64,000 bases of DNA from an uncultured Marinobacter sp. (lineage in GTDB: Bacteria > Pseudomonadota > Gammaproteobacteria > Pseudomonadales > Oleiphilaceae). Positions 1-64,000 of this stretch are shown here, one piece after another (position 1 is the stretch's first letter; each line of letters begins with the position of its first letter). A model generated the notes under the pieces. The model saw nothing but the letters and a program-made list of their open reading frames with translations. It searched no databases and had not been told where the DNA came from. The position numbers were made by a program, and so were the translations under genes. The DNA is taken from NCBI RefSeq assembly GCF_947259545.1, contig NZ_CAMYMK010000008.1:186001-250000 (forward strand), written 5' to 3'.

Positions 1-112
1 GGCAATCTCCCGCACCTGAAGAGCGACTTCCGGAAGCGTTGGCAGCACCAGCTGATCATTCTCGATCGCACTGATCAGATCATTTTTGATGGTTTCAACA
101 ATGTTCGACATG
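1..112 (-). CDS. HDOD-domain signal transduction protein, N-terminal fragment (runs off window start)
   Basis: Reverse complement reads MSNIVETIKNDLISAIENDQLVLPTLPEVALQVREIA; LPTLPEVALQVREIA is a typical HDOD N-terminus. Confidence 0.7.
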
Positions 113-191
113 GTCAGTTGAGGTCCGTCGTCTATAAGTATTCAAAATAATAGGTACTTTATAGCAAAAACTCGCCGGAATGCCTGTCAAC

Positions 192-1190
192 TTATGTATC
201 TGGTGTATCGGATTGTTGCTGCTCCGGCACCGCGTACGGGAGTTCCAGTCGCTCCAGTGTGATGTCCGGATGGGTGTCCAGGTGGAGTGGCGTATCCACG
301 GCATTGTGACGAACGACAGCCAGGCATTGCACAGACTGGTCCGCGAGGCGAACGCTATTGACCACCTCACCGACGGACTTTTCACCGCTCTTGAGAGCGG
401 TTCCGCAATCGGGAGCAGTATCCACGCCGGCGGCAGAAAAACGAAACAGACTTTTCTTGAGCTGACCGAGGAAATGCATTCGGGCAATGACTTCCTGGCC
501 TGTGTAGCAGCCTTTCTTGAAGTGCACGCCGTGAACGTGTTGCCAGTTCAGCATCTGGGGCACATAGGCTTCCAGGGACTCGGGGGTAAGTCTGGCAATG
601 CCAGCTGCTATCTCTGACGCCTGCCAGTTGACCTGGTCGGTCTTCTCGGAGGGCTGGAAGACCTCCGCCAGTTCCGGCGAAAGGTCACCCCTTTGCCAGA
701 GTTCAAACCGGGCCAGTCCCTCAGCAGTGTCCTGGGTTCTGATCAGATGGTGTTGGTCGACAACAACACTGTCGCCCGGCGTATTAAGCTGATTGGTGAT
801 GTCCTCACCAAGCTGCCGGGTAAGCCCGTCACCCAGAATACCAAGGATGCGGCCATTGTCGACAACCTCCATGGCGGTCCCGCGAAACAGCATCAGGTAT
901 TTACGCAACTGACTGGTGATGTGATCTGCCAGGTCTTCCGGTAACGCGATCAGCACGTCCTCTCCGTCACGCACCATGCGTGTCAGGCAGTAAGCCCTGC
1001 CTTTCGGGGTACTGGCCGCCGCGCGCGGTGAAAAGGATGGGGTGACATCCTCCAGGTTTTGGCTGAACTGGCCCTGGAGAAACTTATCGGTACCGGGGCC
1101 GGTAATACGGAGAATGCGTTGATCTTCAAGTATGGCCCACGCTGACGCAGGTAGCGGTTGGCTGGCGACCATGGTCGAAGAGTCTGTCAT
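192..1190 (-). CDS. ygfZ: Folate-binding protein YgfZ
   Basis: 332 aa with the KKGCYTGQEVIARMHFLGQLKKSLFRF motif; adjacent to sdhE. Confidence 0.93.
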   Translation of the reverse strand: MTDSSTMVASQPLPASAWAILEDQRILRITGPGTDKFLQGQFSQNLEDVTPSFSPRAAASTPKGRAYCLTRMVRDGEDVLIALPEDLADHITSQLRKYLMLFRGTAMEVVDNGRILGILGDGLTRQLGEDITNQLNTPGDSVVVDQHHLIRTQDTAEGLARFELWQRGDLSPELAEVFQPSEKTDQVNWQASEIAAGIARLTPESLEAYVPQMLNWQHVHGVHFKKGCYTGQEVIARMHFLGQLKKSLFRFSAAGVDTAPDCGTALKSGEKSVGEVVNSVRLADQSVQCLAVVRHNAVDTPLHLDTHPDITLERLELPYAVPEQQQSDTPDT

Positions 1191-1205
1191 TGAGCGCTCC
1201 CGGTG

Positions 1206-1556
1206 TTATGTGTTGCTGGCGAGGGAATGGTTGCTTTGGCTCAGTCTTAGCCACATCCGCAAACGGCGGAATTCATCGGGATCGACATTGCGAAACCCCG
1301 GGCCAAAGTTGGCCAAAACCACCAGGCGTGAACCAGATCTGGTGTCGGATGCGCGAATTTTCAAGAGTGTCAGGCGAGGGCCGATCCGGCTTTCACCGGC
1401 GACGCAAACCGGATGGCTGTTTCCTGAGGCGAAGCGGGCACGGAGTTGACCCTGTTCCAGGGTTAACTCCGTAACAGAGTTGGCTGCCTGAAGTATGCTT
1501 CGCAGCCATGGACGGGACGCTGAAGGCCGAAGGCGGAGATTAATCCGGCTGGACAC
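1206..1556 (-). CDS. YgfX-like small protein
   Basis: 116 aa ORF overlapping sdhE, between sdhE and ygfZ; assignment mainly from position. Confidence 0.6.
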
Positions 1557-1794
1557 GGTTCAGGATCATATCCACGATGCGCTGAAGGTCCGGATCTTCC
1601 GGGCGGCTGCGCTGCATGAACCATTCAAACATGTCGGTGTCTTCGCAGGTCAGCAGCTTTTCATAGCGTGCCTGGTCTTCTGCCGCCAGTCCGGGATACG
1701 CCTCTTCTACGAAGGGCACCAGCAATACGTCCAGTTCGAGCATTCCACGGCGGCTGTGCCACCACAGGCGTTTGTATTCGGTGTTGTCAGACAT
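1540..1794 (-). CDS. sdhE: FAD assembly factor SdhE
   Basis: 84 aa; [22 protein letters not shown] is the SdhE/YgfY signature (RGMLELD). Confidence 0.93.
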
Positions 1795-1823
1795 TCGGTT
1801 TCTCTTTCCGCTGGTCGCGTGTG

Positions 1824-3449
1824 TCAGGGTGATAGGGTTCTGTATGTTGTGGGAAACAGCACCGTGTCCCGCGGTTCGTTGAGTAACCCGGGGTAATCCA
1901 GAGTGTAATGGAGGCCACGACTCTCTTTGCGCTGCAGCGCCGAGCAGATGATCAGGTCCGATACAGTGACCAGATTACGCAGCTCGAGCAAGTCGTTGGT
2001 GACCCGGTAGTTGCTGTAGAACTCACCTATTTCCCGGGATAGCAAATCAACGCGGTGCTTGGCCCGTTGCAAGCGCTTGGTGGTCCTGACAATGCCTACG
2101 TAATCCCACATGAAGTGGCGCAGTTCGTCCCAGTTGTGGGAGATTACCACGTCTTCGTCAGAATCCCGTACCTGACTTTCATCCCAGTCAGGCACCGGAG
2201 GCGGTGGCGGGATTTGTGCCTCCCGTCGCGCAATGTCTTCAGCGGCTGCGCGACCATAGACCAGGCACTCCAGCAGGGAGTTGCTGGCCATACGATTGGC
2301 GCCATGCAAACCGGTAAAGGCTGCCTCCCCAACGACATAAAGCTGGTTTATGTCGGTGCGGGCCCGTTTATCACTGACGATACCGCCGCAGGTGTAGTGT
2401 GCCGCTGGCACCACAGGGATAGGTTGTTCGGTAATGTCGATGCCGAATTCCAGGCACTTTTCGTAAATCGTCGGGAAGTGGTGCCTGACGAAATCAGCTG
2501 GTTTGTCGCTGATGTCCAGGTACAGGTGATCGGCACCCAGGCGTTTCATTTCATGGTCAATGGCACGGGCCACGATGTCCCTGGGCGCCAGTTCGCCGCG
2601 CTTGTCGAAACGGTCCATGAAACGGCTACCATCCGGGAGCTTGAGTACGCCGCCTTCGCCCCGCACCGCTTCGGTGATCAGAAAGGATTTGGCGTGGGGG
2701 TGGTAAAGACACGTCGGATGGAACTGATTGAATTCCATGTTGGCAACCCGGCACCCTGCGCGCCAGGCCATCGCGATGCCGTCGCCGGATGCGCCGTCCG
2801 GATTGGTGGTGTAGCGATAGGCTTTGCTGGCACCACCGGTGGCGATCACGGTAAAGCGGGCCCGGACCAGCTCAACGTGGTTATCCTCGAGGTTGAGAAC
2901 GTAGGCGCCGACGCAACGATTGCCTGGTAGTGACAGTTTGCGGTTGGTGATCAGGTCTACGGCCACCCGGCCGGATATCAGGGTAATGTTGGGGCGTGCC
3001 TGAGCCTGGGACGCCAGGGTGGTGGAAACCGCGTGCCCGGTGGCATCCGCTGCGTGAATGATGCGTCGATGACTGTGGCCACCCTCACGGGTCAGGTGAT
3101 ACTGGGCGTCTTCGTCACGAGTGAAATCCACCCCCGAGTCTATCAGCCAGTTGATGCTTTCTTTGCCATGCTCTACGGTGAACCGCACGGCGTCCTCATG
3201 ACACAGGCCGCCGCCGGCATTCAGCGTATCCTGGATGTGGTTTTCCAGTGAGTCGTTGTCATCCAGCACCGCGGCAATGCCGCCCTGTGCCCAGAGCGTC
3301 GCCCCGCTACTGATGTCGGCTTTGCTCACGACACAGACATTCAGGTGTTCCGGCAGGTTGAGGGCAACGGTCAGTCCGGCAGCGCCGCTGCCGATAATCA
3401 GGACATCGTATTCGTGAGATTGTGGCATTGGGTCGTTATCGCGGGCCAT
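1824..3449 (-). CDS. nadB: L-aspartate oxidase
   Basis: [21 protein letters not shown] motif, [22 protein letters not shown]; divergent from rpoE as in other gammaproteobacteria. The true start may be the internal MPQSHEYD. Confidence 0.96.
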
Positions 3450-3465
3450 AATGTGGATGTGTATT

Positions 3466-3492
3466 GAACTAAACTTTACGCTTGCTGTCTAT
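3466..3492 (+). promoter_or_regulatory. Candidate sigma-E/AlgU promoter of algU (GAACTA-N16-TCTAT)
   Basis: Sequence gaacta aactttacgcttgctg tctat; the spacer is exactly 16 nt, close to GAACTT-N16-TCTGA. Confidence 0.65.
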
Positions 3493-3630
3493 TTGCCCTG
3501 ACGCGGACAGGCCTGAAAGGGCCGATACCCGCATTTATTTCGGACGCCGGACAGCATCATGACGACGCAAACCAAATCGAGGCAGGCAGGCCCGTTGGCC
3601 ATTGATTATGAACGTCCTGGCAATCCGTCC

Positions 3631-4248
3631 ATGACTCCGGATACTGATCAATACAAGGGGGAGATCCCCGACAGCCAGACCGATCTCCAACTCGTACGCA
3701 AAGTGCGTAATGGTGACCGGGCGGCGTTTGACCTGCTTGTGGTCAAGTATCAGTCCCGGGTGGCCTCTATCATCAGTCGGTATGTTTACGACAGCCAGGA
3801 AGTGCTGGACCTGACCCAGGAGACCTTTGTGAAGGCCTTCCGGGCGATGGATCGCTTTCGTGGTGACAGTGCATTTTATACGTGGCTGTACCGCATTGCC
3901 GTAAACACGGCAAAGAACTTTCTCGAGTCGCGTGGGCGCCGTCCTCAGGGCAGCGCCGACGTGACCGAAGCTGAGAATTTCGAGGATGGATCCAGGCTCC
4001 GGGATAACGCATCGCCGGAGAAGCTGCTCCAGCGGGAGCAACTGCAACAGGAGCTTGGCCGGGCGATATCCAACCTTCCCGAGGAACTCCGCTCGGCTTT
4101 TTTGCTCAGAGAATATGATGGCCTGAGTTATGAGGATATCGCACGCATACTGGAGTGTCCCATTGGCACCGTCCGGTCCCGAATTTTCAGAGCCCGGGAT
4201 GCTGTAGATCGACAGCTCGGGCCGTTGCTTAATAATTCCCTGACGTGA
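3631..4248 (+). CDS. rpoE: RNA polymerase sigma factor RpoE/AlgU
   Basis: LVVKYQSRVASIISRYVYDSQEVLDLTQETFVKAFRAMDRFRGDSAFYTWLYRIAVNTAKN; longer ORF opens at 3559. Confidence 0.96.
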   Translation: MTPDTDQYKGEIPDSQTDLQLVRKVRNGDRAAFDLLVVKYQSRVASIISRYVYDSQEVLDLTQETFVKAFRAMDRFRGDSAFYTWLYRIAVNTAKNFLESRGRRPQGSADVTEAENFEDGSRLRDNASPEKLLQREQLQQELGRAISNLPEELRSAFLLREYDGLSYEDIARILECPIGTVRSRIFRARDAVDRQLGPLLNNSLT

Positions 4249-4263
4249 ATGAGGTTGCATCCC

Positions 4264-4830
4264 ATGGATGATCGTCTCAGAGAAACACTGTCGGCCATGA
4301 TGGATGACGAAGCGGATGAGCTCTCAGTCCGACGGCTGTTGTCCCATGGCGAGCAGAGCGATGTGCGCTCCCAGTGGCAGCGTTGGCAACAGGTGAGGGA
4401 TGTTATGCACCAGCGCCAGGTCCTGGAGGACGTGATTGATGTCAGTGTTGGTGTGAGGCGTGTAATTGAAAGCGGTGAAACCACCGGTTTCGAAAACAGG
4501 ACGGTGGAAATAAGGCCTTCGCGGAGCTGGCACTGGCCGGCGGCTGCCATGGTGAGCCTGGCGCTCATAGTGGGGTTTGGTGTCGGTGCTGGCTGGGACT
4601 CTTCAGAGCCTGAAGCGCAGGTTGCTGGCGGGCTCAGTACCGGAGCGCCTGAAATCTCGGATACTGTAGATAACAAGGTACAGGAAGTAGCCCTGCAAGG
4701 TCTGGATGAGGAGCAGTGGGAACATTTGAGTCGATACCTGCTGGAGCATGCCCAACACAATAGCGTTGGGGCTGGTCGGGGATCCGTTGGCTATGCCCGG
4801 TTGGTCACTGCATCTACGCCGTCTTACTAG
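4264..4830 (+). CDS. mucA: Anti-sigma-E factor RseA/MucA
   Basis: MDDRLRETLSAMMDDEADELSVRRLL is an RseA N-terminal domain; one central TM segment; directly downstream of rpoE. Confidence 0.9.
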   Translation: MDDRLRETLSAMMDDEADELSVRRLLSHGEQSDVRSQWQRWQQVRDVMHQRQVLEDVIDVSVGVRRVIESGETTGFENRTVEIRPSRSWHWPAAAMVSLALIVGFGVGAGWDSSEPEAQVAGGLSTGAPEISDTVDNKVQEVALQGLDEEQWEHLSRYLLEHAQHNSVGAGRGSVGYARLVTASTPSY

Positions 4831-4839
4831 TATTCAGGA

Positions 4840-5901
4840 GTGAAAGGGTTGATGTTGAATTGGCTGGCAGTCACCCGGAATTCGGGGGTTCACAGGTTCT
4901 TCTATCTGCTGGTCGCGGCCTTCTGTCTGTCCTGGCCTGCTGCTGTCATCAGTGAAGAGTCTGCCATCCCTGCCGGGAACGCCCCCCAATCCGCAGAGCA
5001 ATGGCTCGCTCGTCTGGGACCGGCCCTCAACATGACGTCCTATCGCGGCGTGTTCGTGTATGCCCGTGGTGATCAGGTCAGTTCCCTGCAAATTGCCCAT
5101 CGGTACCGTGATGGTGTCGTCGAAGAGCGCTTGGTGCTTCAGGATGGTGGTGGTGGTGAGATCGTGCGTAAGGGCATGCGGGTGGTCTGCGTGTTGCCCG
5201 ACCAGGGGCGGGTCCAGCTGGATCAGGTGATTCCTTCCGGGCCCTTCGCCGAGGCCTTTTCAAGTCAGCTTATGCCGGTGATCCGCTGGTACAGTCCCGA
5301 GTTGATGGGGGAAGACAGGGTGGCCGGCTATAAGGTTGTCAAAATCGCGCTCAAGGCCCGGGATGAACATCGTTACAGTCACCGTCTATGGCTTGAAAAG
5401 TCGACCGGGCTGCTGGTGAAAAGTCATGTCAGGTCTGATACCGACGAGGTGTTGGAGCATTTCCAGTTTACCAGCCTGGAAATTACAGATCGCCTGCCAG
5501 ACAGTGAATTTGAAGTGCAGTCCCAGGGAAAAGAACTCGAGCGTACGCTTGGTGATCCGCCCCAACCTTCACAACAACCAAGGATGGACGGCTGGGTACT
5601 GGGCTGGCAACCTGAAGGCTTTATGCCTGCTGCTGCACCCCGTTCCGGAAAGGGACAGGCGGTAGCATTTTCAGATGGTCTGGCGGCCTTCTCCGTTTTT
5701 GTCGAGCCGGCCGGGCGGATTTCCATGCCGACGGGGGCGTCCCGGATTGGTGCCACGACCGTATATATCAGCCAGCTTAATGTGGGAGGGCGGGCCTATA
5801 TGGTGACCGTCGTCGGCGAGGTGCCCCCAGCCACAGCTAAAAAAGTTGCAGAATCCGTGGAGGTAGACAATGCCAGGGCGTATGAGACGGCCAGACGATG
5901 A
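4840..5901 (+). CDS. mucB: Sigma-E regulatory protein RseB/MucB
   Basis: Signal peptide, MTSYRGVFVYARGDQVSSLQIAHRYRDGVVEERL; operon position. Confidence 0.93.
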   Translation: MKGLMLNWLAVTRNSGVHRFFYLLVAAFCLSWPAAVISEESAIPAGNAPQSAEQWLARLGPALNMTSYRGVFVYARGDQVSSLQIAHRYRDGVVEERLVLQDGGGGEIVRKGMRVVCVLPDQGRVQLDQVIPSGPFAEAFSSQLMPVIRWYSPELMGEDRVAGYKVVKIALKARDEHRYSHRLWLEKSTGLLVKSHVRSDTDEVLEHFQFTSLEITDRLPDSEFEVQSQGKELERTLGDPPQPSQQPRMDGWVLGWQPEGFMPAAAPRSGKGQAVAFSDGLAAFSVFVEPAGRISMPTGASRIGATTVYISQLNVGGRAYMVTVVGEVPPATAKKVAESVEVDNARAYETARR

Positions 5902-6362
5902 TTACTGAAAACGGCAGGGTTGTGGCGATTGATGGGGACCGGGCCTGGGTTCAGACCATACGCAACAGCGCCTGTCAGAGTTGTGCCGCCCGACATGGAT
6001 GCGGCCAGCGTGCGTTGGCTGGGGCGACGGGTGGTCGTGCCAACCAGGTTTTGGTGACCAACGAGCTGGCAGCGCGGGTGGGTGACGAGGTGACGCTGGC
6101 GATTGATGAGGCCGCCCTGTTGCGGGCATCCCTGCTGGTCTATGCGGTGCCACTGTTATTGATGGTGGCTGGGGCCGTATTGGGGCACCGGGCTGGTGGC
6201 CAGGATCTTGTTGCCATCGCTGGCGCGCTGACCGGTCTGATGGGGGGCTTTGCGATGGTTCGCTGGTTACAGCGCCGATCCGCTCACCGTTACGAGCCCC
6301 GGCTGATCCGGATTGTTCCCGCCACCGACGGGAATGTGTCTGCAAACCCTACCGTTTTTTAA
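5898..6362 (+). CDS. rseC: SoxR-reducing system protein RseC family
   Basis: CQSCAARHGCGQ cysteine cluster followed by two TM segments; operon position. Confidence 0.88.
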   Translation: MITENGRVVAIDGDRAWVQTIRNSACQSCAARHGCGQRALAGATGGRANQVLVTNELAARVGDEVTLAIDEAALLRASLLVYAVPLLLMVAGAVLGHRAGGQDLVAIAGALTGLMGGFAMVRWLQRRSAHRYEPRLIRIVPATDGNVSANPTVF

Positions 6363-6424
6363 GTTGAAAATCGCTGTTCTGACCTCAGAATGCATATAAA
6401 GCTCTGATAAACAGGGGGTTCTAC

Positions 6425-7900
6425 ATGTTAATGACTAACCGGAAGTACAGAACGCTGGTTTCGACCTCCGGTGGCTCGTCCACGGCTAAGGTATTCGTTC
6501 TGTGCCTGATGGTGTTCTTATTCTGGGCCCAGGGGGCCAATGCGCGCAGCCTTCCAGATTTCACGGAACTGGTGGAGGATAACTCGAACGCTGTGGTCAA
6601 TATCAGTACCACCAGCAAGCCAACCCGTGGTGGTGGCGGTTATCCGGGGGCGCCGTTTGATGAGCGCCAGCTGGAGCAGTTACCGGAATTCTTTCAGGAG
6701 TTTTTCCGGGGGCCGCAATCCCCTTACGGTAACAGTCCCCGCCGCTCACAGCCCCGCCGGTCCATGGGGTCCGGATTTATTGTCTCGAAAGACGGCTATG
6801 TGCTGACCAATAACCATGTTGTCGAAGGGGCCGATGAGATTGTCGTGCGTCTGAGTGACCGCCGTGAGTTGCAGGCGACCCTTGTGGGCACGGACCCCCG
6901 CTCGGATATGGCGGTGCTCAAGATTGAAAACGGTGATGACCTGCCGGTCGTCAAGATTGGTCGCTCCCGGGATCTGGCAGTGGGTGAGTGGGTGCTGGCC
7001 ATCGGTTCCCCCTTTGGTTTTGACTATACCGTGACCGCTGGCATCGTCAGTGCCCTTGGTCGGTCGCTGCCTTCCGAAAACTACGTACCGTTTATCCAGA
7101 CTGATGTGGCCATTAATCCGGGGAATTCCGGCGGACCGCTGTTCAACCTCGATGGCGAAGTGGTTGGTATCAATTCCCAGATATACACTCGTTCCGGCGG
7201 GTTCATGGGCGTTTCTTTCGCCATTCCCATCGATGACGCCATGAACGTATTCAATCAGATACGCGATAAGGGCTTCGTTGCCCGTGGCTGGCTGGGCGTA
7301 TTGATTCAGGAGGTGAATCGTGATCTGGCTGAATCGTTCGGGCTGAAGCGTCCCAGGGGCGCGCTGATTGCCGAAGTAATGGCCGGATCGCCGGCTGAGG
7401 ATGCCGGGTTGGAAACGGGTGATATCGTGCTCGAATATGACGGGGAGAGTGTCGAGCTGTCGTCGGATCTGCCGCCGATGGTGGGACGTACCCCCGTGGG
7501 TGAAACCGCAACGCTGACGGTGCTCCGCGAAGGCCGGGAAGTTGAGCTGGAAGTGGAAATCGGCAAGCTTCCGGAACCGGGAAGCGAGCAGGCGGCGTTA
7601 CCCGGCACAGATCAGGGTGGTCCATCCTCGGCGCCCCTGGGACTGACAGTTGAACCTCTGCCTGCCGAGCTCGCCGATTCGATGGATCTGCAAGCCGGTG
7701 TTCTGGTTGCCAATGTTGGCCGGGGGCCTGCACTGAACGCAGGTATTCGTCCGAGGGATGTGATCACCGAGCTACATCGCCAACCGGTGCGGACCGTTGA
7801 GGAGTTCCGTGATGTTGTATCTTCCCTGCCGGATGATCGTGCCGTGTCTGTGCGAGTTGTACGCCAGGGGCGGGCCATATATCTCGTAATGAAACCCTGA
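6425..7900 (+). CDS. mucD: DegP/DegQ-family periplasmic serine endoprotease (MucD)
   Basis: GNSGGPL catalytic motif, NNHVVEGADEIVV, two PDZ domains. Confidence 0.95.
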   Translation: MLMTNRKYRTLVSTSGGSSTAKVFVLCLMVFLFWAQGANARSLPDFTELVEDNSNAVVNISTTSKPTRGGGGYPGAPFDERQLEQLPEFFQEFFRGPQSPYGNSPRRSQPRRSMGSGFIVSKDGYVLTNNHVVEGADEIVVRLSDRRELQATLVGTDPRSDMAVLKIENGDDLPVVKIGRSRDLAVGEWVLAIGSPFGFDYTVTAGIVSALGRSLPSENYVPFIQTDVAINPGNSGGPLFNLDGEVVGINSQIYTRSGGFMGVSFAIPIDDAMNVFNQIRDKGFVARGWLGVLIQEVNRDLAESFGLKRPRGALIAEVMAGSPAEDAGLETGDIVLEYDGESVELSSDLPPMVGRTPVGETATLTVLREGREVELEVEIGKLPEPGSEQAALPGTDQGGPSSAPLGLTVEPLPAELADSMDLQAGVLVANVGRGPALNAGIRPRDVITELHRQPVRTVEEFRDVVSSLPDDRAVSVRVVRQGRAIYLVMKP

Positions 7901-7916
7901 TTCAGGGATTATCCGG

Positions 7917-7955
7917 AGCCCCGGGTGCTCTTCAGGGACATATCCCGGGGCTTTT
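7917..7955 (+). terminator. Rho-independent-type terminator after mucD
   Basis: AGCCCCGGG ... CCCGGGGCTTTT stem with an 18-nt loop, followed by a short T run. Confidence 0.6.
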
Positions 7956-8008
7956 GTTACACTATAGGAAATAAACAAGAACGTCGGCCATGGATCGGAC
8001 CTGCCCGC

Positions 8009-10735
8009 ATGATGAACAAAAAGGAACTTCCCCTCAGGACACTTCTCACCTTCCGTAATGCCTGGGTTGCCTGGCTTTTGCTTGCGGCTTCTATCGCTAT
8101 CACTTTGTTACTTTGGCAGCTTTCGATTCATCTGGTCGAAGATCGCACTGAGGCCCGTTTTCGAACACAGTCGCTTCAGCTCAAAACCGCCATTGAAGAA
8201 CGGCTGCTGAATCATGAGCAGGTTCTGGCCGGAAGTGCCGGCCTGTTTGCGGTTGCCGGCAGGGTGAGCCGTGACGAATGGCGGGAATATGTGGACAAAG
8301 TCGACATTAATCGTTACTACCCAGGTATTCAGGGAATCGGTTATGTGCAGCGTATCGGTGTACGGGATATGGCAGACCACATCTCGTCGGTTCGCGCTGA
8401 AGGTGTTCATAACTACCTGGTGACACCTCTGGGATCGGGGCCGGATTACTATCCAATGGTATATCTTGAGCCTGGCACCGATCGAAATCGCAGGGCGCTG
8501 GGATACGACGCTTTCAGCGATCCCATTCACCGCCGGGCGATGGAAGAAGCCCGTGATGGGGCAAAGCCAACAGTCACCGGGAAAGTGATCCTGATTCAGG
8601 AAGAGGTTGCGGAAGACCAGGCCAGCTTTCTGATGTATTACCCGGTCTACCAGGGTGGAGAAGTTCCGGATCTGCGTGTGGAGCGCAGAATGATGCTGGC
8701 AGGCTACGTGTTCAGTGCGTTTCGTATGAATAACCTGCTCGACGGTATCGTCGGCCTGATCTCGCCTTTCCTCGACGTGCGTATCTATGACGGCGATCAG
8801 GTCTCCCGAGACACACTGATGTATGGTTCCAATCTGGGGTCACTGGACAACGACTTCAGCTTTGAGATGAGCCAGACCATTCGCCATGGCGGCAGGGACT
8901 GGTTGTTGCAGACCCGCTCGACCCCCGCCTTTGATTTCCTGGCTTCCGATCCCCGGCCACCGATTGTGCTGGGCGCTGGCATTGTTATCAGCTTCCTGCT
9001 GTTCCTGTTCGCCCTCACGCTGATCCGCTCCCGTATTCTGGCGCAGGTGGGCGCGGGCCGCTATCGTGCGATTACCGAGGGTGCGGCCAACGTCACCCTG
9101 GTGCTCAGCGGCGGGGGCAAGCCTCAATACGCAAGCCCGTCGAGTAAGGACATACTGGGTTTTGATCCCGAAAAACTGCAGGAGCTGGATTTTGAGTCGA
9201 TTGTCCATGGCGATGACTGGCCCCAGTTAGTGGCGGGTTTTGAAGAATCCGTTGGCGCTCCGGGTAAGCAGATGCCGGTTATCCGGGCGCGGATCCGTGA
9301 CGCTGCCGGTCAGTGGCGGGACATGGAGGGAACCTACACCGCGATGATGAATGTGCCGGGTGTAAACGGCGTGGTATTGAGCTTGCGGGATCTGACCCAG
9401 TTGAAGGAGGCCCAGTCAGAGTTGCACCGCCTGGCATTCTACGATCCGCTGACCGGCCTGGCCAACCGTCAGTTATTCCGTGACCGACTGAATCACGTGG
9501 TTCGCCGCAGTCGTCGCAGCGGTGAGCCGGCGGCGTTGATGTTTCTGGATCTCGACGGGTTCAAGCGGATCAACGACACCCTTGGCCACGATTCCGGTGA
9601 TGAACTGCTGAAGCGGGTTGCCCAGTGGCTTACGGGGTGTGTGCGTGAGGAAGATTCCGTTGCCCGTCTGGGTGGGGATGAGTTCGTGGTGTTGCTGTCG
9701 CGTATCAGTGGCCCGGATGCCGCCGGCAAGGTGGCTGAGACCATCCTGCGACGACTGTGTCAGCGAATCCGTCTGAATGAGCACGAAGTGGGGATCACGG
9801 TCAGTATCGGTATTACCATGATTCCGCACGACAGTGAGGAGTCCGGCACTTTGATGAAGTACGCCGATCTTGCTATGTACCGTGCCAAGGAAATGGGCAG
9901 GAATACCTACCAGTTCTTTACCCCGGCGATGAATATCCAGGCGGCTCGTCGCCTGTTGCAGCAGGAGGAGCTGGCGGCAGCCCTGGACGGTGACCGTTTC
10001 GTGCTGCATTACCAACCCAAGGTGGATCTGGAAACCGAACGGGTTATCGGCGTTGAAGCATTCCTGCGTTGGCACCATCCGGAGAAAGGGCTGGTGTCGG
10101 CCCAGCAGTTTATCGGGCTTGCCGAAGAGACCGGTCTGATCGTGCGTTTGGGCGAGCTGGCCCTGCGACAGGCTTGTATCCAGGTCCAGGCCCTTGAGCG
10201 GGCCGGGTTCGAGTCCCTGAAGATGGCGGTCAATCTCTCGGTGCGCCAGCTGACCGACTCCGGATTCCTGGATATGGTGCGACAGGTGATCACCGAAACC
10301 GGGGTGTCACCGGAGCGCCTTGAGCTGGAAATGCCGGCCGAATTGCTTAATGAAGACCCCCGCATGTTGCGGGATTTGCTCGTTTCCCTCCACGATCTGG
10401 GCGTCTGCCTGATTCTCGACGATTTCGGTACGGGGGCCTGTTCGCTGGTCGCACTCCAGCAGCTGCCGTTGAATGTTATCAAGATCGATCACCGGTTTAT
10501 TCGCGATATTCCATACAATGTCAGCGCTACTGACGTGGCGTCCGCTGTGATTGCTCTGGCCAGAAAACTGCACCTGACCGTTGTGGCCGAAGGTGTGGAA
10601 ACCCCGCAGCAGCTCAACTTCCTGAAAACCGCCGGGTGCGCGCAGTGTCAGGGCAATCTGTTCAGTTACCCGCTGGACGAGGATGCCCTGATTGGCTTCC
10701 TGATTCGGCAGTATGAGCGGCCGCTTATTTCCTGA
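8009..10735 (+). CDS. CHASE-PAS-GGDEF-EAL membrane-bound c-di-GMP signalling protein
   Basis: N-terminal TM plus CHASE-like sensor region, PAS, VARLGGDEFVVLL, degenerate EAL (GVEAFLRWHHP), AEGVETPQQLNFLKTAGCAQCQG. ORF extends to 7925 but that overlaps the terminator. Confidence 0.9.
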   Translation: MMNKKELPLRTLLTFRNAWVAWLLLAASIAITLLLWQLSIHLVEDRTEARFRTQSLQLKTAIEERLLNHEQVLAGSAGLFAVAGRVSRDEWREYVDKVDINRYYPGIQGIGYVQRIGVRDMADHISSVRAEGVHNYLVTPLGSGPDYYPMVYLEPGTDRNRRALGYDAFSDPIHRRAMEEARDGAKPTVTGKVILIQEEVAEDQASFLMYYPVYQGGEVPDLRVERRMMLAGYVFSAFRMNNLLDGIVGLISPFLDVRIYDGDQVSRDTLMYGSNLGSLDNDFSFEMSQTIRHGGRDWLLQTRSTPAFDFLASDPRPPIVLGAGIVISFLLFLFALTLIRSRILAQVGAGRYRAITEGAANVTLVLSGGGKPQYASPSSKDILGFDPEKLQELDFESIVHGDDWPQLVAGFEESVGAPGKQMPVIRARIRDAAGQWRDMEGTYTAMMNVPGVNGVVLSLRDLTQLKEAQSELHRLAFYDPLTGLANRQLFRDRLNHVVRRSRRSGEPAALMFLDLDGFKRINDTLGHDSGDELLKRVAQWLTGCVREEDSVARLGGDEFVVLLSRISGPDAAGKVAETILRRLCQRIRLNEHEVGITVSIGITMIPHDSEESGTLMKYADLAMYRAKEMGRNTYQFFTPAMNIQAARRLLQQEELAAALDGDRFVLHYQPKVDLETERVIGVEAFLRWHHPEKGLVSAQQFIGLAEETGLIVRLGELALRQACIQVQALERAGFESLKMAVNLSVRQLTDSGFLDMVRQVITETGVSPERLELEMPAELLNEDPRMLRDLLVSLHDLGVCLILDDFGTGACSLVALQQLPLNVIKIDHRFIRDIPYNVSATDVASAVIALARKLHLTVVAEGVETPQQLNFLKTAGCAQCQGNLFSYPLDEDALIGFLIRQYERPLIS

Positions 10736-10833
10736 GCATGGCAATGGCGGCGAGTAACCGGTAAAATCACGCCGTTCCCGGACTGCGGTAGCGGCCCCTC
10801 CGGGCTCAATCCTTCGTCTTATATGAGTATTCA

Positions 10834-12642
10834 TTGTCTGTGACTGAACTGAGCCGAATCCGTAACTTTTCCATCATCGCCCACATCGACCATGGTAAAT
10901 CCACACTCGCGGACCGTTTTATCCAGGTTTGCGGTGGCCTGACCGACCGTGAAATGGCCGAACAGGTCCTGGACTCCATGGACCTTGAGCGTGAGCGCGG
11001 GATTACCATCAAGGCCCAGAGCGTCACGCTCAACTACCAGGCCCGGGATGGTCAGGAATACAAGCTGAATTTTATCGACACCCCGGGGCACGTGGACTTC
11101 TCCTACGAGGTGTCGCGATCCCTGTACGCCTGTGAAGGGGCCCTGCTGGTGGTGGACGCCGGTCAGGGCGTGGAAGCCCAATCCGTGGCGAACTGTTATA
11201 CCGCCATAGAGCAGGGCCTGGAAGTCGTACCGGTCCTCAATAAAATGGACCTGCCCCAGGCAGAGCCGGAGCGTGTGGCCGCCGAGATTGAGGATATTAT
11301 CGGTATTGAGGCTTCCGATGCCGTGCGCTGCAGTGCCAAGAGCGGAATGGGGGTAGAGGACGTCCTGGAAGATCTGATCCGGAAGATACCGCCCCCCAAA
11401 GGTGATCGGAGCGCGCCTTTGCAGGCACTGATCATCGATTCCTGGTTTGATAACTATCTTGGGGTTGTTTCCCTGGTGCGGGTCACCGAGGGTACCCTGA
11501 AAAAGGGCGACAAGATCGTCATCAAGTCCACGGGCAAGGCCTGGAACGCGGACAAGGTGGGCATTTTCAACCCCAAGCCGAAGGATACCAATATTCTCGA
11601 GGCCGGTGATGTGGGCTTCATGGTTGCGGGCATCAAGGACATCCATGGTGCACCGGTGGGGGATACCATCGTGCACCAGAAATTCTTCCAGGAAACGCCC
11701 ATGCTGCCGGGGTTCAAGAAGGTGAAGCCCCAGGTGTATGCCGGTCTGTTCCCGGTCAGTGCGGATGATTATGACGATTTCCGTGATGCGCTGGAGAAGC
11801 TGACGCTGAACGATGCCTCGCTGTTTTTCGAACCGGAAAACTCCGATGCCTTGGGCTTCGGGTTCCGATGCGGGTTCCTCGGCATGCTCCACATGGAAAT
11901 CATTCAGGAGCGGCTGGAACGGGAATACGACATAGACCTTATTACCACCGCCCCGACGGTCATCTATGAGGTGCTTACCAAGCAGAATGAGACCCTGTCG
12001 GTAGACAACCCATCACGGCTTCCGGATGTTGGATCCATAGAGGAGATGCGTGAGCCGATTGTCGAGGCCAATATCCTGGTGCCTCAGGAACATCTCGGTA
12101 ATGTCATCGCCCTGTGCGAGGAGAAGCGGGGTGTTCAGAAACATATGCACTTCATGTCGACCCAGGTGCAGCTCACCTATGAGCTGCCCATGGCGGAAGT
12201 GGTAATGGATTTCTTTGATCGCATCAAGTCCGCGAGCCGCGGTTTTGCGTCCCTGGACTATCACTTCATCCGTTTCCAGCCGGCCAACCTGGTGCGTCTG
12301 GACGTGTTGATTAATGGGGAGCGGGTGGACGCCCTTGCGTTGATCGTCCATAAGGATCAGGCCCACTACAAGGGTCGGCAACTGATTGAGAAGATGAAGG
12401 AGCTGATCCCGCGCCAGATGTTTGATATTGCCATTCAGGCGGCCATCGGCACTCACGTGGTGTCGCGGGTCACGGTGAAGGCACTGCGCAAGAACGTGAC
12501 CGCCAAGTGTTACGGTGGTGACGTGAGCCGCAAGAAGAAACTGCTGCAAAAGCAAAAAGAAGGTAAAAAGCGCATGAAGCAACTGGGCAACGTTGAGGTG
12601 CCTCAGGAAGCGTTCCTTGCCGTATTGAAAGTGGACAAATAA
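10834..12642 (+). CDS. lepA: Elongation factor 4 (LepA)
   Basis: [41 protein letters not shown]; start TTG 10834 or GTG 10840. Confidence 0.98.
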
Positions 12643-12653
12643 AAGGCACCTGA

Positions 12654-13442
12654 ATGGATATTGATTTTCCCCTGGTCCTGGTTGTATTGACGTTCGCGAC
12701 CGGTCTTATCTGGCTGGCAGACAGATTGTTTCTCCGTAAACGCAGAATGGCCGGTGTGTCAGCCAGTGACAGCTCACAGGACAGTGAGGCTGAAGCTCCC
12801 AAAGAGCCTTACCTGGTTGACCTGAGCCGCTCCTTCTTTCCTGTGTTGGCGATTGTCCTTGTGCTACGTTCCTTCCTGGTGGAACCCTTCCAGATACCTT
12901 CCGGGTCCATGCTGCCCACACTGGAAGTCGGTGATTTTATCCTGGTGAACAAGTATGCCTATGGTCTGCGCCTGCCCGTAGCCGGCACGAAGATACTTGA
13001 GGTCGATGACCCGGAGCGCGGTGACGTGATGGTCTTCCGCTACCCCGAGGATGGACAGACCAACTACATCAAGCGGGTGGTCGGATTGCCCGGTGATCAT
13101 ATTCGCTACCGCAACAAGGAACTGTTTATTAATGGCGACAAGGTGGACTCCCGGTTCGTGGCACGGCTGCCACCGATGGAACTTCGTCGTGAGACGCTGG
13201 GTGAGACCGAACACGACCTTTTCCTGACCCTGGGGCGCCCTGGCGGCTCTGGTGAAGGGGAATGGACAGTCCCTGAGGGGCATTATTTTGTGATGGGTGA
13301 CAATCGTGACAACAGTAACGACAGCCGTTACTGGGGCACAGTGCCCGACGAGCTGATCGTGGGCAAGGCGTTTGCCATATGGATGCACTGGAAATCGCTT
13401 ACCAGTCTGCCATCCTTTGATCGTGTCGGCAGCATTGACTAA
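12654..13442 (+). CDS. lepB: Signal peptidase I
   Basis: FQIPSGSMLPTLEVGDFILVNKYAYG, RGDVMVFRYP, GDNRDNSNDSRYWG. Confidence 0.97.
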   Translation: MDIDFPLVLVVLTFATGLIWLADRLFLRKRRMAGVSASDSSQDSEAEAPKEPYLVDLSRSFFPVLAIVLVLRSFLVEPFQIPSGSMLPTLEVGDFILVNKYAYGLRLPVAGTKILEVDDPERGDVMVFRYPEDGQTNYIKRVVGLPGDHIRYRNKELFINGDKVDSRFVARLPPMELRRETLGETEHDLFLTLGRPGGSGEGEWTVPEGHYFVMGDNRDNSNDSRYWGTVPDELIVGKAFAIWMHWKSLTSLPSFDRVGSID

Positions 13443-13463
13443 TTCTCAAGGAGTGCAGTTCAG

Positions 13464-13853
13464 ATGAAGAAGAATAAATTCTCCTCAATGGGGCGTCAGG
13501 GTGGTGCTTCGGCCCTCACCATGCTGGTGATGGTGCTGTTTTTTGGCAGCCTGCTGACACTGGTGATAAAGCTGGGACCGGCCTATCTGGATGACGTAAC
13601 CATCCAGGAAGCTGTGGAAAGCCTGGAAGGCACGGAAGGCCTTTCCTCCATGGGGCCTCCCCAGATTCGCAGTTTGATCAATAAAAGGTTGATTGTGAAC
13701 AATGTTCGCGGTTTTGACGAAAAGCAGATCAGCGTTGAGAAAAATGGTGAACTTGTGGTGATCAAGGTGGACTACGAGGTGCGTAGCAATCTGTTTCGCA
13801 ACGTGGACGCCGTTATCCATTTCCAACATGAATACGAGATGCAGGGCAAGTGA
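13464..13853 (+). CDS. DUF4845 domain-containing protein
   Basis: 129 aa with one N-terminal TM, located between lepB and rnc as in other gammaproteobacteria. Confidence 0.8.
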
Positions 13854-14539
13854 GTTCGCAACCGGATCTGGACCAGCTACAGCGCCGAATTGGGTATCAG
13901 TTCAAGGCGCCGGAGCGCTTGCTGCTGGCGCTCACTCATCGCAGTTATGGTAATCAGAACAATGAGCGGCTGGAGTTCCTCGGGGATTCCATCGTTAACA
14001 TGGTGATAGCCGAGCATCTTTATCTGCAGTTCGAAAAAGCCCGGGAAGGCCAGTTGAGCCGTTTGCGCGCCCGTATGGTCAAGGGTGTAACCCTGGCAGA
14101 GATCGGCCGTGAGTTTGAATTGGGAAAGTATCTCCGATTGGGTTCCGGCGAGTTGAAAAGCGGGGGATTCCGCCGGGAATCGATTCTCGCCGATGCCGTG
14201 GAGTCCATCATCGGCGCGATATATCTTGATAGTGATTTTGATACCTGTCGGCAGCAGGTGCTGCGTTGGTTTGAGCAGCGCCTGAAGAATCTGGATCTCC
14301 AGGACACCCAGAAAGATCCGAAAACCCGGCTCCAGGAATACCTGCAGTCCCGCCAGTTCCCTCTGCCGATGTACGATGTCATCTCGGTGGATGGCGAAGC
14401 CCATGCACAGACTTTCCATGTTTCCTGCGCTTTGCCGTCTTTGGGTCGTAAAACGACCGGTGTCGGCAGCAGTCGTCGTATTGCCGAGCAGCAGGCCGCC
14501 CGTAATGCCCTGAAGCAACTGGGCGTGGAGAACGATTAA
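13850..14539 (+). CDS. rnc: Ribonuclease III
   Basis: [20 protein letters not shown] catalytic motif and C-terminal dsRBD. Confidence 0.98.
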
Positions 14540-15456
14540 TGAATGATATTACCCGTCCGGACGACCCCGAAAGCCGCTGTGGTTTTGTTGCCATTGTTGG
14601 CCGACCAAACGTGGGCAAGTCCACGCTGTTGAATCATATCCTTGGCCAGAAGCTGAGCATAACCTCCCGCAAGCCCCAGACCACGCGCCACCAGGTGCTG
14701 GGTATCAAGACCATGGGGCCGGTGCAGGCGATCTATGTCGATACCCCGGGCATGCACGAGGAAGAACCCAGGGCACTGAACCGCTACATGAACAAGGCGG
14801 CGACATCGGCTCTGATAGATGTCGATGTGGTGGTGTTTGTGGTTGACCAGATGGCATGGACCACGGCCGACGAGCTGGTGCTTGAAAAACTCTCCAGACT
14901 CAAATGTCCGGTGATCCTCGCGGTCAACAAGGTCGACAAGATCGAAAAGCGTGAAGCGTTGTTGCCGCATTTGGACATGCTGTCGAAGAAGCGGGAGTTT
15001 ACCGAGATCATTCCGCTGTCCGCCCTCAAGGAGATGAATCTGCAGCCACTGGAAGAAGCCGTTGGCCGCTACCTTCCGCAGAGCGTGCATTTCTATCCGG
15101 ATGACCAGGTAACCGACCGCAGTGAGCGGTTCATGGCCGCCGAAATGGTCCGGGAGAAAATTACCCGGCAACTGGGTGCGGAACTGCCGTATTCCGTTGC
15201 TGTCGAGATCGAAGAATTTCGTCGTGATGGCAAGACTCTGCATATATCCGCGCTTATTCTGGTGGAGCGGGAAGGTCAGAAGAAAATCATCATTGGCGAT
15301 AAGGGTGAGCGCATGCGCCGCATCGGCCAGGAAGCGCGCACAGACATGGAGAGACTGTTTGACAGTAAGGTCATGCTCCGCCTGTGGGTCAAGGTCAAGC
15401 GGGGCTGGGCTGACAGCGACCGGGCCCTTAAGAGCCTGGGCATGAACGATTTCTGA
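14539..15456 (+). CDS. era: GTPase Era
   Basis: [23 protein letters not shown] and KH domain. Confidence 0.98.
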
Positions 15457-15463
15457 GAACGCT

Positions 15464-16192
15464 ATGGCCGGCTCAGTGCAGGAGGAACCGGCGTATGTCC
15501 TCCATCGTCGTCCCTGGCGGGAAACCAGTCTGCAGGTCGACGTGTTCACGCTGAACGCAGGTCGAGTATCGTTGATTGCTCGTGGTGCCAACAGCGCCAA
15601 AAGTCCGCTCAAGGCCCAGCTGCAGCCATTCCAGCCCCTGATGCTGGACTGGATCGGGCGCGGTAATCTGAAAACCCTGATCCAGACTGACGTCCGTAGC
15701 GGGCCGTCACTCAGTCGCACGACAGCTCTTTACAGTGGGCTCTACATCAACGAGTTGCTGCAGCGAGTTCTGCCGGCGGCAGATCCTCATCCTTCCCTGT
15801 TTGCCGCCTACATTCAGGTGATCACCGAACTCTCGGAAACGGACGATGTTGAGCCGGTGTTGCGTCGGTTCGAATGTTCATTTGCTGAGGCGCTGGGGTA
15901 CCGTTTTGCCTGGGACATCGCGACGGATTCCGGAGCTGGGGTCGAGGCGGGTCGGAGCTACTGCTATGATCCGGAACGGGGCATTTTGCTACGCCCGGAC
16001 GAGAATGTACGGTTGAGAAATCTGTCGGGAGACACGCTGATGGCCCTGGCGGCCGGGGATCTGGAGTCACCGGATTGTCGTCGTACAGCCAAACGGGTCA
16101 TGCGAGTGTTGGTAGACTACCTGTTACAGGGCAAGCCGCTGCACAGCAGAAGCCTTTTCAGTCATGGTCGGAGAGAACCGAATGAATCCTAG
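15464..16192 (+). CDS. recO: DNA repair protein RecO
   Basis: [32 protein letters not shown]; position era-recO-pdxJ. Confidence 0.95.
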
Positions 16193-16922
16193 AGTGTTAC
16201 TTGGTGTGAATATTGATCACGTGGCAACCCTCCGTCAGGCCCGGGGCACCCGTTATCCGGATCCGGTGCAGGCGGCCCTGATGGCCGAGGAGGCTGGTGC
16301 CGACGGCATTACCATTCATCCCCGTGAGGATCGCCGTCACATTCAGGATCGCGACGTGCTGATGCTCAAGGAGACCCTGCAGACAAAAATGAATCTGGAA
16401 ATGGCTGTGACCGACGCCATGCTGGCATTTGCGGAACAGGTCCGGCCGGAGTGCGTGTGCCTTGTGCCGGAAAAGCGGGAGGAGCTCACCACTGAGGGTG
16501 GACTGGACGTCGACGGTCAGGAGACCAGAGTGGCCAAAGCCTGTGAGCGTCTGGCGAAAATCGGTGCCGAGGTATCACTGTTCATTGATCCGGACCCGGT
16601 TCAGATCGACGCCGCCGTTCGCTGCGGTGCCCCTGTGGTGGAATTGCATACCGGAGAGTACGCCGAGGCAGACGACCCACAGGCAGTTGAGGCTGCGTTC
16701 AAGGTGCTGGCGAATGCCGTGGACTACGCGCGTAAAAAGGGGCTTACCGTAAATGCGGGCCATGGTCTGCATTATCACAATACCGAACGTGTTGCGGCCA
16801 TTCCCGGTATTAATGAGCTCAACATCGGTCATGCCATTATTGCCCGGGCGGTCTTTACCGGCCTTAAAGAGGCCGTGCGTGACATGAAGTCCATTCTCGA
16901 AAGTGCACGCCTGGGCAGTTAA
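16182..16922 (+). CDS. pdxJ: Pyridoxine 5'-phosphate synthase
   Basis: [27 protein letters not shown]; overlaps the recO end by 11 bp. Confidence 0.98.
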
Positions 16923-16928
16923 ATGTCC

Positions 16929-19823
16929 TTAGCCCAGGGTGTTCCCGGACCCGGTGGCGCCCGCTTCTGATTGCTGGCGGAACTGCGCCTGCCAGTCGGT
17001 CTGGTCGCCCCAAGCCTGCAGCCTCTCGATCGCCGCCAGTAACTGGTCTTTATGATAGGCCATGTCTGATGACGAGCACTTGAGTGCAGTCTCGAACTGG
17101 TTTGTCGCCACTCTCAATTCCGGCACGCCGCAGTAGCGGGTTGCCCCGTGCAGCTTATGGACGCAGTCCAGAAGCGAGTCGAGGTCGCCTTCTTTCCAGA
17201 AGTTATCAACCTTGTCGGCATCGGACGACAGCTGTTCCAGAAGCATGCTGAACAATTCCTCGGCGAGGTCCGCCTTGCCGGCCGCCAGCTGAATGCTCTC
17301 TTCGACGCTGACGCACTGCTGTTGAAGCTTGCGGGTTGATGGCCTCAGGGCCTTGCTGGTATCCCGGATCTCAGGAACCTGGATGCGATGGGGTTGCGGT
17401 GAGATCTCGCAGGTATAGCCGGTGTATTCGCGAATCGTTTCAACCAGCTGCCCGCTACTGATCGGTTTGGCAAGATAACCGTCGAATCCCTGACGAGCCA
17501 GTCGATCCTGCTCATCAGCGAGGGCGTGGGCCGTGAGCGCAATCACCGGGGTGCGATGGGTCTTGTTGTCCATGGCGCGCAATCGTGCGGTCGTCTCGAC
17601 ACCATCCATGCCTGGCATCTGCAGGTCCATAAAGACCAGGTCAAAGGGATTGTTGCGAGCCTTGCTGATAGCTTCAAAGCCGCTGGAGGCACCTTCCGCG
17701 TTGACCTGACAGTCGTTCAGCAAGGTCATGACCAGTTTCAGGTTGGCGTCATTGTCGTCTACTGCCAGCACCCTCGGTACGGCACCTGTCGGTTGCCACA
17801 CAGGGATGGCCTGGTGCTCTTGCAGCGGTTGTTGCCTGTCGTTTATGCCATGCACCAGTAACAGCAGTTCGTCATACAGGGCATTGCGGCACACAGGCTT
17901 GGTAAGGTGCCCGCTGGTCAGTCCTGACAGCGGGGTATCGTGTGTGTCGAGAGTTGGCGTCAGCAGCAGTGTGCGACAGTCGCGTTCCAGTTCCAGGTTG
18001 CGTGCCAGGGCGCAATACTGGCTGGAGTTCAGCAGGTGCCGGGTGATACCTATAATGGCGAGGGCATAGCCGGCCTGGCTCCTCTGGGCTTCCTCAACCT
18101 GTTCCTGCATGGCGCCGGGGGAGGAGACCACATCCACTGTCATGCCCCACTCTTTCAGCATATGCTCCACCGCAAGGCCGGTGGTCTTCTGGTGCTCCAG
18201 GTAAATGACGCGCTCTCCGCGGAGGGTGTCCTGGGGGGCGCAGGCCTCGCCGGAACCGGACAGCTCAGAGGTCAGTGTGAACCAGAATGTCGACCCCTTG
18301 CCCAGCTCGCTTTGCAGGCCGATCTTGCCCCCCATTTCTTCTACCAGTCGTTTGGATATGGCCAGGCCGAGTCCGGTCCCACCATACTGGCGAGCGGTAG
18401 AGGCATCCGCCTGATTGAAGGCGTTGAACAGGGATTGTTGCTGCGCCCGGGAAAGGCCAACCCCGGAATCGGTGATGCTGATGCGCAGGGTCACCCTGTT
18501 GTTTTCCTGGTCCTCGTCTTCGAGGCTGGCACGGAGTACCACTTCACCGGTCTGTGTAAACTTGATGGCGTTGTTGACCAGGTTGGTAATCACCTGCTTG
18601 ACCCGCAAAGGATCCCCCATGATGTTGTCGGGCACGTCATTGTAGACCAGTGGCACCAGGTCGAGGTTTTTGCCGTGGGCAGCAGGAGCCAGCATTACCA
18701 TGACATCTTCAACGATGTCCCGGAGCTGGAATGGAACCCGGTCGAGGATCAGTTTGCCAGCTTCGATCTTCGAGAAATCCAGGATGTCGTTGATGATGGT
18801 CAGCAGAATTTCCGAGGATTTCCGGATGGTGCTGAGGTGGTCCCGTTGCTGGCGGGGCAGAGGACTCTTCATCAATAGCTCGGTGAAGCCAATGATGCCG
18901 TTCAGCGGTGTGCGTATCTCGTGGGACATGTTGGCGAGAAATTCGGATTTGATCCGGCTGGCCTCCAGCGCTTCCTTACGAGCCAGATCCAGCTCGATGT
19001 TCTGGATCTCGATGGTTTCCAGGGTTTCCCGCAGATCCTCGGTGGCCTGATCGACATTTTGCTGCATTTCTGCCTGCGCCTTGCTGAGCTCTTCCGCCAT
19101 GGCGTTGAGACCGGATTCCAGCTGTTCGAATTCCGGACCTGCGGCGGTGTGTACGCGGGTATCCAGCTTGCCTTCCTTGAGCCTGGCCACCGCCTCGTTC
19201 AGTTCGAAGACCGGATCGGTAAAGGCGCGACTGAGGCGCATGGCGATGATAAGGCTGAGAATGACGCCACCGAGCACCAAGATCAGTGAGATCAGCAGGG
19301 CTTTGTAGGTTTCCTTTTCCGTACGGATATGGGACATCTCAACAGCAGCCCAGCCCAGGGGCTCTTGCACACCGCTGACGGGTTGACCGGAACCCTGATC
19401 CAGCATGCTCTCGATCATCAGGTCCTGAAGGAAAACGGGGGTGACAAACAGGGTGCTGTCATCGCGGAAAATGCGCCAGGGGGCCTCTGCGGTGAGGTCA
19501 TCCGGGGCAATGGCATCGGCGCTTCCGGGCCCGGTGTGCAGCAGTCGCTCGCGCTCGCTATTGAAAAAGGTGATGGAACGCACGTCCTGTTCTTCCAGGA
19601 GGGCGTTGGAGAGGCTGTTCAGCAGACTTCGGTTGGCGGTAAACAGGCCATATTCGGACCCTGCCGCCAGTTGTCGCGACAGGGACTGGCCGCGGTCCTG
19701 CAGCAGACTTTCAATATTGTTGACCCAGCTGTAGGTAAAGAACAGCCCGAGTAGAATCGTGGTCAGAAGGGTGGGGACCAGCGTCACCACCAGTACTTTC
19801 TTGCGAATGCCCCAACGCCGCAT
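16929..19823 (-). CDS. barA: Hybrid sensor histidine kinase GacS/BarA (HAMP-HisKA-HATPase-REC-Hpt)
   Basis: [38 protein letters not shown]-terminal Hpt [12 protein letters not shown]; next to cysM-rlmD-relA. Confidence 0.93.
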
Positions 19824-20084
19824 ATCGTGTTCCTGATGTTATCGTTGCCAGCCAGACAGTCTGGCTTTACTTCCCTGTCAGAATAGATGATCCGGAATCC
19901 CGGTGCCGTGTTACCCGCCCGGCTTTGTCCCGGATATAGCCACCGGTCATGGATATAGCGAGAAGCTGTATTGGGAGACGACGGCTATAACGCGTATCAT
20001 GCGAATCCGAAAGTGTACCACAGGCTATTGTCAGCTTGGTTATCTGGCATGCCGGGAGACGGCAGATTTGAGAAAGGTTCCCAT

Positions 20085-20978
20085 ATGAATTTTCCCACCA
20101 TAGAAGACTATGTCGGGCATACACCGCTGGTGCGTTTGCAGCGCCTGCCAGGCGAGACCAGCAATGTGATTCTCGCCAAGCTCGAGGGCAATAACCCGGC
20201 CGGATCGGTCAAGGATCGCCCGGCCGTGAGCATGATTCAGGAAGCGGAACGCAGGGGCGAGATCCATCCGGGGGATACGCTGATCGAGGCTACCAGCGGC
20301 AATACCGGTATAGCCCTGGCCATGGCCGCATCCATCAAGGGGTACCGCATGGTACTGATCATGCCGGAGAATATGAGCGAAGAGCGTCGGGCGTCCATGA
20401 GGGCCTATGGTGCGGAAATTGTCACGGTGTCGAAAGAAGAGGGCATGGAAACTGCCCGTGACCTGGCTCTGCAAATGGAAGCAGAGGGTAAAGGCAAGGT
20501 TCTGGACCAGTTCAGCAATACCGACAACCCGCTGGCCCATTATCGCACCACAGGTCCCGAAATCTGGGAGCAGACTGGTGGACGGGTGACCCACTTTGTC
20601 AGTTCCATGGGGACCACCGGTACGATCATGGGCGTGTCCAGGTACCTGAAAGAGCGCAACCCGGATATCCGTATCATTGGACTTCAGCCGAAGGAGGGGG
20701 CATCCATACCCGGTATCCGGCGCTGGCCGGAAGCCTATCTTCCGAAAATCTACGAGGCCACCCGTGTCGACCAGGTGCTGGACATCGGCCAGCAGGAAGC
20801 GGAAGACACCATGCGGGCCCTGGCCAGCGAGGAAGGTATTTTCTGTGGCGTTTCTTCCGGTGGCTCCATTGCCGCAGCCCTGCAACTGTCGAAGCAGGTT
20901 GAAAACGCCGTGATCGTGGCCATTATCTGTGACCGTGGCGACCGTTACCTGTCTACTGGCGTCTTTCCCGGCGCCTGA
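20085..20978 (+). CDS. cysM: Cysteine synthase B
   Basis: MNFPTIEDYVGHTPLVRLQRLP, GNNPAGSVKDRPA, EATSGNTGIALA. Confidence 0.97.
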   Translation: MNFPTIEDYVGHTPLVRLQRLPGETSNVILAKLEGNNPAGSVKDRPAVSMIQEAERRGEIHPGDTLIEATSGNTGIALAMAASIKGYRMVLIMPENMSEERRASMRAYGAEIVTVSKEEGMETARDLALQMEAEGKGKVLDQFSNTDNPLAHYRTTGPEIWEQTGGRVTHFVSSMGTTGTIMGVSRYLKERNPDIRIIGLQPKEGASIPGIRRWPEAYLPKIYEATRVDQVLDIGQQEAEDTMRALASEEGIFCGVSSGGSIAAALQLSKQVENAVIVAIICDRGDRYLSTGVFPGA

Positions 20979-20999
20979 ACCGCAGCAAGAGAATTCAGT

Positions 21000-22340
21000 A
21001 TGAGCAGAAGACGCAGGAAGGCGCTTCCGAAAGAGCCTGTCCGTTGTGCAGTTGAAACCCTGAGTCATGATGGCCGGGGCATTGCCCGTCAGGACGGCAA
21101 GACTCAGTTCGTAGATGGCGCCTTGCCCGGCGAGACCGTGATGGCGAAAGTCGTGGGTTCCCGTAGCAAGTTTGATGAGCTGCGAACGCTCGAAGTGCTG
21201 GAGGCCGCTCCCACGCGGGTGACACCTCCCTGTGAGTATGCGGACCTGTGCGGTGGCTGTAGCCTCCAGCACATGGGCTCCGATGCCCAGATCCAGTTCA
21301 AGGAAGACACGCTCCGGGAACATTTTGCCCATTTCGGGGGCATCGAACCCGAAGAATGGGTGGCGCCGATGCTGTCGCCGGAAACGCTGGGCTACCGTCG
21401 CAAGGCACGCCTTGGCGTCCGGCATGTCCAGGCCAGGGATTCCGTGCTGGTGGGCTTTCGGGAGAAGCGCAACAGCTTCCTCACTGACATTGATCGCTGT
21501 GTGGTTATGGATCCACGGATTGGTGAGCGCATAACTCCGCTGCGAGACATGCTGTACAAGCTGGATGCCTTTAACCGTATTCCCCAGGTGGAAATTGCCT
21601 GCGGTGACGATGTCGCGGTTATGGTCTTCCGCAACATGGATACACTCAGTGATTCGGATCGGGCATCGTTAATCGCTTTCGGGCAGGCCCATGATTTGCA
21701 TATTTACCTGCAGCCCAAGGGGCCAGATACCGTGCATCGTATCTGGCCGGAGGAGGGCGAGGAGCGCCTGAGTTATCGTCTTGACGAATTTGGCCTGACC
21801 ATGAAGTTTCATCCCATGGACTTTACCCAGGTCAATGCAGGCATCAATGGCACCATGGTACACAGGGCCGTGGAATGGCTGGATGTCCAGCCAGATGAGC
21901 GGGTACTAGACCTGTTCTGTGGCCTTGGCAACTTTACTTTGCCGCTGGCACGTAAGGCCGGGCAGGTCGTGGGCGTTGAAGGCGATGACGCCATGGTGGT
22001 CCGTGGTCGGGAAAATGCGGAACTCAACGGCCTCAGCAATGTCATGTTCCACGGTGCCGATTTGCAGGCGGATCTCACATCGCAGCCGTGGGCGGCTGAA
22101 GGGTTCGACAAGATCCTGATTGATCCGCCCCGGTCGGGCGCCCAGGAAGTGTGTGAATATCTGACAGCGTTTGGGGCCGGGCGCATTGTGTACGTTTCCT
22201 GCAACCCCGCTACGTTGGCCAGGGACGCGGGCGTTATGGTGCGCAATGGCTACCGCCTGGTGAAGGCGGGTGTGATGGACATGTTCCCGCATACGACCCA
22301 TGTGGAGTCCATTGCATTGTTTGAGCGTGACGATCATTGA
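21000..22340 (+). CDS. rlmD: 23S rRNA (uracil(1939)-C(5))-methyltransferase
   Basis: [15 protein letters not shown] Fe-S cluster motif, [28 protein letters not shown]. Confidence 0.97.
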
Positions 22341-22398
22341 GAGATTAACCAGCCGGTCAGGGATGGCCGGGTGAATAACCGGGAATAACAAAGCCGAT

Positions 22399-24636
22399 AT
22401 GGTAAAAGTTCGCGAAGATTACGCAATCACCGGCGATGGGCAGGTCGATATCGGGCGCTGGGTGCGCCAGATCGAATCCCAGACCCGCCTGGAGAATGTG
22501 GACCAGTTTCGCCGTGCCTGTGAGAAAGCGGCAGAGATCGATCTGCAGGCTTTTCGCGAGGACCGCCTTTGGGCCGAGGGGGCCAGCAGTTTCCGCACCG
22601 GCATTGAAATGGCGCAGGTGCTGGCGGAACTTCACCTCGACCAGGCCAGCCTGGTGGCTGCGATACTTTACCGTGCGGTGCGCGAGGAGAGAGTGCCCCT
22701 CGAGGAGATTCGCAAAGAGTTTGGCGATGAGGTGGCCGGGCTGATCAATGGTGTGCAGCAGATGGCTGCCATCTCCTCGATCCATCATCCGCTGAAGGGC
22801 AATGTGCTGGGCCAGAGTGAAGGCCAGCTCGATAACGTCCGCAAGATGCTGGTGACCATGATCGACGATGTTCGCGTGGCGCTGATCAAGCTGGCGGAAC
22901 GGACCTGTGCCATCCGGGCAGTCAAGAACGCCTCCGAAGAAAAGCGTATGCGTGTGGCCCGCGAGGTGTTTGACATCTACGCGCCGTTAGCCCATCGGCT
23001 GGGTATCGGGCATATCAAGTGGGAACTGGAAGACCTGTCTTTCCGCTACCTCCATGCCTCGGCCTACAAGAAAATTGCCAAGCTGCTGGACGAGAAGCGC
23101 CTCGACCGGGAGCGTTACATCCGTCGGGTGATCGATACCCTGAAAACCGAACTCAAAAACTTCGGCATCGAGGGAGAACTGTCGGGGCGAGCCAAGCATA
23201 TCTACAGCATCTGGCGGAAGATGCGGCGCAAGGGCATCGATTTTTCCCAGGTCTATGATATCCGGGCGGTGCGTGTGCTGGTGCCTGAAGTGCGGGACTG
23301 CTACGCCGCACTGGGTATTGTGCACACCTTGTGGCGCCATATACCCAATGAGTTTGATGACTACATCGCCAACCCCAAGGAAAATGGTTACCAGTCCCTG
23401 CATACCGCCGTAATCGGCCCTGAGGGTAAGGTTATGGAAGTGCAGATCCGTACCCACAAGATGCACGAGGAGGCGGAGCTGGGCGTGTGCGCTCACTGGC
23501 TCTACAAGGGTACGGATAAGAGCAACCGCTCCACCGGTTACGATGCCAAGATCAACTGGTTGCGTCAGGTCCTGGAGTGGCAGGAGGAACTGGGTGACCT
23601 GTCGGGGCTTGCTGATCATCTCAAAAGTGATGTGGCGTCCGACCGGGTGTATGTGTTTACACCCGAAGGGCATGTAGTGGACCTGCCCCAGGGAGCCACA
23701 GCGGTGGACTTTGCCTACCGGGTTCACACAGAGATCGGCCACGCCTGCCGTGGGGCCCGGGTCAACAGTCGGATTGTGCCTCTGACCTATCCCCTGAAAA
23801 CTGGGGATCAGGTGTTTATCCTGACCTCCAACAACCCGGCACCAAGCCGTGACTGGCTGAATCCGAGTCTGGGGTATATCCAGACATCCCGGGCCCGGGC
23901 AAAAGTGACTCACTGGTTCAAGGAACAGGATCGCGGTCGTAATGTTCTGGACGGGCGAGCCATTCTGGAAGACGAGTTCCGTCGGCTGTCCCTCTATGAC
24001 GTTGATCTCGGGGACCTGGCGCGAAAGGTCAATTACCACGATGCCGAGGATATGTTCGCCGCGGTTGGCGCTGGAGACCTGCGCCCCACCCACGTGGCCA
24101 ATGTCGCCCAGCAGATGCTGGAACCCAGGTCCCAACAACTGGATCTTAAGCTCAGTGGTCAGCGCCGCCGCCCCTACGATACCGAATCCGATATCCGGAT
24201 TCTTGGTGTGGGCAAGCTCAAAACCCAGGTGGCAAAATGCTGCAAGCCGTTACCGGGGGATGATATCGGAGGTTATATAACGGTCGGTCGCGGAGTGACG
24301 GTGCACCGGCAGGACTGCATAACCTTCCTGAACCTTCGGGATGTGGAGCCGAACCGGATCATTGAGGTGAGCTGGGGTGGTCAGCCCGCTGCGGTCTATC
24401 CCGTGGATATTGAAATCCAGGCCTATGATCGCTCGGGACTGTTGCGGGATATCACTCAGGTGTTGTCGTCTTCCAAGAGCGACGTGTTGTCCCTGAACAC
24501 ACTTAGCAACAAGGACGAGAACACCGCAACTATGACCGTCACGGTCGAGATTTCCAGTCTTGAACAGCTGGCAAAGCTGCTGGCCCAGATACGCAACCTG
24601 CCCAACATTATTGACGTGAGGCGTAAGCGAGGATGA
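22399..24636 (+). CDS. relA: GTP pyrophosphokinase RelA
   Basis: GRAKHIYSIWRKMRRKGIDF..YDIRAVRVLV, TGS and ACT domains; lacks an intact HD hydrolase motif, as in RelA rather than SpoT. Confidence 0.96.
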   Translation: MVKVREDYAITGDGQVDIGRWVRQIESQTRLENVDQFRRACEKAAEIDLQAFREDRLWAEGASSFRTGIEMAQVLAELHLDQASLVAAILYRAVREERVPLEEIRKEFGDEVAGLINGVQQMAAISSIHHPLKGNVLGQSEGQLDNVRKMLVTMIDDVRVALIKLAERTCAIRAVKNASEEKRMRVAREVFDIYAPLAHRLGIGHIKWELEDLSFRYLHASAYKKIAKLLDEKRLDRERYIRRVIDTLKTELKNFGIEGELSGRAKHIYSIWRKMRRKGIDFSQVYDIRAVRVLVPEVRDCYAALGIVHTLWRHIPNEFDDYIANPKENGYQSLHTAVIGPEGKVMEVQIRTHKMHEEAELGVCAHWLYKGTDKSNRSTGYDAKINWLRQVLEWQEELGDLSGLADHLKSDVASDRVYVFTPEGHVVDLPQGATAVDFAYRVHTEIGHACRGARVNSRIVPLTYPLKTGDQVFILTSNNPAPSRDWLNPSLGYIQTSRARAKVTHWFKEQDRGRNVLDGRAILEDEFRRLSLYDVDLGDLARKVNYHDAEDMFAAVGAGDLRPTHVANVAQQMLEPRSQQLDLKLSGQRRRPYDTESDIRILGVGKLKTQVAKCCKPLPGDDIGGYITVGRGVTVHRQDCITFLNLRDVEPNRIIEVSWGGQPAAVYPVDIEIQAYDRSGLLRDITQVLSSSKSDVLSLNTLSNKDENTATMTVTVEISSLEQLAKLLAQIRNLPNIIDVRRKRG

Positions 24637-25475
24637 GTTACTCCATTGAGGACCTGAAAACCCTGATGGCCCGGCTGCGGGATCCCGAGACCGGCTGTCC
24701 CTGGGACATCAAGCAGACCTTTAAAAGCATCGTTCCTCACACCCTGGAAGAAGCCTACGAAGTGGCGGATGCCATAGAGCGGGCCGATTATCCCCATCTT
24801 GAAGACGAGTTGGGGGACCTGCTGTTTCAGGTGATTTTCTACACCCAGATGGGCGGGGAGCAGGGGCACTTTGATTTTGATTCGGTGGTGGACAATCTGG
24901 TGCGCAAGCTGGTTCGGCGCCATCCCCATGTTTTTCCCGAGGGCACCCTAGAGAGTCGTGTGGACCCCGAAAATCGGCCTGATGAGGCTGAAATCAAGGC
25001 GAGCTGGGAACGAATCAAGGCTGAAGAGCGCGCACTGAAGCCCAGGGCCGAGGCCCGCGACAGCAGTCGGCTGGACGGTATTGCCCGGACCCTGCCGGCC
25101 ATGGCTCGTGCAGAGAAGCTGCAGAAACGGGCGGCCAATCATGGCTTCGACTGGCCGGATATTGAGCCGGTCTTTGACAAGCTTCACGAGGAAATCGATG
25201 AGCTCAAGGAAGCCTGGCACGCTGCCGAAAACGGGGCCGGGGCCCGGGATGCGGTCGAGGATGAACTGGGAGACCTGCTGTTTGTCTGCGTGAACCTGGC
25301 ACGGTTCATGAAAGTAAATCCTGAGCAGGCGCTGAATCGAACCAATCACAAGTTCGATGCACGTTTCCGTGCCATTGAGCGGCGCCTGGAAGGCGAAGGC
25401 CGTAATCTGGACGACGAATCCCTGGAAGCCCTGGACGCCATCTGGCAGCAGGTCAAAGGCGTGGAAAAACACTGA
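24633..25475 (+). CDS. mazG: Nucleoside triphosphate pyrophosphohydrolase MazG
   Basis: LRDPETGCPWDIKQTFKSIVPHTLEEAYEVADAIE..ELGDLLFQVIF; ATGA overlap with relA. Confidence 0.96.
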   Translation: MSYSIEDLKTLMARLRDPETGCPWDIKQTFKSIVPHTLEEAYEVADAIERADYPHLEDELGDLLFQVIFYTQMGGEQGHFDFDSVVDNLVRKLVRRHPHVFPEGTLESRVDPENRPDEAEIKASWERIKAEERALKPRAEARDSSRLDGIARTLPAMARAEKLQKRAANHGFDWPDIEPVFDKLHEEIDELKEAWHAAENGAGARDAVEDELGDLLFVCVNLARFMKVNPEQALNRTNHKFDARFRAIERRLEGEGRNLDDESLEALDAIWQQVKGVEKH

Positions 25476-25621
25476 AAACAAAGGGTTCGGAGGGATCAGG
25501 TAGGTACAATCCGTTACCAATTTCTTGTCCCTGCAAGCGCTTCCTTCGTCTACACTTCCTGAAACGGATGCACTTTATCAGTGCGCCGTAGGCCGCAGAG
25601 AAGATGCAGGAGTGAAGGCAC

Positions 25622-25966
25622 ATGAAAATAAAAGATCTGGTCAATTACTGGGATAAGCATGCACGCGGACGTCTGACCCGGGATGCCTATTTTATGGAGT
25701 TGTCTGACCAGCATCATAAGCGACTGGAAAAGCTTGCCGCACTTTATCCGATGAAGTCACCTCAGGATCTGATGCGTGATCTGATTTCCGCTGCTCTTGA
25801 TGAGCTGGAAACCAGCTTCCCGTATGTAGAGGGAACCAAAGTGGTGGCATACGATGAGGACGGCTTTGAGATCTACGAGGATCAGGGGATGACCCCGCGC
25901 TTCGTCAGTCTCAGCCAGAAGCACATTCAGCGCCTGAAAGCCCGTCAGCTGGAGTCTGTTGCCTGA
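25622..25966 (+). CDS. Small conserved protein with ribbon-helix-helix-like core (paralog of 26039-26272)
   Basis: 114 aa; AYFMELSDQHHKRLEKLAALYPMKSPQDLMRDLISAALDEL; AGGAGTGAAGGCAC ribosome-binding region upstream. Confidence 0.75.
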   Translation: MKIKDLVNYWDKHARGRLTRDAYFMELSDQHHKRLEKLAALYPMKSPQDLMRDLISAALDELETSFPYVEGTKVVAYDEDGFEIYEDQGMTPRFVSLSQKHIQRLKARQLESVA

Positions 25967-26038
25967 CCAGGCCGCTTCACTGAACTCTGGCTTCTCCCGT
26001 CGGGGTGGTAGCGCCACCCCGAACCGACGCCTTCTGCG

Positions 26039-26272
26039 CTATTTTTCTTTCCCCTCGAGTTTATCCTTGAGCGGACTCTGCCTGACCAGATCGTCCAGCG
26101 CAGCTCCGATCATGTCATTGAGTATGTCGCTTTCCGACCGGTCCGGATAGAGCTCCGCCAGGGCAGCGACTCGTGCAGCATCTTCCAGCGGCAGTCGCAG
26201 GTTGTAGTCGTGGGTCCGTTCGACGTCTTCTTTCTTTTGTTCCCAGTGCTTTGGCAGATCAGTGACTTTCAT
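26039..26272 (-). CDS. Small conserved protein with ribbon-helix-helix-like core (paralog of 25622-25966)
   Basis: 77 aa; YNLRLPLEDAARVAALAELYPDRSESDILNDMIGAALDDL; aligns with the 25622 product over about 70 residues. Confidence 0.75.
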   Translation of the reverse strand: MKVTDLPKHWEQKKEDVERTHDYNLRLPLEDAARVAALAELYPDRSESDILNDMIGAALDDLVRQSPLKDKLEGKEK

Positions 26273-26355
26273 GAATTCTCCTTGCGACTACGGGCTTTAA
26301 TCGTTATTAGTATCGTTAGTTTACTTCGCCTTCGTCAATTTAAAAGGACGTCAAT

Positions 26356-29001
26356 GTGACTGAGTTACATCCCGACCTTCGAGAAAACGTTCGCATGCTC
26401 GGTGAATTGCTGGGCCAAAGCATCCGGCGTCACCCGGGGCAGGACTGTTACGAGCTGATTGAGGAGATCCGTGCCGCCGCCAAAGCGGATCGCCGCCATG
26501 AAACTGGTTCCGGGCAGCGTCTCGTCAGCCTGTTGGGAAAGCTCGAAGATGAGGAACTGCTGCCCGTCACCCGGGCGTTCAACCAGTTTCTGAACCTGGC
26601 CAACCTGGCGGAACAGTATCATGGTATTCGTCGCAAACGCGGGCATGAATCGGACCTGATGGTGGAGTCCCTGCAACAGGTGTTTGAGCGTCTCACGTCG
26701 TCAGGAATCAGTACCGACGAGCTGCACCGGCGGGTAGCGGATCTGAGTATCGAGTTCGTGATGACGGCGCACCCCACCGAGGTGGCCCGCCGCACACTGA
26801 TCATGAAATACGATGAAATGTCTGACTGTCTGTCCAGGCTGGACCATGACGACCTGTTACCGACCGAACGGGACGAGATCGTCGACCGACTGGCCCAGCT
26901 AATATCGGAAGCCTGGCACACCGATGAGATCCGACACGAGCGACCGACCGCGGTAGATGAGGCCAAGTGGGGGTTCGCCGTTATCGAGAACAGCCTCTGG
27001 CAGGCATTGCCAAAGTTCCTCAGAAGTCTTGATCTGTCGTTATCAGAAGTGACTGGTCAGGGCTTGCCCCTGGATGCGGCTCCCATTCGCATTGCTTCCT
27101 GGATGGGCGGGGACCGGGACGGCAACCCTAACGTCACCCATCAGGTCACCCGGGAGGTGTTTCTGCTGGGACGCTGGATGGCTGCCGATCTTTACCTGCG
27201 TGATATCCAGGCGCTGCGTGCCGAGCTGTCCATGTGGCAGGCCAATGATGAACTGAGGGCACTGGCTGGCGATAGCCGCGAACCATACCGTCACGTGTTG
27301 GCAGGACTGCGGGACCGGCTGATCAAGACCCGTGACTGGGCAGAGGCCTGCGTTAATGGAGAGGCCGGTGACGCCACGGATATTCTGTTTGAAAACCGGG
27401 ACTTCATCGAACCGCTGGAGATATGTTACCGCTCGTTGGTGGACTGTGGTCTTGAGGGTATTGCCGATGGCCCTCTACTGGATACCATCCGGCGTTCTCA
27501 CACGTTTGGCCTCACGTTGATCCGCCTGGATATCCGTCAGGAAGCATCCCGGCATGCCCAGGCAGTGGCAGAAATGGTGGATTACCTTGAGCTGGGAGAT
27601 TATCTGTCCTGGAATGAGGATCAGCGCCAGCAGTTCCTGTTAAAAGAACTCCAGGGGCGTCGTCCCCTGGTGCCAAGGCATTGGGAGCCCTCCGAAGAGG
27701 TGAAGGAGGTGCTTGCCACCTGCGAGGTGATTGCGCAGCAGACGCCTGAAGCTCTGGGATCCTATGTCATTTCCATGGCCAGCAAACCCTCCGACGTACT
27801 CAGTGTGATTCTGTTGCTGCGTGAATCGGGTATGACCTTCCCGATGCGGGTAGTCCCGCTGTTCGAGACACTGGATGATTTGACCGGTGCACCGCAGAGC
27901 ATGGCGGCCCTGTACGAAGTGGATTGGTACCGGGACTATTGCGGCGGGCGCCAGGAGGTGATGATTGGTTACTCCGACTCCTCCAAGGACGCTGGCCAGT
28001 TGATGGCTGCCTGGGCACAGTATCAGGCTCAGGAAAAGCTCACGGCGGTTGCTGCCGTCTACGGGGTTCACCTGACGCTGTTTCATGGTCGCGGTGGTAC
28101 TGTCGGACGAGGTGGTGGTCCGGCCAACCGGGCCATCCTGTCCCAGCCTCCAGGATCGGTGAATGGCAGTTTCCGGATCACCGAGCAGGGCGAGATGATC
28201 CGTTTCAAATTCGGCTTGCCGCGTCTCGCGGAGCAGAGCCTCACGCTTTACACCACCGCCGTCATTGAAGCGACGCTGGCCCCACCGCCCGAACCGGAGC
28301 CGCAATGGCGTGAAACCATGGACTGGCTGACTGAGCGGTCCCTCAAGGCCTATCGGGAGGTGGTGAGGGAAGACCCTGATTTTGTACCTTACTTCCGTCA
28401 GGTTACTCCGGAACAGGCGCTGGGCAAGCTGGCATTGGGAAGCCGCCCGGCGCGTCGCAAGGCGACCGGTGGCGTGGAGAGTCTGCGGGCAATCCCGTGG
28501 ATCTTCGCCTGGACTCAAATGCGGTTGATGTTGCCGAGTTGGCTCGGTAGCGACGTGGCCCTTGAGGATGCAGCCAGAAATGACCGGCTGCCGGTACTGC
28601 GAGAGATGATGCAGGGGTGGCCATTCTTCCGTACCTACGTGGACATGCTGGAAATGGTGTTGGCCAAATCTGACCTGCGAATCGCCAGTTATTACGAGCA
28701 GACCCTGATTGAAGATGACAGTCTAAAAAGGCTGGGGGAAAGCCTTCGTGAACGGCTGAAAGGCTGTATTGAGCGGCTGCTGGAGCTGAAAGGGCAGGAG
28801 ACCCTGCTGGAGGGTGAGCCGGTGTTTGCCCATTCCATGCGAGTGCGGAACCCGTATACTGATCCCCTGCATTACCTCCAGGCTGAACTGCTCAAGCGGG
28901 ATCGTGAAAATGAGGGCAAGGACGACGTGCCGGAAATGGTCGGCAGAGCCTTGAAGGTAACCATGGCGGGTATTGCCGCCGGTATGCGTAATACCGGCTG
29001 A
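26356..29001 (+). CDS. ppc: Phosphoenolpyruvate carboxylase
   Basis: FVMTAHPTEVARRT, GYSDSSKDAG, FHGRGGTVGRGGGPA, C-terminal RNTG; GTG start. Confidence 0.98.
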   Translation: MTELHPDLRENVRMLGELLGQSIRRHPGQDCYELIEEIRAAAKADRRHETGSGQRLVSLLGKLEDEELLPVTRAFNQFLNLANLAEQYHGIRRKRGHESDLMVESLQQVFERLTSSGISTDELHRRVADLSIEFVMTAHPTEVARRTLIMKYDEMSDCLSRLDHDDLLPTERDEIVDRLAQLISEAWHTDEIRHERPTAVDEAKWGFAVIENSLWQALPKFLRSLDLSLSEVTGQGLPLDAAPIRIASWMGGDRDGNPNVTHQVTREVFLLGRWMAADLYLRDIQALRAELSMWQANDELRALAGDSREPYRHVLAGLRDRLIKTRDWAEACVNGEAGDATDILFENRDFIEPLEICYRSLVDCGLEGIADGPLLDTIRRSHTFGLTLIRLDIRQEASRHAQAVAEMVDYLELGDYLSWNEDQRQQFLLKELQGRRPLVPRHWEPSEEVKEVLATCEVIAQQTPEALGSYVISMASKPSDVLSVILLLRESGMTFPMRVVPLFETLDDLTGAPQSMAALYEVDWYRDYCGGRQEVMIGYSDSSKDAGQLMAAWAQYQAQEKLTAVAAVYGVHLTLFHGRGGTVGRGGGPANRAILSQPPGSVNGSFRITEQGEMIRFKFGLPRLAEQSLTLYTTAVIEATLAPPPEPEPQWRETMDWLTERSLKAYREVVREDPDFVPYFRQVTPEQALGKLALGSRPARRKATGGVESLRAIPWIFAWTQMRLMLPSWLGSDVALEDAARNDRLPVLREMMQGWPFFRTYVDMLEMVLAKSDLRIASYYEQTLIEDDSLKRLGESLRERLKGCIERLLELKGQETLLEGEPVFAHSMRVRNPYTDPLHYLQAELLKRDRENEGKDDVPEMVGRALKVTMAGIAAGMRNTG

Positions 29002-29062
29002 TCAGACCCGATGATGTGTGGCTGGCTGTGTGCCGGCCAATACGGACAACAGGAGTAACGCC

Positions 29063-30433
29063 GTGGCTGTAGCTGCGCGACTGCAAAATTTTCTCGCCCG
29101 TAAGGGCATTCCTTATACAGAGCAGCCAATTGATCAGGTCGTGAACCTGGATTCAGCGGTGATTGCATCGGGTCAGCCCCAGGATCAGTTCATCCGTGCC
29201 ACTCTGCTGATCGACATCAACGGTGTGGTCATGGCAGTGCACGGCTTTAACAGTGCTCTCGATATGGATGCGGTACAGCAGTTGACAGGGCGTCGGCTTC
29301 AGCCTCTGACGGCTCGCCAGAGCGACCGTTTGTTTGCCGACTGTGATCCCGGTTTTCAGCCCCCGATCGGCGGAGCCTATGATATACCGGTACTGGTTGA
29401 TGAGGATGTACTGGAGTATCCCCGCGCCCTGATGACCAGTGGCAGCGACCATACCCTTATTGAACTGGATGGGCGGGCATTGCGCCTGGCGCTGGCTGGC
29501 TCCCGTGGTGGGCATCTGGTGATCCGTGGTCAGGCGACGGCTGAGCGGGACGCCCTGACCCTTGAAGAAGTCGCGGACAAGTTGCAAAAGCTCTATCGCC
29601 TTCCGCCGATGCCTGCGCTTGCCCTGAAGATCCTGAAATTGACCGGCAATACTGAGGCCACGGCCAGGGAGCTGGCGGAGCTCATCGAGTTTGATCCCAG
29701 CCTGACGGCCCAGATCATGCGTTATGCCCGATCGGCACTGTTCAATTATCCGGGACAGATCAATTCGGTGCAGGATGCTGTGACCCGGGTCCTCGGATTC
29801 GACAGAGTGGCGCACATTGCTCTGGGCATTGCGTCGGTCCGGGCCTTTGATGTGCCCCGTCAGGGAATGCTGGGAATGGATAGCTTCTGGCGTCATTCCC
29901 TCTATTGTGCGTTTCTGTGCCAGCGTATTGCCTCCTACTGCAATGAAGACAAGAGCCTGGCGTATCTGTGCGGCCTTTTGCACAACTTTGGACTGTTGTT
30001 GGTAGGGCACCTTTTCCCCAGTGAGTTTGACGAATTGAATACGCTTCGGGAAGCGAATCCTGAAGCCAGTATGCATTCCCTGGAACAGCAGGTATTCGGA
30101 GCGAGCAGTGGTCAGGATGTCCTGACGGTCGGCCATGGTGCTATTGGCGGTATCCTGCATCGTTTGTGGCAATTGCCGGATCCGGTGATCAAGGCGGCCG
30201 GAATGCATCAGCAAGCCGGATACCATGGTGAGAATGAAAACTACGTGCTGATGGTGCAACTGGCCAATGGACTGCTGAAAGAGCGTGGTATCGGTGACGA
30301 ATTCAACCCGGATGACCTCACGGCGCTGGCCGGCGCGCTGGGATTGGGTGAGGACGCCGTCGAAGCCATCAACGCCAGCATTGACGACGTAGCCGGGGAA
30401 CTGGACGCACTGGCGGTGTCCCTGTCAACCTGA
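29063..30433 (+). CDS. YbaK/prolyl-tRNA deacylase-like domain fused to HDOD domain
   Basis: N-terminal RLQNFLARKGIPYTEQPI..YDIPVLVDEDVLEYPRALMTSGSDHTLIELDGRAL (YbaK-like), then LPPMPALALKILKLTGN..DPSLTAQIMRYARSALF (HDOD). Confidence 0.85.
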   Translation: MAVAARLQNFLARKGIPYTEQPIDQVVNLDSAVIASGQPQDQFIRATLLIDINGVVMAVHGFNSALDMDAVQQLTGRRLQPLTARQSDRLFADCDPGFQPPIGGAYDIPVLVDEDVLEYPRALMTSGSDHTLIELDGRALRLALAGSRGGHLVIRGQATAERDALTLEEVADKLQKLYRLPPMPALALKILKLTGNTEATARELAELIEFDPSLTAQIMRYARSALFNYPGQINSVQDAVTRVLGFDRVAHIALGIASVRAFDVPRQGMLGMDSFWRHSLYCAFLCQRIASYCNEDKSLAYLCGLLHNFGLLLVGHLFPSEFDELNTLREANPEASMHSLEQQVFGASSGQDVLTVGHGAIGGILHRLWQLPDPVIKAAGMHQQAGYHGENENYVLMVQLANGLLKERGIGDEFNPDDLTALAGALGLGEDAVEAINASIDDVAGELDALAVSLST

Positions 30434-30617
30434 TCCCCTTGGCAGTTCCGGGTATCCTGTGTCCCCAAATGGTGCATGATACGGAGGTCGACTTTCTCTA
30501 AGGCGGCTGACTTCGTATAATGCTCCTTCGCCGGCTCCGGCTTGCACCTGTTCCTGCTCGAGAGGCTTTCGCAAAGGCACACGTTTTTGCCATAGCTTTT
30601 CAAACGATAATGACTAA

Positions 30618-31292
<675 letters not shown>

Positions 31293-31323
31293 TCCGCACA
31301 ACCTTGAGGCAACCGCAGCATCT

Positions 31324-32019
31324 GTGAAGTTACTGGCACTGGATACCTCATCGGAAGGCTGCTCGGCTGCGTTGCTGGTTAACGGCAGCGTCACCGAGCG
31401 CTTTGATCTGGCCCCCCGTGGTCATACCCGCCTGCTGATGCCGATGATTCGCGAGTTGCTGGCCGAGCAGAACCTGGCGCCAGCGGACCTGGATGCGCTG
31501 GCGTTTGCCTGTGGCCCGGGATCCTTCACCGGCCTTCGTATCGCCACAGGCGTAATTCAGGGGCTCGCGTGGGGGCTGGAAATACCGGTTATTCCTGTTT
31601 CTTCCCTGGCCACGGTCGCCCTGAATGCGATTGAACGCTTCGATGTTGCAGAAGGGGACGGACTTGCTGTCGCTTTCGATGCGCGTATGGGGGAGGTGTA
31701 CTGGGGCTGTTTTCAAGCCCGAGGGGGCTTGCCTGTGCCGATGATGTCGGAGCGTGTCTGTTCCCCGGAGTCCGTCAGCCTGCCGCCTTTGGATGGTTGC
31801 TGGTATGGTGCCGGGCAGGGCTGGCAATTGCGGGAACAGATGCCGCAATCCCTGGTGTCTGCTGTCTCGAAAACTGATGACACCCTGGTGCCGCGAGCCA
31901 GCTATGTGGTGCGTCTTGCCAGCCATGAACTGATCGCTGGCCGCGGTGTGTCGGCTGCCGAAGCTCAGCCGGTGTATGTTCGTGACGAAGTGACCTGGAA
32001 GAAACTGCCTGGTCGCTGA
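31324..32019 (+). CDS. tsaB: tRNA t6A37 biosynthesis protein TsaB
   Basis: LLALDTSSEGCSAALL, FACGPGSFTGLRIATGVIQGLAW; GTG start. Confidence 0.96.
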   Translation: MKLLALDTSSEGCSAALLVNGSVTERFDLAPRGHTRLLMPMIRELLAEQNLAPADLDALAFACGPGSFTGLRIATGVIQGLAWGLEIPVIPVSSLATVALNAIERFDVAEGDGLAVAFDARMGEVYWGCFQARGGLPVPMMSERVCSPESVSLPPLDGCWYGAGQGWQLREQMPQSLVSAVSKTDDTLVPRASYVVRLASHELIAGRGVSAAEAQPVYVRDEVTWKKLPGR

Positions 32020-32051
32020 TCAACCCTCTCCCGTTTCCGGAACCTTTGCCG

Positions 32052-32849
32052 ATGGATTTGTGGCATATCATTGCCCTTGCTGTTATTCAGGGACTGACGG
32101 AATTTCTCCCGATCAGCAGTTCCGCTCACCTTATTTTGCCTTCGCAGGTACTTGGCTGGCCTGATCAGGGGCTGGCCTTTGACGTTGCTGTCCATTTGGG
32201 CACACTGGCGGCGGTGATGTGGTATTTTCGCCGTGAGGTATACCGGCTCAGCTTGGCCTGGGCAGCGGATACCGCTCGAGGACGGATAGGCGAGGATAGC
32301 GGCCTGGCCTGGGCGGTGATCGTGGGCACCATACCCGCCGGTCTGGCGGGCCTGTTGCTCAATGACTTTATTGAGACTGAATTGAGGTCCGGCCTGGTCA
32401 TTGCTGCCTCCACCGTTGGTTTCGGGCTGGTGCTTTGGTGGTCTGATGCCGTTGGGCGTCGGACGAGGGAGTTGCCGGCGCTCACTATAAAAGACGCTAT
32501 GGTGATCGGCCTGGCGCAGGCCCTGGCCCTGATTCCGGGAACCTCCCGCTCGGGTATTACCATCACTGCTGCGTTGTTCCTGGGATTAAAAAGGGAAGCT
32601 GCCGCCAGGTTCTCATTCCTGTTATCCATCCCCCTGATCCTGGCTGCCGGGTTGTTGAAGACGCTGGAGCTGGTCGAGCAGGGCGGTGCGACCGACTGGG
32701 CGGCTATTTTTCTGGGTACCCTGTTGTCGTTTGTGAGTGCGGTTATCTGTATCCACCTGTTCCTGAAGTTCCTTGAGCGTCTGGGTATGATGCCATTCGT
32801 AATCTACCGCTTGCTGCTGGGACTGCTGCTTGTTGTCATGCTGTGGTAG
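32052..32849 (+). CDS. uppP: Undecaprenyl-diphosphatase
   Basis: ALAVIQGLTEFLPISSSAHLILPSQVLGWPDQG; ALIPGTSRSGITITAAL. Confidence 0.97.
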   Translation: MDLWHIIALAVIQGLTEFLPISSSAHLILPSQVLGWPDQGLAFDVAVHLGTLAAVMWYFRREVYRLSLAWAADTARGRIGEDSGLAWAVIVGTIPAGLAGLLLNDFIETELRSGLVIAASTVGFGLVLWWSDAVGRRTRELPALTIKDAMVIGLAQALALIPGTSRSGITITAALFLGLKREAAARFSFLLSIPLILAAGLLKTLELVEQGGATDWAAIFLGTLLSFVSAVICIHLFLKFLERLGMMPFVIYRLLLGLLLVVMLW

Positions 32850-32934
32850 GTTGGTTAAAAACTGTTCGTCAGGCTTTTAAATTGAGTGGCGATCTTCCAT
32901 ACTCATACTCCACTTTTCTTTCCGGTTTTCATGC

Positions 32935-33291
32935 ATGATCGGCGGCGTTAATTCCAACAGTAGCCTCCCTTACCAGTCTGGTAATAACAGCCCGGTCCGG
33001 GAGCGAAGTGATGTGGCGCGGACGCCCGCCTCTTCTCCTGACCGGAGTGCCGAGGGCGTAAGGCGTGATCTGGCTGAAGGCCGCCCCGAGACTGCCCCTC
33101 GCCAGGTGAATACCGAATCACTGGAACGTCGCGTGGAAGCGCGTCGGGCTGCGGAAGATGCTCGGCTGGAGCGCTTTCGAGCAGATGAGTTGCCATTGTC
33201 CACGTCCCGTGCCTTGTCCACGTTCACCGATATCGCGGCTCGCGGCGATAACGGAGAGAATGGGCTGGTCGGTATCGATATCCTGGTCTGA
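32935..33291 (+). CDS. Hypothetical protein, low complexity/charged
   Basis: 118 aa ORF whose stop overlaps the rsmJ start (TGATG); no recognised domain. Confidence 0.55.
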
Positions 33292-34124
33292 TGTCACCGG
33301 CTACGCCCAATTCAGAACTTTCCCTTGCCGTGGCATGCAGTCCTCTGGGTGATGAATCACAGGCCCGTGAACTGGCCGCGGAATTGGCCATTCCTTTTCT
33401 GGGGGCGGTCAAGCCCAAGCTGGTGTCAGACTTTCCCGTCCTGTTACTGTTTGATGAACAGGGGCTGTGCCTGCAGGTGACTGGAAAAGGCGCACCCGGG
33501 CCGGTGCGGGCGGAATTCGTATCAGGAAAGGCCGGTTACCGTCGTGAGCACGGCGGTGGGACCGGGCAGCTGGTTGCCAAGGCTATCGGTCTGCAAAAGA
33601 CCCGTGTTCCGTTGCATGTGGTGGATGCCACGGCAGGCCTGGGGCAGGATGCGTTTGTTCTGGCGGGGTTAGGGTGTCGGGTCACTCTTTTTGAGCGTAA
33701 TCCGGTCATTCACGCTCTTTTGGCGGATGGTCTGGCCAGGGCAGCGTTGAACACCGACTGTGCCCCCATCATTGCCAGGATGACGCTGCGGGCTGGCAGT
33801 AGCAGGGCATGGCTCGAGAGTCTTGAAGAAAGCGAAGAGGGAGAAGCAGCGGATATTGTGTATCTCGACCCGATGTTCCCACACCGGGACAAGTCCGCGC
33901 TGGTGAAAAAGGAAATGCAGGTGTTTCGCACGGTGGTGGGGGACGATGACGATACCGGGGAGCTGCTGGCCGCCGCGCTGAAAGCTGCCGCCTACCGGGT
34001 GGTGGTCAAGCGTCCCCGTAAGGCGCCGGCCATTGATGGGCCCGAACCGGCTACCCGCATTGAAGGCAAGAGCAGCCGCTACGACATATACCCGATCAAA
34101 GCGCTACCGAGTGGTAACGCCTGA
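33291..34124 (+). CDS. rsmJ: 16S rRNA (guanine(1516)-N(2))-methyltransferase
   Basis: [64 protein letters not shown]. Confidence 0.95.
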
Positions 34125-34135
34125 TAGATTCGGGA

Positions 34136-36601
34136 TCAGGCACCGAGCATGGTGACCTGCTGGATGGCTTGGCGTTTCTCAACACTCAGCACCAGGCGAG
34201 CGTCTTCCGCCACCTCGTCCAATCCATCCGTATAACAGAGCAGACCGTTATCATCGGTGGTGATGACGCCGTTTTTCTGCATATTGGCAATGAAGTTGCG
34301 GAACAGGCTCTTGTCGAAAAACTCCGGGGCGTTCAAACCGAACAGGATCGACATACGCTCCGCGAGCAGGGTGCTTTGTTCTTCAAGCTCGGCAGCGCTG
34401 ATCCGGCCGGAACCGTACTTTCGAAGAATGCCAATGGCAATGTGATAGCGTTCCAGGGTCTGGATGATAAACCGGGACAGGACCCGCAGGCGCAGCATGG
34501 CATCGGTGCCTTCTTCCGGACGGTGAACCCGACCGTTCTCTTCAGCGATCAGACCCTTTTCAATCATCAGGTCAATCCATTGATTGATGACCCCTTCCAC
34601 CTCATCCGACTCGTACTTCAGGAACAGCTCCGACTGAAAGTAGGGATAGGCCACACTGGCCAGAAATACGATCTTGTCGCGCTGGAGTGAATTCTTGTTC
34701 TCAAACAGGCTGGCAATCAGCGAGGGCAAAGCGAACAGATGCTGGATGTTGTTGCGATAGTAGGTCATCAGAATGGCATTGCTGCCTTCCAGGGCAATGA
34801 TGTCACCCAGCTTTTGCGGTTGGCGGGTGACCAGCCCCATGGTCTCACAGTAGGCCACCCAGTCCTTGCCACTGCCCTCGGGCATGGTGACGGTATCGGC
34901 GTAAGGGAAGGCCTTCAGCAGGTCGGCGTACTGATCCATCAGGCGGATAAGCTGGCTTTCGTCCATGGCCAGCCGCTCGGTACCCAGTAGCACGGTGGCG
35001 GTCATACCGATGGGATTCACCGCCACCGAGGCGTTGATATTGGCCGCCACGCGGGTGGCCAGCCTGTCCACTGCTTCCGGCAGCCAGGATGGACGATACT
35101 CGGCGTCGAAAGCCTCGTCGCGCCAGCTCGGATGAACGTCATTCAGTACGTCCTCAAGGGGAATCGCCTCGCCGAAATTCACGGCCACCCGGCCAAAGGA
35201 ATTGCTCAGCTTGCGCACGGTCTTGGCCAGTCCAAACACGCTTTCCTTCTGTTTTTTCTTGCCTCGCAGTTCACCGAGGTAAGAGCGCCCCTCCATAACC
35301 TTCTCGTAGCCCACGTAAACCGGCACAAACACAATGGGTTTGCGATGGTTACGCAGGAAACTGCGGACGGTCATGGCCAGCATGCCGGGCCGTGGCTGGA
35401 GCATGCGGCCGGTGCGGCTGCGGCCCCCTTCCACGAAATATTCCACCGAATAACCCCGGGTGAACATGACGTGCATGTATTCATTGAATACCGTGGCGTA
35501 GAGCGGATTGTCCTTGAAGCTGCGACGCATGAAAAAGGCACCGCCCCGGCGCAGTATGGGGCCGACAATGGGCATGTTCAGGTTGATGCCGGCGGCAATG
35601 TGCGGCGGCATCAGGCCGTTCTTGTAGAGCACGTAGGACAGCAGTAGGTAATCAATGTGGGAGCGGTGGCAGGGGACATACACCACAGCGTTGTCCTGGG
35701 CCACTTCCTTGGCAACGCGGATATTGTTTACGGCGATGCCGTTGTAAATACGGTTCCACAGCCAGGACAGCACCACCTCCAGGAAGCGGATGGTGACGAT
35801 CGACATGCTGGCGGCGATTTCGTCAGCGTACTTGTAGGCCTTTGCACGGACCTTCTCCGGCGGAATGTCGTCCTGGCGGGCGGTTTCCCGGATGGCTTCT
35901 TTTACCGCCTGGGTGCGCACCAGCCCTTCCACCAGGGTCCGGCGGTGGGACAGATCCGGACCCAGTACGGCCTGACGAACACGGCGGAAGTGGGTGCGCA
36001 GAATGCGGGCCAGTTTACGGTTGGCTCGTTCTTCACTGTGGCGGTATTCCTCAATCACCTGTTTCAGGGACAGCGGCTGGTTGAACTGAACGTAGGTGCT
36101 GCGGCCGTGCAGCATGATGATCAGCAGCTTCTGGAGACGGCCAGCCACAGACCAGGTGTCGGATAATAGCAACTTGACCAGAGACTTTTCCTTGTCTGGA
36201 GAGCGGCCCCAGAACAGTGATACCGGTACGATCTGGACATCCTTTTCCGGATTTTCCAGGCCGTAACGGACCAGCGCCTTGAATTCCGAGGTGGGCACCG
36301 GGGTTTGTCGCTTCTGGAAGAGGCCGCCGATGCGTCGATACAGGAAGAAAAACGAATGTACCGGCCCGTTCTTTACCGGTAGTGATGCTTCAGCGCCTGG
36401 CAAGTCGCCTCGCAACACTTCCTGTTCGAGGACCAGGCGGCTGGACATGGAGCTGTATTGCAGCACATAGCAGACAGGTTTGTCGGGATCGAGCCCGAGC
36501 GCTTCGCGACTGTTGCCACTGACGTCCGTTCTGACCCACAGGAACAGAATCTTGCGGAAAAAAGTCAGAATCAGGCTGCGAAGGGCCTGTAAAATTCGCA
36601 T
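34136..36601 (-). CDS. plsB: Glycerol-3-phosphate 1-O-acyltransferase
   Basis: VVYVPCHRSHIDYLLLSYVLY, FFMRRSFKDNPLYATVFNEY, YFVEGGRSRTGRML. Confidence 0.97.
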   Translation of the reverse strand: MRILQALRSLILTFFRKILFLWVRTDVSGNSREALGLDPDKPVCYVLQYSSMSSRLVLEQEVLRGDLPGAEASLPVKNGPVHSFFFLYRRIGGLFQKRQTPVPTSEFKALVRYGLENPEKDVQIVPVSLFWGRSPDKEKSLVKLLLSDTWSVAGRLQKLLIIMLHGRSTYVQFNQPLSLKQVIEEYRHSEERANRKLARILRTHFRRVRQAVLGPDLSHRRTLVEGLVRTQAVKEAIRETARQDDIPPEKVRAKAYKYADEIAASMSIVTIRFLEVVLSWLWNRIYNGIAVNNIRVAKEVAQDNAVVYVPCHRSHIDYLLLSYVLYKNGLMPPHIAAGINLNMPIVGPILRRGGAFFMRRSFKDNPLYATVFNEYMHVMFTRGYSVEYFVEGGRSRTGRMLQPRPGMLAMTVRSFLRNHRKPIVFVPVYVGYEKVMEGRSYLGELRGKKKQKESVFGLAKTVRKLSNSFGRVAVNFGEAIPLEDVLNDVHPSWRDEAFDAEYRPSWLPEAVDRLATRVAANINASVAVNPIGMTATVLLGTERLAMDESQLIRLMDQYADLLKAFPYADTVTMPEGSGKDWVAYCETMGLVTRQPQKLGDIIALEGSNAILMTYYRNNIQHLFALPSLIASLFENKNSLQRDKIVFLASVAYPYFQSELFLKYESDEVEGVINQWIDLMIEKGLIAEENGRVHRPEEGTDAMLRLRVLSRFIIQTLERYHIAIGILRKYGSGRISAAELEEQSTLLAERMSILFGLNAPEFFDKSLFRNFIANMQKNGVITTDDNGLLCYTDGLDEVAEDARLVLSVEKRQAIQQVTMLGA

Positions 36602-36765
36602 AAAGTGTTGCTCCGGTCTACAAAACAGGGGCTAAGTTTACTTGGTTGTGTGCAGGGCGGAAAGACGTGCCAGCGTTCTGCTGTGGTGTTCCGTGTGATA
36701 CATTTCCCGCTGACTGGATGCATCGGAAACCCGTAGAAAAACACTATCTGCTTCAGGATTCGTTT

Positions 36766-37587
36766 ATGACGTCATGGCTGCCAGGCTGGTCAACAACGCC
36801 ACCCGGATCAGATGATCTGGTGCTGGCGATCACCGGAAACAGTGTCGTGAGAGTGGATGGCCACTGGCTGATCCGTTGGCATCAGGTAGCGGCGCTTGCG
36901 ACCGGGGACCTCGCCCCGGTAAGCCTTGGGCAGTGGGGTGTACAGCCGCTTTACGTGGTTGAGCTTGATGCGGATCGTTTGCCGGAAATGATGGAAACGA
37001 TCCCTCTGAGGGATGCGATTCTGATGATGGATGACGCTCCCGCCGAGATGTTGGGTACCGGATTCCAGGTTTGGCAATGGTGGCAGGATCACCGTTTTTG
37101 TGGTCGCTGTGGTGGTGTCACCGGTCTCCATCCCCTGGAGCGTGCCAAGTGGTGTGAACCCTGTGGTATCCCCTGGTATCCACGGGTTGCTCCCTGTGTC
37201 ATCGTGGTTATTCGCAGGGAAGATCGTATGCTTTTGGCCCGATCGTCCCGGGTCAAGCGCCATTTTTATAGCCTGATTGCCGGCTTTGTGGAGCCGGGAG
37301 AAGGTCTGGAGCAGGCTGTTGTCCGTGAGGTAAAGGAAGAAACCGGGCTCGATGTGAACAATATTCGCTATCGCTCGTCCCAGCCCTGGCCTTTTCCGCA
37401 CCAGCTGATGGTTGGCTTTTTTGCGGATTACCGTGGTGGCGACCTGGTCCTCCAGGAGGATGAGCTGGCGGACGCAGATTGGTATAACCCGGATGAGTTG
37501 CCGCCGGTGCCACCGGTCACCACCATCGCCGGTCGCCTGATTCGGGAGATGGCAGAGGAATTGAAACAGACGCAGGAAAACCAATGA
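36766..37587 (+). CDS. nudC: NAD(+) diphosphatase (Nudix, Zn ribbon)
   Basis: CGRCGGVTG..CEPCGIPWYPRVAPCVIVVI, Nudix box GFVEPGEGLEQAVVREVKEETG; longer ORF from 36646. Confidence 0.93.
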   Translation: MTSWLPGWSTTPPGSDDLVLAITGNSVVRVDGHWLIRWHQVAALATGDLAPVSLGQWGVQPLYVVELDADRLPEMMETIPLRDAILMMDDAPAEMLGTGFQVWQWWQDHRFCGRCGGVTGLHPLERAKWCEPCGIPWYPRVAPCVIVVIRREDRMLLARSSRVKRHFYSLIAGFVEPGEGLEQAVVREVKEETGLDVNNIRYRSSQPWPFPHQLMVGFFADYRGGDLVLQEDELADADWYNPDELPPVPPVTTIAGRLIREMAEELKQTQENQ

Positions 37588-37612
37588 AGTTGCTGAGAAG
37601 GGTGGTGTAACA

Positions 37613-38449
37613 GTGCCGCGTGTTCTGGTTTTTGACTCCGGTGTGGGTGGGCTGAGCGTGTCAGCCTGTATCCGGCAGCGCCTGCCTTTCGTTGAACAGG
37701 TGTATGTGGCAGATAACGCCGGTTTCCCCTACGGCGATCAGCCTGAATCCGTGGTCACCCTGCGTTGCCAGCGGTTGATTTCCGAAGCGCTCCAGGTATT
37801 TCCCTGTGATGTCATTGTGGTGGCCTGTAACACGGCCAGTACCGTGGTGTTGCCGGATTTGCGGTCGATGACATCGATTCCCGTGGTCGGTGTCGTGCCG
37901 GCGGTCAAACCGGCAGCCGCCTGCAGTCAGAATCGTCGTATTGGCATTCTGGCCACACCAGCAACCATTCGTCGCCCTTATCTGGAAGAGTTGATTCGGG
38001 AATTCGCCGCTGATTGTCAGGTTGAGCGAATCGGTCAGCCGGAGCTTGTGCGCTGGATTGAGGATTCCGTTGCCGGACAGGAGCTCCCACAATCGTTGCT
38101 TTGTGAGGCGTTGCAGCCATTTCGAGCGGCCGGCGTCGATACCGTGGTTCTTGGTTGTACCCATTACCCGTTGATTCGGGAGCAGCTTCAGGCGTGCTTG
38201 CCCGAGGTGCGTTTTTGGGTGGATTCCGGCGATGCCATTGCCCGCCGTACGGAGTGGCTGTTGGGGCAGCAGGACAAAACCACAATCCCTTCAGCTGCCG
38301 TGTTGGACTATCCAGTGCGCGCTGCCCTGTTTTCCGGAGAAATCCCCAGTGGGCTGAGGCGCTACATGGAGGAGTCAGGGTTGGCCCCGGATGAGATCCG
38401 GGGCCACTGGCCCGGTGATGAAGGGGTTACAACAGCCGGGTCAGCTTGA
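37613..38449 (+). CDS. murI: Glutamate racemase
   Basis: VLVFDSGVGGLSV, VACNTAST, VLGCTHYPLI. Confidence 0.96.
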   Translation: MPRVLVFDSGVGGLSVSACIRQRLPFVEQVYVADNAGFPYGDQPESVVTLRCQRLISEALQVFPCDVIVVACNTASTVVLPDLRSMTSIPVVGVVPAVKPAAACSQNRRIGILATPATIRRPYLEELIREFAADCQVERIGQPELVRWIEDSVAGQELPQSLLCEALQPFRAAGVDTVVLGCTHYPLIREQLQACLPEVRFWVDSGDAIARRTEWLLGQQDKTTIPSAAVLDYPVRAALFSGEIPSGLRRYMEESGLAPDEIRGHWPGDEGVTTAGSA

Positions 38450-39434
38450 ACATCGCCAGAAATTCCAGCGCCGGGATGGTCTTACGGTGGCAGCAGTAGG
38501 TCTTGAATATGTCACCACGGAAGCGGGATTTGGTGAATTCCAGTCCCTTGAAGTTGTACAGGAAGTTCCCGCGCTTGTAGAGGCTGTGGAATATACGCTT
38601 GAGTAAGCGGCTTTCCTGATGCTCGGTTGCCGGGTCCAGCGACAGCGGAATCAGTCCCAGATCCAGATAGGGCACACCTTCCGAGCGAAACACCTCCATA
38701 GCGTGAGCCATCAGTGTATAGAAAATACCCTGCCTGAAATCAGCGTTGGCCCTGGAAATGTTGGGTACATAGCTGACGATGTCATTGTTGTGGTAAACCG
38801 GATCAAAGTAGATAAATCCCACGGCCTTGCCATTCTGGTAGGCATAGAAATGCCGTTCATTCTCCCGGTAATCCATTTCCATGGGACGAATCAGGAACCG
38901 GATCTCCTTGCTTTTGCACTTACGGGTGCGAATCCAGGCGTCCGAGATTTGCCGGGTATGGTCGTCACTGAACCGTTCTTTCACGGTGATCCCGTTCTTT
39001 CTAGCCTGATTCAAGGCAGTACGCAGCACCTGCTTTTTCTTGCCACTGAGGGTCCAGTGTTTGAGGTCGATTCGGGATTCACTACCGAACTGGGTGCCAA
39101 ACATTCCAAAACGCAGGTGCAGAAAGTCCACTACCGGCTTGGAGACCTGAACGTAGCAGGCGTTCGGAAAGCAATTGTGGAACTGCTCCAGAATCAGGGC
39201 GAAGTGTTCCGGGGCGCAGACCGGGTCCGACAAAACAAACGTACCGCCCCATTTGCGCATGTAGGCGATGTAGCCGACACCGGCCATATCGTAATACTTC
39301 ATGCCAGGCTGAAGGGTGGAGAAAGATTGGGAATGGCTCCCGTATTTCTTCAGGTAGCTCACACGCTCCGAAAAGCTGAAGGCGCTCTCGTCCAGTGGGC
39401 GAATATCATCCAGTGCAAGAGTCTGGTCCGACAT
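38427..39434 (-). CDS. DUF2156/phosphatidylglycerol lysyltransferase-domain protein
   Basis: GNAT-like fold features: MKYYDMAGVGYIAYMRKWGGTFVLSDPVCAPEHFALIL, GKAVGFIYFDPVYHNNDIVSYVPNISR. Confidence 0.75.
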   Translation of the reverse strand: MSDQTLALDDIRPLDESAFSFSERVSYLKKYGSHSQSFSTLQPGMKYYDMAGVGYIAYMRKWGGTFVLSDPVCAPEHFALILEQFHNCFPNACYVQVSKPVVDFLHLRFGMFGTQFGSESRIDLKHWTLSGKKKQVLRTALNQARKNGITVKERFSDDHTRQISDAWIRTRKCKSKEIRFLIRPMEMDYRENERHFYAYQNGKAVGFIYFDPVYHNNDIVSYVPNISRANADFRQGIFYTLMAHAMEVFRSEGVPYLDLGLIPLSLDPATEHQESRLLKRIFHSLYKRGNFLYNFKGLEFTKSRFRGDIFKTYCCHRKTIPALEFLAMFKLTRLL

Positions 39435-39485
39435 GTTAATGCTCCCCCGGTTTTTTTGTTAAGAGAGGTGTCTGAGGGATCCGGT

Positions 39486-40139
39486 TCAAGCCTGTTTCTG
39501 ACCCAGGATCGACCAGTAGCAGTTCATGTTCAGCAGCTTGAAGTGTTTCTTGTCTGTGACTTCAAGTCCGAGGCGCTGCATGTGCTCGGGGTAGTTGTAG
39601 ATCTTGTGGAAAGCGTTGTTGGCGAACAGCCAGAAAATGAAGACGGCCATGTACCAGTACATTTTCTTGAACAACCGGGCGACGAGATTACCGGTGGGGT
39701 AGCAAAAATCACCCACCACCACCTTGGCGTCCGCCTTGCCCAACCGGATCAGGTGCTCCAGAACACGCACCATCATGTCTTCGTCAAACACGTTGAGAAA
39801 GAAATTGGCAACCACCATATCGTATTGCCCGAACTCCTCGACCTTCATAATGTCGCTGTGGATACGGTGGATGTTCAGGTGAGGGGCTTCTTTCTCCTGG
39901 GCTTCGCCGAACTTGCGCAGCATGGTTTCGGACAGGTCAACCACGGTCACGTCGGCACCCAGTTCTGCAGCGCGGATGGCATCCCGGCCATGGCCCACAC
40001 CGGCGAAAAGGATGCGCGATCCGGGGCGTATGGTTTCCACATCCAGCATGGCGGTCTTGCACCGGTGGATGTTCTTGCCGCTGTATAGGTTGCTGAGGAA
40101 ATCGTAAGCGGGGCCAATAATTTTGTACTTGTCGCGCAT
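39486..40139 (-). CDS. Class I SAM-dependent methyltransferase
   Basis: RILFAGVGHGRDAIRAAELGADVTVVDLSETML; likely start MRDKYKIIGPAYDFLS. Confidence 0.85.
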   Translation of the reverse strand: MRDKYKIIGPAYDFLSNLYSGKNIHRCKTAMLDVETIRPGSRILFAGVGHGRDAIRAAELGADVTVVDLSETMLRKFGEAQEKEAPHLNIHRIHSDIMKVEEFGQYDMVVANFFLNVFDEDMMVRVLEHLIRLGKADAKVVVGDFCYPTGNLVARLFKKMYWYMAVFIFWLFANNAFHKIYNYPEHMQRLGLEVTDKKHFKLLNMNCYWSILGQKQA

Positions 40140-40378
40140 GATCACTGCTGCCTGTTCAGATCCTGGGGATGCTGTCACCGTTCTTGTGATTGTTGGCTCG
40201 ACTGCCTGTCGGCTTTCGGTGACAACGCCTTGTGGATCTCACTCTAGGGAAGAGGGTGTGGGAATTATGTGCAGCAACGCGCATTTCCGGATACACAAAG
40301 TAACGCAATGAAACACTTTGCAAACCAAGTCAATATTTATAATCAGAATGTCGGACAATGTTATTTGGTGGGTTGCGG

Positions 40379-42550
40379 TCAGAGGATGGCGGCCCGGGCA
40401 GGAAGGTGGCCCAGGCATTTTTCAATGGCCTCGGCAGGCTGGGCCGCGCCGTAGATGAAGCCCTGGATCTGATGACAGCCCAGGTGCTTCAGGTAAGTCA
40501 GCTGTTCAGTCGTCTCAACGCCTTCGGCTATGATCTCCAGTCTGAGGCCATGGGCCATGGCGATAATGGCGTTTACGATGCAGGCACCTTCTTCGCCACT
40601 GCGAATAGCTCTGACGAAGGATTGATCCACCTTGAGGGTGTGGATGGGGAGGCGGTGGATGTAATTGAGGGACGAATAGCCAGTGCCAAAATCGTCAATG
40701 GCAATGCGAACACCGAAATCAGCCAGCTCCCGCAGTTTCTGGCTGATCTGCTCCAGATCGTTCATGATCAGGTTCTCGGTAATCTCTATTTCCAGGTTTT
40801 GTGGTGGGAACTGGCTGGCACGCAACTGTTTCATCAGGGTCTCTACAAACTTCGGGTGTTCGACCTGTATGGGAGAGAGGTTTACCGCCAGGCGAAGGTG
40901 CTGCTGGCCGGAACAAATCCAGTGTCCAACATCCCGAAAGGCCTGGTTCATGACCCATTCGCTGACCTGGGTGATCAGTCTGGTTTCCTCGGCCAGGGGG
41001 AGAAAGTCCCTGGGGTAGAGCAGGCCCCTTACCGGGTGCTGCCATCGTACCAGGGCTTCCAGTCCAACCACCTGGTTGGTAGTCGCGCAAACCTGGGGCT
41101 GGTAGAACACTCTTAGCTCGTCATTTTCCAGCGCTAGGCGCAGGTCCCGTTCAAGACTGAGGCGGTTGGCCGAGTCAATACTCATGGTCTGGGAATAGAA
41201 GCGATAGCCATCTTTACCCCGCGCTTTGACGTGGTACATGGCTATGTCCGCATTCTGGATGAGGTGGTCCATGTTTTCCCCGGCTTCCGGGAAAATGGAA
41301 ATGCCGATACTGACGCCGACGAACACCTCGTGTTCGTCCAGTTGGAAGGGGGCACGGAGCGCCTTGATCAGCTTCTTCGCAATCAGGCGGGCATCTTCGT
41401 GGCTGTGGATCGATGGCAGTAATAGCGTGAACTCATCTCCACCAAACCGTGACAGGGTATCGCCCTTGCGCAAGCAACGCTCAAGACGGTGGGTGACGGC
41501 CTGCAGCAAACGATCTCCCATGGCATGGCCCAGGGTGTCGTTAATTACCTTGAAGCGATCGAGATCCAGGAACATCACCGCGAGCTTCTGGTTTCCCCGG
41601 CGGGCGTGGGTGATGGCCAGTTCCAGTCGGTCCTTGAACAGGGCTCGGTTAGGCAAGCGGGTCAGCAGATCGTGGTAGGCCTGAAAATTGATAAACGCTT
41701 CTGCCTCCTTACGCTCCGTCACATCCCGGGCAGTGCCATAGTACCGGGCTTCCCGGCTGTTGATCTGACTGTCGGCACCCGCCTGCGGCCAGGTTTCCGG
41801 ATCTATCGGGAAGGCGGTGATTTCAAAGTGACGATTGGCGCGAAGGCTGCCCCGGGTTTTCAGTCGGGCTTCCAGTGTGCGGGGGTTATCCGCCGAAATA
41901 TTAGGGGCATTCAGGGCATAAGTGCCTCGAGCTACATCCCGGTCATCAATGATGTGGCGGAAATGACGACCACGCAGTTCCTGAGGTTTATACCCCAGCA
42001 TACTTTCGACCTTGCTGTTCACAAAACAGAAGTGACCGTCGCCATCCAGCATAAAGACGATGTCCGGCGAGCTGTTGACGATGTAACGATGCAGCGCCTC
42101 AGACTTTTCGAGGCGGCCGCGGATATGTTCGTGGGCCCGTATCAGGGCCCGTTTTTCCAGCACGCTTTCAACGGTGGCGAGGAGTTCGTCGGGATCGAAG
42201 GGTTTGCGAATATAGTCCAGAGCACCACGGCGCAGGGCGCGGCTGACCGAGTCAAAGGAACTCTCGCCGCTGACAACGACAATGCCGCAATCCGGTTGGC
42301 GGGAGGTGATGTGCCTCATGACGTCGAATCCGTCCAGCCCCGGCATGCGCAAATCCAGCATCGCAAGGTCAAATGTCTGGCAGTCGATCAGCCGGCAGGC
42401 GTTGTGACCATCGGCGGCTTCAGTGACATTGTATTCCTGGCTGCGAAGCAGGGAACCAAGGCTCGCCAGTAACCTCGGTTCATCATCAACCACTAGAACC
42501 CGTGCAGGTAACGGGTCGCTTAAAGGCTGTTCGAAGTGCGCAGGTTTCAT
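40379..42550 (-). CDS. Response regulator with REC-PAS-GGDEF-EAL
   Basis: RVLVVDDEPRLLASLGSLL, SRFGGDEFTLLLPSI, GLEALVRWQHP, DDFGTGYSSLNYIHRLP, AEGVETTEQL. Confidence 0.93.
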   Translation of the reverse strand: MKPAHFEQPLSDPLPARVLVVDDEPRLLASLGSLLRSQEYNVTEAADGHNACRLIDCQTFDLAMLDLRMPGLDGFDVMRHITSRQPDCGIVVVSGESSFDSVSRALRRGALDYIRKPFDPDELLATVESVLEKRALIRAHEHIRGRLEKSEALHRYIVNSSPDIVFMLDGDGHFCFVNSKVESMLGYKPQELRGRHFRHIIDDRDVARGTYALNAPNISADNPRTLEARLKTRGSLRANRHFEITAFPIDPETWPQAGADSQINSREARYYGTARDVTERKEAEAFINFQAYHDLLTRLPNRALFKDRLELAITHARRGNQKLAVMFLDLDRFKVINDTLGHAMGDRLLQAVTHRLERCLRKGDTLSRFGGDEFTLLLPSIHSHEDARLIAKKLIKALRAPFQLDEHEVFVGVSIGISIFPEAGENMDHLIQNADIAMYHVKARGKDGYRFYSQTMSIDSANRLSLERDLRLALENDELRVFYQPQVCATTNQVVGLEALVRWQHPVRGLLYPRDFLPLAEETRLITQVSEWVMNQAFRDVGHWICSGQQHLRLAVNLSPIQVEHPKFVETLMKQLRASQFPPQNLEIEITENLIMNDLEQISQKLRELADFGVRIAIDDFGTGYSSLNYIHRLPIHTLKVDQSFVRAIRSGEEGACIVNAIIAMAHGLRLEIIAEGVETTEQLTYLKHLGCHQIQGFIYGAAQPAEAIEKCLGHLPARAAIL

Positions 42551-42569
42551 CGGTGTTTGCCTGTTGTGC

Positions 42570-44549
42570 TCAATCGTTATCGTTCTTCTTGTTGCTTGCC
42601 GCGGGTAATAACATCCTGAAGACGGTGCCTTCATTCCCTGTATGGCAAGCGATGCTGCCCTCCATGTCGTCGATGAGCTGTTTGACAATGCTCAGGCCCA
42701 GTCCGCTGTGGCCTTTCCCCTTGCTGGTTGTTACCGGTGAAAACAACTTGTTCCTGACGCTTTCAGGAATGCCGCCACCGTTGTCGGCAATTTCCAGTTC
42801 AATCCAGGTCCGGCCGCTCTGCCAGACAGGGGCCGAAGTTTTGATGGTAACTTGACCACCTTCGGCCAGACTCTCCGCGGCATTGCGGATCAGATTGATG
42901 AGGATCTGTCGGATCGCCGATGGAGAGGCAGCCACCCCGGTGTCGTCGTCGCATAATGCGATGGTGAGCTGTTTGCTGTCCTCGCCGAAGAGTCCATCTT
43001 CCAGAAGCTCCTTCAGGACGCGGATCTCTTGATTCAACGTCGCATTGGCGGTGCGGTCGGCATCCCCGTCTGTCTCCGGGCGACTGATCCGCAACAGCAG
43101 ATCCCCGGCCCGATCCAGTTCTTCCCGGATAACGTCGAGCTCGCTTTGAATGTCGGGGTCGTCGAGTCGTTGGCGAAGCTGGTGGATATATTGTCGAATA
43201 ATGGTCAGTGGGTTGCTGATTTCATGCAGCTGACGGCGCAATGAATGTTGCGCCAGTTCCTGATCCAGCTGGTCTCCGGTGCGGGCTTGTTCTTTATCCG
43301 CGAGGGCCAGGGATTTTGTCAGTTCTGTGGTGAACAGAGTGGCCATCGTCTCGGCCGCAGCGGCGTTTGTTTTGTCCGTGCCCAGTACAAACACCCCGGG
43401 ACATCCGTCTTCCGTCACGACGGGGGTGGCAAGCAGTGACGGCGAGCGCAGTAACGACAGTAGTTGACGGTCGAGAACCGTCGGATGTCGGTCTGCCAGA
43501 TGAACGGATATCTGTCGCGCAAAGGCTTCAGTCAGAACGCTGGTGGCAGGGGTGCTGGCGATACTGAGGCTGGGGATGTCACCAGTGGTTCCGGACAGTA
43601 GAGTCAGACCGTCAGTCGTGCGACCAAAGCACAGCGCCTGCAGGCCGGTGAGCAGGGTCAGGCTGTTGACGGTGTCTGTTAACACGTTTTCCTCGGTGCC
43701 TTCCAGGGAGGACATTCTCAGGACGTTACTGGCCATGGTCTGTTCGAGAACGACGCGCTTTAATTGACGCTGTGCGGCGGCAGGGTTGTATTCGTCGTTC
43801 AGCGGAATCCCGAGGGAGTCCGCGACACCAGTGACTTCCCGATCGATACGGCGGTTGATTTCCAGGGTCAGGTCCTCGCTCAAACCGAACACCGTGACAG
43901 CCGCGGCGATACCTGCCGTATCCGACTGCGCCAGTCTGGTAGCAAGGCTGATCAGCTTGACCAGGTGCCCGGCATCCCGGATCTCTGATGGCAGGGCCTG
44001 CTGGTATCGCATCGCGTCTTCGGCCATGGTCCCCAGTCCCCAGGACCGGACCAGCTCTGCTGCGATATCGCACTGGTGGTTAAGGTAATACTGTCGGGCT
44101 TCACCGGGAGGCGTTTTCAGAGCAAGAAGCTCTCCTACATTGTGGAGCATACCCAGCATGAATGCCTGATCAGGTTCCGGGTAACGGGTGAGGGTGGCCA
44201 ATGCCCGGGCGGTCAGCGCGGTGGTTAGTGAAAGCCGCCAGAAATCCCGCAACTGCTGCCATTGATCCGCGCCCAGCTCGAGTAGCATCTGGCGAAGGGC
44301 CGCGGTCAGTAACAGGGTTTGAAAGCGGTGAGTGCCCAAGCGCAAGAGGGCCTGGTCTATTGAGTGTAGTTGGGTGGCAGGGCCGTAAAGTGCGGAATTG
44401 GCAACTGCAAGCACGCGGCTGGCCAGCGCGGTGTCGGTGGAAACAATATCACTGATCTTGCGGTAACTGTCGTCCTGGTGACAGGCTTCCAGCGCTCTCA
44501 GCGTGACCTCCGGAAGGCTTGGTAACTGTATGTCTGGGGCTGTTTGCAT
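42570..44549 (-). CDS. HDOD domain - sensor histidine kinase fusion
   Basis: N-terminal LPSLPEVTLRALEACHQDDSYRKISDIVSTDTALASRVLAVANSALYG (HDOD); C-terminal LRRQLHEISNPLTII and GLGLSIVKQLIDDMEGSI (HisKA/HATPase). Confidence 0.9.
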   Translation of the reverse strand: MQTAPDIQLPSLPEVTLRALEACHQDDSYRKISDIVSTDTALASRVLAVANSALYGPATQLHSIDQALLRLGTHRFQTLLLTAALRQMLLELGADQWQQLRDFWRLSLTTALTARALATLTRYPEPDQAFMLGMLHNVGELLALKTPPGEARQYYLNHQCDIAAELVRSWGLGTMAEDAMRYQQALPSEIRDAGHLVKLISLATRLAQSDTAGIAAAVTVFGLSEDLTLEINRRIDREVTGVADSLGIPLNDEYNPAAAQRQLKRVVLEQTMASNVLRMSSLEGTEENVLTDTVNSLTLLTGLQALCFGRTTDGLTLLSGTTGDIPSLSIASTPATSVLTEAFARQISVHLADRHPTVLDRQLLSLLRSPSLLATPVVTEDGCPGVFVLGTDKTNAAAAETMATLFTTELTKSLALADKEQARTGDQLDQELAQHSLRRQLHEISNPLTIIRQYIHQLRQRLDDPDIQSELDVIREELDRAGDLLLRISRPETDGDADRTANATLNQEIRVLKELLEDGLFGEDSKQLTIALCDDDTGVAASPSAIRQILINLIRNAAESLAEGGQVTIKTSAPVWQSGRTWIELEIADNGGGIPESVRNKLFSPVTTSKGKGHSGLGLSIVKQLIDDMEGSIACHTGNEGTVFRMLLPAASNKKNDND

Positions 44550-44756
44550 AGGCTACCTGTGAGCGCCAGGAGTCGCTGTATTCTAGCGACATGTTCATTA
44601 TTCTTGTTCATCAGGAGCTTAGACAATAATGTGGATTTATTAAACTGCTATTGGTGGTTTTTTAAACATCGTATTCACCAATTTGTGATATGTGTAGAAT
44701 TTGGACAGGTTATAAGCGCTGTTTTTTACAGAATCCAGGGAAACCTTTAACACGCG

Positions 44757-46070
44757 ATGACAGCTACCCGAGGTGTTAAGCACAAAGTGAACCAACCCCG
44801 AACGGTCGCAATTACCGGCGGTAAAGGTGGTGTGGGGAAAACCTCCGTGGCATTGAACCTCGGGCTGACCCTCGCGAGGGCAGGTCATCGTGTTCTGCTG
44901 CTGGACGGCGACACGGATCTGGCGAATATCAGCATCATGCTGGGGCAGTATCCCCGTAAAACCCTGGCCAATGTGGTTTCCGGTGAATGTTCCCTGGACG
45001 ATGTCATTATGGCCGTGGACCATGAACTGCACATCGTCCCGGGCGCTTCCGGTGTGCAGGAGTGCCTTGACATGGATGCCGGGGCGAGCGTGGATATTCT
45101 CAAAGCCCTGCACCGGCTGGAAAGCCGGTACGACTTTGTCATTACCGACACCGCTGCGGGTCTGCAGGCCGTCGGTCTGCATATGATCGCCGCATCCGAA
45201 TTGGCCTGTGTTGTGGTGACTCCGGACCCGGCGTCGCTGACGGATGCCTTTTCGCTGATCAAGGTGCTCCAGCGGCGTGGCTATAAGAGAGTGCCCAGTG
45301 TGCTTGTCAATATGGCCCAGGGTGCCAGTCAGGCCCGTTCCGTTTTTCAGCGCCTGGATTCCGCGGCACAACGTCATCTGGGACTTGCGCTCCATTACCT
45401 GGGAGCGGTATGCCGGGATGAGACCCTGCGCCAGTCTGTGTTGAACCAGCGGCCTGTTGCGCTGATGCCCGAATCGGACCCCTCCTGCCGGCAGTTTCAC
45501 ACTCTTGCGGATATGCTTCACCTGCGACTTGGTCAGGTGAGTCCGCGTAAGGCGGGCATTGCCGCATACTGGTACGAGGCTTCCCGCAGGACGCCGCTGC
45601 AGAAAAAGAAGCAATCTGAAATAGACAGTGCACACCCTGCCAGTGCGAAGGCAGGAAGCCTGGAACTGGTAGAGGCGTTGGGTGAGCTGCTGGCTCGGGA
45701 AAAGCATGATGCGTTGCTACGATATGAAGCATTCAACGGTTTATTTGCACTGCTGGGGCGCACCGTGGATGAGACTACCATCGAGATTATTCAGATCGGG
45801 CTTGCGTCTATAGAGTGGGAGAGACTGTCCGAATCTCAGCGCCAGCATTTTTCTGATCATCTCCGTCATCTGGCAGATCGGGTAATTTCCTCCCCCGCTA
45901 ACAGGGGCGCGGCGATTGACGGCCCCCCTGAGCCACCGTCTCCGTTTTATGACCGGGGAAGTTTTGGTGAGCAGGATCAGTTGGTTAGGGCGCTGAAGGA
46001 GCAACCCTCAGACATCTCGCTGGACCAGCTGTTACGCTCCTTGTCAGCGGCTGACAAGGACCGCTCCTGA
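44757..46070 (+). CDS. MinD/ParA-family ATPase (FlhG/FleN-like) with ~150 aa C-terminal extension
   Basis: AITGGKGGVGKTSVALNLGLTLARAGHRVLLLDGDTDLANISIMLG (deviant Walker A). Confidence 0.85.
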   Translation: MTATRGVKHKVNQPRTVAITGGKGGVGKTSVALNLGLTLARAGHRVLLLDGDTDLANISIMLGQYPRKTLANVVSGECSLDDVIMAVDHELHIVPGASGVQECLDMDAGASVDILKALHRLESRYDFVITDTAAGLQAVGLHMIAASELACVVVTPDPASLTDAFSLIKVLQRRGYKRVPSVLVNMAQGASQARSVFQRLDSAAQRHLGLALHYLGAVCRDETLRQSVLNQRPVALMPESDPSCRQFHTLADMLHLRLGQVSPRKAGIAAYWYEASRRTPLQKKKQSEIDSAHPASAKAGSLELVEALGELLAREKHDALLRYEAFNGLFALLGRTVDETTIEIIQIGLASIEWERLSESQRQHFSDHLRHLADRVISSPANRGAAIDGPPEPPSPFYDRGSFGEQDQLVRALKEQPSDISLDQLLRSLSAADKDRS

Positions 46071-46329
46071 CCCTTTTCTCCTTTCCATTGCGGATAACCC
46101 GAATCCTGAATTTATTGTCATATCATTGTTGCTTTTTGTAGCGTAACTTTGCTGTATGTCACCGCAGTTTCATCGCAGTCGTGTAATTATCAATCTCGTT
46201 TTTTATGGATAGTGGCCCGCTAAATGCAGTGGCTATTCAAGTGCTTCCTATTTTGTTGTAACCGGAAGGTGTGGACGGCCACGAAAATCGAGTTCATGGC
46301 CACAGATTATTTGAGAAGGAGTTCCCGGC

Positions 46330-47865
46330 ATGGTTCAACAGCTTCAAACATCAGAGTTATCTTCAACCGTTCTTGAGCAGTTGCGAGGCAAGCACGTCCT
46401 TGTGACGGGCACGACTGGCTTTTTGGGCAAGGTGGTTCTGGAAAAACTCATTCGTGCAGTTCCCGATATCGGTGGTATTCATTTATTGATCCGGGGCAAC
46501 AAACGGCACCCGAACGCTCGTGATCGGTTCTTTCATGAAATCGCAACCTCCTCGGTGTTTGAGAGGCTGCGTCAGGAAGACAACGACGCCTTCGAGACAT
46601 TCATTGAAGAGCGGGTTCACTGTATTACCGGCGAAGTGACGAAGCCCCGCTTCGGGTTGACGCCTGAGCGCTTTGCCGCACTTGCAAACGAAGCGGATGC
46701 ATTCGTCAACTCCGCAGCCAGTGTGAATTTCCGTGAAGAACTGGATAAGGCGCTCACCATCAACACCCTGTGCCTGAACAACGTGGTTGAACTGGCGCGG
46801 CGAAACAGGAAGATGGCGGTGATTCAGGTGTCCACCTGCTACGTGAATGGCAAGAATTCCGGTCAGGTGACGGAGTCGGTGATTAAACCTGCCGGCGAAA
46901 GCATTCCCCGCAGCACCGCCGGTTACTATGAGATAGAGGAGCTGGTCAGGCTTCTTGAGGACAAGATCGCCGACGTCCGTTCCCGATACTCCGGTAAAGT
47001 TCTGGAAAAGAAACTGGTTGATCTGGGTATTCAGGAAGCCAACCGCTACGGCTGGAGTGATACCTACACCTTTACCAAATGGCTGGGTGAGCAATTGTTG
47101 ATGAAGGCGCTGGATCGGCGTGCATTGACCATTGTCAGACCGTCCATCATCGAAAGTGCTCTGGAAGAACCTGCTCCGGGCTGGATTGAAGGTATCAAAG
47201 TGGCCGATGCCATAATCCTTGCCTATGCCCGCGAGAAAGTCACGCTCTTCCCGGGCAAGCGCAGCGGTATCGTCGACGTGATTCCGGTGGACATGGTCGC
47301 CAACGCCATCATTCTGTCTCTTGCAGAGGCACTGGCTGAGGTGCCGCAGCGCAGGATTTACCAGTGTTGCAGCGGCAGCAGTAATCCCATTTCCCTGGGC
47401 GAGTTCATTGATCACCTGATGGCCGAGTCCAAGGCCAACTATGCGGCCTATGAGCAGTTGTTTTACCGTCAGCCGAGCAAGCCCTTCATCGCGGTGAATC
47501 GCAAACTGTTCGATGCAGTGGTAGGTGGCATGCGGGTGCCGTTGAGCATTACCGCGCGGGTTATGCGCATGCTGGGTCAGAACCGTGAGCTTAAAATGCT
47601 GCGAAACCTGGACACCAGCCGGTCCCTGGCAACGATTTTTGGTTTCTACACCGCACCAGACTATATCTTCCGCAATGACTCCTTGCAGGCTCTTGCGTCC
47701 AGGATGGGGGAGCGGGACCAGTCGCTATTCCCGGTGGATGCCGGCCGGATTGACTGGTCACACTACTTGCGCAAGATCCATCTTTCGGGGCTGAATCAGT
47801 ACGCCTTGAAGGAGCGTAAGCTGTACAGTCTTCGCAGTGCGAAAGCGCGCAAGAAAGCTGCTTGA
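46330..47865 (+). CDS. Fatty acyl-CoA reductase (alcohol-forming), wax-ester pathway type
   Basis: LRGKHVLVTGTTGFLGKVVLEKLIRAVPDIGGIHLLIRGNKRHPNARDRF, SWSDTYTFTKWLGEQLL-like catalytic motif (YGWSDTYTFTKWLGEQL); strongly resembles Marinobacter FAR proteins known to me. Confidence 0.92.
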   Translation: MVQQLQTSELSSTVLEQLRGKHVLVTGTTGFLGKVVLEKLIRAVPDIGGIHLLIRGNKRHPNARDRFFHEIATSSVFERLRQEDNDAFETFIEERVHCITGEVTKPRFGLTPERFAALANEADAFVNSAASVNFREELDKALTINTLCLNNVVELARRNRKMAVIQVSTCYVNGKNSGQVTESVIKPAGESIPRSTAGYYEIEELVRLLEDKIADVRSRYSGKVLEKKLVDLGIQEANRYGWSDTYTFTKWLGEQLLMKALDRRALTIVRPSIIESALEEPAPGWIEGIKVADAIILAYAREKVTLFPGKRSGIVDVIPVDMVANAIILSLAEALAEVPQRRIYQCCSGSSNPISLGEFIDHLMAESKANYAAYEQLFYRQPSKPFIAVNRKLFDAVVGGMRVPLSITARVMRMLGQNRELKMLRNLDTSRSLATIFGFYTAPDYIFRNDSLQALASRMGERDQSLFPVDAGRIDWSHYLRKIHLSGLNQYALKERKLYSLRSAKARKKAA

Positions 47866-47875
47866 TGTTCTGCCA

Positions 47876-47911
47876 GGCACCCGGTCGACAACCGGGTGTC
47901 TTTCTCTTTTT
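47876..47911 (+). terminator. Rho-independent terminator after fatty acyl-CoA reductase
   Basis: GGCACCCGGT cgaca ACCGGGTGTC followed by tttctcttttt. Confidence 0.75.
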
Positions 47912-48188
47912 GCCTCCCTGCCTCCTCATTTCGATACCTTGCGGTTCATTGTGACAGGACTATCCTTATTATCTGGGCTCTCATATAACGTGATTACCCG
48001 TAGTAAATATATGGGTTTAGCGGCTATCTCGTAGAAAAGTTCAGTCACATTAGGACGTTAGTCTAATTCATTGTGTAGTGGCACACATGTTGAACTACAG
48101 CTATCCGTCTTCAGGGCCAGGGCGCCCGATACTCTCTGCATTACAAAACCGATAATGACAACAGACTCTAAACTAAAGGGGGAGCACA

Positions 48189-50135
48189 ATGACTGAGAAG
48201 CACGTTTATCCGGTGAGTCCGGAGGTGGCCAAACGCGCGCTGCTGAACCGTGATCAGTACGAGGAAATGTATCGCCAGTCCATTCAGGACCCGGATGCGT
48301 TCTGGAGTGAGCACGGCAAGCGCATCGACTGGATCAAGCCGTTTTCACGGGTCAAGAACACCACCTACGACTACGATAACCTGTCCATCAAGTGGTTTGA
48401 AGATGGCGAATTGAACGCCTCCGCCAACTGTCTGGACCGCCATCTGGAGAAGCGTGGCGATCAGACGGCGATTATTTTCGAAGGTGACGACCCTGCCGAT
48501 TCCCGTAACGTTACCTATCGCGAACTTTATGAAGAAACCTGCAAGTTCGCCAACGTCCTGAAAGAGCAGGGTGTGAAGAAAGGCGATGTGGTCACTATCT
48601 ACATGCCGATGATTGTTGAGACGGGCGTTGCCATGCTGGCCTGTGCTCGGATTGGTGCTATCCACTCTGTTGTCTTTGGTGGTTTTTCGCCCGAGGCCCT
48701 TGGCGCCCGTATTGCCAACGGTAAATCACGCTTTGTGGTTACCGCCGACGAAGGTGTGCGCGGCGGCCGCAAGATTCCGCTGAAAAAGAACGTCGATGCG
48801 GCACTGAACAATGAAGCCAACGCTAATGTCGACAAGGTGATTGTGGTCAAGCGCACCGGCGGCGATGTGCCCTGGAAAGATGGCCGTGACCAGAGCTATG
48901 AAGAGCTTATGAAAAGCGCTTCAACAGACTGCCCTGCGGAGCCCATGAACGCGGAAGATCCTTTGTTCATGCTGTACACCTCTGGCTCCACTGGCGCCCC
49001 GAAGGGGGTCCTGCACACCACCGGTGGTTACATGGTTTATACCTCCATGACCCACGAATATGTGTTTGATTATCACGATGGCGACGTCTACTGGTGTACT
49101 GCTGACTTCGGCTGGGTGACCGGCCACAGCTATATCCTGTACGGCCCGCTCGCCAACGGTGCCACTACGGTCCTGTTTGAAGGCGTGCCCAATTACCCGG
49201 ACACCTCACGGATGGGCCAGGTGGTGGATAAGCACAAAGTGAACATCCTCTACACGGCGCCCACCGCCATCCGTGCCCTGATGGCCGAGGGCGAGTCCTG
49301 CATGAACGGCACCACCCGTGACAGCCTGCGTCTGCTGGGTTCCGTGGGTGAACCGATCAACCCGGAAGCCTGGGAGTGGTACTATCGCGTGATCGGCAAC
49401 AGCAAGTGCCCGATTGTGGATACCTGGTGGCAGACTGAAACCGGTGGCATCCTGATTTCGCCGTTACCGGGTGCCGTTGATCTGAAGCCCGGTTCCGCCA
49501 CCGTGCCGTTCTTTGGTGTTAAGCCGGCGCTGGTGGATAACGATGGCAATGTTCTTGAAGGCAAGACCGAGGGCAACCTGGTTATCCTGGACAGCTGGCC
49601 GGGCCAGATGCGCACTATCTACGGTGATCACGAGCGCTTCAAGCAGACCTACTTCAGCACCTACAAGGGCATGTATTTCACCGGTGACGGCGCCCGTCGT
49701 GACGAGGATGGCTATTATTGGATCACCGGTCGCGTGGACGACGTTCTGAACGTATCCGGTCACCGTTTGGGTACTGCTGAGGTCGAGAGCGCGCTGGTGG
49801 CCCACGATAAAGTCGCCGAGGCGGCTGTGGTAGGCTACCCTCACGAGATCAAAGGGCAGGGCATTTATGTCTACGTGACCCTTGTTCACGGTGAGGAGCC
49901 GTCGGACGAGCTGAAGAAGGAGTTGGTTCAGTGGGTACGCAAGGAAATCGGTCCCATTGCGTCTCCGGATGTGATTCAGTGGGCGCCTGGACTGCCCAAG
50001 ACCCGCTCTGGCAAGATTATGCGCCGTATTTTGCGTAAGATTGCATCGAACGAGCACGATCAGTTGGGTGATACCTCCACACTGGCGGACCCGGGCGTGG
50101 TGGATGACCTGATCAGCGGTCGTGAGAACAAGTAA
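48189..50135 (+). CDS. acs: Acetate--CoA ligase (acetyl-CoA synthetase)
   Basis: [50 protein letters not shown]. Confidence 0.98.
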
Positions 50136-50180
50136 GGCCTGTTTGAGATCAGGTCGTGTAACCTGCGAGGAATCTGTTGA

Positions 50181-50846
50181 ATGACACAAACCATTATCGT
50201 CGCCGATGATCACCCGCTGTTCCGTGCAGCATTGAAGCAGGCGGTCAGCCAGGCGGTTCCTGATGCGGAAACAGTCGAGGTCGACAGCATCAAGGCGCTG
50301 CAGGCGGCGGTGGAGTCGCATCCGGATGCGGATCTGGTGTTACTGGATCTCAATATGCCGGGTGCCCATGGCTTCTCGGGGCTCGTGTTTATGCGCGGGC
50401 AGTATCCGGGGTTGCCGGTGGTGGTTGTGTCGGGCTCGGAGGAGATGCAGGTGATGCGCCGTTCGATCGACTACGGGGCGTCAGGGTTCATTCCGAAGTC
50501 GGCGCCTCTACCTACCATTACCGAGGCGATTCAGGCGGTCCTGGAAGGGGACGTCTGGTTGCCGCAGGGTGTGGCGGACAAGATCGAGCAGATGCATTCG
50601 GATATGACGGATTTTTCCGAGAAACTGGCGTCGCTGACGCCGCAACAGTTCCGTGTGCTGGGTATGTTGGCCGAGGGGCTTTTGAACAAGCAGATTGCGT
50701 ATGATCTGGATGTGTCGGAGGCGACCATTAAGGCGCATATTACGGCGGTGTTCCGGAAACTGGGGGTTCGGAATCGGACTCAGGCGGTGATTGCGATTCA
50801 GCAGATGGAGATTGATCCTTCGGATCAGTCGTTGTCTGGTAGCTGA
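50181..50846 (+). CDS. NarL/FixJ-family response regulator, CrbR-like
   Basis: IIVADDHPLFRAALKQAV REC and LTPQQFRVLGMLAEGLLNKQIAYDLDVSEATIKAHITAVFRKLGV LuxR HTH; adjacent to acs. Confidence 0.88.
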   Translation: MTQTIIVADDHPLFRAALKQAVSQAVPDAETVEVDSIKALQAAVESHPDADLVLLDLNMPGAHGFSGLVFMRGQYPGLPVVVVSGSEEMQVMRRSIDYGASGFIPKSAPLPTITEAIQAVLEGDVWLPQGVADKIEQMHSDMTDFSEKLASLTPQQFRVLGMLAEGLLNKQIAYDLDVSEATIKAHITAVFRKLGVRNRTQAVIAIQQMEIDPSDQSLSGS

Positions 50847-50875
50847 CGTTCAGCTTTTTTCGGTTTGTTATGAAG

Positions 50876-50903
50876 CGGGAGCCTTTGGGCTCCCGTTTTT
50901 TTT
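50876..50903 (+). terminator. Strong intrinsic terminator after the acs-linked regulator
   Basis: CGGGAGCC tttg GGCTCCCG followed by eight T. Confidence 0.92.
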
Positions 50904-50923
50904 GCTCTCTGGCTTGGGAGAGA

Positions 50924-51033
50924 GTGCCGGGCGAGCAAGCCTTCCTTGGGACCGCTACGAGCACATCCATGTGCGCTTCGCTTTGGCCATCCATGGCCAA
51001 AGATATCCCAAGGAAGGCTTGCCCGCCCGGCAC
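50924..51033. repeat. Long-palindrome element, copy 1 (28-bp arms, one mismatch; 54-nt centre)
   Basis: GTGCCGGGCGAGCAAGCCTTCCTTGGGA (50924-50951) vs TCCCAAGGAAGGCTTGCCCGCCCGGCAC (51006-51033); inner hairpins GCACATCCATGTGC and CTTTGGCCATCCATGGCCAAAG. Confidence 0.95.
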
Positions 51034-51220
51034 CTTCGGCTATGGTTACAGCTTTTCTTATTTTTCGGTACATGTGTGCGCAAACGTTCTACTAATCACA
51101 AAATATTCATCTTAATGCCATTGTCATTGGGGCTTTCTTTCTGTAAATTCGGCTCACACATGTACGCTCAAATGCAAAGAGGCGTGCTGAACGATTGTGT
51201 TTTCAGAATGAAGGTGACGA

Positions 51221-52309
51221 ATGAACGCTGCTGTTAAGCCCGATTCAATGGGAAATGCCGTGTTTGGAAAACCCGATGAGCGCGAGCTTCGGGACAGGAT
51301 GAAGAAGGAGCTGCCGGCGGATACGTTTCAGGCGCAGACCTGGCGGGTGATCTGGTTTCTGCCGTTGCAGCTGATTATCTGGGGTGGGATTGCGACGATT
51401 CTGCTGGCGGGGCTGCCTTGGTATGCAAATCTGGGGCTTGGGCTGGTGGTGGGGCACACCATTGGCTGTCAGGCGCTGCTGGCCCATGAGGTGTTGCACG
51501 GGGCGCTGGGTATGAGCAAGCGTTGGCAGAATTTCTTTGGCTGGTTGGGGTTCGGGCCGATGATTGTGCCGCCGGAGTTCTGGCGTAAGTGGCATAACGT
51601 GGTGCATCACGGCAATACCAATACCGGTGATTCGGATCCGGACAGTTTCGGTACCATGCGCCGCTACAAAGCCGATCCCAAGCAGAAGAAGTTCACCAAG
51701 CTGGCGCCGGGGTCAGGCACCTGGTACAGCTATCTCTTCCTGACCTATTCATTCACGTTCCATGCGCAATTGGTGCTGTGGTTCCAGGCCAAACGGCGCA
51801 AGCAGTTCCAGGGTTTGGATCGTCGCAAGGCGATTCGTCAGACCTTTTACTGCATGGCGGCGTGGGCTGTACTCGCGGTGATATCCGGTCCGCTGGCGCT
51901 GTTTACGGTGTTGGTACCGTTCATGGTGGCCAACGCCCTGGGGCAAGGGTATATCCTCACCAATCACTTCCTGCGTCCGCAGACGGCCACCAATAATCCG
52001 CTGGATAACTCCATGAGCCTGCGCAGCCATCCGGTTCTGGATCGGTTGCACTTCCGGTTCAGTCACCATGTGGAGCACCATTTCTTTCCGAAAATGGGGC
52101 ATAACATGGCGCCGCGTGTGCGGAAGTGGCTGGAGGAGAATCACGGCGAGCGGTATATGGCGATGCCCCATAGCACGGCGCTGAAGCTGCTTTACACCAC
52201 TCCGAGGGTTTATAAGTCGTCGACGGAATTAGTGGACCCGAATAACCCGGAGCGGGTGTTTGATTTGTTGCCGTTGCAAAGTCAATTTGCGGCTAGTAAT
52301 AGTCGGTAG
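51221..52309 (+). CDS. Membrane fatty acid desaturase
   Basis: Histidine boxes HEVLHGAL, HNVVHHGN, HHVEHHFFP; TM segments. Confidence 0.9.
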   Translation: MNAAVKPDSMGNAVFGKPDERELRDRMKKELPADTFQAQTWRVIWFLPLQLIIWGGIATILLAGLPWYANLGLGLVVGHTIGCQALLAHEVLHGALGMSKRWQNFFGWLGFGPMIVPPEFWRKWHNVVHHGNTNTGDSDPDSFGTMRRYKADPKQKKFTKLAPGSGTWYSYLFLTYSFTFHAQLVLWFQAKRRKQFQGLDRRKAIRQTFYCMAAWAVLAVISGPLALFTVLVPFMVANALGQGYILTNHFLRPQTATNNPLDNSMSLRSHPVLDRLHFRFSHHVEHHFFPKMGHNMAPRVRKWLEENHGERYMAMPHSTALKLLYTTPRVYKSSTELVDPNNPERVFDLLPLQSQFAASNSR

Positions 52310-52321
52310 TTCGTTAGGTTT

Positions 52322-52351
52322 GGTCGGATTACCCCTGTGGCTAATCCGACC
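52322..52351. repeat. Hairpin GGTCGGATTA-N10-TAATCCGACC
   Basis: Perfect 10-bp inverted repeat in the convergent desaturase/dehydrogenase intergenic region. Confidence 0.85.
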
Positions 52352-52373
52352 TTTCCGCCCGCTCCGGACCCGA

Positions 52374-53357
52374 CTACTTGCTCCCGGCGTACCCAAGCTC
52401 CTTGTCCACCAGATTGAACAGCTCCTCACCACCATGCCAGCGATCAAAGTTCTCCAGGAACTGGTCGGTAAGGGCGCGTTTCCAGCCGATGAAGTCTCCG
52501 GCCATATGGGCTGTCATGATGACGTTTTCCATGTCCCACAGTGGATGATCTTCCGGTAGCGGTTCTTCCTCGAACACATCCAGGCCTGCGCCAGCGATTT
52601 CGCCATCGCGCAGTGCCTCGACCAGGTCATCGGTCTTCACAATGGGGCCGCGGCCGATGTTGATCAGCCGGGCGTGAGGGCGCATGGTTTTGAACGCCTT
52701 GCTGTCGAACAGGCCTTCGGTCTGGGGCGTCAGGGGGGCGGCGATTACCACGTAATCCACCAGCGCCAGTTGTTGAAACAGGTCGTCGTTGCTGTGAACG
52801 GCGACAAAGTCGGGGTCGTCATGGCGGGCCCTGCGGGCGATGCCGTGGGGTTTCATGCCAATGGCGCTGACCAGGCGAGCGATCTGGCGACCGATGGAAC
52901 CGGCGCCCACTACAAGCACCTGATTGCCCTGTGCACGCTCTGTGTCCCGATGCTGCCACTTGTGGTCCATCTGCAGGCGAATGGATCGGGGGAAGTCCTT
53001 GGCGAACATCAGAATGGTGCAGAGCACATATTCCGCTATGGTTCGGTCAAAAATGCCCCGGGCGTTGGTGACCGTGACAGCGCCGTTGATCAGCGCAGGA
53101 AACATCAGCGCATCGACGCCGGCGCTGGTGGCGTGTATCCACTGAAGTTTATCCGCCGCAGGCCATGCGGCTTCGAGGGCTTCAGTGCGAAAGTCCGTGA
53201 CCATCATTACATCGGTGCCGGGCAGGGTATCCCTCAGAGTAGGCTCGTCACAGGCAAACCGTACGGTGGCCCTGGCCCGTAGAGCATCCATTCCGGGCGG
53301 TTCCTGCTCGTCCGGGGCAGTCAGAACGGTTACAACCGGTTTGCTGTGTTTTGTCAT
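52374..53357 (-). CDS. D-2-hydroxyacid dehydrogenase
   Basis: VLVVGAGSIGRQIARLVSAIGMKPHGIARR, LINIGRGPIVKTDDLVEALRDGEIAGAGLDVFEEEPLPEDHPLW. Confidence 0.92.
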   Translation of the reverse strand: MTKHSKPVVTVLTAPDEQEPPGMDALRARATVRFACDEPTLRDTLPGTDVMMVTDFRTEALEAAWPAADKLQWIHATSAGVDALMFPALINGAVTVTNARGIFDRTIAEYVLCTILMFAKDFPRSIRLQMDHKWQHRDTERAQGNQVLVVGAGSIGRQIARLVSAIGMKPHGIARRARHDDPDFVAVHSNDDLFQQLALVDYVVIAAPLTPQTEGLFDSKAFKTMRPHARLINIGRGPIVKTDDLVEALRDGEIAGAGLDVFEEEPLPEDHPLWDMENVIMTAHMAGDFIGWKRALTDQFLENFDRWHGGEELFNLVDKELGYAGSK

Positions 53358-53617
53358 CTGTCCTCCACTCACCTGAACACTCTTTTGGGGGGAGCTGGAA
53401 CGCTTGGTAAGGCGTTACGATCCAACCTTGTACAGTCTGGTTCGCGGGTGGCGGACGGTCAACCTGAGATGCTGAAATGGGGGCGTTCAGGGGCCGGGCA
53501 GTGACTGGTGCTCCGGACCCTGAATCTTTCTGTTGTTATGCCTTGTCGGCCCCATCTTTACTGACTAACCTGCATGAGTAGCTTCTTTTTTTTGCCTTGT
53601 TTGCAGGAGGTGTTTTT

Positions 53618-54844
53618 ATGGCCGAAGCCGCCAACAACGAAACTGGCCAGACCAAGCCCCGGAAAGTGAAGTATCGCAAGAGCAAGGCCAGTTGGAACCC
53701 CGCCATGCAGGCAGTTCCGGTCCCCGGCATTCGTCGCATGGTGAATATGGCGGCCACCATGAAGGATGTGATTCATCTGTCCATTGGTCAGCCTGACTTG
53801 CCAACACCCAAGCATATTATCGATGCCTACATCGACGCCCTGAATGCCGGGCAAACCGGTTACACCATGGACGCAGGTTTGCCTGAACTACTGGTGGCTC
53901 TGCGCGATTATTACGGCAAGCGCTATAACCGGCGGCTGACCCGGGATAATATCCTGATCACCAGTGGTGCCACGGAGGCGATGTACCTGGCTATCTCCGC
54001 CACATCGGCACCCGGGCGACAGTTTATCGTGACCGATCCGTCGTTCCTGCTCTATGCCCCACTGATCCGCATGAATGGCGGCGAGGTCAAGTTTGTCCCC
54101 ACGCGTGCCGAGAATAACCATCAGTTGGATCCGGACGAAGTGATCCGAGCCATGGGCGCCCGAACCTTTGCCCTGATCCTCAACAACCCGAACAATCCCA
54201 CTGGAGCGGTCTATCCCCGCAGTACGGTGGAGACCATTCTGGAAGAATGTGCTTACCGCGGGATTCAGGTTTACTCGGATGAGGTCTACGATCACCTGAT
54301 TTTTGACGATGACGACTTTGCCAGCGTACTGAACTGTTCGATGGACCTGGATAACATCATGTGTATCAGCAGTTTTTCCAAAACCTACAGCATGGCAGGG
54401 CTACGGATCGGATGGGTCATTTCGAGCCAGGCAGCCATCAAGTCCCTGCGTCGCTATCATATGTTCACCACCTCGGTGGCCAACACGCCATCCCAGTTTG
54501 CCGGGGTCGCGGCACTGACCGGTGACCAGCAGTGCGTCAAGGATATGGTGGACATTTACCGGGAGCGCCGTGACAAGGTGACGGAGTTGATCGATCAGAC
54601 GCCCCATATGACCGGTTACAAACCAGGCGGTGCATTCTTTGCGTTCCCGGATCTGCCGCCCCATGTGGATGGCTCTGACCTGGCGTTGCGAATGTTGAAG
54701 GAAACCGGTGTATGCGTGGTTCCTGGCGATGCCTTTGGCGAGCACTGTACCAATGCCGTCAGAATCAGCTTCTCCACCACTTGCGAGAAGCTGGAAGAAG
54801 CCTTCGACCGGATTATACCGTGGATGGCCAAGCAACAGTTCTGA
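53618..54844 (+). CDS. Pyridoxal-phosphate-dependent class I/II aminotransferase
   Basis: LSIGQPDLPTPKHIIDAYIDALNAGQTGYT, NNPNNPTGAVY, SSFSKTYSMAGLRIGW. Confidence 0.93.
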   Translation: MAEAANNETGQTKPRKVKYRKSKASWNPAMQAVPVPGIRRMVNMAATMKDVIHLSIGQPDLPTPKHIIDAYIDALNAGQTGYTMDAGLPELLVALRDYYGKRYNRRLTRDNILITSGATEAMYLAISATSAPGRQFIVTDPSFLLYAPLIRMNGGEVKFVPTRAENNHQLDPDEVIRAMGARTFALILNNPNNPTGAVYPRSTVETILEECAYRGIQVYSDEVYDHLIFDDDDFASVLNCSMDLDNIMCISSFSKTYSMAGLRIGWVISSQAAIKSLRRYHMFTTSVANTPSQFAGVAALTGDQQCVKDMVDIYRERRDKVTELIDQTPHMTGYKPGGAFFAFPDLPPHVDGSDLALRMLKETGVCVVPGDAFGEHCTNAVRISFSTTCEKLEEAFDRIIPWMAKQQF

Positions 54845-54851
54845 GGTGGAT

Positions 54852-55043
54852 ATGTCAGCCCTGGACTCGGTTCTCATTCAGTGCCCGTACTGCTGGGAGA
54901 CGCTGGATATCAGCGTCGACCCCTCAGTGCCGGAGCAGGAGTATGTTGAGGACTGCCAGGTCTGCTGCCAACCGATACTGCTGAAGGTCATCGTGGGCGA
55001 TGACCTGACGCCTCATGTGGAGGTTCACGCAGAGAATGAGTGA
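54852..55043 (+). CDS. CPXCG motif-containing cysteine-rich protein
   Basis: 63 aa MSALDSVLIQCPYCWETLDISVDPSVPEQEYVEDCQVCCQPILL. Confidence 0.88.
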   Translation: MSALDSVLIQCPYCWETLDISVDPSVPEQEYVEDCQVCCQPILLKVIVGDDLTPHVEVHAENE

Positions 55044-55130
55044 TCCTTTCTAACGAAGTCTTAACCTACTCTGTGCTCGGGATGGCTTAGGCTAGGTCGT
55101 CGTAATCTTGATCATTCCGGAGAAAAATCC

Positions 55131-55700
55131 ATGCTTTTGAAGCGATCGTCCGTATTGCCGGCCGTCCTCATTCTGGCAGTCAGCCTCATCAGCGGTTGTG
55201 CCACGCTGTCACCGTACTCGATCTCGGAAGGCACTCTGGAACGCCATCTTCAGGATGTCGTCACCACTTTTGACCGGGAACAATTGAAAAGTGGTTCGCC
55301 GTTAAGCTTGAGCCTGAGTGATGCCGACATCACCCTGGGGCCCGACGGCCGGGACGTGGCCGTAATAGATCTCAAAGGCCAGGTGGCACTCAACGCCCTG
55401 ATGGCCAAACTCCCGGTGAATCTGGCGTTAAAAGTGGAAGGAGCGCCGGTTTATGATGCCGAGGAACGGGCGGTTTATATCCGTCGCCTGCAGCTGCTCG
55501 AGAGCAGTATTGATTCACCGTTGTTCAAAGGCGAACTCAAGCCGGTGACCGACAACGTCATGCGGGTAGTGGCGCAAATGCTGGAAACCATGCCAGTCTA
55601 CAGATTGGATGACACAGACCTTGCCCAGCGTATGTTCGGACTGGTGCCCATGGACGTCCGGGTGGCTCCCGGTCGGCTTGAGTTTGTGATGGCAGAGTAA
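55131..55700 (+). CDS. DUF1439-like lipoprotein
   Basis: Lipobox LISGCA at N-terminus; 189 aa; SPLSLSLSDADITLGPDGRDVAVIDLKGQVALNALMAKLPVNLALK. Confidence 0.75.
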   Translation: MLLKRSSVLPAVLILAVSLISGCATLSPYSISEGTLERHLQDVVTTFDREQLKSGSPLSLSLSDADITLGPDGRDVAVIDLKGQVALNALMAKLPVNLALKVEGAPVYDAEERAVYIRRLQLLESSIDSPLFKGELKPVTDNVMRVVAQMLETMPVYRLDDTDLAQRMFGLVPMDVRVAPGRLEFVMAE

Positions 55701-55716
55701 TCGGGGAAGTGTCTGC

Positions 55717-55743
55717 AAGGGGCCGGATTCAGCGGCCCCTTTG
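55717..55743. terminator. Hairpin between convergent lipoprotein and aminotransferase genes
   Basis: AAGGGGCC ggattcagc GGCCCCTT followed by a short T run. Confidence 0.6.
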
Positions 55744-55767
55744 ACGTTATCCGCGTTGTCGGACTGA

Positions 55768-57027
55768 TCAGGCGGTTGCCTTCAGGGCTTCCTCAAAGAC
55801 GCTCACCGCCTCATCAATCTGTTGTTCATTGACGATCAGCGGCGGCAGCCAGCGTACGATCTCCTGGTAGGGGCCGCAGCGCAGCATCAACAAGCCGCGC
55901 TTCTCGCATTCCTTGAGAATCCTGCCGGCACGGTCACCGTCCGGAGCGTTGTCCCGGCGCATTTCCACGCCCACCATCAGGCCCATACCGCGAACGTCCG
56001 CCATGTCCGGATAGTCGTTCTTCAGGTTATGGAGGCTGTCCCAAAGACGCTTGCCCATCTTGTTGGCGTTCTCGACCAGGCCTTCTTCCCGGATAACGTC
56101 GATGGTTGCAATGGCTGCGGCGGCAGCCACTGCGTTGCCGCCATAGGTGCCACCCTGGGAACCTGGCCAGCCCTTGGACATGGTGTCTTCCGATGCCGCC
56201 AGGGCTGAAATCGGGAAGCCGCTGGCCAGGCCCTTGGCGATCATGATGGCGTCCGGCGTCACACCAAAGTGCTGGTGGGCCCAGAACTGACCGCTGCGAC
56301 CAAAGCCGGCCTGAACTTCATCGAACACCAGCATGATGCCATGCTTGTCACAGCGCTCCCGCAGGCCTTTCAGGAACTTGGCATTGGCGGGTACATAGCC
56401 GCCTTCACCCTGCACCGGTTCGATCAGCATGGCGGCGGTTTCCCTGGGTGCGGAATAGGTGACAAAGATCCGGTCCAGTTCCCGCAGGCAGAAATCGGTG
56501 GTGTCCTCAAGATTCCAGCCGTAGTGGTGGGCGTGGGGGAACGGGGCCACGACAACACCGCCCATCATCGGGCTAACGCCGGCACGGAGCCCGACGCTGG
56601 AGGTGGTCAGCGAAAGCGAGCCCATGGTGCGCCCGTGAAAGCCACCATGGAAGACAATGATGTTCGGGCGTCCTGTGGCCTGACGCACCAGACGGATTGC
56701 GCCCTCCGCTACTTCGGTGCCGGCGTTGGAGAAAAAAAACGCATTCAGCGGATCCGGGGTGAGTTCTCCCAGTTTCTCCGCCAATTCCGGTAAGCGTGGA
56801 TTCATCACCGTGGTGGCCTGGGCATGGATCATGGTGGCGACCTGTTTTTGCGCCGCCTCTACAATTTTCGGGTGGCAATGACCGGTGCTGGTGACGCCGA
56901 TGCCGGAGGTGAAATCAAGATAGCGCCTGCCATCCGGGTCAATGATATAAGCGCCTTCGCCCTTGGCTGCGGTGATGCCAGTCGCCTGTTTCAGCAGTGG
57001 TGATAACTTGCCTTTATGGTCGGTCAC
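55768..57027 (-). CDS. Class III aminotransferase (GabT/acetylornithine aminotransferase-like)
   Basis: YLDFTSGIGVTSTGHCHPKIVEAAQKQ, LVFDEVQAGFGRSGQFWAHQHFGVTPDAIMIAKGLASGFP. Confidence 0.92.
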   Translation of the reverse strand: MTDHKGKLSPLLKQATGITAAKGEGAYIIDPDGRRYLDFTSGIGVTSTGHCHPKIVEAAQKQVATMIHAQATTVMNPRLPELAEKLGELTPDPLNAFFFSNAGTEVAEGAIRLVRQATGRPNIIVFHGGFHGRTMGSLSLTTSSVGLRAGVSPMMGGVVVAPFPHAHHYGWNLEDTTDFCLRELDRIFVTYSAPRETAAMLIEPVQGEGGYVPANAKFLKGLRERCDKHGIMLVFDEVQAGFGRSGQFWAHQHFGVTPDAIMIAKGLASGFPISALAASEDTMSKGWPGSQGGTYGGNAVAAAAAIATIDVIREEGLVENANKMGKRLWDSLHNLKNDYPDMADVRGMGLMVGVEMRRDNAPDGDRAGRILKECEKRGLLMLRCGPYQEIVRWLPPLIVNEQQIDEAVSVFEEALKATA

Positions 57028-57104
57028 GGTGCACCTCCCGAAGTGAATTTAGTCCCTCTTGCAGACTAGCCCTAAAAAGACGCTTTTCAAATGCATGAGA
57101 AAGA

Positions 57105-58262
57105 TTAGTTGTCTTTAAGGCGACGGCAGATCGCGGCGCCGACTTCATGGGTGCTGCGCTGCATTCCGGAGTTCTCAGCAAGATCTGCCGCTACGGCGTC
57201 AAACAGCGTCTTGCCGGCAGCAGCCACCGCCGGATCCTTACGCCCCAGCCACTCCAGCATGCGTGCGGTAGTGAACAGCATGGCCGTGGGATCTGCCAGT
57301 CCCTGGCCGGCAATATCGGGGGCACTGCCGTGAGTTGGCTCAAACATGGATGGCATCGAAGCGTCGGTGGGGTTCAGGTTGCACGAAGGGGCAACCCCCA
57401 TGCCTCCGGACAACACAGCGGCAAGATCCGTCAGGATGTCACCCTGCAGGTTGCTGGCAACCACGACATCAAATGCCCACGGACACTGCACGAACTTCAT
57501 GCAGGCGGCATCCACCAGTTCATGATGGGTGGCGACATCCGGGTACTCTTTGCTGATCTCCTCAAAGGCCTCAGAGTACATATCACCCCAGTAGCGCAGG
57601 GCATTGCGCTTGGTGATAATGCAAACCTGGCTTTCGCAGGTGCGGCCATCCAGAGTTTTGAACTGACGTGTGCGCCCCTGTTTCATCCGCTCGCCGGCGC
57701 GCAGGCGGGCCTGCTCAAATCCGTAGCGAATAATCCGGTCGGTGGCGTAACGGGTGAACACCTCCATCTGTGTGGCGACTTCGTCAGGGGTACCTTTGCG
57801 CAGGCGACCACCCTGACTGACGTATTCGCCTTCGCTGTTTTCCCGGATGACCAGCATGTCGATGTCTTTGGCACGTTCATCGGCCAGGTACTGACGCGCT
57901 CCCGGCAATAGCCGTGCGGGCCGCTCACAAACCCATTGATCAAACCCCTTGCGCATATCCAGCAGTGGCGCCAGTGAAATGCTGTCAGGCAACAGGTAGC
58001 GTTGTGGATCATCTACTGGCCCCGGATCGCCAAGCGCGCCCAGCAGGATGGCATCAAATGCTTTGAGTTGTTCCAGGGCGTTTTCCGGCATGGATGCGCC
58101 ATGTTCCTCATGCCAGGCATGGGATGGCCAGGGAAAGCGGGTCCATTCCAGGTCCAGGTTATGCGTGGAGCGCAGTGTCTCCAGGCAACGCACGGCCTCA
58201 GCGACAACTTCAGGGCCAATACCATCGCCGGGGGTAATTGCGATTCGGGATTTCTGGGCCAT
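57105..58262 (-). CDS. Isocitrate/isopropylmalate dehydrogenase family (tartrate dehydrogenase-like)
   Basis: MAQKSRIAITPGDGIGPEVVAEAVRCLE, VIRENSEGEYVSQGGRLRKG, EPTHGSAPDIAGQGLADPTAMLFTTARMLEWLG. Confidence 0.92.
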   Translation of the reverse strand: MAQKSRIAITPGDGIGPEVVAEAVRCLETLRSTHNLDLEWTRFPWPSHAWHEEHGASMPENALEQLKAFDAILLGALGDPGPVDDPQRYLLPDSISLAPLLDMRKGFDQWVCERPARLLPGARQYLADERAKDIDMLVIRENSEGEYVSQGGRLRKGTPDEVATQMEVFTRYATDRIIRYGFEQARLRAGERMKQGRTRQFKTLDGRTCESQVCIITKRNALRYWGDMYSEAFEEISKEYPDVATHHELVDAACMKFVQCPWAFDVVVASNLQGDILTDLAAVLSGGMGVAPSCNLNPTDASMPSMFEPTHGSAPDIAGQGLADPTAMLFTTARMLEWLGRKDPAVAAAGKTLFDAVAADLAENSGMQRSTHEVGAAICRRLKDN

Positions 58263-58610
58263 TCCGCGAGCTCCTGTTGGCTTCTTGAATCGTATAGAAC
58301 TGTAGCTGTCAGTGTAGTCTCGTGGTTTGGGGATGCCAGAGTTTTGAATAATTGGCGTTTTACCAGGGAGGGCTTCGAGGCTATAGTTGAAAAAGTTTAT
58401 TGATTCTAAACTCAATTTGCTCGTTAGAGGGCAGTCAAGGAGAGGATGTGAACCGGCCTGCCGTTCTGTTTGATGAGTCTAAATGTGAACAATGTACGTG
58501 TGGCGAGAGATTGTTTTTTCCTTCTCATTTGCCTTCCAGCCCATCGTTGATGCGCAGAGCAAAGCCATTTTTGCTTAATTTTCCGGACTATTAGTCATTG
58601 AGGTTACATC

Positions 58611-58967
58611 TTGCTGTATCGCATTGTTACGATTGTTGGTGGACTGGTCTTTGTCATTGTCCTGTTCGCGCTGATCTGGTTTTTCTGTAAGCAGTTCTTG
58701 TTACGTCACGGTGTTCAGGATCAGGTGTCCGACCGGGCAACGGTTCTGGCTACCTGGACGTTTGCCGGCATCAGTGTCGGGCTGGTGTTCGCCGTGGTGG
58801 GTGCGTTTATTCTGGGTCCCTGGGCGTTCTACCGCACCTTACGGGGGCATGATGTGCCTGTTTCCGATGGTGCGGCTATCTGGTGGGGATTTGGCATTGT
58901 GGCACTGTCCATGGCTATCACCACCGCCGGGTTCCTCGGGTTCCTTGCCCTGGTCGGCGCCTACTGA
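58611..58967 (+). CDS. Small predicted membrane protein (three hydrophobic segments)
   Basis: 118 aa with hydrophobic stretches IVTIVGGLVFVIVLFALIWFF, FAGISVGLVFAVVGAFILGPW, GFGIVALSMAITTAGFLGFLALVG. Confidence 0.6.
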   Translation: MLYRIVTIVGGLVFVIVLFALIWFFCKQFLLRHGVQDQVSDRATVLATWTFAGISVGLVFAVVGAFILGPWAFYRTLRGHDVPVSDGAAIWWGFGIVALSMAITTAGFLGFLALVGAY

Positions 58968-58976
58968 CCGGCGCTC

Positions 58977-59870
58977 TCAGGCAATATGTCGGAGTTGTTC
59001 GCGGAACCAGATCAATGCGGGTTCCCGTTCATAGGCCTTGTGCCAGTATAGATGCACATCCAGGCTGGGCAGGTCTGCTGGTGGCGTAAGAATGCTTATG
59101 TTTGCACGTTCAGCGATGATCCGCGCGTAGGTTTCCGGCATGGTCAGTAACAGGTCGGTCCCCTCGACGACCCGGCAGGCTGCGTAGTAATGCTGGCAAC
59201 GCAGGCGTATATGCCGTTGCACGCCCAGGCGCGACAGTTCGAAATCCTCAATCCCCGGGCCCTCTGTACGTGAGGACACCAGCACATGCTGGGCGGCAAT
59301 ATACCTGTCCATAGTCAGCTCGCCTTCAGTCAGTGGATGCCCGGCTCTCGCCAGCACCACTAATCGATCCCGCCGTAACAGCTCGTGGGCGGTCTGATTG
59401 CTCACTGGCAACAGCACGTCCACCGCAAAATCCAGCTTCCCGGCTGCCAGTTGGGTCTCCATATCCCGCCGTGGAATCCGCTGGCTGACGATTTCCAGCT
59501 CCGGGTACTGATCGAGCCGCTGCATGAGCTGTGGCAGGAAGGTCGATTCCAGAATATCCCGCAGGGCCAGGGAATAAGTCTTGCGCTGGGTGGCAGGATC
59601 GAAGGCATGGAACTGGTTAACCGCACCCTGAATCTGGGTAAGTCCGGGTCGCATGGACTCCAAGAATCGCCGGGCCAGGGGCGTGGGAATCATCTGGTTA
59701 CCCTGACGGGTAAACAGGGGATCATCAAAATGCTCCCGTAACCGGGACAGTGAATGACTGACGGCCGGTTGTGTCAGGTGCAGCGCCTTGGCCGCACGAG
59801 TGAGGCTACCTTCCCGATAGATGGTGTCAAAAACGTGCAGAAGATTAAGATCCAGCCGATTCAGGGCCAT
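58977..59870 (-). CDS. LysR-family transcriptional regulator
   Basis: MALNRLDLNLLHVFDTIYREGSLTRAAKALHLTQPAVSHSLSRLREHFDDPLF; divergent from the acyl-CoA dehydrogenase. Confidence 0.94.
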   Translation of the reverse strand: MALNRLDLNLLHVFDTIYREGSLTRAAKALHLTQPAVSHSLSRLREHFDDPLFTRQGNQMIPTPLARRFLESMRPGLTQIQGAVNQFHAFDPATQRKTYSLALRDILESTFLPQLMQRLDQYPELEIVSQRIPRRDMETQLAAGKLDFAVDVLLPVSNQTAHELLRRDRLVVLARAGHPLTEGELTMDRYIAAQHVLVSSRTEGPGIEDFELSRLGVQRHIRLRCQHYYAACRVVEGTDLLLTMPETYARIIAERANISILTPPADLPSLDVHLYWHKAYEREPALIWFREQLRHIA

Positions 59871-59989
59871 AATTTTACCGATCCATGAATAAGTATGACT
59901 AATAATAAATGATAAGAATAATTCAGTCGCGTAATAGTGTATTGGATCATAGACTGGTGGGATAGTGCACAACCAATGAGGGTACGACG

Positions 59990-61201
59990 ATGGATTTCAG
60001 TATTTCCGAAAAGGGCCAGGATTACCTCAACCGCGTGAAGCAATTCATGAAGGATGAGATATTCCCGATTGAAGAGCAGTACCACCGGGAGCTGGCTTCT
60101 CTGGATAACCGCTGGGTGGTGCTGCCCATCATCAAGGAACTGAAGGAAAAGGCCAAAGCTCAGGGCCTGTGGAACATGTTCTTCCCGGACGAAGAACACG
60201 GTTGTGGCCTACTTAATTCCGATTACGCTCTGATTGCCGAAGAAACCGGCCGCAGTTTCATTGCTCCGGAAATCTTCAACTGCAATGCGCCGGACACCGG
60301 CAATATGGAAGTGCTGATCCATTACGGCTCCGAAGAGCAGAAAGCCGAGTGGCTGCCGCGACTGCAAAGCGGTGAGATCCGCTCTGCTTTCTGTATGACC
60401 GAGCCGGCGGTTGCCTCTTCCGACGCGACCAACATGGAAGCCACCGCCATTGTTGAAGGTGATGAAGTAGTCCTCAACGGCCGAAAATGGTGGAGTACCG
60501 GCATTGGTCACCCGGATTGCAAGGTAGCCATCTTTATGGGCCTGACCGACCCGGATGCCCAGAAGCACCGCCGCCACTCCATGGTTCTGGTGCCGCTGGA
60601 TACCCCGGGCGTGAAGATTGAACGCATGCTGCCGGTATTTGGTGAATACGACGAGCCCTACGGCCACGGTGTTGTCTCTTTCGAGAATGTCCGTTTGCCG
60701 AAAAGTGCCTTTATTGCCGGCCCCGGCCGTGGTTTTGAAATCGCCCAGGGCCGTCTGGGACCGGGCCGTGTTCATCACTGTATGCGCGCTATCGGTGCCG
60801 CTGAGCGCACTCTGGAATTGCTGATCAAGCGTGCAACCAGCCGTGAAGCCTTTGGTCGCCCGATCGCGAAACTGGGCGGTAATCCGGACATTATCGCCAA
60901 TGCCCGCATGTCGATTGAGCAGGCCCGCTTGTTGACTCTCAAATGTGCCTGGGCGCTGGATACCAAGGGTATCGGCGGTGCTCTTCAGGAAGTTTCCATG
61001 ATCAAGGCGGTAATTCCGTCCATGCTGCAGACTATTGTGGATCAGGCGATTCAGATTCACGGTGGCGCTGGTGTCAGCGACGATGATTTCCCTCTGACGC
61101 AATTGTTCGCCTATGCTCGGGTATTGCGGCTGGCCGATGGGCCGGACGAGGTTCATCGGGCTATGGTGGCTCGCCTGGAGCTTCGCAAGTACAAGTCCTG
61201 A
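59990..61201 (+). CDS. Acyl-CoA dehydrogenase
   Basis: AFCMTEPAVASSDATNMEATA, RATSREAFGRPIAKLGGN, QIHGGAGVSDDDFPLTQLFAYARVLRLADGPDEVHR. Confidence 0.95.
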   Translation: MDFSISEKGQDYLNRVKQFMKDEIFPIEEQYHRELASLDNRWVVLPIIKELKEKAKAQGLWNMFFPDEEHGCGLLNSDYALIAEETGRSFIAPEIFNCNAPDTGNMEVLIHYGSEEQKAEWLPRLQSGEIRSAFCMTEPAVASSDATNMEATAIVEGDEVVLNGRKWWSTGIGHPDCKVAIFMGLTDPDAQKHRRHSMVLVPLDTPGVKIERMLPVFGEYDEPYGHGVVSFENVRLPKSAFIAGPGRGFEIAQGRLGPGRVHHCMRAIGAAERTLELLIKRATSREAFGRPIAKLGGNPDIIANARMSIEQARLLTLKCAWALDTKGIGGALQEVSMIKAVIPSMLQTIVDQAIQIHGGAGVSDDDFPLTQLFAYARVLRLADGPDEVHRAMVARLELRKYKS

Positions 61202-61242
61202 GCCTTGGGTTGGATCGCCCCCAGCCTTTGAGTTGGGCGTAG

Positions 61243-61355
61243 GGGGCCGGCGGGGCGGTGTTTCTGAAAACCGCTCCTTCGGCACATCCCTGTGGCGCTT
61301 CTGCTCCGCCATCCATGGCTCCGCAAATTTTCAGAAACACCGCCCCGCCGTCCCC
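61243..61355. repeat. Long-palindrome element, copy 2 (28-bp arms, one mismatch; 57-nt centre)
   Basis: GGGGCCGGCGGGGCGGTGTTTCTGAAAA (61243-61270) vs TTTTCAGAAACACCGCCCCGCCGTCCCC (61328-61355); centre contains CACATCCCTGTG and TGCTCCGCCATCCATGGCTCCGCA. Confidence 0.95.
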
Positions 61356-61482
61356 TTCGGACTGCGGAGTGGGATTCGGGGTTCAACGACGGCGAGAATT
61401 AGTCGGGTTCGACGGAGCTATTTATCGAATCGAAGTTTGCCAAAACCATAGGGCTTGACGAACAGCTTACTGAGATGTCGGG

Positions 61483-61595
61483 GAGCTGGTGCCTGGTCGG
61501 CCCTTCCAAAACGTTGCGGAGCCATGGATGGCGGAGCACAGCGTACAGGGACGTATCCACAGCGTGTTTTGGAAGGGCCGACCAGGCACCAGCTC
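61483..61595. repeat. Long-palindrome element, copy 3, opposite orientation (30-bp perfect arms; 53-nt centre)
   Basis: GAGCTGGTGCCTGGTCGGCCCTTCCAAAAC (61483-61512) and its exact reverse complement at 61566-61595; centre contains the reverse complement of TGCTCCGCCATCCATGGCTCCGCA. Confidence 0.95.
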
Positions 61596-61644
61596 ATGCA
61601 CCAAAGCAAAATATCCAAACTCAATAACAACGGTGAGAACACAC

Positions 61645-62463
61645 ATGACACAAAGAGTATTTATCACAGGTGGGGCCAGCGGCCTGGGCCGGGCAATTGC
61701 ACTGCGTTATGCCAAAGAAGGGGCCAAGGTCTGTATCGGTGACATCAACCCGGAGCAGGGCGTTGACGTTGAGAAAGAGATCAACGCCGCCGGTGGCGAA
61801 GGCTATTTTGTTGAGTGTGATGTCCGCAGGCTGACCGATTTCGAGAAGGTCCGTGACGATCTGGTCAAGAAGTGGGGTGGTGTCGATGTGGTGGTGAACA
61901 ATGCCGGTGTTGCCTCTGCGGGCTCCATCGAGGACACCACCATGGCCGACTGGGAGTGGATTCTGGACATCAACGTACTGGGCGTGGTCCGTGGCTGCAA
62001 GGCGTTTACACCGCAATTCAAACAGCAGGGCTTTGGAGCGTTTGTGAATGTGGCATCCATGGCCGGGCTCATGTTGGCGCCGTTGATGGACAGCTACAAT
62101 GTTACCAAGGCCGGGGTTATTGCCCTGTCCGAGACGCTGAGCCAGGAGTTGAGGGATTCCGGGATTCATGTGAGTTGCGTGTGTCCGGCGTTTTTCCAGA
62201 CCAATCTGACCAGCAGCATGCGATCGGATATTCCTGGTATCCAGCAGAATGTGAACAAACTGATGAAGCGCTCCAGTATCACAGCGGATGATGTCGCTGA
62301 GGATATTGTCCGTTCCGTCAAAGAGAAGAATTTCTGGGTGCTTCCCCACGCCAAGGAGCGTCGTATGTGGATGCTCAAGCGCCATGCACCGTGGGCCTTT
62401 GACTGGTTGATGCACCAGGAAAGCAAACGTTGGATGAACAAGATGGGTGGCAGTAAGGCGTAA
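61645..62463 (+). CDS. SDR-family oxidoreductase
   Basis: MTQRVFITGGASGLGRAIALRYAKEG, VVNNAGVASAG, YNVTKAGVIALSETLSQEL. The upstream ORF extension to 61489 lies in the repeat and is unlikely to be coding. Confidence 0.93.
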   Translation: MTQRVFITGGASGLGRAIALRYAKEGAKVCIGDINPEQGVDVEKEINAAGGEGYFVECDVRRLTDFEKVRDDLVKKWGGVDVVVNNAGVASAGSIEDTTMADWEWILDINVLGVVRGCKAFTPQFKQQGFGAFVNVASMAGLMLAPLMDSYNVTKAGVIALSETLSQELRDSGIHVSCVCPAFFQTNLTSSMRSDIPGIQQNVNKLMKRSSITADDVAEDIVRSVKEKNFWVLPHAKERRMWMLKRHAPWAFDWLMHQESKRWMNKMGGSKA

Positions 62464-62527
62464 GCGCCGCTGTTGGTACCTGTACTGATGAACCGCTTGT
62501 ATTGAAAAAACGACAGGAGAGCCCTGA

Positions 62528-63592
62528 ATGACCCAGATCGACCAGGCCGTGGACATCCGCGAAGGCGAGAAACTGGACGTCAGCGCCGTTGACCGCTTTA
62601 TGAAGCAGGCCATTCCGGATCTGCAAGGTGAGCCCGATATCCGCCAGTACCCTGGCGGTGCCTCTAACCTGACCTATCAGGTGGATTATGGCGATCGTTC
62701 CTACGTATTGCGTCGACCTCCGTTCGGCAAGATCGCCAAATCCGCCCACGATATGCTGCGGGAGGCAAAGGTAATGGATGCGCTGAAACCGGTGTATCCC
62801 TACGTGCCGAACATTGTGGCGATCTGTGACGATCATGACGTTCTGGGGTGTGACTTCTATGTGATGGAGCGTCTGAAGGGCATCATCCTGCGTCAGGATT
62901 TTCCAAAGGACTTTGAGCTGAGCGAAACGGATACCCGCAAGCTTTGCCTCAATGTGATCGACAAGTTGGTTGACCTGCACCGGGTGGACGCGAAAGCCGC
63001 GGGCTTGGACAAGTTGGGGAAGGGCGCCGGTTATGTCCAGCGTCAGATTGGTGGCTGGAGCGACCGTTTCCGCAAGGCCCGTACCGAAGACGTGGGTGAT
63101 TTTGAGTCCGTGATGAGCTGGCTCAATGACAAGATGCCTGAGGACATCGCCCAGGTCGTCATCCACAACGATTTCCGTTTCGACAACGTGGTGCTGAATC
63201 CGGATAACCCGTTTGAAGTGATCGGCGTACTGGACTGGGAAATGGCCACCATTGGAGATCCACTGATGGATCTGGGCAACAGCCTGGCGTACTGGATTGA
63301 GGCGGACGACGAGGGGCCGTTCCAGATGCTGCGCCGGCAGCCGACTCATCGTACGGGCATGCTGACCCGTAAGGAAGTGGTGGAATATTACATGGAGAAG
63401 TCGGGCTTCAAAGCCGATAACTTCGATTTCTACGAGATCTACGGGCTGTTCCGTCTCGCGGTGATTGTTCAGCAGATCTATTACCGCTTCTATCACGGTC
63501 AGACCAAAGACAAGCGTTTTGCGGCCTTTGGTCATGCGGCCAATTACCTTGAGAAGCGCTGCCAGCGGCTGATTGAAGCGAGTGATCTGTAA
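62528..63592 (+). CDS. Aminoglycoside phosphotransferase-like family protein (ACAD10/11 N-terminal type)
   Basis: PGGASNLTYQVDYGDRSYVLRRPPFG, VIHNDFRFDNVVLNPDNPFEVIGVLDWEMATIGDPLMDLGNSLAYW. Confidence 0.93.
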   Translation: MTQIDQAVDIREGEKLDVSAVDRFMKQAIPDLQGEPDIRQYPGGASNLTYQVDYGDRSYVLRRPPFGKIAKSAHDMLREAKVMDALKPVYPYVPNIVAICDDHDVLGCDFYVMERLKGIILRQDFPKDFELSETDTRKLCLNVIDKLVDLHRVDAKAAGLDKLGKGAGYVQRQIGGWSDRFRKARTEDVGDFESVMSWLNDKMPEDIAQVVIHNDFRFDNVVLNPDNPFEVIGVLDWEMATIGDPLMDLGNSLAYWIEADDEGPFQMLRRQPTHRTGMLTRKEVVEYYMEKSGFKADNFDFYEIYGLFRLAVIVQQIYYRFYHGQTKDKRFAAFGHAANYLEKRCQRLIEASDL

Positions 63593-64000
63593 TGGCAACG
63601 ATCTATCTGATCCGCCACGGACAGGCCAGTTTCGGCAAGGATAACTACGATCAGCTCTCGCCCCGTGGCTGGGAGCAGGGCCGGGTACTCGGCCGCTGGC
63701 TGTCGGGCAAGGTTCGCCCCGATGCCGTATTTGGCGGCAACATGGAGCGCCACCGGGAAACCGTGGAAGCGATTGCCAGTGGTTATGGTGACGCCTTGCC
63801 GGACATGCAGGCGGTTAGTGGTCTGAACGAGTTTGATCATATGCAGGTGGTTGAACGGCTGCGCCCGGAGTGGGCGGACCGGCAGCGAATGGCCACGGAT
63901 CTGGCGGCGTTTCCCAAGCCCGCCCGCGCCTTCCAGCAGGCGTTCGAGAAGGCGATGGCCCGTTGGGTCAGTGGTGATCACGACAATGAATACACCGAAA
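63592..64000 (+). CDS. Histidine phosphatase family protein, partial (runs off window end)
   Basis: MATIYLIRHGQASFGKDNYDQLSPRGWEQGRVLGRWLSG: RHG motif; start overlaps the upstream TAA (TAATG). Confidence 0.9.
   Translation, partial: MATIYLIRHGQASFGKDNYDQLSPRGWEQGRVLGRWLSGKVRPDAVFGGNMERHRETVEAIASGYGDALPDMQAVSGLNEFDHMQVVERLRPEWADRQRMATDLAAFPKPARAFQQAFEKAMARWVSGDHDNEYTE

Follow-up and report, generated by a model that had tools for sequence, protein, structure and literature searches.

Intergenic palindromes of Marinobacter belong to the TwoAYGGAY RNA family and carry two loops that fit a CsrA site

Three intergenic palindromes in a 64,000-nucleotide stretch of Marinobacter DNA (the window) are members of TwoAYGGAY, a known RNA family that forms a dispersed intergenic repeat in this genome. 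In the literature TwoAYGGAY is a probable RNA without a known function (Weinberg et al. 2010, PMC2864571), and none has been assigned to it since 2010. The Marinobacter copies constitute a large natural data set for the family, one that points to its functional strand, to upkeep of pairing in place over the genus, and to a fit of both loops with a CsrA site. The CsrA hypothesis thereby becomes directly testable, a RAYT-type mobile repeat is disfavoured, and caution is in order before a dispersed palindromic repeat is taken for a REP element.

Results

Three palindromes in the window match RF01731

In each of the three palindromes (50924-51033, 61243-61355 and 61483-61595), arms of 28-30 bp flank a conserved two-hairpin centre. 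The arms of elements 1 (50924-50951/51006-51033) and 2 (61243-61270/61328-61355) are 96% complementary and those of element 3 (61483-61512/61566-61595) 100%, bearing out the arms, centres and coordinates given by an earlier sequence-only reading of this DNA. Compared with shuffles, all three elements folded strongly both as ssDNA (z = -9 to -12; equally good shuffles 0/200) and as RNA (z = -8.5 to -12).

A permissive Rfam scan matched all three to RF01731 (TwoAYGGAY) at 28.8-32.3 bits. Since these scores lie under the curated 43-bit cut-off, membership was judged genome-wide. The genome of the window (4.08 Mb, 99% complete; among the named relatives in the collection of genomes, M. lipolyticus SM19 is nearest) gave 43 matches at E<=1, all spanning model positions 1-168 and one of them above the cut-off (44.3 vs 43 bits); 14 control genomes gave no RF01731 match. 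The sequence-only reading had known no name for the elements and had let their novelty depend on there being no match to an already described family; with TwoAYGGAY identified, that novelty is gone.

Element 1 (site S1; 50924..51033, minus strand) scored 32.3 bits against RF01731 and 110.1 bits against our own covariance model, R1. Its neighbours, assigned by Pfam, are a fatty acid desaturase gene and a LuxR-type response regulator gene that has its own intrinsic terminator; the GGA strand of the element is antisense to both genes. On that strand hairpin A reads GCACATGGATGTGC (50961..50974) and hairpin B, also recovered by pattern match, reads CTTTGGCCATGGATGGCCAAAG (50981..51002), each with the loop ATGGAT. 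Element 2 (site S2; 61243..61355, minus strand; RF01731 28.8 bits, R1 103.8 bits) sits downstream of an acyl-CoA dehydrogenase gene, to which its GGA strand is antisense. Its hairpin A is CACAGGGATGTG with loop AGGGAT (61283..61294, minus), and its hairpin B, TGCGGAGCCATGGATGGCGGAGCA, contains a GGA/GGA internal loop (61302..61325, minus). Element 3 (site S3; 61483..61595, plus strand; RF01731 31.4 bits, R1 110.2 bits) is the plus partner of element 2 in a minus/plus pair and lies ~50 nt upstream of a short-chain dehydrogenase start at 61645. It has hairpin B TGCGGAGCCATGGATGGCGGAGCA (61515..61538, plus) and hairpin A TACAGGGACGTA with loop AGGGAC (61544..61555, plus), the latter close to the CsrA SELEX site RUACARGGAUGU (consensus: PMC7652899). 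The conserved GGA-loop strand is thus minus in elements 1 and 2 and plus in element 3. RF01731 matches lie opposite the strand aligned previously: the architecture proposed then stands, but the strand displayed, with CATCC loops, is the complement of the one that appears to be selected, with GGA loops.

The elements form a multi-copy family

Across the 4.08 Mb genome we counted 62 instances of the exact core GCCATGGATGGC and 0 of a reversed control; outer arms were present in fixed register at 58/62 of these sites. The palindrome architecture is a multi-copy family, well above chance. Searching with R1, built from 44 copies, yielded about 94 copies in the genome of the window, answering the earlier call to look for further copies, and 6-133 among congeners. 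Elsewhere in the order, R1 found 30 copies in one genome of another family and none in two others. RF01731-positive genomes numbered 17/274, patchily spread across the class, and in other gammaproteobacterial families matches reached up to 65 bits with the same architecture of a long outer stem and two inner hairpins.

Marinobacter copies share with TwoAYGGAY the outer stem, two AYGGAY-type hairpin loops, the strand and the full-length 1-168 alignment. They differ from its model in that most score under the curated cut-off, in loops that read ANGGAN and not strictly AYGGAY, and in nested hairpin modules inside a loop in some copies. These extra multi-hairpin modules, of ~80-90 nt, sit in the loop of either hairpin, A or B (L063:9630-9816, L077:9630-9819 and L094:9660-9850; in the window's genome, C2:257757, C2:869838 and C9:69592-69788). 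Modules at either place follow ATGG and open with GTGA(A/G)G; a further ATGGAT hairpin lies within the one in hairpin B.

Pairing is retained, with a bias towards one strand

Covariation was assessed on 44 copies. Both-sided changes were found at 28/28 outer pairs, 98.1% of outer-stem cells were paired, and the covariation score was 0.82, compared with 0.18 after shuffling and <=0.15 after sliding. Over the 20 outermost letters of the left arm, paralogues were 39% identical, where composition alone predicts 31%; arm sequences between paralogues are close to saturation. The earlier proposals that pairing, not sequence, is retained, and that arms are complementary within a copy and different between copies, agree with covariation at every outer pair, with ~98% of pairs kept and with this near-saturation.

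Each Watson-Crick pair gives one transition to either mismatch class, so that the opportunity for G.U and A.C is equal in both directions. Among the outer pairs of 93 copies (28 pairs each), read on the GGA strand, we counted 2475 Watson-Crick, 66 G.U, 8 A.C and 55 other pairs, an asymmetry of 66:8 with a binomial p of 2e-12. Unpaired flanks leaned the opposite way (44:108 for the same classes). The bias of the stems was present in every gene context (23:2, 11:2, 23:4 and 7:0), with sense, antisense and convergent-gap copies all showing it, and orthologues in further species had it too (31:8).

Because G.U is tolerated and A.C is not, and because both arms co-change at orthologous sites, these data argue for selection on the folded GGA strand. 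DNA copying alone, or a cruciform, should leave symmetric mismatches, which 66:8 is not. We infer that the selected form is one folded single strand reading ANGGAN in both loops, in keeping with the folded strand, DNA or RNA, that had been put forward from the sequence. RNA is the simplest reading, with single-stranded DNA a remoter alternative; strand-biased mutation could also contribute to the 66:8 ratio.

Copies are maintained in place across the genus

At sites S1 (50924), S2 (61243), S3 (61483) and a further site, S1b, elements were found between the same genes and in the same orientation in many Marinobacter species. Comparison of S1 between the window and L061 showed differences at 17/27 pairs, 15 of them through compensated double changes; adjoining intergenic DNA had diverged about equally, as judged by eye. 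S1 lacks the element in some Marinobacter species. At S1b, L061 has an intact element that is lost from the window genome, where outer-arm sequence, TTCCGCCCGCTCC, is left over at 52353-52365; comparison of the two sequences identifies the difference as a deletion in the window genome. From such alignments, copies are judged to be maintained in place across the genus with their arms co-evolving. The alternative offered earlier, that arms are rebuilt or copied on insertion, does not by itself account for orthologous same-site copies that diverge in both arms together, and recent arm copying between paralogues was not detected, the best left-arm match being 23/28 letters.

At S2, L081:19180-19640 and L082:19180-19630 (M. 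koreensis, M. santoriniensis) share one sequence up to the end of the acyl-CoA dehydrogenase gene and on into the element, then diverge from the inner end of one arm onward, leaving the arms mismatched. On sequence comparison this break is a recombination junction within the S2 element, which rules out the L082 copy as a half-changed one.

Elements lie near gene 3′ ends, with close copies in inverted pairs

Genes were called by a crude codon model, so that the following context counts are approximate. Copies were intergenic in 92/93 cases, and convergent gene pairs made up 25/80 occupied gaps, compared with 10/137 empty gaps (p 7e-6). The nearest gene 3′ end was a median of ~30-40 nt away on the facing side. 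Orientation in tandem gaps was near even (26 sense, 22 antisense). Close pairs were minus/plus in 12/12 cases in the window's genome and, from listings, in 8/9 cases in other genomes, another family among them.

Flanking signals were scarce. TTTT within 12 nt followed the hairpin in 0/93 copies on the GGA strand and 1/93 on the other, and an intrinsic terminator, with its U-tract directly after the hairpin, was accordingly rejected. A sigma-70 promoter of the element's own or a shared upstream motif was rejected likewise: promoter scans of the copies scored no higher than shuffles, and a motif sampler gave 7.35 bits upstream against 7.06 for shuffled sequence. Downstream it returned a weak CACCAAA...CAGGCTA tendency (8.11 vs 6.43 bits).

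Both loops match a CsrA site

Two C[ANGGAN]G loops, exactly two each, were present in 90/93 cores; their N positions vary (T/G/A/C and T/C/G/A). GGA-to-GGA spacing was 23-25 nt in 89/90 two-loop cores, and ACANGGANGU was present in 81/93 cores. RsmE/CsrA binds with high affinity to ANGGAN hexaloops carried on a stem, ACA, GGA and GU are conserved in SELEX, and one CsrA dimer can span two sites separated by 10-63 nt, best at >18 (PMC7652899, PMC4005645). Both the loop type, ANGGAN closed by C-G, and the spacing match the published high-affinity CsrA/RsmA site and bridging distance. A CsrA link for TwoAYGGAY had already been suggested from motif matching (PMC4333381).

The csrA gene was found in the window's genome and in all relatives tested. 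It was also present in 17/17 other RF01731-positive genomes, but in 15/17 RF01731-negative ones as well. Being nearly universal, csrA makes its co-occurrence uninformative, and we dropped it as support for the CsrA link.

Discussion

Alternative origins of the repeat

The placement of the elements invites a REP/BIME-like reading, in which a stable hairpin after a gene guards the 3′ end of the mRNA against exonucleases and serves as an insulator for adjacent or converging transcription units, the GGA loops being incidental or serving another factor. Near-exclusive intergenic location, enrichment in convergent gaps, proximity to gene 3′ ends and BIME-like inverted close pairs all fit it. It leaves unaccounted for, however, the near-invariant A.GGA. 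loops at their fixed spacing and a one-strand selection independent of gene direction, and the U-tract is absent on both sides; we consider this reading rather unlikely. REP/BIME/REPIN elements with RAYT resemble the Marinobacter elements in being intergenic, near gene 3′ ends, in inverted pairs and of high copy number, but the latter have a much longer stem and unconserved arm sequence, and lack Y1_Tnp in their own genome and in several copy-rich relatives. That absence also bears on a non-autonomous MITE- or REPIN-like element, whose folded single strand would be the transposition substrate of some other enzyme, structure being kept as only folding copies move. High and variable copy number in the genus (6-133), patchiness across the class, inverted pairs and sites without the element in relatives agree with such mobility. 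Yet a search for Y1_Tnp (RAYT), the co-occurring transposase that the sequence-only reading had suggested seeking, found none in the window's genome or in G001, G005 and G008, relatives with 59-79 copies, so that a RAYT-driven REP family was rejected; a relative with 22 Y1 matches carries just 6 copies. Nor does the target-site duplication proposed as a mark of insertion appear, direct repeats at the borders being no longer than in mis-matched controls, and MITE status fails on this test.

A clean insertion was likewise not found, the one near comparison, S1b, being the deletion described above, and orthologous sites keep their copies across the genus with co-evolving arms. Paralogous left arms share <=23/28 letters, which speaks against recent copying. 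We regard mobility as the origin of the conserved structure as unlikely. MITEs are likewise short, dispersed, palindromic and non-coding, but the Marinobacter elements have neither target duplication nor a conserved terminal repeat and are kept in place across species. The suggestion of a REP/BIME- or MITE-like family thus holds as regards intergenic position, inverted pairing and closeness to gene 3′ ends, and fails for transposase and target duplication. Least probable by far is a mutational artefact, in which intrastrand template switching in replication copies arm onto arm (quasipalindrome correction) and yields perfect palindromes without function. Such switching is a documented process (PMC8794818); double changes are common, many of them with R-Y flipped (627 flipped, 397 not), and the S1 arms differ between the window and L061 about as much, by eye, as neighbouring intergenic DNA. 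Template switching predicts symmetric mismatches, though, and would not hold loop letters constant; as sole cause it is largely refuted by the wobble asymmetry, and it may still aid arm co-evolution.

A possible role as CsrA decoys

We prefer a mechanism in which the elements act as CsrA-binding decoys, because motif, spacing and strand selection fit; with both binding and transcription putative, we give it an even chance of being right. Read-through, antisense transcription or weak promoters of the elements themselves would yield RNA of the GGA strand, and its 28-bp stem would display two CsrA/RsmA hexaloop sites ~24 nt apart, which a single CsrA dimer could bridge. All copies jointly would form a distributed CsrA reservoir or decoy, and single copies might tether CsrA to transcripts ending in them. 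Several points count against CsrA as the ligand: the elements show no promoter- or terminator-like signal, in tandem gaps they face either way about equally often, and the second loop in other gammaproteobacterial families, often a pentaloop, is sometimes without GGA (GACACGACGTC). The very stable stems may also weaken binding, as CsrA affinity may drop when the stems under the loops are very stable (PMC7652899). Finally, a patchy distribution (17/274 genomes) and copy numbers of 6-133 inside the genus resemble a mobile repeat more than a core regulator.

A bolder and unlikely extension is a distributed CsrA-sequestering system in which ~95 scattered RNA elements, with ~180 candidate CsrA sites, would stand in for one sRNA gene. 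Pervasive or read-through transcription would then set the level of free CsrA, and minus/plus pairs would give one active element in either direction. Like the CsrA-sequestering sRNAs CsrB/CsrC and RsmX/Y/Z, the elements carry CsrA/RsmA-type GGA hairpin loops as repeats. Whereas those concentrate many sites in few sRNA genes, the Marinobacter elements spread two sites per element over ~95 loci and, in sequence scans, have no identifiable promoter or terminator.

Neighbouring repeats

Another short palindromic repeat, GTCGGATTA...TAATCCGAC(CTACG), adjoins several elements; it was seen at ~52323-52350 in the window, near 11.1 kb in L061 and L063, and upstream of C7:725107 and C7:775168 in the window's genome. 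Separately, two sites upstream of the fatty acid desaturase gene, at ~51068-51081 and ~51155-51170, are palindromes with the pattern GTACANNTGTAC (TTCGGCTCACACATGTACGCTCAAA). These sites are kept in nearly all relatives and are a likely operator of a desaturase regulator.
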